Positions 1 through 48,656 of a DNA stretch of 48,656 bases are shown here, in pieces. Both the position numbers and the translations under genes were made by a program. The stretch is from Nitrosomonas sp. Lineage in GTDB: Bacteria > Pseudomonadota > Gammaproteobacteria > Burkholderiales > Nitrosomonadaceae. Each line of letters opens with the position of its first letter. The first letter of the stretch is position 1. The notes below the pieces were generated by a model that saw only the letters and a program-made list of their open reading frames with translations, made no database searches and had not been told where the DNA came from. The stretch is taken from assembly GCA_021774055.1 (NCBI GenBank), contig JAJFJL010000123.1:1-48656 (forward strand), given 5' to 3'.

Positions 1-1
1 A

Positions 2-133
2 TCAGAGATCATCAATAATTGTTATGAACTTAAGCGAGATTTGTTTAATAGCGTTATTACTGGATTTATTCAGCGCACTATGCCAGAGATTAAAAATCTT
101 GATCCAATATTTATACCTGTTGTCAATGCGTAA
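2..133 (+). CDS. 3' end of a putative transposase (partial, runs off left edge)
   Basis: Open frame 2 from the window edge: ...CYELKRDLFNSVITGFIQRTMPEIKNLDPIFIPVVNA*. The stop codon lies inside the sequence gtcaatgcgtaagtcct, which is a terminal inverted repeat used again at 29878-30010. Family not assigned. Confidence 0.45.
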   Translation, partial: SEIINNCYELKRDLFNSVITGFIQRTMPEIKNLDPIFIPVVNA

Positions 134-137
134 GTCC
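119..137. mobile_element. Right terminal inverted repeat of an IS-like element
   Basis: ttgtcaatgcgtaagtcct is the exact reverse complement of aggacttacgcattgacaa, the left TIR of the element at 29878-30010. Confidence 0.6.
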
Positions 138-182
138 TAAAAAACATAGAGATTGCATTAGAGCAATCTAGATTAGCTAGAG

Positions 183-407
183 TCAACCGAATTCAATCTG
201 CGACTGTTTTATACGAATATCAGAACCTGATTCTAGCTCCAGAACATAAACAGGATCTTCACTCAACTCTTCAACACTTATCAACGAACCAGTCTGTCCT
301 TTATCTTCTCCGGTTACTATTTTGACATAGTCATTATGTTCAAAGTGCAGGCCTCCAATTGTATTGTGTGCTAGGAAATCATTATGCTGATTAAAAGTTG
401 GTTTCAT
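183..407 (-). CDS. Small KOW-motif-like protein (74 aa)
   Basis: ORF with DYVKIVTGEDKGQTGSLISVEEL, resembling the KOW motif (V.I..G..KG..G.V). Confidence 0.5.
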   Translation of the reverse strand: MKPTFNQHNDFLAHNTIGGLHFEHNDYVKIVTGEDKGQTGSLISVEELSEDPVYVLELESGSDIRIKQSQIEFG

Positions 408-687
408 GATTTTTAATGCCTAGGTTAGTGGAAATTTTTAGTGTGATTGATAGCGGAGCAGGTATGTTATCGAGTAAATTCTCAGCATGCATGGTAGGGT
501 GCAATAACCGTAGGGCATTGAGCCATTTACGTGAGTATATTAATAATATTACAATAACTGAAAACATATAAAGCTGTTGCCGCTTTATAACTAATTGTTT
601 ATTTTAATAAATTAATGATGCAATAGAAAATCTATCAATCGTTGTATTATGCGCAAGGATTGCAAACTCTAATATCTGACACCCTTT

Positions 688-724
688 TCATATATATGTG
701 CGATTAATTGTAGGATTTAGGTTT
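688..724. repeat. Decayed right end of family C palindromic element
   Basis: catatatatgtgcgattaattgtaggatttaggttta aligns with cattatatgcacgattacctgcaggatctaggtta at the right end of the copy at 44009-44173. Confidence 0.4.
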
Positions 725-734
725 AAATTAAATT

Positions 735-1409
735 TTAACTTTCAAAAGCCAACTGATGAGCAAATACTTGTTGCCAGTCGTGGTTGAACTGTTCAACTGC
801 AATAGGTACAGCAGGGTGAGTGAACATTTGTTCCATAATCTCTATTGATAATGTTATGGCTCCAACACCTGTTTGTAAAACATCTAACACTTGACGGGTA
901 TTTTTAAAGCTTGCGGGTAATACACAACAAGATAACCTTTGTTGTATTAATAACTGTTGTAATTCAGCCACCACAGCAACGCCATTTTGACCTAAAGCAT
1001 CAATTCGGTTTACATAAGGGGCTAGATAATCTGCTCCAGCCATTGCCGCGAAGAATCCTTGTTGAACACTGTAAATTGCTGTAGCAAGTAATGGAATATC
1101 CTCTTGATGGAGCTGTTTAATGGCTGCAATACCTATTTCTGTTGCAGGAATTTTTACAACCACATCATAAGGTAACGCTGCAATTTGACGTGCCTCCTTG
1201 ATTATTTCATCCAGAGTTTGACTAACTACTTGAACATGAAAACGGGCTTTCGCTCCAATGATGGGAGCTAATTGATTCAATAATGACTTTACCCCTTGTT
1301 TTGATTTTGCCAAAATACTGGGGTTTGTGGTCACCCCTTTAATTGGCAAACAGTGTTGAAAACGTGCCACTTGTTTAACATCTGCAGTATCTAAATATAG
1401 CTCTAACAT
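735..1409 (-). CDS. fsa: Fructose-6-phosphate aldolase / transaldolase-like
   Basis: MLELYLDTADVKQV...GVTTNPSILAKS, VVKIPAT..G, LLATAIYS..QG, APYVNRID; typical of the small transaldolase/FSA family. Confidence 0.85.
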   Translation of the reverse strand: MLELYLDTADVKQVARFQHCLPIKGVTTNPSILAKSKQGVKSLLNQLAPIIGAKARFHVQVVSQTLDEIIKEARQIAALPYDVVVKIPATEIGIAAIKQLHQEDIPLLATAIYSVQQGFFAAMAGADYLAPYVNRIDALGQNGVAVVAELQQLLIQQRLSCCVLPASFKNTRQVLDVLQTGVGAITLSIEIMEQMFTHPAVPIAVEQFNHDWQQVFAHQLAFES

Positions 1410-1744
1410 AGCTTGTCCTCAATAAATATCCGTGTAACACCCTTATAAGCATTATTTAATACTTCCTGAGTTTACTCATTTTTGGTGCACTTAAACGTGC
1501 CATGTTTCAATATCAGTGAAAAATAGCCATAAGGATTGTAAGTTAAGCTGTGTTTTTCACTCATTTCTTTAAACAGCTTGGAAGCCAGACCACTGCCGTC
1601 AAGAATACAGGTAAAGGGTCAGTTAATTTTAACTTTACAACTTTTCTATCAGTAAGTTAGCTGCAATGTGAGCATTTTGTTCCCTATTTTTTATATAAAA
1701 GATCATATCTAGGACATTTTGTTGTAGCAATATACTCTGGAACG

Positions 1745-1910
1745 ATATACTTCGCGCGGTCATGATTTCAGTTTTCTAGTGGATAATTTTTGTCAATATC
1801 AGCGTTACTGAAACAGTTACATAGCGAGCTATGCACTGGTTTCATTACTTTTCTTTTGACGAAAATTATTACCCCATAAAATCCGGCGACTGTAGTCACG
1901 TAAAGTATAT
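1745..1910. repeat. Family D imperfect palindromic element (copy D1)
   Basis: Outer ends atatactt/aagtatat, arms ggataatttttgtcaa / gacgaaaattattacc, apex acagttACATAGCgaGCTATGcactggttt. Confidence 0.55.
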
Positions 1911-1978
1911 AATATGCGACAAACTGTTGTGCGGGATGTGCATGATTTAGATGTTAAATAGTTTAAAGGGTTTATGGT

Positions 1979-3790
1979 ATGCAGAATGACGTATCTAGCG
2001 ATGATGACCGTACGGTTCTTTCACAGAAGACAGATACGACACCTCCTCGACTTCCAGACGAAGACGATGATCGTACGATTCTTTCGCAAGAAACTGATAA
2101 GAAACCGCCGTCACTGCCAGCCAAACGACCAAGTTTAATTCCAGCAGGTGATGACGTGCTGCCGATTGGAACAATGTTGGAAGAATTTGAAATTACTGGA
2201 ATCATTGGTCGAGGTGGGTTTGGCATTGTTTATGATACTACTGATCATTTATTACAACGTCGAGTTGCTCTAAAAGAGTATATGCCTTCCGCACTTGCAA
2301 TTAGAGATAGTAATAAAAGAATAATTGTAAAATCAGAGAAACATAGTGAAGTATTTCAAATAGGGCTACGTAGTTTTATCAACGAAGCTCGTTTGCTAGC
2401 AAATTTTGATAACCCTGCTTTAGTTAAAGTTCATCGCTTTTGGGAGGATAACGGTACTGCCTATATGGCGATGCAGTATTGCGAAGGAGTTACCTTAAAA
2501 GAAACACTAACTGACATGGGCCAACCACCTGACGAAAAATGGCTGAAAAATTTGTTGTCTCCATTGCTTGATGCTTTAGGTGTTATCCATAAGGATCAAT
2601 GTTTTCATCGTGATATTGCACCAGATAATATATTAATCTTGCCAGATGGCAGACCTGTACTACTTGACTTTGGTGCGGCACGTCGTGTGGTCAGTAATAT
2701 GGATCAAATTCTTACTGTAATTTTAAAGCCTGGTTATGCGCCATTTGAGCAATACGGGGAAATCGCAACTTTAAAACAAGGTCCTTGGACAGACATTTAT
2801 GCACTTGCTGCGGTAGCCTACTTTGCCATCACCGGCAAACCACCTATCGCATCGGTTAGTCGTGTGGTTTCTGATACACTCGTGCCTATCAGTGAAGTAG
2901 CTGCAGGTCAATATAGTGCCAATTTTTTAAAGGCGATTGATCAAGCACTTGCTGTTAAACCAGGAGATCGCCCACAAAATGTTGATGAATTACGTCATCT
3001 TCTTGAACTAGAAAAAATACAATTACAGCATCAAGATGAAACTCTGATAGAGACACAACTTCTGGTAGAAAATGATGATAAAAATAACAAACCATCAAGT
3101 AATGTACCCTACATAGCGATCATCAGTATTGTATTGATTGCTGCCGTTGGTGTAGGTGTTTATATGATGATGAACGAGCCTGCGCCGGTTCCCGCAGTTT
3201 CAACTCCAGCTTCAGTTCCAACTCAAGCACCAGTCTTAAGCCAAGCTCAAGCAAAGAAAAAAGCATTTGATCCTATTACAGTACTGGATGAAATATTTGA
3301 TGAGCGTGACCGTGATCATGCAGTAACTATATCGGTTGAAAAAGCCCAAGTTCGGATTGGTAAAGACCGACTATATTTTGAAATTCGTTCTGCAAAGTCT
3401 GGTTATGTTTATCTTCTTATGGTTGGCACTAATCACTCTGATTTTTTTAAGCTGTTTCCAAACAGCTTGGATGAAGATAATTATATTAAAGCTGGCAAAC
3501 AATTCAATTTGCCACGCCCTGAATGGCGATTAGGTGCTGAAGGTCCACCAGGGGTTAATAATTTTATTGTTATTGTCTCAAGTCATCCACGCGATTTTAG
3601 TGCAGCCGGGATTAAATCTTTTGGGCCATTCGCAAAATTTCCATTTGAATCGTCAGCTCAACTGTATCTTTCTGATACTGGAGTTACTTCTTTATTTGCA
3701 GGAAAAACAGTCTGCCCTGAGATATTAGGTGAAAATTGTGACAAGTCTTATGGTGCAGCTGTATTTTCTATCGAAGAAATTGAGCCGTGA
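1979..3790 (+). CDS. Transmembrane serine/threonine protein kinase with DUF4384-like C-terminal domain
   Basis: GRGGFGIVY, VALKEYMP, CFHRDIAPDNILI, LLDFGAARRV; one TM segment (IAIISIVLIAAVGVGVYMMM); C-terminal YVYLLMVGTNHSDFFKLFPN. Confidence 0.88.
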   Translation: MQNDVSSDDDRTVLSQKTDTTPPRLPDEDDDRTILSQETDKKPPSLPAKRPSLIPAGDDVLPIGTMLEEFEITGIIGRGGFGIVYDTTDHLLQRRVALKEYMPSALAIRDSNKRIIVKSEKHSEVFQIGLRSFINEARLLANFDNPALVKVHRFWEDNGTAYMAMQYCEGVTLKETLTDMGQPPDEKWLKNLLSPLLDALGVIHKDQCFHRDIAPDNILILPDGRPVLLDFGAARRVVSNMDQILTVILKPGYAPFEQYGEIATLKQGPWTDIYALAAVAYFAITGKPPIASVSRVVSDTLVPISEVAAGQYSANFLKAIDQALAVKPGDRPQNVDELRHLLELEKIQLQHQDETLIETQLLVENDDKNNKPSSNVPYIAIISIVLIAAVGVGVYMMMNEPAPVPAVSTPASVPTQAPVLSQAQAKKKAFDPITVLDEIFDERDRDHAVTISVEKAQVRIGKDRLYFEIRSAKSGYVYLLMVGTNHSDFFKLFPNSLDEDNYIKAGKQFNLPRPEWRLGAEGPPGVNNFIVIVSSHPRDFSAAGIKSFGPFAKFPFESSAQLYLSDTGVTSLFAGKTVCPEILGENCDKSYGAAVFSIEEIEP

Positions 3791-3919
3791 TAGAAAATAG
3801 CTAAGAAAGGGAGTGGGTAATTAATTATGTGTACTTTGTGGTGTAGCAATCAATGTACAGTAAGTAGTGCATCAATTGCTACAATCTAGAACCCCAGGAA
3901 GGAAGAATAAATGTTTCCT

Positions 3920-4468
3920 TTAATCAACCTTTCTGACGATTGTTACACGTCTATTTTCTGGTGCGGTACGGTTATCAGAATTTAACAGCTCACGAGACCC
4001 TTTGCCAACGGCTGTTAAACGACTAGCACTAATCTGATAGTTCCACACAAGATAGTTTAAAACAGCTTCTGCTCGCGCTTTAGAAAGCTGTTGATTTAGG
4101 CTCTCTCCACCACGAGGATCCGTATGTCCTTCTATCGCAAAATTGAAGTCTGCTAGGCTATCCATTTTAAGGGCTCGCCCTAAAACATCAAGTTGTTGCA
4201 TTGCGTTAGCTGTTAGCTCAGCAGAATTAGTCCCAAATGTAATCAACATTGATGCGCTGGTACTAACTGGTTCTGCTTGAGCCGTATCTTCAGCATCTGC
4301 ACTAAATACTTTAATGCTTCTAGTGCGAATACTACGCTCAGGGGCAAGTGCTTCAATTAGTGCCGCCTCTGTTACTTCATCTCCTTCAAGTACTTTCGTG
4401 ATTTGTGCTGATGCAGGTAATATCATCAAACTAAATGCTATTAAAATAAATATAAGTTTAATTTTCAT
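3920..4468 (-). CDS. OmpA family protein
   Basis: Signal peptide plus OmpA C-terminal domain: FAIEGHTDPRGGESLNQQLSKARAEAVLNYL...RLTAVGKGSRELL...ENRRVTIV. Confidence 0.85.
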   Translation of the reverse strand: MKIKLIFILIAFSLMILPASAQITKVLEGDEVTEAALIEALAPERSIRTRSIKVFSADAEDTAQAEPVSTSASMLITFGTNSAELTANAMQQLDVLGRALKMDSLADFNFAIEGHTDPRGGESLNQQLSKARAEAVLNYLVWNYQISASRLTAVGKGSRELLNSDNRTAPENRRVTIVRKVD

Positions 4469-4495
4469 GACACCCTCCTATAATGTAATTAAGAA

Positions 4496-5248
4496 TTATT
4501 TTGCCTGAGTTGAATCTTTACACCATATAGCAATGGCAGAATAGTTGTCTTGATGTTTGTGTCCACGTGCGAGAACTTGTTGTTCCAATACTGCCAACCA
4601 TGCAGATGCAGATGTTGCATTGCTAACTAACTGTTCCATCTCATTTTCTTCTACATATTCCCATAGTCCATCTGAACATAGTAAAAAAACATCGTTATCT
4701 TGCAGAGGCTGTGCTGTTGCAATGATGTCTGCCTCAAATTGTTCATTATTACCAAGTGCATCATATAGTTGATTACGAGTTGGTGAAGACCGTATCTCTT
4801 CAGCTTTTAAATAACCAGCATCAACCATACGCTGTGAAACACTATGATCACGTGTTTGAGATATAATTTTACCTTGCTGAAAATAATATAATCGAGAATC
4901 ACCGACATGCCCCCAGAATGCCAAGTTGCTAACAGTATCAATTGTTAGTATTACGGCAGTAGCACGCATTTGTTGAAGCTTTTCATTAGCTTCTTGCTCA
5001 CGTGTAATTGAGCTGTTTCCAATATGTAATAAAGATTCGATTGTTTTTGCATTACAATTTGGCTCTGTTTGAAATTGATCAAGTACATGTTTTAATACCA
5101 GCTTGGATGCGATGTCACCACCATAATGCCCACCTAAGCCATCAGATAAAACACAACAACAGGCTTCTGAATTAGACCAGTAATCACAAGCATCTTCATT
5201 CACCTTGCGCCCACCTGCTTTCGATAATTTAGCTATTTCAAGATACAT
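4496..5248 (-). CDS. PP2C-family serine/threonine protein phosphatase
   Basis: NEDACDYW...CCVLSDGLGGHYGGDIAS...FWGHVGDSRLYYFQQGKI...RDHSVSQRMV...LLCSDGLWEYV. Confidence 0.9.
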   Translation of the reverse strand: MYLEIAKLSKAGGRKVNEDACDYWSNSEACCCVLSDGLGGHYGGDIASKLVLKHVLDQFQTEPNCNAKTIESLLHIGNSSITREQEANEKLQQMRATAVILTIDTVSNLAFWGHVGDSRLYYFQQGKIISQTRDHSVSQRMVDAGYLKAEEIRSSPTRNQLYDALGNNEQFEADIIATAQPLQDNDVFLLCSDGLWEYVEENEMEQLVSNATSASAWLAVLEQQVLARGHKHQDNYSAIAIWCKDSTQAK

Positions 5249-5355
5249 AATAAGTAAAATTAATATAAATTAGTTGATAGTCGGAAGTCATAAATTGCAA
5301 AATGAATGTTGCATACAGTTCGAATCAAAAGTATAGGAACAAAGCCTAATGCTAC

Positions 5356-5460
5356 ACTTTATTCTTTGGGAATATCAATAAGTATTTCACGCAGAATAAA
5401 ATTAACTCTATGAAACAATTTGTTACACATTATATGCGCGGTCACTTGCAGGATCTAGGT
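5356..5460. repeat. Family C palindromic element, left-truncated copy
   Basis: ttattctttgggaatatcaataagtatttcacgcagaataa...caatttgttacacattatatgcgcggtcacttgcaggatctaggt, near-identical to the right two-thirds of the copy at 44009-44173. Confidence 0.75.
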
Positions 5461-5727
5461 ATTATCCTAATTCAAAAACATAAGGAAGCATAACCTACGA
5501 CCGAAGTAATGATTAAAATGGCATCTTCGGTGTATTGAAAACTTCGTGCCATAAGTTTCAACATATACACCTTATCTGCATAATATCATATACATTTAAA
5601 CAGCTTATAGTGAAATTTATAGTCTGATTAAAATGTAAAATCTTAGCGTTAGCCTAAAACCTAGGTAATTACGAAGTGGGCATACATATGATATACGGGG
5701 CACTACTAAACAAATGAACCAATTTAC

Positions 5728-7263
5728 ATGAGTCTATTTAAAAACCTTGCTGCTGTTAGCAGTATGACATTTATATCACGAATTCTTGGTTTTTTACGAG
5801 ATGTGCTAATCGCTAGAACTTTTGGTGCAGGTATGGCAACAGATGCTTTTTTTGTTGCTTTTAGAATACCTAATTTATTACGTCGATTATTTGCAGAAGG
5901 TGCTTTTTCTATTGCTTTTGTTCCAATCCTTGCAGAATATAAAAATAATAAAACAGCAGAAGAAACGCGCAGCTTAATTGATCATGTTACTCAATTATTA
6001 GCTATAGCATTATTTGTAGTGACACTGGTAGGTATTGTAGCTGCGCCTTTGATTATTTATGCCAGCGCACCTGGTTTTTCAGCTAACCCGGAGAAATTTG
6101 CTCTAACAGCTGAATTATTACAGATTACCTTTCCTTATATCTTCTTTATTTCACTTGTATCACTGGCCGGTGGTATTTTAAATACATATGGGAAGTTTTT
6201 TGTCCCTGCATTAACGCCAGCGTTATTAAATTTATCTTTTATTGCTTGTGCTTTGTGGCTGGCGCCGTTATTAGATCCGCCGATTTTAGCCTTGGCATGG
6301 GCGGTATTTATTGGTGGTGTGTTGCAACTTGCGTTTCAAGTTCCTTTTCTTATTCGTATCAAAAGATTTCCACGGTTACGTTTTCGATCAGAAGATCAAG
6401 GCGCTTGGCGTGTTCTTAAACAAATGGGACCGGCTGTATTTGGTGTGTCTGTTGGTCAAATCAGCATGTTAATTAACACTATCTTTGCCTCATTATTGGT
6501 TAGTGGTAGTGTGTCATGGCTTTATTATGCAGATCGTCTAATGGAATTCCCTGCAGGTCTACTAGGTGTTGCTTTAGGAACAGTGTTATTACCTTCTCTA
6601 GCACGCCACTATTCCAGCCATAGCACTGCTAAATACTCGCAATTATTAGACTGGGGCTTACGTCTGACAATATTGCTGACACTCCCAGCTGCATTAGCCT
6701 TAGCCTTGTTAGCAACACCACTAATCACAACTTTATTTCATTATGGTGAATTTACAGCTAATGATGTATGGATGACACGTGATGCATTAATTTCATACAG
6801 TGTTGGGTTGTTGGGATTAATTTTAGTAAAAGTATTGGCGCCAGGTTTTTATGCCAGACAGAATATTAAAACTCCCGTAAGAATTGCAGTAGTTACGCTT
6901 GTCGCGACACAATTAATGAATCTTGCTTTCATCATACCGTTGCAACATGCTGGGCTAGCATTAGCAATTGGCTTGGGGGCTTGCATAAATGCAGGATTGC
7001 TTTATTACAAACTACGTAGCCATAAGATTTATCAACCACAGCCAGGGTGGCTAGTTTTTTTTATGAAAATATTAATCGCATTAGCTGTAATGGGAACAAC
7101 CTTATGGTTTATTAGTGGTAGTGACATTTCCTGGCTAGCCGATTCTGCCTCTAATCGTGCACTTCAATTAACCAAAGTGATTATCATCGGGGCTGCCAGT
7201 TATTTTATTGCGCTATGGGTGCTTGGTTTTCGTTTACAAGACTTTACCCTGCAACCTGACTAG
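5728..7263 (+). CDS. murJ: Lipid II flippase MurJ
   Basis: Polytopic protein with SRILGFLRDVLIARTFGAGMATDAFFVAFRIPNLLRRLFAEGAFSIAFVP. Confidence 0.95.
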   Translation: MSLFKNLAAVSSMTFISRILGFLRDVLIARTFGAGMATDAFFVAFRIPNLLRRLFAEGAFSIAFVPILAEYKNNKTAEETRSLIDHVTQLLAIALFVVTLVGIVAAPLIIYASAPGFSANPEKFALTAELLQITFPYIFFISLVSLAGGILNTYGKFFVPALTPALLNLSFIACALWLAPLLDPPILALAWAVFIGGVLQLAFQVPFLIRIKRFPRLRFRSEDQGAWRVLKQMGPAVFGVSVGQISMLINTIFASLLVSGSVSWLYYADRLMEFPAGLLGVALGTVLLPSLARHYSSHSTAKYSQLLDWGLRLTILLTLPAALALALLATPLITTLFHYGEFTANDVWMTRDALISYSVGLLGLILVKVLAPGFYARQNIKTPVRIAVVTLVATQLMNLAFIIPLQHAGLALAIGLGACINAGLLYYKLRSHKIYQPQPGWLVFFMKILIALAVMGTTLWFISGSDISWLADSASNRALQLTKVIIIGAASYFIALWVLGFRLQDFTLQPD

Positions 7264-7426
7264 TGCCTTGCACGCTAAATAACCAGGAAAATATGGGGGA
7301 TGCAAAAATTGTCGAGAACAAGGCGAAGAAGCACCGGCATATTGAGCATACGGCAAGTTTCTTCAACGCAGTTATCGGCAATTTGTGCCACAGATTTTCC
7401 TGGTTATTTAGCGTGCAAGGTACTAG
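7260..7426. repeat. Family A MITE-like element (copy A1)
   Basis: 33-bp terminal inverted repeats (one mismatch): ctagtgccttgcacgctaaataaccaggaaaat ... attttcctggttatttagcgtgcaaggtactag. Second, inverted copy at 13281-13450. Confidence 0.85.
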
Positions 7427-7458
7427 CATAGAGACAAGACGAGGAACACCTTGTCCTT

Positions 7459-7618
7459 AGGAACGTGCATGAAATAAATTAGGCAACTAGCTTTGTATTT
7501 AAGCCCATCTTCTGCGTTGTGCAAACAGTTACATAGCCGTGCTATGCGCCTGTTTACACGCCTTGAATATGAACATAAATCCTGCGCTAGTTGCCTAATT
7601 TATTCCATGCACGTTCCT
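7459..7618. repeat. Family B MITE-like element (copy B1)
   Basis: Terminal inverted repeats aggaacgtgcatg(g)aataaattaggcaact ... agttgcctaatttattccatgcacgttcct; second copy at 43801-43986. Confidence 0.85.
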
Positions 7619-7620
7619 TA

Positions 7621-9108
7621 TTATTTTAACGAGTTAATAACTGATTTACGGATATCATATTCCTGTCCTTGATTGACAATTGTGAAATCTAAGTTATCTG
7701 GGTTTAAATAATTTAGCCCCTGTTCTTTTCCAGCGGCAAGAAAATCATTAATTGCTAGGCTATAAGTTTTATTAGCATCAATCTGGCTGCCATTAATACG
7801 CCAAGAACCATTATCATATCGAGTGTTAGCTGATTGTAGATAACCACCAGAACCTTTGTTTTTTAACCCCTGGTTAAGAACTTTTATCAACAAACTGCCT
7901 TTAATCTCGGCTAATTGAATATCGCCACCAAAAGGTAATACCCGGATAATATCGTAAACAGTTATTTTTCCTGCAGGTAAAATATCATCAATCCGAATTG
8001 AGCCACTGTTGTACAAAGAAAGTTCTGCTTCAGGGTATGGAGTCAACATGCTATTAGCGATCAATTCAGTTAAATTTGTTTGGCCATTTCGCACGCTTGA
8101 TTCCAAACCATCTAGTGCAACGCTAGTTGTGGTAATCACTTCTTCAGGTTGGAAGCCTTGTTTACGGAAAGCATCAAAAGCAATTGTTACCCATTGATCG
8201 ACAACTTTTTTTACCGCACTATCTTCAGCTAGTTTGTCATTAATAGGCACAAAAGTAGGTTTAATTTCTGTCTGGCCGGTTACTGGGTCATAATAAAGAT
8301 CAACAACATAAACTGAACGGACATTGGCATCCCCTTTAAGCAGCGGTGCAAAATTGCCACGCCAGCGTTGATAGTTAATATGTTCATGCCCTCCAAGCAA
8401 TAATCCAACCTGTGGATATTCTTGCAGTAAGGCAACATCATCTTTAATCGCTTGATGCGTTAAAGCGATAATAAAATCAGTCTTGTCTGCCAGCTGTGCT
8501 ACTTGTTCGCCAGCTGTAGCCAGCGGATCCGTGTAACGTACATAATCAGGTTTATTTACCGAAAGGGTTAATCCAAACATACCAAGATTAAATGTCTGTC
8601 CACTTTTTTTATCAACAATCGGAATAATAATATTTTCTTTAACACCAGTATGACGTTGCCCGTTAATATCAAATACATTACTGGAAACCCAAGTAAATTC
8701 AACTTCCTGCATACGTTGATTAAACTGTGCTTCCTTCAGGTCAAATTCATGATTCCCAAAAGTTGCATAATCTAATTTAAAATGATTCAGCACATCAACC
8801 ATTTGTCTGCCAGCTAAGCGGTCACCGTTATACTTTGCGGTGCCAATTGCCGAAGGGCTAAAAAGGTCACCACCAAGAGTTGTGATGGTATTAGGGTTAC
8901 GTGTTAACAATTGATTGCGTAATGTCGCTACCCGCGCAATCCCCCCTTCTTTGCCACCACTAACGGGGGTGATTTCATAAATATCATTGAAATGAATAAT
9001 CGTGACATGAATCCTAGCGTCATCTACAACTGGAATTGTAGTTGTAGAATATACGCTCAGTGAAACCATCAAACATAATGCCAACAGTAAGAAAATTAAT
9101 TTTTTCAT
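7621..9108 (-). CDS. Secreted bifunctional 5'-nucleotidase / 2',3'-cyclic phosphodiesterase (UshA/CpdB-like)
   Basis: Signal peptide; VTIIHFNDIYEITP, TLGGDLFSPSA, ATFGNHEFDL, LLLGGHEHINY; C-terminal 5'-nucleotidase domain. Confidence 0.85.
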   Translation of the reverse strand: MKKLIFLLLALCLMVSLSVYSTTTIPVVDDARIHVTIIHFNDIYEITPVSGGKEGGIARVATLRNQLLTRNPNTITTLGGDLFSPSAIGTAKYNGDRLAGRQMVDVLNHFKLDYATFGNHEFDLKEAQFNQRMQEVEFTWVSSNVFDINGQRHTGVKENIIIPIVDKKSGQTFNLGMFGLTLSVNKPDYVRYTDPLATAGEQVAQLADKTDFIIALTHQAIKDDVALLQEYPQVGLLLGGHEHINYQRWRGNFAPLLKGDANVRSVYVVDLYYDPVTGQTEIKPTFVPINDKLAEDSAVKKVVDQWVTIAFDAFRKQGFQPEEVITTTSVALDGLESSVRNGQTNLTELIANSMLTPYPEAELSLYNSGSIRIDDILPAGKITVYDIIRVLPFGGDIQLAEIKGSLLIKVLNQGLKNKGSGGYLQSANTRYDNGSWRINGSQIDANKTYSLAINDFLAAGKEQGLNYLNPDNLDFTIVNQGQEYDIRKSVINSLK

Positions 9109-9161
9109 GATATTTTCCTTTGGTTAAACGATTCTAGCTTAAATTTAGATTATTTATCCAT

Positions 9162-9233
9162 CGTCATTCCTGCATGTTTTTAGCTGTAATCCAAGCTGAT
9201 GTGGATTCCTACTAAAAACATGCAGGAATGACG
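9162..9233. repeat. Hairpin-forming intergenic repeat (CGTCATTCCTGCATG type)
   Basis: cgtcattcctgcatgtttttag ... ctaaaaacatgcaggaatgacg inverted repeat. Confidence 0.7.
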
Positions 9234-9399
9234 GGTGGTGTGTTTCATAACAGCTGTGTTTTGCACTGTTTCAATATAATATTTTGTTTTTTAAAAAATG
9301 TAAGTCGAATATTAATGGGTACCAATAATACCTATAGCGTAAAAACGCTGCCCATAAATGCTATTTCAGTTAAAATGCCAGGAAACCTAACCAACGGAA

Positions 9400-9765
9400 A
9401 TGATTATGCTTCGAATATTGCTTATTGTGCTATTAAGCTTTGCTTTATCGGTAATGGCTGAACCTGATCAACCTGATGATTTAATGCCGTTGCCAGAATT
9501 AGATGAGCCACCACCATTACCCCCTGAACTTGAATTAGAACTTGAGCTAGACCCAGATTTAGAACCTCAAATCACAATTATTAAGCAAGGAGAAGATACA
9601 GTTGAGGAGTATCGTCTTAATGGTGAACTATATATGATCAAGGTTATTCCTCGTGTCGGTCTGCCATACTATTTGGTTAAAAATAGAGGTTATGGGGCGG
9701 ATATCCATAGAGGGGATCCTGGCAGCAATATTAGCGTACCTATGTGGAAAATCTTAGAATTTTAA
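9400..9765 (+). CDS. DUF2782-family protein
   Basis: Signal peptide, acidic/proline-rich linker, then EYRLNGELYMIKVIPRVGLPYYLV. Confidence 0.75.
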   Translation: MIMLRILLIVLLSFALSVMAEPDQPDDLMPLPELDEPPPLPPELELELELDPDLEPQITIIKQGEDTVEEYRLNGELYMIKVIPRVGLPYYLVKNRGYGADIHRGDPGSNISVPMWKILEF

Positions 9766-9903
9766 TTCCTAGCAAACTTCTACAAATCTGTAATATCATG
9801 TGATAATCAATGAATTAATTCTTATTCGGGAATGAAAAGCAAACTAAATTTCATTCTCAGCCTAAAATAGCTGGCAATCTATTTACTTTCCTTCTTTTTA
9901 ATC

Positions 9904-10854
9904 ATGTCTGTTTTTACGTCTGTTTCTACAAATCAACTTTCTGCTTGGCTACACAATTATTCACTTGGTGATCTAATTGATCTGCGAGGTATTTCATCTG
10001 GAATTGAAAATACTAACTATTTTGTTTTTACAACTAAAGGTAAATACGTCCTAACTCTGTTTGAAAAACTACAAGCAGAAGAGCTACCTTTTTACCTAAA
10101 TCTAATGGCCCATTTATCATCCAATGATATCTCTTGCCCTAAACCAATTCCTACATTAGATAATAAATTACTTGGTGAGTTAAATAATAAACCAGCAAGC
10201 ATTGTTACATGTTTGCCCGGAGTTTCGTTAACACACCCCACTGCAAATAAGTGTGCCAAATTAGGGGAAACACTAGCAAGAATGCATTTATCTGGGCTAT
10301 CTTACCCTGATAAAATAGACAACCCTCGTGGATTAAAATGGCAGCAATCTAACGTACCTGAAATTCTACCTTTTATCTCTGCAGAAGAACAAAAATTACT
10401 TCAACAAGAACTACAATTCCAAGCTTTATTTCAAACTGATGTATTACCACATGGGATCATTCACGCCGACCTATTTTTAGATAATGTATTATTTGATGGT
10501 GATGAAATTGGTGGCATCATTGATTTTTATTTCGCTTGTCATGATAGCTTATTGTATGACCTGGCGATTGTTGTCAATGACTGGTGTATTACTGAAGATA
10601 AGATGTTAGAAACAGCACGCGTAGGTGCTCTACTGCAAGCTTATCATCAAGTTCGCCCATTAACCGCAGTAGAACATCAAGCCTGGCCAACAATGCTGCG
10701 TGCCGGCGCATTACGTTTTTGGTTATCACGCTTAATTGATTATCATATTCCTCGTCCTGGGGAGCTAACATATGCCAAAGATCCTGTGCATTTTAGAGAG
10801 ATCCTTAGAAATCATGTAACAAACCAATATGAACTTATGCGTCTTTGGGTCTAG
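9904..10854 (+). CDS. thrB: Homoserine kinase (APH-fold, ThrB)
   Basis: [22 protein letters not shown]..., [33 protein letters not shown]. Confidence 0.9.
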
Positions 10855-11069
10855 TCAAAATCAGGCCCGCGTTAATATATAAAACGTACCTTCAGGTTAC
10901 GCAAAACTACCAGCATAACTGGCTATACTGAAGATTTTGTGATTGAATATCACACAAAGATAACCTGGATTATTCCCTGAACCAACTACGAAACACATAT
11001 GAAATAACTTTAAAGCTAGTTGCTCAAGTTACTTTATATATGTTCTCAAAGTCTAACTGGAGACAAAAA

Positions 11070-12014
11070 ATGGAATTTCGGAAAGTTAAAGCCAAAAATG
11101 GCTGGCAATGGATTATCAGCGGATTTTATCAATTTCGCAGTACGCCGTTAGGGTGGATCATATTAGTATTCACGCTACTTATGATTGCATTAACGCTGGC
11201 GTTAGTGCCATTGATGGGGCAATTTATTTTCACTCTTATTTCGCCAGTATTCCTTGCTGGAATTATGATGGGATGTCGCGATATGGAACAAGGTAAGCGC
11301 CTACAAATGTCACATTTGTTTGCCGCTTTTAAAACTAAGAATGTCGCATCATTAATTACCATTGGCGGTATTTATTTAATCGGCCAAGTATTAATTGTTG
11401 GTGTTGTCATGATGATTGGTGGCGCAGTAATGACCGACATGCTGTTTTATGGTAAACGTGTTGATGAAAGTGAGTTAATGGCGGTTATGGATAATATGCT
11501 AAGCGCCACATTAGTTGCACTATTGCTCTCTCTACCATTGATGATGGCTGCATGGTTTTCACCGCTTCTAGTAGCCTTTCACGATATGCCTCCGGTCTTG
11601 GCGATGAAACGAAGTTTCTATGCTTGCCTAAGAAATTTCATCCCGTTTCAATTATATGGCTTTACCTTAATAATCTTAGCTGTACTTGCTTCACTACCTT
11701 GGGGACTAGGTTTAATCATATTGATTCCTACTATTTTCACTTCAATTTATGCAAGCTACAAAGATATCTTTCTGTCTGAAACAATTACTATTAAGGAAGA
11801 GAATCCTGAGGTTAGCTATCCTAAAGATGTAGTATGGGCCAATAAAGAAGAAGAGCAGCAGCCGGCCACATCAACTGATACCAACAAAGTTAAGTGCGCT
11901 CACTGTGACACACTAATTGCCAAAATTGATGCTATAGATGACAAAGGAAACTATTTTTGTAGCGATGAACATCGACAACAATATCAACCATCAACTGAAA
12001 ACAACGAGAAGTAG
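11070..12014 (+). CDS. BPSS1780-like membrane protein with C-terminal zinc-ribbon-like (PP0621-like) segment
   Basis: Multiple TM segments; C-terminus VKCAHCDTLIAKIDAIDDKGNYFCSDEH. ORF opens at 11040, but ATG 11070 follows ggagac and gives MEFRKVKAKNGWQWI. Confidence 0.65.
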   Translation: MEFRKVKAKNGWQWIISGFYQFRSTPLGWIILVFTLLMIALTLALVPLMGQFIFTLISPVFLAGIMMGCRDMEQGKRLQMSHLFAAFKTKNVASLITIGGIYLIGQVLIVGVVMMIGGAVMTDMLFYGKRVDESELMAVMDNMLSATLVALLLSLPLMMAAWFSPLLVAFHDMPPVLAMKRSFYACLRNFIPFQLYGFTLIILAVLASLPWGLGLIILIPTIFTSIYASYKDIFLSETITIKEENPEVSYPKDVVWANKEEEQQPATSTDTNKVKCAHCDTLIAKIDAIDDKGNYFCSDEHRQQYQPSTENNEK

Positions 12015-12023
12015 GACATAATA

Positions 12024-13187
12024 ATGCTACAAACAAAAACGCAAGTTAACTATACCCGACCATTCATACTACTTGCCATAATAGCGTTGCTATCATTAAC
12101 GTTAGTATCCAATAGCCTTGCTAACGATGAAATTGAGTTTTTTAAATCAGCTTTTTCAGGTAAGCCAGAGACAATCAATCAACTATTAGAAAAAGGTCTT
12201 GATCCTGATCTACAAAATGAGGAAGGTTTCACTGTATTAATTGTCGCAGCTCAATTTGGTCATACAGATATTGCTAATATTTTGCTAGAAAAAAATGCTA
12301 ATCCTGATTTGCAAAATGAAGGTGGCACGACAGCGCTTATTGTCGCAGCTAAAAATGGTCATACAACAACTGTTGCAGCGTTATTGGAAAAAAATGCTAA
12401 CGTCAATCTGCAAACTAATGATGGTATTAGTGCATTAATGGTTGCCGCGATGAGCGAGCACACCATGATTGTTGATGCTTTATTAGAAAAAGGTGCAGAT
12501 ACCAATCTGCAAACTAAAGATGATGTCACCGCACTAATGGTTGCATCCTTAGGTGGCCATACTGCAATAGTTGAAAAATTACTAGTAAAAGATACTAATA
12601 TCAATACGCAAGCCAAAGATAAAACAAGCGCTTTATATATGGCCGCCCAGAACGGGCATGCTGACATTGTTGAGGCATTATTGGCAAACGGTGCTACCAC
12701 AGATATTAGGGCAATCAATGGTAATAGTGCATTATATATTGCGGTTCAAAACGGGCATATAGAAGCAACCAAGGCATTATTAAACAAAGATATAAATGTT
12801 GATTTGCAAGATAAGAATGAAGCTAGCCCATTAATTCTTGCGGCCCTATATGGTTATAACGAAATTATTGATGTGCTTTTAGATAAAGGAGCCTACGTTG
12901 ATTTACAAGCAAGAAATGGTTTTACCGCACTGATATTAGCTGCTCAAGGTGGTCATACCGCTATTGTTAATAGTTTGCTAGAAAAAAATGCCAGTATTGA
13001 CTTGCAAAATAATGATGGCATTACTGCGCTAATGTGGGCGGCGTTACATAGTCATGAAGATACTGTTGCATTACTATTAGAAAAAGGTGCTGATCCAACA
13101 ATATTAAGTGAAAGTGACAAGACTGCTTTAGATATTGCAAAAGATCCAGGGATTGTTAAATTGCTGGAAGCTGCTATAAAGAAATAA
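12024..13187 (+). CDS. Secreted ankyrin-repeat protein
   Basis: N-terminal hydrophobic signal, then about ten ~33-aa repeats (G.TALI.AA..GH..IV..LLEK.A). Confidence 0.93.
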   Translation: MLQTKTQVNYTRPFILLAIIALLSLTLVSNSLANDEIEFFKSAFSGKPETINQLLEKGLDPDLQNEEGFTVLIVAAQFGHTDIANILLEKNANPDLQNEGGTTALIVAAKNGHTTTVAALLEKNANVNLQTNDGISALMVAAMSEHTMIVDALLEKGADTNLQTKDDVTALMVASLGGHTAIVEKLLVKDTNINTQAKDKTSALYMAAQNGHADIVEALLANGATTDIRAINGNSALYIAVQNGHIEATKALLNKDINVDLQDKNEASPLILAALYGYNEIIDVLLDKGAYVDLQARNGFTALILAAQGGHTAIVNSLLEKNASIDLQNNDGITALMWAALHSHEDTVALLLEKGADPTILSESDKTALDIAKDPGIVKLLEAAIKK

Positions 13188-13195
13188 AAAAACAT

Positions 13196-13256
13196 AAATG
13201 GCCATACATATAATCTACAGCAAGTAATTACGCACAGGGCGTGTATGGCCATTTTT
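13196..13256 (+). terminator. Possible intrinsic terminator after ankyrin gene
   Basis: aaatggccataca ... tgtatggccatttttt inverted repeat followed by a T-run; long loop. Confidence 0.5.
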
Positions 13257-13280
13257 TGCAAGATCTAAGAAATACAATGA

Positions 13281-13450
13281 CTAGTATCTTGCACACGCTA
13301 AATAACTAGGAAAATCTGTGGCAAGAATTGCCGATAATTGTGTTGAAGAAACTTGACGTATACTCAATATGCCTGCGTTTCTTTGCCTTGTTCTCGACGA
13401 CTCTTGCAACTCCCCATATTTTCCTGGTTATTTAGCGCACAAGATACTAG
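13281..13450. repeat. Family A MITE-like element (copy A2, inverted relative to A1)
   Basis: ctagtatcttgcacacgctaaataactaggaaaat ... attttcctggttatttagcgcacaagatactag; interior matches the reverse complement of A1. Confidence 0.85.
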
Positions 13451-13576
13451 AGAGCTTATTAGCTTGATTAGGCAATAAGAAATTCTTTGTTGGCATTATT
13501 AATATTTGGTAAAAGTGACTAACAGCCAAGCTATCTCGACTTAAATTGGTAACCAGCAAGTATAGTTTAAAAGCTG

Positions 13577-14032
13577 TTATTGTTCTTTGGCCAGTGATAA
13601 TACTTTACGTATCGTTTCCAAGGAAAAACCTCGGTTAATTAAAAATCGTGTTTGTTTGTTACGTGTTTTAATATCAATAGGTAAGTTGCCAAATTTTTTT
13701 TGCCATACAGCATAGGCTGCATCTAATTCTGTTTCTTTAAGTTCAGGCAATATCGCATCAATAATATGCCCATCAATACCTTTTTCTTTTAATTCATATA
13801 CGATGCGTTGGTGACCAAACTTGCATCGACGGTTTCGTATTGTTTGTTCTACTACACGCTGAGCTGACAAATAACCCTGTTGCTCTAATTTATCTAATAC
13901 CGCTGGTAATTCTTCTACAATTGATGTTGTTGAGCTAACCATCAACTTTTTTGCTAACTCTTTGCGAGAATATTCCCGTCGTGCCAGATAATTTAAAGCG
14001 CGTGTCGTTAGAGTGGCTTCAGTTGTTGTCAC
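13577..14032 (-). CDS. recX: Regulatory protein RecX
   Basis: [18 protein letters not shown]...[39 protein letters not shown]; overlaps the recA stop by 4 nt. Confidence 0.92.
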
Positions 14033-15066
14033 TGTGTTTTCTTAGTTTTATCGTCTTTAGTAGTTTTAGCCTGGTCATCGATACCAACTGCGTCACGAAT
14101 TTTTTGTTCAATTTCTTGTGCCATTTTTGCATGTGTTTTTAGGTATTCGCGCACATTATCTTTTCCCTGGCCAATCTTTTCTCCTTTATACGCATACCAG
14201 GCACCTGATTTATCAATTAATTTATGTAACACACCAAGTTCTATGATCTCGCTTTCGCGAGAAATACCTTCACCATAGAGGATATCAAATTCAGCTTTTT
14301 TGAATGGTGGCGCAACTTTATTTTTAACAACTTTTACCCTAGTTTCATTGCCAATTATCTCGTCACCTTTTTTAATTGATCCGGTACGACGAATATCTAA
14401 ACGAACTGAAGCATAAAATTTTAGTGCATTGCCACCGGTTGTAGTCTCAGGATTACCAAACATGACACCAATTTTCATACGTATTTGGTTAATAAATATC
14501 ACCATGGTATTACTACGTTTAATATTCGCGGTTAACTTACGTAACGCCTGCGACATTAGTCTTGCGTGTAGCCCCATTTGTGGGTCACCCATCTCACCTT
14601 CAATTTCCGCGCGAGGTGTTAGTGCAGCAACAGAGTCAATTACTACTACATCAATTGAGCTAGAGCGAACTAACATGTCAGTAATTTCTAATGCTTGTTC
14701 GCCGTTGTCTGGCTGAGAAATTAATAATTCTTGCACGTTAACACCAATTTTCTGGGCATATTGTGGGTCCAGCGCGTGTTCTGCATCTATAAACGCGGCA
14801 GTACCTCCTATCTTTTGCATTTCTGCAATAACTTGTAGCGTAAGTGTTGTTTTGCCTGATGACTCAGGTCCGTAAATTTCAATCACACGTCCTCTAGGCA
14901 GTCCACCAACACCTAATGCAATATCAAGCCCTAACGATCCAGTAGAAACAACTTGAATATCATTGGCAACATCATTCGCACCAAGGCGCATAATTGAGCC
15001 TTTGCCGAATTGTTTTTCAATTTGAGAAAGGGCTGCGGTTAATGCTTTACTTCTGTTTTCATCCAT
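14029..15066 (-). CDS. recA: Recombinase RecA
   Basis: [63 protein letters not shown]. Confidence 0.98.
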
Positions 15067-15454
15067 GTTTTTTTCCTGTTTAAATTTTTTATTAAGTTTA
15101 TTGCATAACCAATATGGTAATAATGATCAGGATAATTTTTTTTATGCATGTCCAGTGCAAAGTTGTTGGCAAGGTGTAGATAAAAGTTCATCGCTTCTAG
15201 CAAAAAATTCGAGTATCTGGCTTGCCTGCGATATAATTGGCGAATGTGACTATTAAAAATAGGTATTAAGTGCTGTTGCTGTGTACGATTGATACTACGC
15301 CAGTTTAATCAAGTTTAGCTGGGTATATATATAAACTTTGTGATTATGCTGTAGTTGTTTAATCTGAAATTTATAGCAAGATTGACTGGCTGCTTGCGCA
15401 ATATGCAAATAACAACTATTTGTGCGCATACTTGATTAACTAAACTAAATATAA

Positions 15455-16120
<666 letters not shown>

Positions 16121-16222
16121 ATGTAAATGGTATAGAAGATTCAGATGGCAGTTTATCACCTTGAATTTAAAAGTAATACAGTTATTATATTGATAGTAAC
16201 TTAATCAATAAGGAGAAGAAAT

Positions 16223-17482
16223 ATGGCAGGAAAAAATGCATTTTATGCGCAATCAGGCGGTGTTACCGCAGTTATTAATGCCTCTGCGGCAGGCATTATA
16301 GAAACAGCACGTAAGAATTCAGACAAAATAGCTAAAGTATATGCTGGTCGTAATGGTATTATCGGCGCCCTTACTGAGGATTTGATTGATACTAGCGAAG
16401 ATTCTGCTGCAGCAATTAGTGCATTACGCCATACTCCATCCGGTGGTTTTGGTTCTTGTCGTTATAAGTTAAAGGGGATTGAACAAAATCGGCGTGAGTA
16501 TGAACGCTTGATAGAAGTGTTTAAAGCACATGATATTGGTTATTTTTTCTACAATGGCGGTGGTGATTCTGCTGACACTTGTCTTAAAGTATCACAAATA
16601 TCTGATACCCTCGGTTATCCAATTCAGGCTATACATGTGCCAAAAACAGTTGATAATGATTTGCCGATAACAGATTGTTGTCCAGGTTTTGGTTCGGTAG
16701 CAAAATATATTGCAGTTTCTACTCGTGAAGCAAGCTTTGATGTGGCGAGTATGTCAAAAACTTCAACAAAAGTTTTCGTTCTTGAAGTGATGGGTCGTCA
16801 TGCCGGATGGATTGCAGCAGCTGGTGGCTTGGCTTCTAGTAAGGATTGTGAAATTCCTATTGTTATTCTGTTTCCTGAAATAACTTTTAATAAAGAAAAA
16901 TTCTTGGCTAAAGTAGATGGCTATGTCAAGAAGTATGGTTATTGTTCAGTTGTTGTCTCGGAAGGTGTTCAGGGAGAGGACGGTAAATTTCTTGCAGATC
17001 AGGGACTACGTGACGCTTTTGGGCATGCTCAATTAGGTGGAGTTGCGCCGGTTGTGGCAAATATTGTCAAGGATGGTTTAGGGCTTAAATATCACTGGAG
17101 TGTAGCAGATTATCTGCAGCGTGCTGCGCGTCATATTGCTTCAAAAACAGATGTGGAACAGGCTTATGCTATGGGTGAAGCTGCTGTTGAATTTGCTGTT
17201 GCTGGGCATAATTCAGTGATGCCAACAATAGATCGTCAATCTAATTCTCCATACAGTTGGAAAGTTGGTATGGCTAAGCTTTCCGATGTTGCCAATGTTG
17301 AAAAAATGATGCCTGAGAATTTTATTTCAGAGGATGGTTTCGGCATCACCGATGCTTGTCGTGAGTATCTTGCGCCACTTATTGCAGGTGAAGATTACCC
17401 TCCGTATAAGGATGGGTTACCTGATTATGTGCGACTGAAGAATGTAGCCGTTGGTAAAAAACTGGATGATTTTAAGTTATAA
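16223..17482 (+). CDS. pfp: Pyrophosphate-dependent 6-phosphofructokinase
   Basis: YNGGGDSADTC, HVPKTVDNDLPITDCCPGFGS, EVMGRHAGWIAAAGGLA; Asp in GGGDS is consistent with PPi use. Confidence 0.85.
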   Translation: MAGKNAFYAQSGGVTAVINASAAGIIETARKNSDKIAKVYAGRNGIIGALTEDLIDTSEDSAAAISALRHTPSGGFGSCRYKLKGIEQNRREYERLIEVFKAHDIGYFFYNGGGDSADTCLKVSQISDTLGYPIQAIHVPKTVDNDLPITDCCPGFGSVAKYIAVSTREASFDVASMSKTSTKVFVLEVMGRHAGWIAAAGGLASSKDCEIPIVILFPEITFNKEKFLAKVDGYVKKYGYCSVVVSEGVQGEDGKFLADQGLRDAFGHAQLGGVAPVVANIVKDGLGLKYHWSVADYLQRAARHIASKTDVEQAYAMGEAAVEFAVAGHNSVMPTIDRQSNSPYSWKVGMAKLSDVANVEKMMPENFISEDGFGITDACREYLAPLIAGEDYPPYKDGLPDYVRLKNVAVGKKLDDFKL

Positions 17483-17597
17483 CCAGCAGATATCTAGGTA
17501 ATATTAAGTTAATAGTAAGATGTATAAAATATGTCGCTAAATTTGGAGTTTTGTTTCATTCGCATATAGAATAACAGCTTGTTGTATTTTAGTTTTT

Positions 17598-17764
17598 AAC
17601 CTAGATCATGCAAGTGATCATGCATATAGTGTGTAACAAATTGTTCCATAGAGTGAATTTTATTCTGTATGGAATACTCGTTGATATTTCTAAAGAATAA
17701 AGTTTGCTATATGGAACAATCTGTTGTGCAAAATGTGTATGATCACTTGCAGTGATCTAGGTTT
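17598..17764. repeat. Family C palindromic element (full length, about 167 bp)
   Basis: aacctagatcatgcaagtgatcatgcatatagtgtgtaacaaattgttccata ... tatatggaacaatctgttgtgcaaaatgtgtatgatcacttgcagtgatctaggttt. Confidence 0.85.
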
Positions 17765-17845
17765 AGTAACGTATTCAATGTGGAATTATTTTAGGCCAGA
17801 ATTTCACATGTGTTTTCGGTGGTCTGACTTTAATTGGAGTTTTTT

Positions 17846-19903
17846 ATGGTTAGCGGTATAACTATCGTATTGGGGAGTGCCATTCTGGCCCTGATATTCA
17901 GCGGTATATGGATCAAAGGTATCTATGAAAAACCTGCTGGCAATCAGCGTATGCAAGACATCGCTGCTGCCATACAAGAGGGCGCAACAGCTTATCTAAA
18001 CCGCCAGTATACAACGATTGGTGCAGTTGGTTTTGTGTTGTTTTTAGCCATTGGTATGGCACTAACCTGGGATACTGCTTTTGGTTTTGCATTAGGAGCT
18101 GTTTTATCAGGTGTTGCAGGTTACCTTGGTATGAGTGTATCTGTGAAGTCGAATGTACGTACTGCAGAAGCAGCGCGTCATGGATTGAATGCAGCTCTTG
18201 ATGTTGCATTCCGCGGTGGTGCTGTAACAGGTATGCTGGTAGTAGGATTGGGGCTGCTTGGTGTCGCAGGATACACAGCGTTCTTGTTCAGTGGCGCAGG
18301 TCCAGATGATGTTGCCAGTGATGTCATTAAACCGTTGATTGGATTTGCTTTTGGTGGTTCGCTTATTTCAATTTTTGCGCGTCTTGGTGGTGGAATTTTC
18401 ACCAAAGGTGCGGATGTTGGTGCGGATTTAGTTGGTAAAGTAGAAGCTGGTAGTCCTGAAGATGACCCACGTAATCCAGCGGTTATTGCTGATAATGTTG
18501 GTGACAATGTTGGCGATTGCGCAGGTATGGCAGCTGACTTGTTTGAAACCTATGCGGTAACAATTATCGCCACCATGTTATTGGGTGCTTTGTTGTTTTC
18601 AACTGATACTGGAAACGCCATTATGTATCCACTAATGTTAGGTGCGGCTTCAATTGTTGCTTCTATTATTGGTTGCTATTATGTCAAAATGAGTGATGGT
18701 GGCACTATCATGGGTGCACTATATCGTGGATTAATTGTGGCTGGTGGTATTGCATTGCTTGCTTTTCTTCCAGTTACAGTTTGGTTTATGGGTGATATGA
18801 CTCTTATCCTTGCTGGCAGTGAAGTCACTGGTGGTAATTTAATCATGCGTGTGTTTGCTGCTTCTGCGATAGGTCTTGTGTTGACGGGTGTGATGGTTGT
18901 AATTACTGAATACTACACTTCAACCGATTATCCGCCGGTACAGCATATTGCTGAATCATCAACTACTGGGCATGGTACTAATATTATTTCTGGTTTAGGT
19001 GTTTCAATGCGTGCTACTGCTGCACCTGTATTAATGATTTGCCTTAGTATTTTACTAGCCTACTCATTAGCTGGTCTTTATGGAATTGCGATTGCGGCAA
19101 CTTCTATGCTTTCCATGGCAGGTATTATCGTTGCCTTAGATGCTTATGGTCCGATTACTGATAATGCTGGTGGTATTGCAGAAATGGCTGAAATGCCTGA
19201 ATCAGTTCGTGCTGTTACTGATCCATTAGATGCTGTTGGTAATACAACTAAAGCTGTAACTAAAGGTTACGCCATTGGTTCTGCTGGTTTAGCTGCACTA
19301 GTACTATTTGCTGACTATACGCATGGATTAGAGCATGCAGGTCATATGGTGACATTTGACCTGTCAAATCATATGGTTATTATTGGTCTCTTTATTGGCG
19401 GTTTGATTCCATATTTATTTGCTGCGATGTCAATGGAAGCTGTTGGACGTGCAGCTGGTTCAGTAGTTATTGAAGTACGTCGTCAGTTTAAGGAAATTCC
19501 TGGAATTATGGAAGGAACAGCTAAACCAGATTATTCAAGAGCTGTTGATATGCTAACCAAGTCAGCAATTAAAGAAATGATGGTTCCTTCTCTATTGCCG
19601 GTATTAATTCCTGTGTTAGTTGGTGTGTTCTTAGGTGCACAAGCTTTGGGTGGTGTACTAATGGGATCCATTGTTACTGGTTTATTCCTGGCAATTTCAA
19701 TGACCACTGGTGGTGGCGCTTGGGATAATGCTAAGAAGCATATTGAGGATGGTTATTTTGGTGGTAAGGGTAGCGAAGCTCATAAAGCTGCTGTTACTGG
19801 TGACACTGTTGGTGATCCATATAAGGATACAGCTGGTCCAGCAATTAACCCGCTAATTAAGATTATCAATATTGTGGCATTAATGATAATTCCATTATTG
19901 TAA
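17846..19903 (+). CDS. hppA: Membrane-bound proton-translocating pyrophosphatase (probably K+-independent)
   Basis: [73 protein letters not shown] at 17846 follows ggag. Confidence 0.95.
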
Positions 19904-19918
19904 TTATTCTTAGAAAAT

Positions 19919-19956
19919 AAAAAAGCACACCAATTTTGTTGGTGTGCTTTTTTTAT
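19919..19956 (+). terminator. Rho-independent terminator after hppA
   Basis: aaaaaagcacaccaattttgttggtgtgctttttttat. Confidence 0.9.
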
Positions 19957-20023
19957 TGGTTATTGATGAATTTAAGATAATTATTTCCTGTAAATGGCAA
20001 GAAATACCTCCACCTTGTTGACA

Positions 20024-21421
20024 CTATTTAGTTTCAGATCCCACCTTAAACCATGCAAGGTTGGCATGTAATTTTACAACTTCTCCAACGATAATAAGAG
20101 TGGGTGGCCGCAAGTTAGCGGATTTAGTTAACCCAGGAAGTGTTTCTAGAGAGCCTGTTATAACCTGTTGCTGTTGAGTGGTTCCTTGTTGAATTATCGC
20201 TGCAGGGAGGGTAGAAGATAATCCATGTGCGATTAATTGTTGGCATAAAACAGGTAACCCAAGTAGTCCCATGTAAACAACAACTGTTTGATGTGGTTTA
20301 GCAAGTGTGGTCCAGTCTAAATCTAGACTATCGTTTTTAAGGTGTCCTGTTACGAAGATACATGATTGTGCATAATCGCGGTGCGTAAGTGGAATGCCAG
20401 CATAAGCTGCCACACCAGATGCTGCTGTGATACCAGGTACTACTTGAAATGGGATATGATGGCTAGATAAAGTTTCAATTTCTTCTCCTCCACGGCCAAA
20501 AATAAAGGGGTCTCCACCTTTCAGTCTTAATACACGTTTGCCTTCTTTTGCAAGCCGCACTAGTAAATTATTAATAGACTCCTGTGGTAAAGTGTGCTTG
20601 TTACGTTCTTTTCCGACGTATATCTGAGTGGCATCACGACGGACCATATTCAGAATTTCGGGTGAAACCAAACGGTCGTAGATTACAACGTCAGCTTGTT
20701 GCATTAAATGCATAGCACGAAAGGTAAGTAAATCTGGGTTTCCTGGTCCGGCTCCAACTAGATAAACTTCTCCACTTGGAGGGGTATCTATTTCGCTATT
20801 GAGTGCTTGTGTTAGATAGTCTTTAGCAGCTTGATCCTTACCTGAAAATACCATTTCAACAAATTGACTGTGAAAAATTTTCTCCCAGAATAATCTACGA
20901 TTCTTGCGGTGGGAAAAATGCTGTTTTACCTGTTCACGAAAATTAGCCGCATAGTTTGCTAAGCGGCTATATGCCTCAGGTATAACAGTTTCTAAATGGG
21001 CACGAAGCAATCTTGCTAGAACTGGTGATTTACCACTGCTAGATATAGCAATGATTATTGGTGAACGATCTACAATTGCCGGCATAATAAATGAACACAA
21101 ATCAGGATTGTCAACTACATTTACTGGGATATGTCTTGATTTTGCGGCAAAATAAACCTTTTCATTAATTAATTGGTTATTTGTCGCGGCAATAACTAAA
21201 GATATTTCGTCTAACTGTTCAGGTTGAAAATCACAAGAAAGATAAGTGATGTTTTTATGCGGTAACTGTTCAGTTATTATTCTATCAAGTGTTGGCGCAA
21301 CAATTTTAATGTATGCGTCAGCTTGTAACAATAATCGTATTTTACGCGCGGCTACTTTCCCTCCACCAACTACCAGGCAGTTTTGTTTTTCTATTTTGAT
21401 AAATATTGGTAAATAATCCAT
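20024..21421 (-). CDS. cysG: Siroheme synthase CysG
   Basis: N-terminal MDYLPIFIKIEKQNCLVVGGGKVAARK; C-terminal VYLVGAGPGNPDLLTFRAMHLMQQADVVIYDRLV, RLKGGDPFIFGRGGEE. Confidence 0.95.
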   Translation of the reverse strand: MDYLPIFIKIEKQNCLVVGGGKVAARKIRLLLQADAYIKIVAPTLDRIITEQLPHKNITYLSCDFQPEQLDEISLVIAATNNQLINEKVYFAAKSRHIPVNVVDNPDLCSFIMPAIVDRSPIIIAISSSGKSPVLARLLRAHLETVIPEAYSRLANYAANFREQVKQHFSHRKNRRLFWEKIFHSQFVEMVFSGKDQAAKDYLTQALNSEIDTPPSGEVYLVGAGPGNPDLLTFRAMHLMQQADVVIYDRLVSPEILNMVRRDATQIYVGKERNKHTLPQESINNLLVRLAKEGKRVLRLKGGDPFIFGRGGEEIETLSSHHIPFQVVPGITAASGVAAYAGIPLTHRDYAQSCIFVTGHLKNDSLDLDWTTLAKPHQTVVVYMGLLGLPVLCQQLIAHGLSSTLPAAIIQQGTTQQQQVITGSLETLPGLTKSANLRPPTLIIVGEVVKLHANLAWFKVGSETK

Positions 21422-21705
21422 TTGTTATTATATATTAGCTTTGTTTGGCACAATAAAAATTATTAACAGGCTTGTTTAATCGTGATGTGGTCTAATAATT
21501 CTGGCTACCCACTTAAGACTGGACATTTTGACATGTTTATTCTTGAAATCAATAGGCGTGCCAGTAATTAGCTTTACTGGAGTTGGTAGCCGATTTTATT
21601 AAATAGAACTATTGGTATAATTCGTACTTTATCCTTGAAATAATCAACTGAATGATCTATGTAGAACTTTATTACATATTTTATTTAGTTGACTAAACCG
21701 TACTC

Positions 21706-22782
21706 ATGAAAATAATAGAACGATATATTACGCGTGAATTGTTGATTCCATTCACAGTGGTACTTGTTATTCTGACTGGATTATTTGCCAGTTTCAGTAG
21801 TGCACGGTTCTTGGCAGGTGCAATTACTGAAACACTTGGCTTTGCCGCTATGATTAATCTGGTACTACTTAAAACGCTTATTGCATTAGAAGTATTAGTT
21901 CCAATTGCACTTTATGTGGCCGTTATTATAGGATTAGGTCGACTAAATAAAGATCAAGAAATGAATGTATTACGTTCTGTTGGTATAAGCAATGGGCGTA
22001 TTATTCTGATAGTACTAATGGTTGCTATACCAATTGGTATCCTCAGTGGCATACTATCTATTTATGCGCGTCCTTGGGCGTATGCAGAAAGTTATATTTT
22101 AGATGCGCAAGCAGAGGCAGAGTTGAATACTAACCGATTGCAAGCAGGGCGTTTTTATGGTGCTGATAATAGTGGGCGTGTTGTTTATGTTAGAGATAAA
22201 GATGAGCCAGATAAACGAATGCAACACATGTTTCACTATATTAGAAAGGATGGTAAGAGTGAAATTATTATCGCCAAAGAAGCTCAACAACTGAAATTAA
22301 CTGCACAATTGCAGCCACAAATAGAATTGTCGGAAGGTTATCTTTATCAACTAAGTCATACTGTAAATAAAGACAGTATGATTAAGTTTGATAAACTAAT
22401 TTATTTTATTGATGATGAAAACAATGTTGTTAATTATCGCCGTAAAGCAGCAACTACCAGGCAGCTATGGAATTCAGATCAACCACGTGAAATTGCTGAA
22501 TTACAATGGCGACTCTCACGTCCAATTGCGACGGTCTTACTAGCATTGATTGCAATTTCATTCACGCGAACTGCACCACGCCAAGACAAGGGTGATAAAA
22601 CTTATTTTATTGCAGCAATGGTTTTTGCAATTTATTATAACTTAAGTGGTCTGGCGCAAACTTGGGTAGAACAAGGTGTTGTTAACAGCATACCCGGTAT
22701 TTGGTGGTTATATTTACTTATTCTTATCCTACTTAGTTTGTCATTGTCTGAATCTATTCAAAGAAAAATTTTTCGCCAGTGA
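21706..22782 (+). CDS. lptF: LPS export permease LptF
   Basis: MKIIERYITRELLIPFTVVLVILTGLF..., LGRLNKDQEMNVLRSVGIS; followed by lptG. Confidence 0.92.
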   Translation: MKIIERYITRELLIPFTVVLVILTGLFASFSSARFLAGAITETLGFAAMINLVLLKTLIALEVLVPIALYVAVIIGLGRLNKDQEMNVLRSVGISNGRIILIVLMVAIPIGILSGILSIYARPWAYAESYILDAQAEAELNTNRLQAGRFYGADNSGRVVYVRDKDEPDKRMQHMFHYIRKDGKSEIIIAKEAQQLKLTAQLQPQIELSEGYLYQLSHTVNKDSMIKFDKLIYFIDDENNVVNYRRKAATTRQLWNSDQPREIAELQWRLSRPIATVLLALIAISFTRTAPRQDKGDKTYFIAAMVFAIYYNLSGLAQTWVEQGVVNSIPGIWWLYLLILILLSLSLSESIQRKIFRQ

Positions 22783-23843
22783 CTATTATTTATCGTTATA
22801 TTGCATGGCAGGTTTGTATCGGCCTAATCATTGCAACCGCTGTATTGTTACCATTATTTAGTTTTTTTGATTTATTAGATCAACTTAATGATGCGGGCAA
22901 AGGAACCTACGCTGTTAGTGATGCCTTTCTTTACACCGCGATGCTATTGCCACGAAGATTTATACAAATCGCACCATTTATTGCCTTGTTAGGAACTGTT
23001 TCAGCACTAGGTCGATTAGCGGTTAATTCAGAACTAGTTGCTTTAAGAGTTGCCGGTGTTTCACCGCTACGTATTAGTCTAATCCCACTTAGTGTTGGAT
23101 TTATTTTACTAATTTTTATTGGTCTATTAGAACAATTTGTCGCTCCACAGCTACAACAGAAAGCAATTTCATACCGCGCTGTTGCACTAGGACAAACTGC
23201 TGAACTAGGTAGAAACCTAGGTATTTGGAGTAGAAACGAGCAAAATATCCTACGTATTGGTAACATGATACATGCTAAAAAAGCGGCTGATATTGAAATA
23301 TTGCATCTTGACAAAGATGGTCTATTGTTAATACATACACATGCTCAATTTGCAGATATTATCAATGATAAGCTTTGGCAGCTCACAAACGTTACAGTCA
23401 GAACATTCACCAAGCAACAAATCTTTTCAACGTATGCAAATTCTGTTCATTGGCAATCGTTCTTGAATCCAGGTGATATTGCAACCTTAACTAAATCGCC
23501 AGAAAGTCTCTCACCTGTTGAATTATACAAACATGTTGAATTTTTACGGGAAACTGGTCAAGAAGCGGATTCTTATGCCTTGGCTTTATGGCGCAAGGTA
23601 GGTAGTGCAATAATGACTCTTGCAATGCTACTACTTGCTATTCCATTTATATTTGGGTCAATACGTGCTGGCCTTGGCAATAAACTAGTTTTCGCATCTA
23701 TTACAGGGATTATTGTTTATTTAACCGATCAGATTATTGCAAATGCAGGCTTAATTTTAAATTTAAATCCTGCAGTTGTTGCGCTTCTACCTGGGTTAGT
23801 TATTATATTGTTTGCTTATCTCTGGTTACGGCGTATTTTTTAG
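22779..23843 (+). CDS. lptG: LPS export permease LptG
   Basis: GTG start overlapping lptF; MTIIYRYIAWQVCIGLIIATAVLLPLFSFFDLLDQLNDAGKGTY, LGRLAVNSELVALRVAGVS. Confidence 0.92.
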   Translation: MTIIYRYIAWQVCIGLIIATAVLLPLFSFFDLLDQLNDAGKGTYAVSDAFLYTAMLLPRRFIQIAPFIALLGTVSALGRLAVNSELVALRVAGVSPLRISLIPLSVGFILLIFIGLLEQFVAPQLQQKAISYRAVALGQTAELGRNLGIWSRNEQNILRIGNMIHAKKAADIEILHLDKDGLLLIHTHAQFADIINDKLWQLTNVTVRTFTKQQIFSTYANSVHWQSFLNPGDIATLTKSPESLSPVELYKHVEFLRETGQEADSYALALWRKVGSAIMTLAMLLLAIPFIFGSIRAGLGNKLVFASITGIIVYLTDQIIANAGLILNLNPAVVALLPGLVIILFAYLWLRRIF

Positions 23844-23985
23844 GGAATATCTTACTACAACCTGTTATTTATTGAATTAATTGTAAAGTTTAATGTAGTA
23901 TAGGTCCGAAAATTATACCCTTTGAGTGACAGCGGTATTAATGTACAGTTAGTTACATTTTAAGTTTAATTTATGGAGATCTCTG

Positions 23986-24351
23986 GTGACACTTATACTA
24001 ATTACCGATGACTCAAAGTTTCAGCGGAATATTGTTCGGAACACTTTACAAAAAGCTGGCTATGAAACAGTAGAAGCTGTTAATGGAAAAGAAGCCTTGA
24101 TAGCGATTGAAGAACATCAACCAGATGCGATGAGCCTTGATCTTTTGATGCCAGAACTAGATGGATTCGGTGTTCTCGAAGCAATGAAAAATAAAAATAT
24201 GAAAATACCAGTTGTGGTTTGTTCTGCTGATATCCAAGAAACAACTAAAAAGAGATGTATAGAACTTGGTGCAACTGGGTTTATTAATAAACCATTGAAA
24301 CCAGATTCTCTTGAGCGTCTTATTAGTATTTTAAAATCTAAGTCAATCTAG
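23986..24351 (+). CDS. CheY-like single-domain response regulator
   Basis: LILITDDSKFQRNIVRNTLQKAGYETVEAVNGKEAL...DAMSLDLLMPELDGFGVLEAM...GFINKPL. Confidence 0.92.
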   Translation: MTLILITDDSKFQRNIVRNTLQKAGYETVEAVNGKEALIAIEEHQPDAMSLDLLMPELDGFGVLEAMKNKNMKIPVVVCSADIQETTKKRCIELGATGFINKPLKPDSLERLISILKSKSI

Positions 24352-24357
24352 CATGTT

Positions 24358-24960
24358 ATGGAATTAAATGAATTTCAACATGATGCATTAACTGAAATTG
24401 TTAATATTGGTGTAGGACAAGCAGCCAGCGTATTAAATGACATGCTTGAAAGTCATGTTACTTTGCGTGCACCGCAGATACATGTTTACAGTCCTGCTGA
24501 TGCAAAAGATGGGAATAAAAAGTTTGGAGATGAACCATTGTCTTCTGTCATGATGGGTTTTAATGGTTCTTTAGCAGGTAAAATTTCCCTTATTTTCCCT
24601 CCGGAGAGTGCTTTGAAATTGGTTTTGCTATTAACTGGAGAAGATCAAGACTCAACAGATCTGGATTCCCTGAAAACAGGTACACTAAATGAAGTTGGTA
24701 ATATTTTATTAAATGGAGTAATGGGTGCAATAGCTAATACCTTAGATAGCCATATTGATTTTACAATTCCTATCTATACTGAAAATACAATAAGTAATAT
24801 TATCATTGATGAAGCGCCTAGAGATGGTGCCATTGTTCTAGCAACGGTTATGTTTAATGTTAAGGCACATAAGATTGAAGGTGACATTCTTATTCTTTTT
24901 GAGGTCGACTCATTAAGTTCTTTACTTAACGCACTAGATCATTCTAATTGTAAATCATAA
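24358..24960 (+). CDS. CheC/CheX-like chemotaxis phosphatase
   Basis: Two E-x-x-N segments: ALTEIVNIGVGQAASVLN and GTLNEVGNILLNGVMGAIANTL. Confidence 0.82.
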   Translation: MELNEFQHDALTEIVNIGVGQAASVLNDMLESHVTLRAPQIHVYSPADAKDGNKKFGDEPLSSVMMGFNGSLAGKISLIFPPESALKLVLLLTGEDQDSTDLDSLKTGTLNEVGNILLNGVMGAIANTLDSHIDFTIPIYTENTISNIIIDEAPRDGAIVLATVMFNVKAHKIEGDILILFEVDSLSSLLNALDHSNCKS

Positions 24961-24977
24961 ATTCAAGTTTATTCGTC

Positions 24978-26024
24978 ATGATAGAACCAACTGATTTAGA
25001 TTTAACACTGCTGGATCATATACCAATGGGGTTTTTTGTCCTTGATGGAGACATGCGGGTACATTTCTGGAATAAATTACTTGAAGGATGGACTAATATT
25101 AAACAAATTCAAATTGTTGGAAAAAAAATAACTGAATTCTATCCTCATTTTGATTTGCCTAAATATTCAAAACGAATTCAATCTGTGTTGCGAGGCGGTT
25201 CACCGACTGTATTTTCTTCACAATTGCATCAATTCATTATTCCAATCTATCAACAAAATGGTGAGAAAAGAACCCAACATACAACGGTAACATCCATTCA
25301 GCATGAATATTTAGGAACCTTAGCATTATTTGCTATTCAAGATGTAACCGACTTAAGTTGTAGCATGAAAAAATATCGTAGGATGCGTGACCAAGCTTTA
25401 AATGAGATAGAAGAACGTAAAAAAATAGAACTTACCTTAATAAAAGAAAAAGATAAAGTTGAAGTCTTTGCAGCCAAATTAAAATTATTATCGACGATTG
25501 ATAGTCTTACAGAAATTCTAAACCGACGAGGTTTTGATGAATATTTAACTAAAGAATATCGTAGGGCGATACGTGAAAAGAAGCCTATTTCTTTGATAAT
25601 GATTGATATTGATTTCTTTAAAAAATTTAATGATACTTTTGGTCATCAAGCTGGTGATGACTGTTTAAGAATTGTTGCACAGAAGCTACAAAGCATCACC
25701 AGAAGTTCTGGAGACATGTTAGCTCGATATGGTGGTGAAGAATTTGCTATTATTCTGCCAGATACTACTTTACACAGTGCAATTACGATTGCTAACCGAA
25801 ATCGCATAAGTATTGAAAAATTGGCTGTTAAAATTCCATTTGTCGATAAAATTCAAACCATAACTATTAGCTCTGGTGTATCTTCTATTGTTCCTGATGG
25901 CTCTTCAAACGAAGAGACATTAATAAAAACTGCTGATTTAGCTTTATATCAGGCTAAATTAGATGGTCGCAATCTGGTGGTATCAAAAACAGTATTACGA
26001 AATGAATCAAGTATATTACAATAA
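24978..26024 (+). CDS. PAS-GGDEF diguanylate cyclase
   Basis: PAS-like N-terminus (MGFFVLDGDMRVHFWNKLLEGWT), then DSLTEILNRRGFDEY...ARYGGEEFAIILP. Confidence 0.92.
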   Translation: MIEPTDLDLTLLDHIPMGFFVLDGDMRVHFWNKLLEGWTNIKQIQIVGKKITEFYPHFDLPKYSKRIQSVLRGGSPTVFSSQLHQFIIPIYQQNGEKRTQHTTVTSIQHEYLGTLALFAIQDVTDLSCSMKKYRRMRDQALNEIEERKKIELTLIKEKDKVEVFAAKLKLLSTIDSLTEILNRRGFDEYLTKEYRRAIREKKPISLIMIDIDFFKKFNDTFGHQAGDDCLRIVAQKLQSITRSSGDMLARYGGEEFAIILPDTTLHSAITIANRNRISIEKLAVKIPFVDKIQTITISSGVSSIVPDGSSNEETLIKTADLALYQAKLDGRNLVVSKTVLRNESSILQ

Positions 26025-26036
26025 TTATTTCACAAA

Positions 26037-26143
26037 GTTGCTGAAACAACTATATAGCTAGTCTGTGTTTGTTTCAATCCTTTGTTCTTGATGAAAATTA
26101 TTACATCATTAAATCTGCAGTTATGATTGCGCGAAGTATATAT
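26037..26143. repeat. Family D element, partial copy (D2)
   Basis: ctgaaacaactatatagctag...tgtttcaatcctttgttcttgatgaaaattattac...gcgcgaagtatata; compare 1745-1910. Confidence 0.4.
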
Positions 26144-26229
26144 AACCCAGTACGTTAGAATAACTATTCTCAAGCAGCTTCCTAAAAAAACACTATTGTT
26201 AGCCCAATTGTTTACAAATTAATTAATAA

Positions 26230-27624
26230 ATGTCAGAAAAAAAAATTTCTTTTGTTGATCTGGTGCGTATTGAGCAGTTACGCCATATCGAAACAAATAA
26301 AGGTGAAACTTTATCATATGTCAGCGTAGAAGATATGGAGCATACCAGCAATATAAATTTTGAACATACAGTTTTCACTCAGCATCTTTCTACGCGTGCA
26401 AAACGTTTAATAAAATATAATGCATTGGCCAAACCATTATTGCATCCACAGCAACAATTTGACCGTGCCAGCAAATATTCTTTAATAATCGCAGCTATTC
26501 TAGGTGGACTTGCTGCGGGCCATGCAGTTGGCGAATCCGCTACATTAAATATCTATTGGTTACTAGTAGTTTTATTAGGTTTTAACTTACTATCAATAGT
26601 TTTATGGGTGATAGGTATTAGCTTTAATTTGCAAGGTTTAAGTTCAGGTATCGCAGCACAATTGGCAAGCTGGTTACCTTATAGAAACAAAGGAAATAAC
26701 ACTATAGAGTCAATTTCCTCGCGTGCATGGTATGAAAGTTGTTTAACTGGCCGTATTGGTAAATGGCGCATTAGTGTATTAACCCATAAATTTTGGTTAA
26801 CTTATTTAATTGCTGGTTTAATCATGTTAATACTGTTGATGATTGCCAAACAGTACAATTTTATTTGGGGAACAACACTATTATCTGAAAATAGCTTACC
26901 TGAATTCACCTATATTATGTCAATACCAATGGAATACCTAGGTCTGATTGCGCCAGATAGCAATCAAATTGCAGCCAGCAGAATTGGTATTGGTGCGCAA
27001 GATATCGAAGCACGAGGTGCCTGGGCCAGATTTCTACTTGGAGCTTTATTACTTTATGGAGTGTTCCCCCGTATTACGCTACTTCTAATCTCATCATTAA
27101 TGCAAAAACTGGCTGAAAGAAATTTTAAGCTGGATTTTTATTTGCCATACTTCATAGAGCTACGTCAACGCCTGATGTCTCCTGAAGTTAAAACTAAGGT
27201 AATTGATGCAGACCCACTAGTACTAAAGAAGCGGCGTGTTAACACATCACCCCCACCATCTATTAATAATGGTATCCCTGCAAATGCACAGGCGATTGGA
27301 ATTGAGCTTGATGATCAAACTATTTGGCCTGATGCAATCATTTGTCATAGCAATGTTATTGACATGCAGTCATTTGATGACACTTTAGATGCTATTAAAA
27401 AATTTAATAGTTCATCAATACTGATTGGTGTTACCGTCAATCGATTGCCGGATAGAGGTGTACAAAGAACCATCAAAGATTTGATTGCAAGTACTAACAA
27501 GGAGCCATGGTTAATACTGCTACAAAAACCAACCACAGGCCCTGTCGCTAATGCACGTAAACTTGCTTGGTTTAGGTTAGCAGAAGCTAGCGGGATTTCT
27601 GCAGAACATGTTATTTCTCAATGA
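26230..27624 (+). CDS. DUF2868-like membrane protein
   Basis: Long soluble and TM architecture, e.g. RASKYSLIIAAILGGLAAGHAVGES, WLLVVLLGFNLLSIVLWVIG, GAWARFLLGALLLYGVFPRITLLL. Confidence 0.65.
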   Translation: MSEKKISFVDLVRIEQLRHIETNKGETLSYVSVEDMEHTSNINFEHTVFTQHLSTRAKRLIKYNALAKPLLHPQQQFDRASKYSLIIAAILGGLAAGHAVGESATLNIYWLLVVLLGFNLLSIVLWVIGISFNLQGLSSGIAAQLASWLPYRNKGNNTIESISSRAWYESCLTGRIGKWRISVLTHKFWLTYLIAGLIMLILLMIAKQYNFIWGTTLLSENSLPEFTYIMSIPMEYLGLIAPDSNQIAASRIGIGAQDIEARGAWARFLLGALLLYGVFPRITLLLISSLMQKLAERNFKLDFYLPYFIELRQRLMSPEVKTKVIDADPLVLKKRRVNTSPPPSINNGIPANAQAIGIELDDQTIWPDAIICHSNVIDMQSFDDTLDAIKKFNSSSILIGVTVNRLPDRGVQRTIKDLIASTNKEPWLILLQKPTTGPVANARKLAWFRLAEASGISAEHVISQ

Positions 27625-27642
27625 AGGTTTATTTTTGGTGGG

Positions 27643-27943
27643 TGAAGCTGGCCGATAAGCCGGGTTTTGTCGTGGACAGTCATTCATCTAGGCATATTGT
27701 TACCAATATGCTCAAGCAACCTACCCGCAGACTCAGCGAGCCGCATCAAAGCCTGCCTATTTGGTTTTGCTCCGGATGGAGGTTGCCGCGTTTCACCGTA
27801 ACTAAATACGCTCGTCTCTGTGGCCCTATTCCTCACCTCACGGCGGTCGGTCATTAGCCGACACCCTGCTCTATGGAGCCCGGACTTTCCTCCCCTCATT
27901 TCCCATTACTAGAAAATAAGCGGCGACTGCCTGGCCAGCTTCA
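27643..27943 (-). ncRNA. rnpB: RNase P RNA component, class A (compact)
   Basis: Minus strand: GAAGCTGGCCAGGCAGTCGCCGCT...GGGGAGGAAAGTCCGGGCTCCATAGAGCAGGGTG...CTCCATCCGGAGCAAAACCAAATAGG...GGGTAGGTTGCTTGAGC...GCCTAGATGAATGACTGTCCACGACAAAACCCGGCTTATCGGCCAGCTTCA. Confidence 0.97.
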
Positions 27944-28149
27944 AGCAGATGCTACCATTAAGCAGCATCGCTTGCATTGTTTAATTCAACTAACTCATTG
28001 CTTTTATACAGCCAAAATCCAAAAGTTCTTTTTACTGCCTTATCTTTCATCATCTAGGCCCTATTTGATAGCCTAATTCCCGATAAGCTTTAAATTGTTT
28101 TTCGTCAAAAAATTGATCGGCGGTGCTTTCATTTGGAAAATCTACATGA

Positions 28150-29658
28150 TTAACTTTGTTTACGCAATTGCGGAAATAAGATTACATCTCGGATACTAGG
28201 GCTGTCGGTTAACAACATAACCAAACGATCTATACCAATCCCTTCGCCCGCTGTTGGTGGCAAACCAAATTCTAATGCGCGAATATAATCAGCATCATAA
28301 TGCATTGCTTCACTATCGCCCGATTCTTTAGCTTTGACTTGTTCTTGGAAGCGTGCAGCTTGGTCTTCGGGATCATTTAATTCAGAGAAACCATTAGCAA
28401 TTTCACGCCCAGCAATATAAAGCTCGAAACGATCGGTTATCTCAGGATTATTATCATTACGTCGTGCAAGTGGCGATACTTCTGCTGGATAATCAATAAT
28501 AAATGTTGGCTCAAGCAATAAATGTTCAGTGGTTTCGTCAAATAATGAAAGTTGTAGCCCACCAACACCATCATGTGTATGTATTGTTACTCCTAATGTT
28601 TGTAATTTATCTGCCAAGAAATTATGATCACTAAGTTGCGCATCAGTATACTCAGGGTGAAATTTTTGAATCGCCTGCGTAATAGTTAAACGCTGAAATG
28701 GTTGTGCAAAATCAATTATCTGTTCTTGGTAAGTTACTTGACTAGTACCGAGAACTTTAGTCGCAACTTCACGTAACATTTTCTCAGTAAGATCCATTAA
28801 ATAACAGTAATCCTGATAGGCTTCATAGAATTCCAGCATAGTGAATTCTGGGTTATGTCTGGTAGAAATACCTTCATTTCTAAAATTACGGTTAATTTCA
28901 AAAACTTTTTCCATCCCACCAACAACTAGTCGTTTTAAATAAAGTTCTGGTGCAATACGTAAATATAGCGGCATATCCAGTGCATTATGATGTGTTGTGA
29001 AAGGTCTTGCTGTCGCACCGCCTGGGATTTGGTGCATCATTGGTGTTTCTACTTCTAAATAATCACGAGTTACAAAAAATTCTCGAATAGCCTGAATAAC
29101 TTTTGAGCGTATAACAAAGACACGACGAGCTTCTTGATTAGTTATTAAATCAAGATAACGTTGACGATATTTTTGTTCTTGATCTGTTAAGCCATGAAAT
29201 TTTTCAGGAAGAGGGCGTAGCGATTTTGTCAATAATTGTAAATCTGTTACACGAACAGACAACTCTCCAGTTCTAGTTTTAAATAACCGACCTTGTGCAC
29301 CAATAATGTCACCTAAGTCATAATGTTTGAACGCTTCATGAGTAGACTTGCCGGTGTTATCATTAGAAATATATAACTGTATACGTCCACCCATATCCTG
29401 AATAGTAGTAAAACTTGCTTTCCCCATGATTCTTTTTAAAACAATACGACCGGCTATTTTAACTACTATTTGGTCGTCCTCCAGCATCTCATTGCTATGC
29501 TCATCATATTGTTGATGCAATACAGATGCCAAATTATCCCTCCGAAAAGTATTCGGAAAAGCATTGCCGGCAGTGCGTAGTTCAGTTAATTTAGTGCGGC
29601 GTTCAGCAATAATTTGATTTTCATCCTGCGGCGTGGCCGGTTGGTTTTCCTGGGTCAT
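28150..29658 (-). CDS. lysS: Lysyl-tRNA synthetase (class II)
   Basis: [83 protein letters not shown]. Confidence 0.97.
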
Positions 29659-29699
29659 GGTAAGGTGTGTACAATATTAGAGAAATATGAATTGTAACA

Positions 29700-29848
29700 C
29701 CTGGTGCCTTGCGAGTGCTTGTGCATATCCAGCACAACAGATTGTTCCATATAGTAAACTTTATTCCCCTAGGAACATAAACAAGCATTCCATGCAAGTC
29801 AGAATTAACTTTATAAAACAATTTGTTGCACATTATATATACTACCGA
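29700..29848. repeat. Family C element, decayed copy
   Basis: ccttgcgagtgcttgtgcatatccagcacaacagattgttccatatagtaaactttattc...caatttgttgcacattatata. Confidence 0.65.
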
Positions 29849-29877
29849 TTAGGCGCTCGGTAACTAAAATCAATCTA

Positions 29878-30010
29878 GGACTTACGCATTGACAAAATTA
29901 TATAGTTTACAATCAGTAAGTTGAAGTAGGTGGAGGAATCAGAGAATGAGTTTTCTATCCGCCTAACTTATTGATAAACCAATGTTCTTATTTGTCAATG
30001 TGTAAGTCCT
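29878..30010. mobile_element. 133-bp MITE with IS-type TIRs (family E)
   Basis: aggacttacgcattgacaaa ... tttgtcaatgtgtaagtcct TIRs; subterminal arms atcagtaagtt / aacttattgat. Confidence 0.8.
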
Positions 30011-30034
30011 GCAACCATAAAAAAATATCAAACT

Positions 30035-31144
30035 ATGCTTCACAGCCATTTAATTCGTGCATATTGTAAGCGCAAGCTTTATGTAAAATATTCTCCACAT
30101 TATCAAGAACGCTTTCGCTTTAGATTAGTTAAAGCTACTCTACTTCTTACTGTCTTGATTCTTATTCATACAGCAGGGATGATGCTGTTAGAAAAAATGT
30201 CATTTGGTGATTCATTGTGGTTGTCTATTACTACTGTTACTACAGTTGGTTATGGTGATTATTCGGCTAGTACCTGGCAGGGTAGGATTATTACAACAGT
30301 TTTTCTCTATATTTTCGCAATTGCATTATTAGCACAATTAGCTGTAGAATTTTTTGATTATAGAGCACTAATCCGTAATAAAAAAATAAAAGGTTTGTGG
30401 AGATGGGAAGATATGAATGACCATTTATTAATTATTAACACCCCTAACGATAATACAGAACAATATCTGTATAATTTAATCGAACATATCAGGCTGACAC
30501 CTCAATTTGAGGCATTACCGATACAAATACTCACTAGAAAATTTGAAAATGGGCTGCCTGATTCGATTGCCAATAAAGGTGTGGTACATTATCGTGGGGT
30601 TGTTGAAAATAATAGAAACTTATTAAATATTAATGTTTCTACAGCAAAATATATTATTTTAATTGCCCGCGATGCAACTGATGCAATTTCTGATAGTTTA
30701 ACCTTTGACGTATTAAGTAGAATTCGTGAAATAGGAACAAATGCCACCATTGCGGTTGAAGTTGCACGAGATATTAACCGTCAGCGAATGAAAAAACTTG
30801 GTGCAAACGTGATTATTCGTCCGATTCGTGCTTACCCTGAACTATTAGTACGCTCACTCGTAGCAATTGGTGCAGAAGAAGTATTAGAAAATCTTTTTAT
30901 TCACGACGGCGACCACATGGTCCGCCTAGACTTTTCTTTTAAAGAAAAAGTGTGGTCAGATATTGTTTGTCGATTTATAACTGCGGGAATAGGCATTCCA
31001 ATGGCTTATATCAACGACAGCGGTGTGCAGGTTAATCCATTGCCAGATACTTCCTGTAGCGGTACTAGCATTATTACATTAATCAAATCTTCTCAGAGTG
31101 TAACTGTTCAAGATGCAGAAAAATGTCTATTACCTGGAATATGA
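30035..31144 (+). CDS. Two-TM potassium channel with TrkA-N/RCK-like domain
   Basis: SLWLSITTVTTVGYGDYSASTWQGR selectivity filter; C-terminal nucleotide-binding regulatory region. Confidence 0.88.
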   Translation: MLHSHLIRAYCKRKLYVKYSPHYQERFRFRLVKATLLLTVLILIHTAGMMLLEKMSFGDSLWLSITTVTTVGYGDYSASTWQGRIITTVFLYIFAIALLAQLAVEFFDYRALIRNKKIKGLWRWEDMNDHLLIINTPNDNTEQYLYNLIEHIRLTPQFEALPIQILTRKFENGLPDSIANKGVVHYRGVVENNRNLLNINVSTAKYIILIARDATDAISDSLTFDVLSRIREIGTNATIAVEVARDINRQRMKKLGANVIIRPIRAYPELLVRSLVAIGAEEVLENLFIHDGDHMVRLDFSFKEKVWSDIVCRFITAGIGIPMAYINDSGVQVNPLPDTSCSGTSIITLIKSSQSVTVQDAEKCLLPGI

Positions 31145-31380
31145 ATTAAGAGCTGAACTATCCATACAAAATCAATTGGTTGTAAACTATATGGGGCAGC
31201 ATTATAGATATCTTGTTTGCAAGCATCTGAATGATAGAGATTAAAAATTTATTACGATTATTCACCATTCTTTTTTCATAATCAAAACAGGGTATGTTTA
31301 CTAATTTCAGCTTTATGTTAAGAAAACTAACAGGCTAGTTAATTCGAAGAAAATATATTCTGTTAAGAAAAGGAACTAAT

Positions 31381-34176
31381 ATGCAAAGTTCATCTAATCA
31401 AATCATTATTCAGAAAATTATTTTACTGGCAACTGGTGTGCCTGGTTCAGTTGTGGTTCGCGATGAAATTACTAGACTCTTTCAAGAAACTGAAGGTTTG
31501 GATAAGGTGGCAGCGTTAGTTGATAATTTCATGAATGATTTATCAACCCAGAATGAGAACGGGATCACTGGTGTCGCAACAGCAATATATAAAAACGGCT
31601 TTGGTTTAGAATTATCTATTCAAGAGGTTGAGCAAATAATTGCAGATTTTCTTCGCCAAGGAATTAACTCATGGTCAGAATTATTTGCCGAGATAATACT
31701 TAATACCGGTGGAGAGAACGGAAAGATTCTAGATAACAGAGCAATCGCTGCAGATATTTTTACCAATGCAATAGAGCCTGAATTTAATATTAATGATTCG
31801 TCAGTACGTGAATGGATTGAAAAAATTGATGCATCAGATGAGTCGTTGGAAATTGCAAAAGAAAGTATTGATGTTGTTATAGATCCAACTCCAGATCCAC
31901 CACTTGTCACTCCTCCTACGATAGTAGAAAACAGTGTGTTTGCCTACGATGAGAATCAACTTGCAGGTATTACGATAGGTGTCGTTACTGTAGTGGATAA
32001 TGTTGAAATAACTGAATTTTCTATCGTCTCAGGCAATGAAAATGGTTTTTTTGTTATTGATGTATTCGGTAATATTAGTCTAACTACGGTGGGTGCGGAA
32101 TCAGCAGTAAATGATTTTGAAACAACACCGAACAGCATAATACTAGGGGTTACTGCATCAGATAGCGCAGGTAACACTTCATCAGTACAAGCTATCACGC
32201 TGAATGTTAATAATATTGATGAAGGTGTACCTATTATAACTAACCCAGGTGCAATTTTTGACTATGATGAGAATCAAGCTGCAGGAGATACCATCGGTTC
32301 TGTTACTGCAATAGGTACTATCGTAGTAACTGAGTTTGCAATCGTCTCTGGTAACGAAAATAATTTCTTTGCTATTGATACATTAGGTAATATTAGTCTA
32401 ACTGCAACAGGTACAGAATCAGCCACAAATGATTTTGAAACAACACCGAACAACACAACACTAGGGGTTACTGCATCAGATAGCGCAGGTAACACTTCAT
32501 CAGTACAAGCTATCACGCTGAACGTTAATAATGTTGATGAAGATGCACCTATTATCACTAACCCAGGTGCAATTTTTGACTATGATGAAAATCAAGTTGC
32601 AGGAGCTATCATCGGTTCTGTTACTGCAATAGATGCTATTGGGGTAACTGAGTTTGCAATCGTCTCTGGTAACGAAAATAATTTCTTTGCTATTGATACA
32701 TTAGGTAATATTAGTCTAACTGCAACAGGTACAGAATCTGCAATAAATGATTTCGAAATAACTCCGAACAATACAATATTAGGAGTTATTGCTGCAGACG
32801 CAACCGGCAATATTTCAGCAGCGCAAGAAGTAACTTTTAATGTTATAGATGTTGATGAGAGTGTACCAGTTATAACTGATCTGGCTACAAGCATCAATTA
32901 TGATGAAAATCAAACTGTAGGTACCACGATTGGTGTTATTAATGCAACTGATGATATTGGCATAACAAATTTTACAATCGTCTCTGGTAACGAAAATAAT
33001 TTCTTTGCTATTGATACATTAGGTAATCTTAGTTTAACTGCAATTGGTGTGGAGTCTGCAGTAAATGATTTCGAAATAACACCAAATAGTACAACATTAG
33101 CTATTACCGCGTTAGATGCAGCAGGTAACACTTCTGCCATAAAAAATATCACGTTAGATATTAATGATGTTAATGAAGGACCTATAGTTATTGATCCAGG
33201 TATAAGCTTTAACTATGATGAAAATCAGTTTGAGGGCGCTACAATTGCTGTAGTTACTGTACCAGGAAACGCTGGAGTACTAGCTGGTTTTGATATTGTA
33301 TCGGGCAATGATAGAGGTTTCTTTGTTATTGGTGCATTCGGTAATATAAGTTTAACTGCGACAGGCGTAGAATCTGAGGTAAATGATTTTGAAACCCTAC
33401 CAAACAGCACAGTACTAGGTGTTACCACACTAGATGTATCAGGTAACATTTCTGCTGTTCAGAATATAACGCTTAATGTTAATAATATTACTGAAGGTGC
33501 ACCTATTTTTCCTGACTTAAATAGTAATTTAAGTGGAGACGCTGGTGACAATATATTAATTGGTGATGATGGAAATAATTTTATTGGTGCTGGTGCAGGT
33601 AATGACATAATTACTGCTGGTGGTGGTTTGGATACTATTTTAGCTGGACCTGGAAAGGATAGCGTGGATTTAACAGAAGCAATTTCTGTAAGAGATTTTG
33701 TTCAAAGTCGGGAAGGTGATGGTTCTGTTGCAATCGGTGGAATATTTACTACACCAGATACCGTAATAAGTTTCAATGCAGACATTGATAAAGTTCAACT
33801 AAGCAGCGCGGAAACATCAATTGTTCTTAACAGTACGCCAGTTATTCCTACTGAAACTCTAGATTTTAGCAATATAGCGCAAAATGAATTTGATGCTAAT
33901 GGTTCTATTGGTGGTGCATTTATTACTGATGCGACAGCAGTATCATTAGTAAAAGAGCTTGATGTTATTACTGCAATTGGCACTATTGCGAATGAAACTG
34001 TTGGTGAAGAAGCATACTTTGCAGTAGCTAATACGAATGGCCTAGAATTTGGGGTATATCATTTTGTTTCTTCTACTGCAGACAATGCAATAACCGCTGG
34101 AGAATTAGAAATATTAGGGCAAATCACATTTACTGGTGTATTAGATAATACAGACCTTGCTACAACAACGGTATAA
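31381..34176 (+). CDS. Cadherin-like repeat protein with RTX (GD-rich) region; probable type I-secreted adhesin
   Basis: Five ~106-aa repeats with YDENQ...VSGNE..FF.ID..GN.SLT..G.ES..NDFE..PN...L.V...D..GN.S; then GDAGDNILIGDDGNNFIGAGAGNDIITAGGG. Confidence 0.82.
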   Translation: MQSSSNQIIIQKIILLATGVPGSVVVRDEITRLFQETEGLDKVAALVDNFMNDLSTQNENGITGVATAIYKNGFGLELSIQEVEQIIADFLRQGINSWSELFAEIILNTGGENGKILDNRAIAADIFTNAIEPEFNINDSSVREWIEKIDASDESLEIAKESIDVVIDPTPDPPLVTPPTIVENSVFAYDENQLAGITIGVVTVVDNVEITEFSIVSGNENGFFVIDVFGNISLTTVGAESAVNDFETTPNSIILGVTASDSAGNTSSVQAITLNVNNIDEGVPIITNPGAIFDYDENQAAGDTIGSVTAIGTIVVTEFAIVSGNENNFFAIDTLGNISLTATGTESATNDFETTPNNTTLGVTASDSAGNTSSVQAITLNVNNVDEDAPIITNPGAIFDYDENQVAGAIIGSVTAIDAIGVTEFAIVSGNENNFFAIDTLGNISLTATGTESAINDFEITPNNTILGVIAADATGNISAAQEVTFNVIDVDESVPVITDLATSINYDENQTVGTTIGVINATDDIGITNFTIVSGNENNFFAIDTLGNLSLTAIGVESAVNDFEITPNSTTLAITALDAAGNTSAIKNITLDINDVNEGPIVIDPGISFNYDENQFEGATIAVVTVPGNAGVLAGFDIVSGNDRGFFVIGAFGNISLTATGVESEVNDFETLPNSTVLGVTTLDVSGNISAVQNITLNVNNITEGAPIFPDLNSNLSGDAGDNILIGDDGNNFIGAGAGNDIITAGGGLDTILAGPGKDSVDLTEAISVRDFVQSREGDGSVAIGGIFTTPDTVISFNADIDKVQLSSAETSIVLNSTPVIPTETLDFSNIAQNEFDANGSIGGAFITDATAVSLVKELDVITAIGTIANETVGEEAYFAVANTNGLEFGVYHFVSSTADNAITAGELEILGQITFTGVLDNTDLATTTV

Positions 34177-34279
34177 AGCGATAAGTGCAAGGTATATCTT
34201 TATGTTATTTATAATTACCTAGGCCATTATTAAAAATATCCAAGATAGCAGTTCTTTGTAGTTATTGTGGAGATAAAGG

Positions 34280-37200
34280 ATGAAAATTACTTCATTAACA
34301 CAACGTTTTGCGCTTTGGTTCTCAGTTGTATCGTTATTGCCAATCTTATTAATTGGTAATACCTTGTTGCACACTTTTGAAACTGAAATCCAAAAAACAG
34401 CAATTCAACAAGTTTCTGCAGTTGCGGATAAAAAAGTCGAGCAAATTGACACCTATTTGCTGGAACGCATGCTAGATGCAAATCAAATACGATCTGCTGC
34501 GACAACCCGTAGTGCGATGCAAGAATTCACACGGATATATAGAAACCAAGGAATTGATTCTGATACTTATCGTCAAGTCGATGCACGCTATCGTGACCAC
34601 TTTAAGCGTTTTGTTGAAGAAGGGGCAGGGTATTACGACCTCTTTTTGATTTCTCCTGATGGCACTATTGTCTATACACAAAGTCATGAATCTGATTTTG
34701 CTACTAATTTATTTTCCGGTCCTTATCGTGATAGCGGTTTAGGTAAAGTAGCGCGGTATGCACTGGAACAATCAAAAAGTAGTATTTCTGATTTTGAATA
34801 TTATGCTCCATCCAACGGTGCTATAGCTGCATTTATTGCTTATCCTATTGTAATAAATAATAAAACAGAAGGTGTGTTGGCGCTGCAAATTTATAGCGAG
34901 CGTGTATTTGAGGTGCTGTCAAATAATGTAGGTCTTGGTAGCAGTGGCGAAACAGTAGTGACACGTTTTAAAGATGAGCAGACTGCATTAGTGATGGCAC
35001 CGTTAAGATATGACTCTGATGCAGCACTAAAGCTTACCATTCCACTTAACATTCCGGCATCAATCGCAGTGCGCAAAAGCTTATATGATGATTTGCCTGG
35101 CGGCATGCTTACTTTAGATTACCGTGGTAACGAAGTAGTTGCTGCCTGGCGCCATCTACCACGAATGAATTGGGGAATCGTAGTAGAAATGGATGTTGAA
35201 GAAGCTTTTGCATCAGTCTACCGGGTAAGAGTTACCAGTCTGATTATTTTAGTTTTAACTTTATTTCTGGCGATTCTTGGTGCGATTCTGTTTAACCGTC
35301 GCTTAGTAATACCATTAAAAAACCTTAATTACAGCGCACAAAATATAGCTGCAGGTAACTTACATCAGCGTATTTTAATTGAAGGTTGGAATGAAATGGG
35401 GCAGCTTGCGCGTACTTTTAATGTCATGGTAGAACGACTGAATGCCAGCAATCAGGAACGAGAAAAAGCTGAAATGGAGTTGCGCCAACTTAATCAGGAA
35501 TTAGAAGATAGAGTGGCCGCACGTACTGCTGATTTAGAGTGTGCAAACGCATCCTTAGCAGTTAAAGAAGAAGAAACTCGTTCGGTCGTTGAACATATGG
35601 TTGATTGTGTAGTTACCACCGACGAAAAAGGGTTTATTCTTTCCTCTAACCCAGTGATTGAAAAGATTTTTGGTTATAACCATGAAGAAGTTATAGGACA
35701 AGATGTTGCTATTTTAATGCCTGAACCTGACCGTAGTGAACACCAAAGTTATATGGAAAGGTATTGTAAAACCGGGCATGGGCAAGAGTATGTTGGCCGT
35801 CCATATATGAAAGGATCCCACGTAATTGGTCTTGGTCGTGAAGTGGAAGGAGTACATAAAAATGGAAAACCAATTCCACTATATCTGGCAGTTAGTGAAC
35901 ATTTTGTTGCTGGGCAACGGCATTTTACTGGTGTGATGCGTGATATTAGTGAGCATGTATTAATCATGAAAGATTTAGAACAAGCAAGAAATGAGGCTGA
36001 GCAGGCTAATCAGGCTAAATCTGCTTTTCTTGCCGCAATGAGTCATGAAATCCGCACACCAATGAATGGTGTGATTGGCATGATTGACATGCTTAGACAA
36101 ACTAGCCTTGGTGGCTATCAAATGGAGATGGCGAATCTGATTCGTGATTCTGCTTATGATTTGCTAGATATTATTGAAGATATCTTAGATTTTTCTAAGA
36201 TTGAAGCAGGTAAGCTAGAAATAGAAAGTGTACCCATGTCATTAACCAATGTTGTTGAAAAGACATGTAGCGTCTTGGAACTTCTAGCCGCCAGAAAAAA
36301 TGTTGAACTAACCTTATTTACAGATCCAGCAATTCCCTATCATGTTATGGGTGATGCTCTACGTTTACGGCAAGTATTAATAAATATTGTTAACAACGCG
36401 ATTAAATTTTCAAGTAATGAAACAAAGTCAGGTAGAGTGTATTTACGAGCAACATTAGAGAACTCGAGTCCTAACCAAATTAATGTGTTATTTGAAATAA
36501 CAGACAATGGCATTGGTATGGATGAGGCTACACAGCAGCGTCTTTTTACCTCCTTTACACAAGGTGACACATCTACCACACGACGCTTCGGTGGTACCGG
36601 TTTAGGATTAGCAATTTCCCGCCATCTAATAAAGCTGATGGATGGAGAAATTAGTGTACAAAGTGAACCTGAGCAAGGATCAACGTTCACCATACAGTTA
36701 CCATTTAAACCATTACCAGAACATGCTGCCAAAAACATTGAAGCAATTAATTTAACCGGATTATCTTGTTTGGTATTTGGAGTACACCAAGGTTTAAGTG
36801 ATGATTTGGTTATTTATTTAAAAAATGCTGGGTCAGATGTTACTCAAGTAGCAGATATAAATATTGCCTGCAAACAAATTGAAACAGCTTCCTCTAAACC
36901 GTGGATCGTGATTATTGATACAGCTCATGTTGAGCCACCAATTGAAGCATTACGCAAAGTATTTGATGCCTGCAATCAAGATAATACAGCTATTGCACCA
37001 TACTTTTTAATAATTAAACGTGGGCGCCGTCGGCATATTCGTTCTGAGAGCATAGATGTTATTACCTTAGATGGTGACATCATGTGCCGAGAATCTTTTA
37101 TTCGAGCGGTTGCAGTTGCTGCAGGTTTAGTTAAGACAAAACAGGAAGGACCAGTAACCGGAAGACTAGATGCTGCACCAGTTCCACCGACACGTGAACA

Positions 37201-37963
37201 AGCATTACAACAAGGAAAATTAATCCTGGTAGCTGAAGACAATGAGATTAATCAAAAAGTTATCCGACAACAATTAGCTTTACTAGGATATGCCGCTGAT
37301 ATTGTAATGGATGGACATGAGGCACTTAAGCGATTAGAGGATGAAGTATACGGATTATTATTAACAGATTTACATATGCCAAATATTGATGGTTATCAAT
37401 TAACTAAAACTATTCGCGCAACTGAATCGAAACAAAGACATTTGCCAATTGTTGCCTTAACTGCCAATGCATTAAAAGGTGAAATGGAACATTGTCGTAG
37501 CATTGGCATGGATGATTATTTAAGTAAGCCGGTACAATTGTCAGATTTGCAGGATATGCTAGAAAAATATTTAGCAACCGAGCAAAGCGCTATGACTTCA
37601 CTCACTAAACCAGCTAGTGCATTCAAAATAAATTCAACTCCTGTAGATATTCATGTGCTGGAAGAATTAATTGGCGATGACCCAAAAGTTATTAAACAAC
37701 TTCTGCAAGATTTTCATCTTAGCTCAGTAAAAATAGCCTCAGAATTACATAATGCATTTCAAACAAATGAATTAAAGACAGTTGTTGCTAATGCACACAA
37801 ACTTAAATCATCAGCCCGCTCAGTCGGAGCACTAATTTTAGGTGAATTGTGTGCCAAGATAGAACAAGCTGGCAAAGAAAATAATGTTGAAGCAATCACA
37901 ATGCTACTGGCACAATTTGATGCAGAAATGGCAAGAGTGGCTGTACACCTGAGTGATCAGTAG
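34280..37963 (+). CDS. Hybrid sensor histidine kinase (sensor-HAMP-PAS-HisKA-HATPase-pseudoREC-REC-Hpt)
   Basis: AFLAAMSHEIRTPMNGVIGM, FGGTGLGLAISRHLI, LILVAEDNEINQKV...LLLTDLHMPNIDG, VVANAHKLKSSARSVGA. Confidence 0.93.
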   Translation: MKITSLTQRFALWFSVVSLLPILLIGNTLLHTFETEIQKTAIQQVSAVADKKVEQIDTYLLERMLDANQIRSAATTRSAMQEFTRIYRNQGIDSDTYRQVDARYRDHFKRFVEEGAGYYDLFLISPDGTIVYTQSHESDFATNLFSGPYRDSGLGKVARYALEQSKSSISDFEYYAPSNGAIAAFIAYPIVINNKTEGVLALQIYSERVFEVLSNNVGLGSSGETVVTRFKDEQTALVMAPLRYDSDAALKLTIPLNIPASIAVRKSLYDDLPGGMLTLDYRGNEVVAAWRHLPRMNWGIVVEMDVEEAFASVYRVRVTSLIILVLTLFLAILGAILFNRRLVIPLKNLNYSAQNIAAGNLHQRILIEGWNEMGQLARTFNVMVERLNASNQEREKAEMELRQLNQELEDRVAARTADLECANASLAVKEEETRSVVEHMVDCVVTTDEKGFILSSNPVIEKIFGYNHEEVIGQDVAILMPEPDRSEHQSYMERYCKTGHGQEYVGRPYMKGSHVIGLGREVEGVHKNGKPIPLYLAVSEHFVAGQRHFTGVMRDISEHVLIMKDLEQARNEAEQANQAKSAFLAAMSHEIRTPMNGVIGMIDMLRQTSLGGYQMEMANLIRDSAYDLLDIIEDILDFSKIEAGKLEIESVPMSLTNVVEKTCSVLELLAARKNVELTLFTDPAIPYHVMGDALRLRQVLINIVNNAIKFSSNETKSGRVYLRATLENSSPNQINVLFEITDNGIGMDEATQQRLFTSFTQGDTSTTRRFGGTGLGLAISRHLIKLMDGEISVQSEPEQGSTFTIQLPFKPLPEHAAKNIEAINLTGLSCLVFGVHQGLSDDLVIYLKNAGSDVTQVADINIACKQIETASSKPWIVIIDTAHVEPPIEALRKVFDACNQDNTAIAPYFLIIKRGRRRHIRSESIDVITLDGDIMCRESFIRAVAVAAGLVKTKQEGPVTGRLDAAPVPPTREQALQQGKLILVAEDNEINQKVIRQQLALLGYAADIVMDGHEALKRLEDEVYGLLLTDLHMPNIDGYQLTKTIRATESKQRHLPIVALTANALKGEMEHCRSIGMDDYLSKPVQLSDLQDMLEKYLATEQSAMTSLTKPASAFKINSTPVDIHVLEELIGDDPKVIKQLLQDFHLSSVKIASELHNAFQTNELKTVVANAHKLKSSARSVGALILGELCAKIEQAGKENNVEAITMLLAQFDAEMARVAVHLSDQ

Positions 37964-38114
37964 AGGCATATTCCATATCCGCCCCTGTTTGTGTCCTGTA
38001 TAACAGTCTAGCTTTTAAAGTCGCGGTGTAATTCCTGCAATTATTAGGTATCGTCCATGCTTCGATTTTCATTCAAGCTAGAGTAGGGTGCGTTTTACGC
38101 ATCAACACGAAGTG

Positions 38115-39164
38115 CTAATTTGAAGGTGGTGCAGGTTTATTTTTAGATGGTTCCCAGGTTAGTACATCAACTTGGCGTATTTTAGAAAAAGTAATAAGCC
38201 ATGTACGCAATAAATATGGTAACCCAGGTAATAGCCATACTGCAGAAATTCGTTTATCTTTACGCAACAAGCCACGTAACATTAATCTAATTATTGTCAG
38301 TAGATTAGTTGGGCTGTTGCGCATATGAAGACAAATAAGGTGCTGAGCAGGTGTTGGTGTTAACCAGTGTATATTTCCTCCTTTTCTAAAAATATTCTGC
38401 ATAGCATTAATTAGTGCAGTAGAAAAGTCAGTAGTAATATAGTTAGTTGAAACTAATAAAATATTGTTGCAAGACTCTGGGTAGCGTGCCAGATAAAGTG
38501 CACGGTTATGTTGCATTAATTTACGGTAAGCTTGTCCTCGACCAAATGACCCGCCACCTTTATGTTGAATTTCGGTGTCAGGGTGTACACCCATACGCCA
38601 GTTTTGTTGGTCTAAACGACGGCTTAAATCAATATCTTCAAAATAACCACGACCAAATATTTGGTCAAAACCGCCAATTTTTTGAAATATATTACGCCGA
38701 ATTAAGAAAGCATGACCTTTAAAGCGGTAAGCAGGGATATAGCCACCAGGACCACGTAGATATAAGCTTGTCTTATAGCGGGCGAAATTACGGTGTGCGG
38801 GGCTAATAACAGCTAAGTGTGGGTCAGCTACAAGTGCTGCATATAGTTGGGGAATAAAATTTTCAGTGACTTTGGTGTCTGAATTAAGTACTAATACATA
38901 GCAGGCATTTGAGTGGCTGATAGCTTCATTAACTGTTTTGCCAAAGCCTTGATTTTTCTGTGCATGATAAATTTTAACTTGTTTATAAGGCAAGCTATTT
39001 AGCATATTGTAAGTATCAACATCTGATGCGTCATTTTGAATGTGAATATAGCGTATGGATTTACCAAGATAGTTAATAACTGAATCAATACAACGTTTGG
39101 TTAAAACAGGGGCGTTATAAACAGGGATGACTACATCAATGGACGGTAATGCTAATTTATTCAT
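38115..39164 (-). CDS. Glycosyltransferase family 2
   Basis: SIDVVIPVYNAPVLTKRCIDSV, YVLVLNSDTKVTENFI, GRGYFEDIDLSRRL. Confidence 0.9.
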   Translation of the reverse strand: MNKLALPSIDVVIPVYNAPVLTKRCIDSVINYLGKSIRYIHIQNDASDVDTYNMLNSLPYKQVKIYHAQKNQGFGKTVNEAISHSNACYVLVLNSDTKVTENFIPQLYAALVADPHLAVISPAHRNFARYKTSLYLRGPGGYIPAYRFKGHAFLIRRNIFQKIGGFDQIFGRGYFEDIDLSRRLDQQNWRMGVHPDTEIQHKGGGSFGRGQAYRKLMQHNRALYLARYPESCNNILLVSTNYITTDFSTALINAMQNIFRKGGNIHWLTPTPAQHLICLHMRNSPTNLLTIIRLMLRGLLRKDKRISAVWLLPGLPYLLRTWLITFSKIRQVDVLTWEPSKNKPAPPSN

Positions 39165-39216
39165 GAATTACATCAATTAGATGATGCGTAATTGATTGTT
39201 AATTAATGTGCAAAGG

Positions 39217-40491
39217 CTAAAGCTTGTTTTTTTGTGCTTGGCTTTCTAGCAAGTGAACGTAACGTGGCAACACATCAACACCTCCAACATCTAGAATTTC
39301 ATTTAAGAATTGTTGTCGGTGTTCCTCAACATAGAATGAATCGTAGCCATTGGATAAAAAGTCATCAATTTTAATATAAACATCATCTCGACACTTTAAT
39401 TCAGTTTCAGGCATATAGCTTGCAATTGTGGAGCGGCCTGCATGTAAGTAATCGGCTGCTAATACAGGTTTCTTCTGTCTAACAGCTTCAAATACAACAG
39501 AAGTAGCAATATCTATAATAATATCAGCCCAATTCATTAAATGTGCCGAATGTGCGTTATCTTTTGCAATGCTTACGTTCGTTAAACGTTGTATTGCTTT
39601 GTCTTTGGTAAGAGATTGTTTCCAGCCGCTACGGGTATGAGGTTTTATAATTAATTCTACATTTGGAAAAGCTGAAATCATTTGAGTCACTTCACCAACC
39701 TCTTCCCAGAATGTGGTGAAATTATCTTTTCTAAGAAACATCACGATTTTCAAGCGAGTATCAGATTTTGTTAAAGGTGAGGGTGGTAATATTTCTGCTA
39801 ATTTAGGCAACCATTCTTCACAAAAGCGTGGTGATCCTAGCACTGCAATTGATTCGTCGTTTAAAAATGGACGAAAACGTTTAGCACATAGCTCATTGGG
39901 TACAACTAACTTATCGAAAATCTTAGCTGTAGAAAATAAAGTATCTGGTTCAAGAGATCGTTCGCCACGTCGTATCAATTGATTTGCATGAGGACTATCT
40001 CCATGTGGCAGTGATACTGTACCCAGCCCTCTATCGCGTGCCATAGCAACAACTATTTCTACCCATTCAACACAGATAACTGAGTTTCTTTCAATCCAAT
40101 CAAATGCAATTACACCATTTTGTTGATTATCAAAGCTTCTTGTTAGTAACTTACTTGCAGTATGGCGCCATAATGGTTCTCGTTTTTCAGCATGGAATTT
40201 ATCTGCCAGTTTACTTATTAACGGGCCAATAAATAAACGTCGTAAATTACGAGTTAATAGCAACATCTGCAGTCGCCATTTTATATATTCTAATAATGAA
40301 AATAGTTCGCGAATATGAGTAACTCTGACACCTTTCAGTTTACTTAGAAATTGAACACGAAAGTCTTTACGAAATTTTATTGAGCCAATTAGTACAACAT
40401 CACATTGATGCCCAGAACCAACCCACTTGGAAATAATCGGGGTAATATGATCAATATCATTGTAATGGCGAAGGAAGAAGAGTGCTTTCAT
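39217..40491 (-). CDS. Predicted surface-polysaccharide/CDP-glycerol-type transferase-like protein
   Basis: MKALFFLRHYNDIDHITPIISKWVGSGHQCDVVLIG; GTVSLPHGDSP; LIIKPHTRSG; two-domain glycosyltransferase-like organisation; next to GT2. Confidence 0.45.
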   Translation of the reverse strand: MKALFFLRHYNDIDHITPIISKWVGSGHQCDVVLIGSIKFRKDFRVQFLSKLKGVRVTHIRELFSLLEYIKWRLQMLLLTRNLRRLFIGPLISKLADKFHAEKREPLWRHTASKLLTRSFDNQQNGVIAFDWIERNSVICVEWVEIVVAMARDRGLGTVSLPHGDSPHANQLIRRGERSLEPDTLFSTAKIFDKLVVPNELCAKRFRPFLNDESIAVLGSPRFCEEWLPKLAEILPPSPLTKSDTRLKIVMFLRKDNFTTFWEEVGEVTQMISAFPNVELIIKPHTRSGWKQSLTKDKAIQRLTNVSIAKDNAHSAHLMNWADIIIDIATSVVFEAVRQKKPVLAADYLHAGRSTIASYMPETELKCRDDVYIKIDDFLSNGYDSFYVEEHRQQFLNEILDVGGVDVLPRYVHLLESQAQKNKL

Positions 40492-40525
40492 TGATGTGCT
40501 GTTTATAATAGGTTAGATGAATACT

Positions 40526-40712
40526 TGGGAATATACATGAAACAACTAGGGGTAACTTACTTTGTATTTATATTACCTAGATCCTGCAAGCAATAGTGTA
40601 TATCGTGCATATAATGTGTTACACATTATATGCACGATATACACTATTGCTTGCAGGATCTAGGTATTAATTTTCTACGTTATGCAAACAGTTACCGCGC
40701 GAAGTATAAATA
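40526..40712. repeat. Relic of a family B-like element interrupted by the family C palindrome
   Basis: gaatatacatgaaacaactaggggtaacttactttgtatttata [40574-40666] ttctacgttatgcaaacagttac aligns with B1 gaacgtgcatgaaataaattaggcaactagctttgtatttaagcccatcttctgcgttgtgcaaacagttac; right flank ends gcgcgaagtata as in family D. Confidence 0.6.
40574..40666. repeat. Perfect 93-bp palindrome (family C), 46-bp arms, 1-nt centre
   Basis: tacctagatcctgcaagcaatagtgtatatcgtgcatataatgtgt-t-acacattatatgcacgatatacactattgcttgcaggatctaggta; arms are exact reverse complements. Confidence 0.95.
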
Positions 40713-40863
40713 AGTAGATTGCGCAATTTTACTTTTGCCGTTGTCTGATTACCAGGTTTGCGATTAACCTGATATTTTGTTAAGAATTTATATCATAGCT
40801 GACATTCCACACTTAAAAATAAAATCTGCCGCAATAAATCTAATAGTGTTTTATTGGTACTTG

Positions 40864-42372
40864 TCAGTGTGTATTATTAAGTTGTTCAGGGGCTTCAATG
40901 GGCCACGGTGTTGCAACACTAAAACCTTGCGCATAATCAACACCAATTTCATTTAGTTTGTCCATTACTTTTTCATTTTCAACAAGTTCAGCAATTGTTT
41001 GAATATTATGTGAGTGTGCTACTTGATTAATAGTTGTGACCTTCTCTAACTCGCTGTTATCACGTAAAATATTACATATTAAACTGCCGTCAATTTTAAT
41101 AAAGTTGATATCCATTTGTTTTAATAAATCGAAAGCAGCGCGACTATGATTAAAACTACATAATGAAACTTGGCAGCCTAACCTACGCATTTCTTCAGTA
41201 AATAGTAAACTGGCTGGAAGATTAGAAAATACATCTGCCTCCTCAATTTCAAAACTAATTAAGCCAGGATCTATTTTTGTTTTTTGTAATTGATCTTGGA
41301 CAAATTTTTGAAATCCGATATTATTAATTGTACTCTTGCCTACATTTACAGAACATATTGTTTCTTCATTTGTTTCTCTCTTTACGATCCATTTTATAGT
41401 ATGTTCAACAACCCAGCAATCAAGACGTGGCATTAAATTATATTTTTCGACGAAAGGTAGAAACGCACCAGGTGGTAATAAATTACTTTCTTCCTCAGTC
41501 ATACGAAGCAAAATTTCATGTTGCATCGGTAATGTTGAATCTGATTTAACAGGAATAATGCTTTGACAATAAAGTCGGAATTCACCACCTTCAATTGCTT
41601 GCACAATATGAGCTGCAGATATCCCTGAGGCTGTTGAAATATTTTTTTTGGGTGCAATAATTTTTGTTGCTTGATCTCCTGGTGGCAAAAATGTTGGTTT
41701 GTCCACATCATGTTTAGTAAGTACACGACTTTTATTCGGAATTCGTGGAGTATATAGAGCGTAGAAACCAATAACTTTTCTTTTGTTGTCGAAATGAGGA
41801 ATGATTTGTTCAGCAAGATGATACTGTGAGCCTTTAGCAGATTTTTGTACAAGCTCATTAAATATAATTTTGCCCGCCAATATATCTTTGATGCAAGTTT
41901 TAATTGTTAGGCAAAATTCTGGGCTTGAAAACTCCTGTATAAAACGGCCATTAATCTGATTTGAACTTAAGCCAAACCATTTTCGATATGCTTGGTTGTG
42001 ATAGCGACAGCGTTGTGAAACATTAAAATATGCAAATAATATTGGTAAATTCTCATCAACAACTTGTAGCCGTACTCTACTTTCAGATGTTGTTTTTTCA
42101 GCCCAATGGCGGTGTTTTATTTCATTAATTAATCGTTCTTTAGAGGTGACGAGTTGTTTTGTACTTTCATTAATTTTTTTGGTTACTAATATAATTTGGC
42201 CAATCAAAATAAAGTTAGTTATGACCAGCGTTCCCCATAATCCCATAATTAATTCTGGAGCCATTTTTATATTTAAAAAATACTCCGCAACAAGAAGTGC
42301 TGTTACTACAATAGCTAATGTTATAGCAAGGTATGGTTTGATTATCTTGTTAAATGTTAAAATTTTTTGCAT
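40864..42372 (-). CDS. Membrane PAS-EAL protein with degenerate EAL motif
   Basis: HEILLRM, SVNVGKSTIN, FEIEEADVF, CSFNHSRAAFDLLKQMDINFIKIDGSLI, AELVENEKVM, YAQGFSVATPWP. Confidence 0.88.
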   Translation of the reverse strand: MQKILTFNKIIKPYLAITLAIVVTALLVAEYFLNIKMAPELIMGLWGTLVITNFILIGQIILVTKKINESTKQLVTSKERLINEIKHRHWAEKTTSESRVRLQVVDENLPILFAYFNVSQRCRYHNQAYRKWFGLSSNQINGRFIQEFSSPEFCLTIKTCIKDILAGKIIFNELVQKSAKGSQYHLAEQIIPHFDNKRKVIGFYALYTPRIPNKSRVLTKHDVDKPTFLPPGDQATKIIAPKKNISTASGISAAHIVQAIEGGEFRLYCQSIIPVKSDSTLPMQHEILLRMTEEESNLLPPGAFLPFVEKYNLMPRLDCWVVEHTIKWIVKRETNEETICSVNVGKSTINNIGFQKFVQDQLQKTKIDPGLISFEIEEADVFSNLPASLLFTEEMRRLGCQVSLCSFNHSRAAFDLLKQMDINFIKIDGSLICNILRDNSELEKVTTINQVAHSHNIQTIAELVENEKVMDKLNEIGVDYAQGFSVATPWPIEAPEQLNNTH

Positions 42373-42430
42373 GTTGTTCCTATGACTTTATTTTGTCCAA
42401 TTTGTCCCTATGAAGGTGAGGATAAAATCT

Positions 42431-42514
42431 AACCTAGGCCTTGCAAGTAATCATGCGTATAGTGGTAACAATACGTTGTGCAAAATGTGTATGATCATTT
42501 GCAGGGTCTAGGTA
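42431..42514. repeat. Family C element, 84-bp class
   Basis: aacctaggccttgcaagtaatcatgcgtatagtggtaacaatacgttgtgcaaaatgtgtatgatcatttgcagggtctaggta. Confidence 0.8.
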
Positions 42515-42557
42515 TAGCTATTCCCGTGCGATGGGAAAAGGTGAAGCGGTATTTAAG

Positions 42558-43598
42558 TTACGGTTTTATATAGTTTAATAGTGGTTTTGTTCTGTGCCAA
42601 AATTTCTTTAAATGTGTGCGTGTTAATGTTAAATCTTTAGTAGTATGTTCATTAATGTCAGTTATTATTAGCTTGTCTATTTGTCCTTCTTTTAGCGCTA
42701 TATACAAAGGTTTTAGCCAGTCTTGCTCCAGTTTATTAAAGTTTTCCCGCCAACCAAAAATATCATTGTATTGTGTTTTTTTTCTTAATTCATCAAAGAT
42801 TACAAGATGGCTGCCTGGTATACGTTTTTTTTGCCAGATTTCAGCATTAAGTGGTCGTTCGGTATGTTTAGTTTTACTAGATAAAGCTAGACCGTACGCA
42901 AGTGTATCGTTGCTCCATATTTGAGTGTAGGTTGTATGTATATCTTTTGGCATAATGCCCCCACCCCAAAACCAAATACCGTTAATTGCTAATTCATTAC
43001 GAAGTTGTCTGGCTTCGTTAATAGGGTGTTCATGCAACAACATTTGTATTTCATTAGAAATATTATGCCATGCAGTGCTGTCTTTGCCGAATGGCAAAAG
43101 ATTGTTGATATTTCTACCGGCAACTTCACCAAGTGAATGCATTTGAAGGTCGGGTGCTTGAGCGACTCGTAGGTACCAACAATCAGAATCTAGTGGTAGA
43201 AATGTTAGCATGTCTTTAGCAAAGTGTTGGTTAAGTATATCGGAAAATAGTCGGGATTCCTCTGTGGTGATTTGAAAAGCCTGGCTATCAGCCAGTAAAA
43301 TATGATTTTGCTCAACTCTAAAATGTACAGGGTCTGCACGTAACCAATAGTCTTCATAGGCACAAATATTACTATTTTTTGTGGTTTCTAGCATTATTGG
43401 TGCTACTGGCCAATTTTGTTGTTTGGTTATACCAAAAGCTTGGCAAAGCCAGGCTTCTATTTCCTGGGCTGGTTTTTTTGTGTGTGTGGCTTTAGCAAGT
43501 AAAATTTCTAACGTTGGTAATGTTAGGTCTTGATAAATTTCATGTGATAGCTTGTTGTACCAAAAAAGAGATGGTGCGAATAAGTGAAATGTGACCAT
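42558..43598 (-). CDS. RpfE/phosphoglycerate-mutase-like conserved protein
   Basis: CAYEDYWLRADPVHFRVEQNHILLAD; LPFGKDSTAWHNISNEIQMLLHEHPINEARQLRNELAINGIWFWGGGIMP. Confidence 0.65.
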   Translation of the reverse strand: MVTFHLFAPSLFWYNKLSHEIYQDLTLPTLEILLAKATHTKKPAQEIEAWLCQAFGITKQQNWPVAPIMLETTKNSNICAYEDYWLRADPVHFRVEQNHILLADSQAFQITTEESRLFSDILNQHFAKDMLTFLPLDSDCWYLRVAQAPDLQMHSLGEVAGRNINNLLPFGKDSTAWHNISNEIQMLLHEHPINEARQLRNELAINGIWFWGGGIMPKDIHTTYTQIWSNDTLAYGLALSSKTKHTERPLNAEIWQKKRIPGSHLVIFDELRKKTQYNDIFGWRENFNKLEQDWLKPLYIALKEGQIDKLIITDINEHTTKDLTLTRTHLKKFWHRTKPLLNYIKP

Positions 43599-43664
43599 AA
43601 ATATTTAGATCCAGGGATATTCTGCCTAAAAATATAACAAGTTACTATAGAAACGTTATTTAGT

Positions 43665-43722
43665 ACTAGACCCTGCAAATGATCATGCATATAGCGTGTA
43701 TGATCATTTGCAGGGTCTAGGT
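43665..43722. repeat. Family C element, ~55-bp class
   Basis: ctagaccctgcaaatgatcatgcatat-agc-gtgtatgatcatttgcagggtctag. Confidence 0.8.
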
Positions 43723-43800
43723 GGTAATTCCAAGAGATATATAAATATACTTTCTGAAGCAATATATTGTGCATTCTAGCTTGTTTTTTTAATCATTACA

Positions 43801-43986
43801 TAGGAACGTGCATGGAATAAATTAGGCAACCATCTTTGTATTTAAGCTCATCTTCTGCGTTATGTAAATAGTTACATAGCCGTGCTATGTGCCTGTTTAC
43901 ACGCCCCCGTATCAAGTACGGGGCAGGCTTTGAATATGAAGGTAAATCCTGCGCTAGTTACCTAATTTATTCCATGCACGTTCCTA
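43801..43986. repeat. Family B element (copy B2) with nested mini-palindrome
   Basis: taggaacgtgcatggaataaattaggcaac ... gttacctaatttattccatgcacgttccta; interior carries ccccgtatcaagtacggggcagg, absent from B1. Confidence 0.85.
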
Positions 43987-44008
43987 TGGTTTTATATGTC
44001 GATTGCTA

Positions 44009-44173
44009 TACCTAGATCCTGCAAGTAATCGCACACATACTGCACAACAGATTGTTCCATATAGCAAATCTTATTCTTTGGGAATATCAATAAGTATTCC
44101 ACGCAGAATAAGATTCACTCTATGAAACAATTTGTTACGCATTATATGCACGATTACCTGCAGGATCTAGGTT
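44009..44173. repeat. Family C element, full-length class (~165 bp)
   Basis: tacctagatcctgcaagtaatcgcacacatactgcacaacagattgttccatatag ... ctatgaaacaatttgttacgcattatatgcacgattacctgcaggatctaggtt. Confidence 0.85.
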
Positions 44174-44220
44174 ATACCTAAAAAAACGAATAAGAATTTT
44201 ATGCCATAATGTACAAACTA

Positions 44221-44252
44221 TTAAACCTAGATCCTGCCGGACCTAGGTTTAA
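44221..44252. repeat. Family C minimal remnant (32 bp)
   Basis: ttaaacctagatcctgccggacctaggtttaa. Confidence 0.65.
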
Positions 44253-44392
44253 TTCTTATTCCAACATTTTAGGCTATGTAAAGGTGTTATCAGTTTAACG
44301 TATAATAGCCCTTAAATTTTGCGATCAAGTATAGATTATTTGTATTAGTTATATGATATTTATGCCTAATTGGTCTGCATACCTAGATACTA

Positions 44393-44884
44393 ATGAGTAA
44401 CCGTATTCCCATGGGGCATATTACTGCATTGATAGTATGGGTCGTTATATTTAGTACGATCTATATGTATTTTAATGTTCAACAAGGACCTAAAGTTGCC
44501 GTAGCTATAGAAAATTTGACCTTTGGTCAGATAGTTATACCAAGATCACCGGATGGACATTATTATGTCAGAGGATCAATCAATGGTCACTCGGTTGATT
44601 TTATGGTTGATACTGGCGCAAGTATTGTTTCTGTAAGCAAGGCATTTGCAAGTGCGGCTAATCTGCCGAGTGGAGTCCCGGCAAGCCTTTCAACCGCAGG
44701 TGGCATTGTTCGGGGTGAAATTACTTCTGGCCAAATTGTTGAAGCAGGTGGTATCGCCGTAAATGGCTTGAGTGTAAGTGTTGGTATCCATGGGAGAATG
44801 GCTCTGCTTGGCCAGAATTTTTTACGTAGAGTAGATGTTATACAGTCAAATGACACTATGACATTAAGAATTAGAGCAGAATAA
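44393..44884 (+). CDS. Retropepsin-like clan AA aspartic protease
   Basis: One TM segment plus HYYVRGSINGHSVDFMVDTGASIVSVSKAFA; MALLGQNFLRRVDV. Confidence 0.85.
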   Translation: MSNRIPMGHITALIVWVVIFSTIYMYFNVQQGPKVAVAIENLTFGQIVIPRSPDGHYYVRGSINGHSVDFMVDTGASIVSVSKAFASAANLPSGVPASLSTAGGIVRGEITSGQIVEAGGIAVNGLSVSVGIHGRMALLGQNFLRRVDVIQSNDTMTLRIRAE

Positions 44885-44889
44885 AGTTT

Positions 44890-44973
44890 AACCTAGATCC
44901 TGCAAGTGATCTGTATATAGTGTGTAACAATTTGTTGTGCAAAATGCGTGGGATTACTTGCAGGATCTAGGTT
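44890..44973. repeat. Family C element, 84-bp class
   Basis: aacctagatcctgcaagtgatctgtatatagtgtgtaacaatttgttgtgcaaaatgcgtgggattacttgcaggatctaggtt. Confidence 0.8.
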
Positions 44974-45036
44974 CAAGTATTCATATTGTACATTATTTGT
45001 CTACATTGATAAGACAAAGCAACTTTTGGAGATACT

Positions 45037-46287
45037 ATGTATCAGCATATTAAAATACCTACTGACGGAGAGAATATTCTGGTTAATGCAGATTTTTCTT
45101 TGAATGTACCTGACAATCCAATTATTCCGTTTATTGAGGGTGATGGTATTGGGGTTGATATTACGCCTGTAATGCAGCAAGTAGTTGATGCCGCAGTAAC
45201 TAAAGTTTATTCAGGTAAACGTAAAATTTCTTGGATGGAAATTTTTGCTGGAGAAAAATCTACTCAAGTATATGGTAAAGATGTGTGGTTGCCAGAAGAA
45301 ACATTGCAAGCTGCAAAAAAATATGTGGTTTCTATTAAAGGACCATTAACAACACCGGTAGGGGGTGGAATTCGTTCTATTAACGTAGCATTACGTCAAC
45401 AATTAGATTTGTATGTATGCTTGCGCCCGATACACTATTTTAAAGGCGTTCCAAGTCCGTTAAAAAATCCAGAAAAAACTGACATGGTTATTTTTAGAGA
45501 AAATTCAGAAGATATCTATGCTGGTATTGAGTGGGAAGCAGAGTCAGCCCAAGCAAAAAAAGTAATTGATTTCTTAATAAAAGACATGGGTGTTAAAAAA
45601 ATACGTTTTCCGCAAACTTCTGGCATTGGTATTAAGCCGGTATCTAAAGAAGGTACCGAGCGGTTTGTGCGCAAATCTATTCAGTATGCCATTGATAATA
45701 AACGCAAGTCTGTTACATTAGTGCATAAAGGCAACATCATGAAGTTCACTGAAGGTGCATTTAAGAGCTGGGGCTATGCATTGGCGGAAAAAGAATTTGG
45801 TGCTGAATTACTTGACGGTGGACCATGGATGAAATTACCCGCAGATAAGGGTGGTCTTGTAATAAAAGACGTAATTGCGGATGCATTTTTGCAGCAAATC
45901 TTATTGCGTCCAGAAGAGTATGATGTTGTTACAACATTAAATTTAAATGGTGACTATATATCTGATGCACTAGCTGCACAAGTTGGTGGAATTGGAATTG
46001 CCCCAGGTGCAAACCTTAGTGATTCTGTTGCGATATTTGAAGCAACTCATGGCACGGCACCAAAATACGCAGGTAAAGATCAAGTAAACCCTGGTTCACT
46101 TATTTTGTCAGCAGAAATGATGCTGCGACACATGGGGTGGGTTGAAGCTGCCGATATGGTTGTTAGCGCAATGGAGCGAACAATCCAGGACAAGATTGTT
46201 ACTTATGATTTAGCACGATTAATGGAAGACTCAGAAAAAGTATCATGCTCAGCTTTTGGTCAAGCACTAATCAAACGTATGGCGTGA
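45037..46287 (+). CDS. icd: NADP-dependent isocitrate dehydrogenase
   Basis: [79 protein letters not shown]. Confidence 0.96.
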
Positions 46288-46318
46288 TGAACTAGATTTA
46301 TTCAGTATTTATAAACCA

Positions 46319-46357
46319 CAAAAGCCAGGTCATTACAGTAATGACCTGGCTTTTTTA
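46319..46357. terminator. Bidirectional intrinsic terminator between icd and cold-shock gene
   Basis: aaaagccaggtcattacagtaatgacctggctttttt. Confidence 0.88.
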
Positions 46358-46398
46358 ATCTGGTGATGTTTGTCAGACCAATCTAAATTTAAAACACA

Positions 46399-46602
46399 TT
46401 AGGGCGCTTGGATATTTGATGCTTGCTTGCCCTTTGGGCCTTGAGTAACTTCAAAACTGACTTTTTGCCCTTCTTTAAGTGTTTTGAATCCAGACATGTT
46501 GATTGCTGAGAAGTGTGCGAATAAATCTTCACTGCCATCATCAGGTGTGATGAAACCAAAACCTTTAGAGTCGTTAAACCATTTTACTGTACCTGTTGCC
46601 AT
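46399..46602 (-). CDS. Cold-shock domain protein (CspA family)
   Basis: [34 protein letters not shown]. Confidence 0.96.
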
Positions 46603-47241
46603 TTCTACTTCCTATAAGAACTGGGCCGGAAACCCTAATACTATTTGAATTTCAAGACCACAAACAACGGCAAAAACCGTAATACTGCAGAAAACTTGAA
46701 GCCAAACGCCTCGTACTTTTTACGCGAACTTTAATCTTAAGTCAAGAAGAAAATGCAATATTTTTAGTGTGACAACATTAAAATGCCTTGACAATAAGAG
46801 CAAAGCAACTTTCCTTGTAAACAGGTGCTTTTCTCTAAATATATATTTCTCTATTCTCTGTTATTTCATTGGGTTACGTGTTATTTCTAAGATGTGAAAA
46901 TAAAAACTGAGGGGTGGAGTGGTAATTACCACTGTCATGATTTGCTAAATTAGGTATATTAATGGCGTTGTGAGTTATCGGGTTAAGTTGTGAGTAATTT
47001 TAATCCGTGTTTAATTTTATAGATAAATCTGTGTGACCTAATCGGTCTATATTTTTTGTACTTGATGAGTGTACTGGTCGTAGTTGCAGATACAAGAAGT
47101 GAAAAATATAAAATATAAGGAGTATTATCTCTGTACTAAGTGACGAGGAAATAATGCTTTATCCATTTAAATTTGGGGAGTTGGAAAAATATAATCATCC
47201 AAAACTAAACTACCATATTACTAAAGTAGGTTAGCGCATTT

Positions 47242-47332
47242 GGTGCTGATGACTAAAGTCATCATTATCGCACCGTAATAAACGCGCATGAGCCAAAACA
47301 TTAAAATCAAAGTCACCGTCTAAAGACGGTGG
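47242..47332. repeat. Paired hairpins, possible IS200/IS605-type remnant or terminator
   Basis: ggtgctgatgactaaagtcatcattatcgcacc and caccgtctaaagacggtgg followed by ttttt. Confidence 0.35.
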
Positions 47333-47406
47333 TTTTTATCAAATACTTGGAAAATAAATATTAACTAATTTATGTTTGCAATTGGGTAGCTATTAACTCC
47401 TGCTCC

Positions 47407-48105
47407 CTAAACTGTTATTTTCTGTTTTGATGCAGTAATGAGTGATTCTCTACGCTCTTTAACTAGCTTAGGAATAAATTTATTTTTGTCATCTTGATCT
47501 TTAAATCCAAGTCTTTGGTAAATATTACCACCAATGCCTGGTATTAGATTACCATTACTTTCCCTTTCATCATCTATTGCGAAATAAATATATTTAAATT
47601 TTTTTGTAATAGCACTTGGGAATTCACGATTTAACTTTTTCTCTGTGTCGGTATGCATAACAGGTGCGACAACAAATATGCTATCAGGCTCTATATATTG
47701 AATAAGATTGGTTAAATTAGTTTTAACAACGCATGCCCCTGAGATAATTGACTTTACAATGACAAGAACATTAGCATTATTAACAGTAGGTTCACAGTAT
47801 TTTTTTATGATAGGTGCGATAGATATTGATTGTTGTCGCTGATTCCAGAAACAAGCCAAGGATATATCAGAATGTAAAATACTTAAGGAATCAATAATTC
47901 CTTTTGCTAAAAAGTCAGCATCTTCTACAGTGCAAGCAACACAGATATTTTCATCTGTTATTTGTTTAGCTAAAACATTTCCTAATTCTTTACCCAACAA
48001 ATATAGTGCATTGGAATAGTCATTAACATTTGTTGAGGAATCAGCTAGTTTGTCAAGATTAGACTCTCCAATGTCATTGGTATAAACTGAAAAGTGTCGG
48101 GTCAT
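47407..48105 (-). CDS. Phosphoribosyltransferase-like protein (possible conflict/defence-associated PRTase)
   Basis: NNANVLVIVKSIISGACVVKTNL resembles the PRPP-loop strand; C-terminal PGIGGNIYQRLGFKDQDDKNKFIPKLVKERR. Confidence 0.5.
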   Translation of the reverse strand: MTRHFSVYTNDIGESNLDKLADSSTNVNDYSNALYLLGKELGNVLAKQITDENICVACTVEDADFLAKGIIDSLSILHSDISLACFWNQRQQSISIAPIIKKYCEPTVNNANVLVIVKSIISGACVVKTNLTNLIQYIEPDSIFVVAPVMHTDTEKKLNREFPSAITKKFKYIYFAIDDERESNGNLIPGIGGNIYQRLGFKDQDDKNKFIPKLVKERRESLITASKQKITV

Positions 48106-48512
48106 AATAAAATACCTTCTAATTCATCAAACTGTCTTGGACGTTTTGATGTTATCTCCTGTTGAAAGGCAATGAATTCATTGGAATCAACAGAATAGGG
48201 AATGGTTCCTGAATCAAAATTATGGTAACGCCAACTAAAATAACCTTTTTCAATTTTAAAGCTGAAATTTGTAATTCTTGAAAAAATATCTTCAACTTCA
48301 GGAAGTAAATTTTCAGTGACATTTGACTTAGCCAAATAATTTGGAAAGGCCTTTTCAAGGCTAGATAATAATTCATTAACTGAAGATAGTGTCGTCTTTT
48401 TATCAACCCAATGCCCTAAAATAAGTTTAGCTAAGGCTTCTAGTTTGTCAATATCGCTTGAGAAACAGATATGCTCAATTAGTGCCCTAAATTTATCATC
48501 AATCAATATCAA
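48102..48512 (-). CDS. Uncharacterised partner of the PRTase-like gene, possibly 5'-truncated by an IS
   Basis: ORF overlapping the next gene by 4 nt. Its TTG start lies a few bp from the putative IS end (ggggctgttgcc), and the frame stays open into the IS end. Confidence 0.5.
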   Translation of the reverse strand: MILIDDKFRALIEHICFSSDIDKLEALAKLILGHWVDKKTTLSSVNELLSSLEKAFPNYLAKSNVTENLLPEVEDIFSRITNFSFKIEKGYFSWRYHNFDSGTIPYSVDSNEFIAFQQEITSKRPRQFDELEGILL

Positions 48513-48518
48513 ATGATT

Positions 48519-48656
48519 AGGGGCTGTTGCCGTTTTACATTATCTCCTTGAGTTTCAATATAAAACTCCTGTAATATTTAATTTTATATCAGAAACTAGC
48601 ATGTTATGCCACGAAAAATATTTACGGAAGAACTCTGGACAAAATTAAAAGTAACT
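48519..48656 (+). mobile_element. Left end of an IS5-like insertion sequence (partial)
   Basis: ggggctgttgccgtttta, reminiscent of IS5-group ends, followed about 85 bp later by a transposase start. Confidence 0.5.
48606..48656 (+). CDS. Transposase N-terminus, IS5-like (partial, runs off right edge)
   Basis: MPRKIFTEELWTKLKVT matches the M.RR.FTDE.W..L start typical of IS5-family transposases. Confidence 0.6.
   Translation, partial: MPRKIFTEELWTKLKVT

Follow-up and report, generated by a model that had tools for sequence, protein, structure and literature searches.

How does an exact palindrome of 93 bp come to lie in a bacterial genome, and does it stay there for a reason? The sequence concerned occupies positions 40574-40666 of a 48,656-nucleotide stretch of Nitrosomonas DNA, referred to here in its entirety as the window. 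An initial sequence-only reading had described arms of 46 bp around a centre of 1 nt, and this was confirmed by direct reading of the sequence, by a repeat search of the window and by a scan for exact arms. The repeat search returned slightly longer arms (40571-40619 and 40621-40669) that are 98% complementary and 1 nt apart. Shuffling the window 20 times gave no exact arm near a centre beyond 11 bp, and the runner-up within the window itself has arms of 17 nt. This second palindrome (46320-46354, 17-bp arms) lies directly 3' of an isocitrate/isopropylmalate dehydrogenase gene, and may be a terminator.

The strand of the 93-bp palindrome folded alone as DNA gives a single 45-bp hairpin with a free energy of −52.6 kcal/mol (z = −18.5), and the corresponding RNA fold has −79.1 kcal/mol (z = −17.4). 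On each side the outermost 2 bp of the 46-bp arm fall within a direct repeat, TATTA, that flanks the element. This leaves an element of 89 bp, CCTAG...CTAGG, with arms of 44+1+44, and its features are as follows.

40576-40664, no strand: 89-bp perfectly palindromic MITE copy (CCTAGATCCTGCAAG...CTTGCAGGATCTAGG); arms 40576-40619 and 40621-40664, centre 40620
40571-40575, plus strand: left target-site duplication (TSD) TATTA, from the sequence and the family-wide 5-bp duplication
40665-40669, plus strand: right TSD TATTA, from the sequence and the family-wide 5-bp duplication
40576-40590, plus strand: left terminal inverted repeat CCTAGATCCTGCAAG
40650-40664, minus strand: right terminal inverted repeat (CTTGCAGGATCTAGG on the plus strand)
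40617-40623, minus strand: centre TGT-A-ACA, a small inverted repeat at which a template switch is proposed

Short-read assemblers have trouble with palindromes, and this genome is fragmented (3.07 Mb in 256 contigs, 84% complete), both of which would favor an assembly artefact, i.e. a foldback or a collapse of the arms. We consider such an origin very improbable. A foldback is unlikely because the left and right flanks are unrelated unique sequences, and because the junction repeat TATTA/TATTA is direct and not inverted, as the TSD of a transposon must be, and is of the kind that flanks the other copies. Furthermore, 93 bp fits inside one ordinary read length.

The palindrome belongs to an abundant MITE family

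The earlier assignment of the palindrome to an interspersed repeat family is supported. Using the ends of the family as a pattern, we found 237 forward and 242 reverse matches in the genome (approximately 480), against none for a reversed-pattern control. Pairing of the ends shows that the usual copy is 161 bp long with the terminal repeat CCTAGATCCTGCAAG, which is found at both ends of the 89-bp and the 161-bp copies. Most copies lie between 32 and 164 bp and hold no transposase gene; internally deleted forms of 80-81 bp are common, and there are short forms of 32-57 bp. Six copies are located in the window, all between 40.5 and 45 kb, the palindrome being accompanied by the following.

44011-44171, plus strand: full-length 161-bp MITE copy
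42433-42512, plus strand: 80-bp internally deleted MITE copy
44892-44971, plus strand: 80-bp internally deleted MITE copy
43665-43721, plus strand: 57-bp short hairpin MITE copy
44226-44247, plus strand: 22-bp MITE remnant, two terminal repeats nearly touching

Exact 5-bp duplications flank 32 of 56 copies in this genome and 44 of 71 in other genomes, where shuffling of the partners gave means of 4.5 and 2.9 respectively. No comparable signal was obtained for other duplication lengths in the flanks of either set. Almost without exception the exact duplications take the form TNNNA with an A/T-rich interior. Since the exact duplications exceed the shuffled null, the family is a transposed element, and with its terminal repeats, fixed 5-bp TSD, short length and many copies it is a MITE. 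The high copy number and hairpin shape are also what would be seen if a RAYT (HUH) transposase had mobilised a REP/BIME-type palindrome. Yet REP elements lack both the clear 5-bp TSDs and the true terminal inverted repeats found here, and the usual copy is 161 bp rather than 20-40 bp, making that alternative exceedingly improbable.

It had been stated that the other copies are imperfect. This holds only in part: the genome also contains a perfect 32-bp copy, and several copies of 55-57 bp (C234, C188, C148 and C251) are asymmetric only beside the centre.

Individual copies show further rearrangement. Locus L055 contains a 252-bp copy (556-807) with another inverted repeat nested in its right part. 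At approximately 1501-1530 of L265, in genome G172, the MITE end CCTAGATCCTGCAAGTGATC runs directly into TAGG; this very short remnant is an extreme internal deletion of the MITE. Pairs of ends 0.3-3.5 kb apart were also found. Those that we read closely hold host genes, neighboring MITEs or an inserted repeat, with no transposase between the ends.

The window contains other repeats. A second dispersed inverted-repeat family (7459-7618 and 43799-43988) has arms AGGAACGTGCATG[GA]AATAAATTAGGCAAC... of 54-57 nt that are 81-83% complementary, and a third (CGCTAAATAACCAGGAAAAT...) is present in two copies (7260-7426 and 13296-13437). A hairpin at 9162-9233 begins CGTCATTCCTGCATG, and we take it to resemble the widespread proteobacterial CGTCATTCC repeats. 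The Rfam search of the window gave a bacterial class A RNase P RNA (27640-27942, minus strand, 247.5 bits) and nothing else.

The ends are of the IS1380 type

ISEcp1 has the left repeat (IRL) CCTAGATTCTACGT, and generates 5-bp duplications (PMC10101111). The MITE terminal repeat resembles this IRL. Matches were also found in gammaproteobacterial loci. L218 encodes an IS1380 transposase (339.5 bits to NF033539) within an element that has ends CCTAAATTCTGCA and the TSD TTTAA. L236 is a decayed relative of this transposase (63% identity over 121 aa), with an end CCTAAATCCTGCAAGTA (also given as CCTAAATCCTGCAAGTAG) located downstream at a distance from the gene equivalent to that in L218; 16 of the 18 bases of CCTAAATCCTGCAAGTAG are as in the MITE consensus. 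Lastly, genome G299 contains a MITE copy (L263) of which one end is exactly CCTAAATTCTGCA, i.e. the L218 end, and which also has the TSD TTTAA. Judged by sequence, the family has IS1380-type ends (ISEcp1 type), because the ends together with the 5-bp duplication match those of L218, L236, ISEcp1 and L263; the assignment covers the ends and is not proof of a partner.

From these ends, the MITE family was most likely moved in trans by an IS1380-family transposase. Searches of the Nitrosomonas genome itself (84% complete) gave no IS1380 transposase. The MITE-rich genomes yielded none whose ends match, and there a search with the L218 transposase returned distant relatives only. Multi-copy insertion sequences are often missing from short-read MAGs. 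PF13701 transposases do occur in MITE-bearing genomes, but without the MITE ends, and were rejected as partners. A weak PF13701 match in the Nitrosomonas genome (L074) reads as an IS4-like fragment, with no MITE ends within the locus. In an even sample of the class, IS1380-type transposase matches occur in 70 of 369 genomes overall, and in three (G172, G299 and G323) of the four others with MITE ends, although these are small numbers.

Distribution of the family

The 161-bp unit was present in just one (G019) of 36 other Nitrosomonas genomes searched. By contrast, exact matches to the 22-nt MITE end were obtained in numerous gammaproteobacterial MAGs from sediment and marine sources, including Sedimenticola, Ectothiorhodospiraceae, SZUA-152 and SZUA-51. 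A further exact match is in one record labelled Polarisedimenticolaceae, where contamination of the MAG is possible. The 20-nt end pattern was found in only 4 of 368 other genomes of the class sample, and a plasmid search with the 161-bp unit gave no match. Among 37 MITE copies outside Nitrosomonas, 14 have A at position 5 of one end. The family is thus carried by distantly related proteobacterial MAGs while being nearly absent from sister Nitrosomonas genomes, and this patchy distribution suggests that it has spread horizontally.

Origin of the perfect symmetry

In the 161-bp consensus the two arms, L and R, can be distinguished, with 22 of 80 pairs mismatched. In the 89-bp copy the two arms are both R-type, with 35 identities in 44 aligned columns, and resemble L in the terminal repeat only. 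They have in common a T-to-C change and a 9-nt insertion, the extra nucleotides being such as an imperfect duplication of CGTGCATAT would leave (AGTGTATAT joined to CGTGCATAT). Two R arms cannot result from a simple deletion within an L-R element, so one arm must be a copy. That one arm was copied onto the other, as had been suggested at the outset, is therefore the most likely explanation.

The minus strand of the 89-bp copy keeps to R, including GTGTAACA, to a point beyond the centre; it follows R through ATAATGTGTAACA and then reverses. TGT-A-ACA, a small inverted repeat, lies within the R consensus stretch ATAATGTGTAACAAATTG and coincides exactly with the palindrome centre. This turn point has only 3 bp and is weak. 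The three bases that match beyond the centre could be due to chance, at about 1 in 64 per strand.

We think it probable that the palindrome is an IS1380-type MITE copy that was made perfect in place by a replication template switch. A single template-switch event can make perfect hairpin stems (PMC8794818). In the following scheme the template switch, when and in what order it took place, and the enzyme that moved the element are inferred. A non-autonomous IS1380-type MITE copy inserted with the 5-bp TATTA duplication. Replication through the R arm would subsequently have reached TGT-A-ACA, where synthesis could turn back, using either the nascent strand or the sister template, and copy the R arm backwards. 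The terminal repeat at the other end of the element, which matches, would then let synthesis return to the first template. The outcome would be deletion of the middle and replacement of the L arm by the R arm, leaving both target duplications intact.

Alternatively, the palindrome might have been complete before the element transposed into this site, having arisen at another place in the same genome or in a different one. Some short hairpin copies (C34, C251, C188 and C234) have intact TSDs of 5 bp, so that short palindromic forms may be mobile. Against this, no second copy of the arm with its 9-nt insertion was found; the best others in the genome are approximately 75% identical or partial. 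We regard arrival in the perfect form as unlikely, and formation in place as the better explanation.

The symmetry looks recent, as had also been proposed. None of the 44 pairs in the 89-bp copy is asymmetric, whereas the arms of full-length copies differ at 9.3% of terminal-repeat pairs. If the copy were of average age the probability of this would be approximately 0.014, a value that is indicative only, as the copies are related and the most symmetrical long copy was chosen beforehand. The absence of asymmetries suggests that formation of the palindrome was recent.

Several of the 55-57-bp copies could also be interpreted as hairpins of an arm with itself, with turn points such as CAT-ATA-ATG. 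A stronger proposal, which we hold to be rather doubtful, is that the family repeatedly yields perfect short palindromes, as a normal by-product of its quasi-palindromic architecture, and that these may stay mobile, as a self-renewing class of single-arm hairpins.

Location and possible function

The palindrome lies between two minus-strand genes, an EAL gene (40864-42372) and ORF2 (39217-40491), and the insertion is upstream of the latter. The EAL gene and ORF4 adjoin across the genus, but in none of the relatives examined was ORF2 found next to them; the closest homologue of the EAL gene, approximately 55% identical, is also without it. On this gene order the insertion sits at a lineage-specific junction. 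With ORF2 located differently, these relatives offer no definable empty site.

This location between two minus-strand genes, together with the very high stability of an RNA hairpin, might suggest a selected regulatory hairpin, e.g. a terminator, an RNA processing site or a protein-binding palindrome. Yet the 89-bp element is a typical family copy with a TSD. Moreover, full copies show no overall arm-to-arm correction, contrary to a maintained symmetry. Concordant deviations of the arms number 26 in copies of this genome against 22.7 for the null, and 7 against 24.4 in other copies, so that homogenisation of arms across the family is not supported except around position 17. A regulatory role is scarcely credible on these grounds, and the palindrome probably has no selected function beyond that of a passive hairpin.

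Stability of the palindrome

The premise that a 93-bp palindrome requires special tolerance in the host finds no support. Palindromes of approximately 100 bp are generally maintained. Studies of SbcCD in Escherichia coli use as standard a palindrome of 246 bp, for which cleavage and repair carry a fitness cost of approximately 0.6% per generation (PMC6061781). No length threshold for toxicity was found in the literature searched. A check for sbcC and sbcD gave a divided result in this genome, which at 84% completeness makes an absence uninformative. An SbcD-like phosphoesterase is present, but at 47.5 bits it falls short of the SbcD cut-off (77.65), so canonical SbcD was not detected; however, this gene is followed by a reading frame that by its sequence is of an SbcC-like ATPase type. 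Canonical SbcD scored above the cut-off in only 6 of 37 genomes searched. A palindrome of 93 bp implies no unusual host tolerance.

Comparison with known systems

The palindrome is a short member of a MITE family with very many copies, and as such an instructive but fairly ordinary scar of a mobile element. The series of sizes (161, ~81, 55-57, 32 and 89 bp) provides a readable record of quasi-palindromic mini-transposons shrinking into perfect hairpins, and could serve studies of template switching and of the stability of palindromes in a nitrifier.

The element is of a known kind, an IS1380-type MITE, and this member carries a perfect palindrome probably derived by template switching. Elements of the IS1380 family (ISEcp1 group) likewise have terminal repeats that start CCTA[GA]AT[TC]CT and a 5-bp target duplication, but the element in the window is just 89 bp, lacks a transposase and has subterminal sequence unlike that of ISEcp1. 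Bacterial MITEs such as MITEAba12 are similarly short and non-coding with inverted terminal repeats, TSDs and many copies, whereas the present family is quasi-palindromic from end to end and gives rise to derivatives that are perfect palindromes; no match to its terminal sequence was obtained in the literature searched. REP/BIME elements are also dispersed palindromes in intergenic DNA, but REPs have no TSDs and are much shorter. A parallel to the proposed conversion is with the quasipalindrome template-switch mutations of E. coli (PMC7202029) and with hairpin-creating switches (PMC8794818), where one event starting at a short inverted repeat also turns an imperfect palindrome into a perfect one. 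The 89-bp case differs in that it is deduced from sequence only, lies inside a mobile element, and would involve a second switch at the terminal repeat.

Follow-up and report, generated by a model that had tools for sequence, protein, structure and literature searches.

The window, by which we mean the whole 48,656-nucleotide stretch of DNA analysed, carries palindromes of several sizes that share their ends and differ in how much of the centre is left, here called family C. What kind of element are they, what moves them, and how do the small forms arise? The original prediction was of a palindromic element, non-autonomous and shrinking by symmetrical deletions of its centre, or a mobile REP- or MITE-like system. 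The reading we favour, to which we give a probability of about 0.83, is that family C is a MITE with IS1380-type ends that is moved in trans and has followed or switched its IS1380 partners, its short classes being in-place derivatives.

Anatomy and target site in the Nitrosomonas genome

The 15-base end CCTAGATCCTGCAAG occurs 11 times in the window with up to two mismatches, compared with 0.08 expected from shuffles. A covariance model recovered all nine of the copies originally listed, together with one weak extra (Table 1). The positions given for these copies stand, but their outermost one or two bases belong to a 5-bp target duplication and the element proper ends in CCTAG/CTAGG. Similarly, the 32-bp class proposed at 44221-44252 is a real copy, but consists of a 22-bp core plus flanks. 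No internal promoter or terminator beyond chance was found in the window copy examined. The last 80-bp copy has a retropepsin-like gene on one side and an isocitrate/isopropylmalate dehydrogenase gene on the other; in nine relatives no clean empty site was readable at the dehydrogenase gene, the intergenic DNA being too diverged.

Table 1. Family-C copies in the window
Feature	Position	Strand	Flanks, score or remark
Full-length 161-bp element	44011..44171	- (sense strand on -)	flanks CTATA / TTATA, 4/5 duplicated; 175 bits
Full-length 162-bp element	17600..17761	+	flanks TTTAA / TTTAG; 158 bits
Diverged full-length copy, ends decayed	29700..29860	-	68.6 bits
Copy with one end intact, one arm decayed	5301..5459	-	45.6 bits
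89-bp near-perfect palindrome, both arms left type, common private insert	40576..40664	.	exact target duplication TATTA
80-bp form of 81 class, centre lost between ACAA/TTGTT motifs	42433..42512	+	
80-bp form of 81 class	44892..44971	+	flanks TTTAA / TTCAA
57-bp form	43665..43721	.	
22-bp minimal form, two ends only	44226..44247	.	flanks TTAAA / TTTAA
Possible very decayed copy	13127..13269	+	weak: 17 bits, E 0.013

The genome is a Nitrosomonas MAG, a 3.07-Mb draft in 256 contigs that is 84% complete. It contains 446 near-exact end motifs (224 + 222), compared with 2 in reversed controls, and probably holds roughly 220 family-C elements (about 200 copies). Pairing ends less than 400 bp apart in 1.34 Mb of this genome gave 129 elements. 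The full-length form is 161 bp, running from CCTAGATCC exactly to GGATCTAGG, and its consensus is an imperfect palindrome, self-complementary at 114 of 161 positions. It contains no gene and is too short to encode a transposase.

Directly outside CCTAG...CTAGG lies a 5-bp TNNNA duplication, exact in 59 of 122 elements where shuffled pairs give 5.6. T stands at -5/+1 in about 90% of cases and A at -1/+5 in about 87%; the rate of duplication is equal in every size class. This direct duplication sets the limits of the element and marks it as a transposon bearing a DDE-type signature. The copies are all intergenic, none of 123 lying inside a crude ORF. Their orientation has no relation to GC skew and is random with respect to neighbouring genes (38:32 tandem), an early 16:7 bias not having held in this larger count. 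Short, non-coding, bounded by terminal inverted repeats and a target duplication, high in copy number and mostly intergenic, family C is a MITE by anatomy, and the non-autonomous palindromic element of the prediction is borne out.

Other repeats occur alongside it. A second palindromic family (AGGAACGTGCATGGAATAAATTAGGCAAC...) lies at window positions 7459-7618 and 43799-43988, and one of its copies is nested in a family-C element elsewhere in the genome (L077:16417-16737). Another inverted-repeat insert (ACTTCGCACGGTCATAGTTTCGG...) lies inside a family-C element at L128:467-789. Two near-identical stretches of about 240 bp (L062:9400 and L133:399) open with a family-C end (CCTAGATCCTGCAAGTGGGGTTCC...) before diverging, and may represent another element fused to that end. 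The window also contains an inverted repeat family, CTAGTGCCTTGCACGCTAAATAACCAGGAAAAT, at 7260-7426 and 13296-13437, an inverted repeat, AGGACTTACGCATTGACAAA, at 29877-30010 with arms 94 bp apart, and a class A RNase P RNA at 27640-27942 (-). A REP-like repeat, CGTCATTCCTGCATGTTTTTAGCAGG, adjoins two RAYT-like Y1 transposase genes (window 9162-9233; L061 about 6330-6450; L067 about 8560-8610); it is this repeat rather than family C that seems linked to the genome's RAYT genes.

Size classes and shrinkage

The lengths of the 129 paired elements, proposed as a check on the size classes, fall into discrete peaks at 161 bp (45 copies), 81 (8), 55-57 (9), 36 (4), 32 (3) and 22 (9), with mostly singletons between them; 62 copies away from contig ends measure 158-164 bp. 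The classes first listed (~165, ~84-93, ~55 and 32 bp) are therefore discrete as claimed, except that the 89-bp copy is not a simple deletion product, both its arms being of the same type and carrying the same private insert of ~9 bp.

The junctions of the shortened forms lie within 3 bp of the dyad in 35 of 48 cases, compared with 22 for random junctions, and the words at the junctions are the same or nearly the same on both strands: AACAA.TTGTT gives the 81-bp form, GATC the 36-bp form and TGCA the 22-bp form. Any self-palindromic word in an arm is necessarily repeated directly by its mirror in the opposite arm, which accounts for the discrete classes. The 81-bp forms resemble each other (0.859) no more than they resemble 161-bp forms trimmed to match (0.853), and hence are not a clade and arose repeatedly. 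Clustering of breakpoints on the dyad, discreteness and the lack of an 81-bp clade all agree with the predicted shrinkage by symmetrical internal deletion. A pure direct-repeat model of the sizes was only partly predictive, as the asymmetric products it predicts at 102, 119 and 143 bp were not seen. Since asymmetric repeats of equal strength gave no products, a hairpin must bring the two sites together.

Plain deletion does not seem to explain every short form. The same arm type is found on both sides in 7 of 10 informative forms of 52-58 bp, compared with 15 of 58 full-length elements, on a typing based on three diagnostic bases. Many copies of the 55-57-bp class, and the 89-bp window copy, look like products of fold-back template switching. 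The smaller classes would thus be in-place derivatives of the full-length element: the palindrome would extrude, and replication would skip its upper stem, jumping between short self-palindromic words placed opposite one another on either side of the dyad. Alternatively the nascent strand may fold back and copy its own arm, giving many of the 55-57-bp forms and the 89-bp copy. The shortened outcomes are present in the genome; the replication steps that produced them are our proposal.

Distribution, fold and competing readings

A pattern scan found the same element, 160-164 bp long and homologous in its interior, in Sedimenticola, Ectothiorhodospiraceae, Chromatiales, Lysobacterales and other gammaproteobacterial MAGs. 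For the search of relatives that had been proposed alongside that of the genome, an even sample of Gammaproteobacteria was used: the covariance model identified homologues in 24 of its 368 other genomes (about 7%), representing 22 genera. Most are 157-164 bp long, and an exact 5-bp target duplication flanks 30 of 51 copies in other genera. The interiors align across lineages (GTGCAAGATATTGATT ... ATCAAGAGCTTGTGC) and the termini vary between them (CCTGAATCCGT.., CCTAGAAACGGCAGTTG.., CCTAAAAACCTCAGTTG.., CCCTAATCCCCAGATAG..). The family is ancient and class-wide, and its ends change with the IS1380 partner. Congeners are almost without the element, and the only one sharing it in full corresponds to Nitrosomonas sp. 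OFTM255. A Nitrosomonas-type copy (L230:1793-1953, JAJDCA010000013.1) lies on a contig assigned to 'Omnitrophota' OFTM38; OFTM38 and OFTM255 belong to one sample series, and the assignment is probably a misbinning. In another genome a SAH riboswitch lies near a copy (L320:2902-2975).

The fold itself is conserved. Compensatory changes on both sides are seen in 37 of 46 pairs of a free alignment, and the covariation score is 0.541, compared with 0.237 after shuffling and no more than 0.176 when the register is slid, some relatedness bias being inherent in such counts. The mismatches between the arms read as G-U wobbles in one orientation and A-C in the other, with 11 G-U against 2 A-C at majority sites and 189 against 37 in class-wide cells. 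The sense strand is the more stable as folded RNA in 44 of 45 copies from the Nitrosomonas genome, 25 of 25 gammaproteobacterial copies and 32 of 32 class-wide, the last count being biased by the covariance model's having picked the strand. Copies within the Nitrosomonas genome depart from pairing with no strand bias (106 G-U against 101 A-C). As single copies decay neutrally and are randomly oriented, it seems that the fold matters for the propagating lineage rather than for individual inserted copies.

Such a fold might belong to a host-domesticated RNA element, a regulatory or mRNA-processing hairpin selected at many loci, as the strong covariation, strand-specific G-U pairing, fixed length across the class and wholly intergenic position would allow. 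We consider this very unlikely, as departures from pairing within the Nitrosomonas genome favour neither strand, the copies have no preferred orientation to the genes beside them and are free to decay and shrink, and congeners almost lack the element. The covariation could instead be the work of mutational arm correction only, through hairpin template switching and with no selection on the folded strand; arm-copying products are indeed visible in the 89-bp window copy and the 55-57-bp class. Correction alone would give perfect palindromes and erase wobble pairs, yet across genera the G-U pairs persist at the same positions, and on one strand only. This explanation is possible but, we think, doubtful.

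The size classes might also be separately mobile subfamilies, with the 81- and 55-bp forms transposing as such rather than arising by recurrent deletion, and target duplications are as frequent in short forms as in full-length ones. The 81-bp forms do not cluster by sequence, and short forms in other hosts (38, 55 and 61 bp) are independent, carrying those hosts' own arm sequences, which makes separate subfamilies improbable. An element of REP/REPIN type, moved by a RAYT (Y1 tyrosine) transposase that reads the palindrome as a single-stranded hairpin, would also be intergenic, palindromic, abundant and better folded on one strand, and the Nitrosomonas genome has 15 Y1_Tnp matches. Against it are the 5-bp target duplication with matching terminal repeats, and ends that match IS1380; Y1 enzymes are not known to make such duplications and repeats. 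The two Y1 genes that were inspected adjoin a different repeat, CGTCATTCCTGCATG, and lie no nearer to family C than expected by chance (2 of 5 fall within 1 kb, with 17% expected for each). The REP-type tyrosine transposase, which the prediction had offered as an alternative, can be set aside as extremely unlikely.

IS1380 ends and comparison with known systems

The mobiliser, left as unknown in the prediction, is probably an IS1380-family DDE transposase, to judge from the matching ends and the target duplication, with none found in the Nitrosomonas genome itself. ISEcp1, a member of the IS1380 family, has the IRL CCTAGATTCTACGT and a TCATA duplication (PMC7864471), which is a TNNNA site. Family C shows the same kind of signature as IS1380/ISEcp1, with CCT/CCC terminal bases and a 4-5-bp duplication. 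Two contigs of genome G465 carry the C-terminus of an IS1380 transposase (NF033539) and are almost identical as far as ...TTACTTGCAGGATTTAGG, beyond which they differ; this fixes the right end of this IS1380 as CCTAAATCCTGCAAGTAA, the family-C end. The IS is seen only as C-terminal fragments plus the right end at contig edges. A second pair in G465 consists of a roughly 1.64-kb IS1380 (L346) and an element of 157 bp (L332); with ends CCCCAGATAGAAAC, the two have 18-19 of 20 terminal bases in common (CCYAAYCCCCAGATAGAAAC). The ends of a 1615-bp IS1380 in G155, with the duplication ACATA, match those of elements L323 and L335, and a 1687-bp IS1380 in G444 (CCTAGAAAAATCAGTTA, duplication ATGAT) has ends resembling those of L334.

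IS1380 is carried by 7 of 25 genomes with the element and 41 of 344 without it, a modest excess (Fisher p 0.03), and in most element-bearing genomes none was detected. No IS1380 transposase above the cut-off was found in the Nitrosomonas MAG (84% complete, 256 contigs) or in G019. Within the genus 27 of 86 genomes have IS1380, and no copy with family-C ends was found among the loci inspected; these were rejected as partners, having related but different ends (e.g. CCCAGATTTTCCAT, duplication TTCAA). Long end pairs 350-4000 bp apart in 1.34 Mb of the Nitrosomonas genome amounted to three weak ones, none with a transposase. The family-C ends thus match autonomous IS1380 elements in other genomes and none found in the Nitrosomonas MAG, a match at the level of the family only.

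In three genera the left flank next to the family-C end is the same, C(G/C)GACAGGCT|CCTAG (L062:9386-9420, L237:7440-7460, L340:1486-1520), which suggests a recurrent target or an IS inserting at CTAG.

The ends, their duplication and their match to IS1380 are observed; from these, we infer that IS1380 transposases catalyse the movement of family C in trans. The CCTAGATCCTGCAAG termini would be the terminal inverted repeat of an IS1380-family transposon, recognised by a transposase acting in trans that inserts the element into AT-rich intergenic TNNNA sites and duplicates 5 bp. The autonomous partner would carry an intact transposase between CCTARATCCTGCAAG ends. With all its termini of IS1380 type, an element with a covarying fold and a length near 160 bp would have followed or switched IS1380 partners. 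A bolder idea is that the roughly 160-nt fold is an ancient parasite of many IS1380s that has lasted across Gammaproteobacteria through end exchange, its spread needing a single-stranded, strand-specific fold (RNA or ssDNA). Such a step is not known for DDE transposition, and we regard the idea as unlikely, offering it tentatively.

A MITE is usually viewed as a short-lived deletion derivative of a single insertion sequence. In this case one fold and one length persist across roughly 20 bacterial families, with termini that vary with the IS1380 partner, and varying termini on one fold make end exchange and co-divergence testable against each other. The graded copies are a record of long palindromes shrinking and re-copying their arms in bacterial chromosomes. 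As IS1380 members such as ISEcp1 move resistance genes, the limits on IS1380 end recognition are of practical weight.

The family had not been recognised as a named repeat, and Rfam gave no match above the gathering score, only a sub-threshold match to a microRNA model in L323. Plasmid and phage collections gave no match to the element. The end CCTAGATCCTGC was not found printed as a repeat end in the open-access literature searched, ISfinder being outside the comparison.

Family C resembles ISEcp1/IS1380 in its ends, CCTAGAT(T/C)CT.., and its 5-bp TNNNA target duplication, and end-matched IS1380 elements occur in genomes bearing family-C-type elements. It differs in being about 160 bp long, palindromic throughout and without a transposase, the IS1380 elements here being 1.5-1.7 kb. 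ERIC, RUP and NEMIS/Correia are intergenic imperfect palindromes of 100-170 bp, in tens to hundreds of copies, which form hairpins when transcribed (PMC10969869). Family C is likewise an imperfect, intergenic, hairpin-forming palindrome with many copies. The sequences are unrelated; those MITEs duplicate TA and not a 5-bp TNNNA site, and family C differs also in its mobiliser, which would be IS1380 rather than IS630-type, in its graded central deletions, and in its presence in many bacterial families with differing termini. REP/REPIN palindromes with their RAYT share its intergenic position and high copy number, but family C has a target duplication and DDE-type ends, and the RAYT genes inspected in its genome stand beside another repeat. 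TIMEs, the Tn3-derived inverted-repeat miniature elements, are also non-autonomous and have a 5-bp duplication; the Tn3 end begins GGGG, and that of family C is CCTAGATCC. Two things are unusual in family C: a single fold and length have persisted across the class with IS1380 ends that change, and the two strands are asymmetric.
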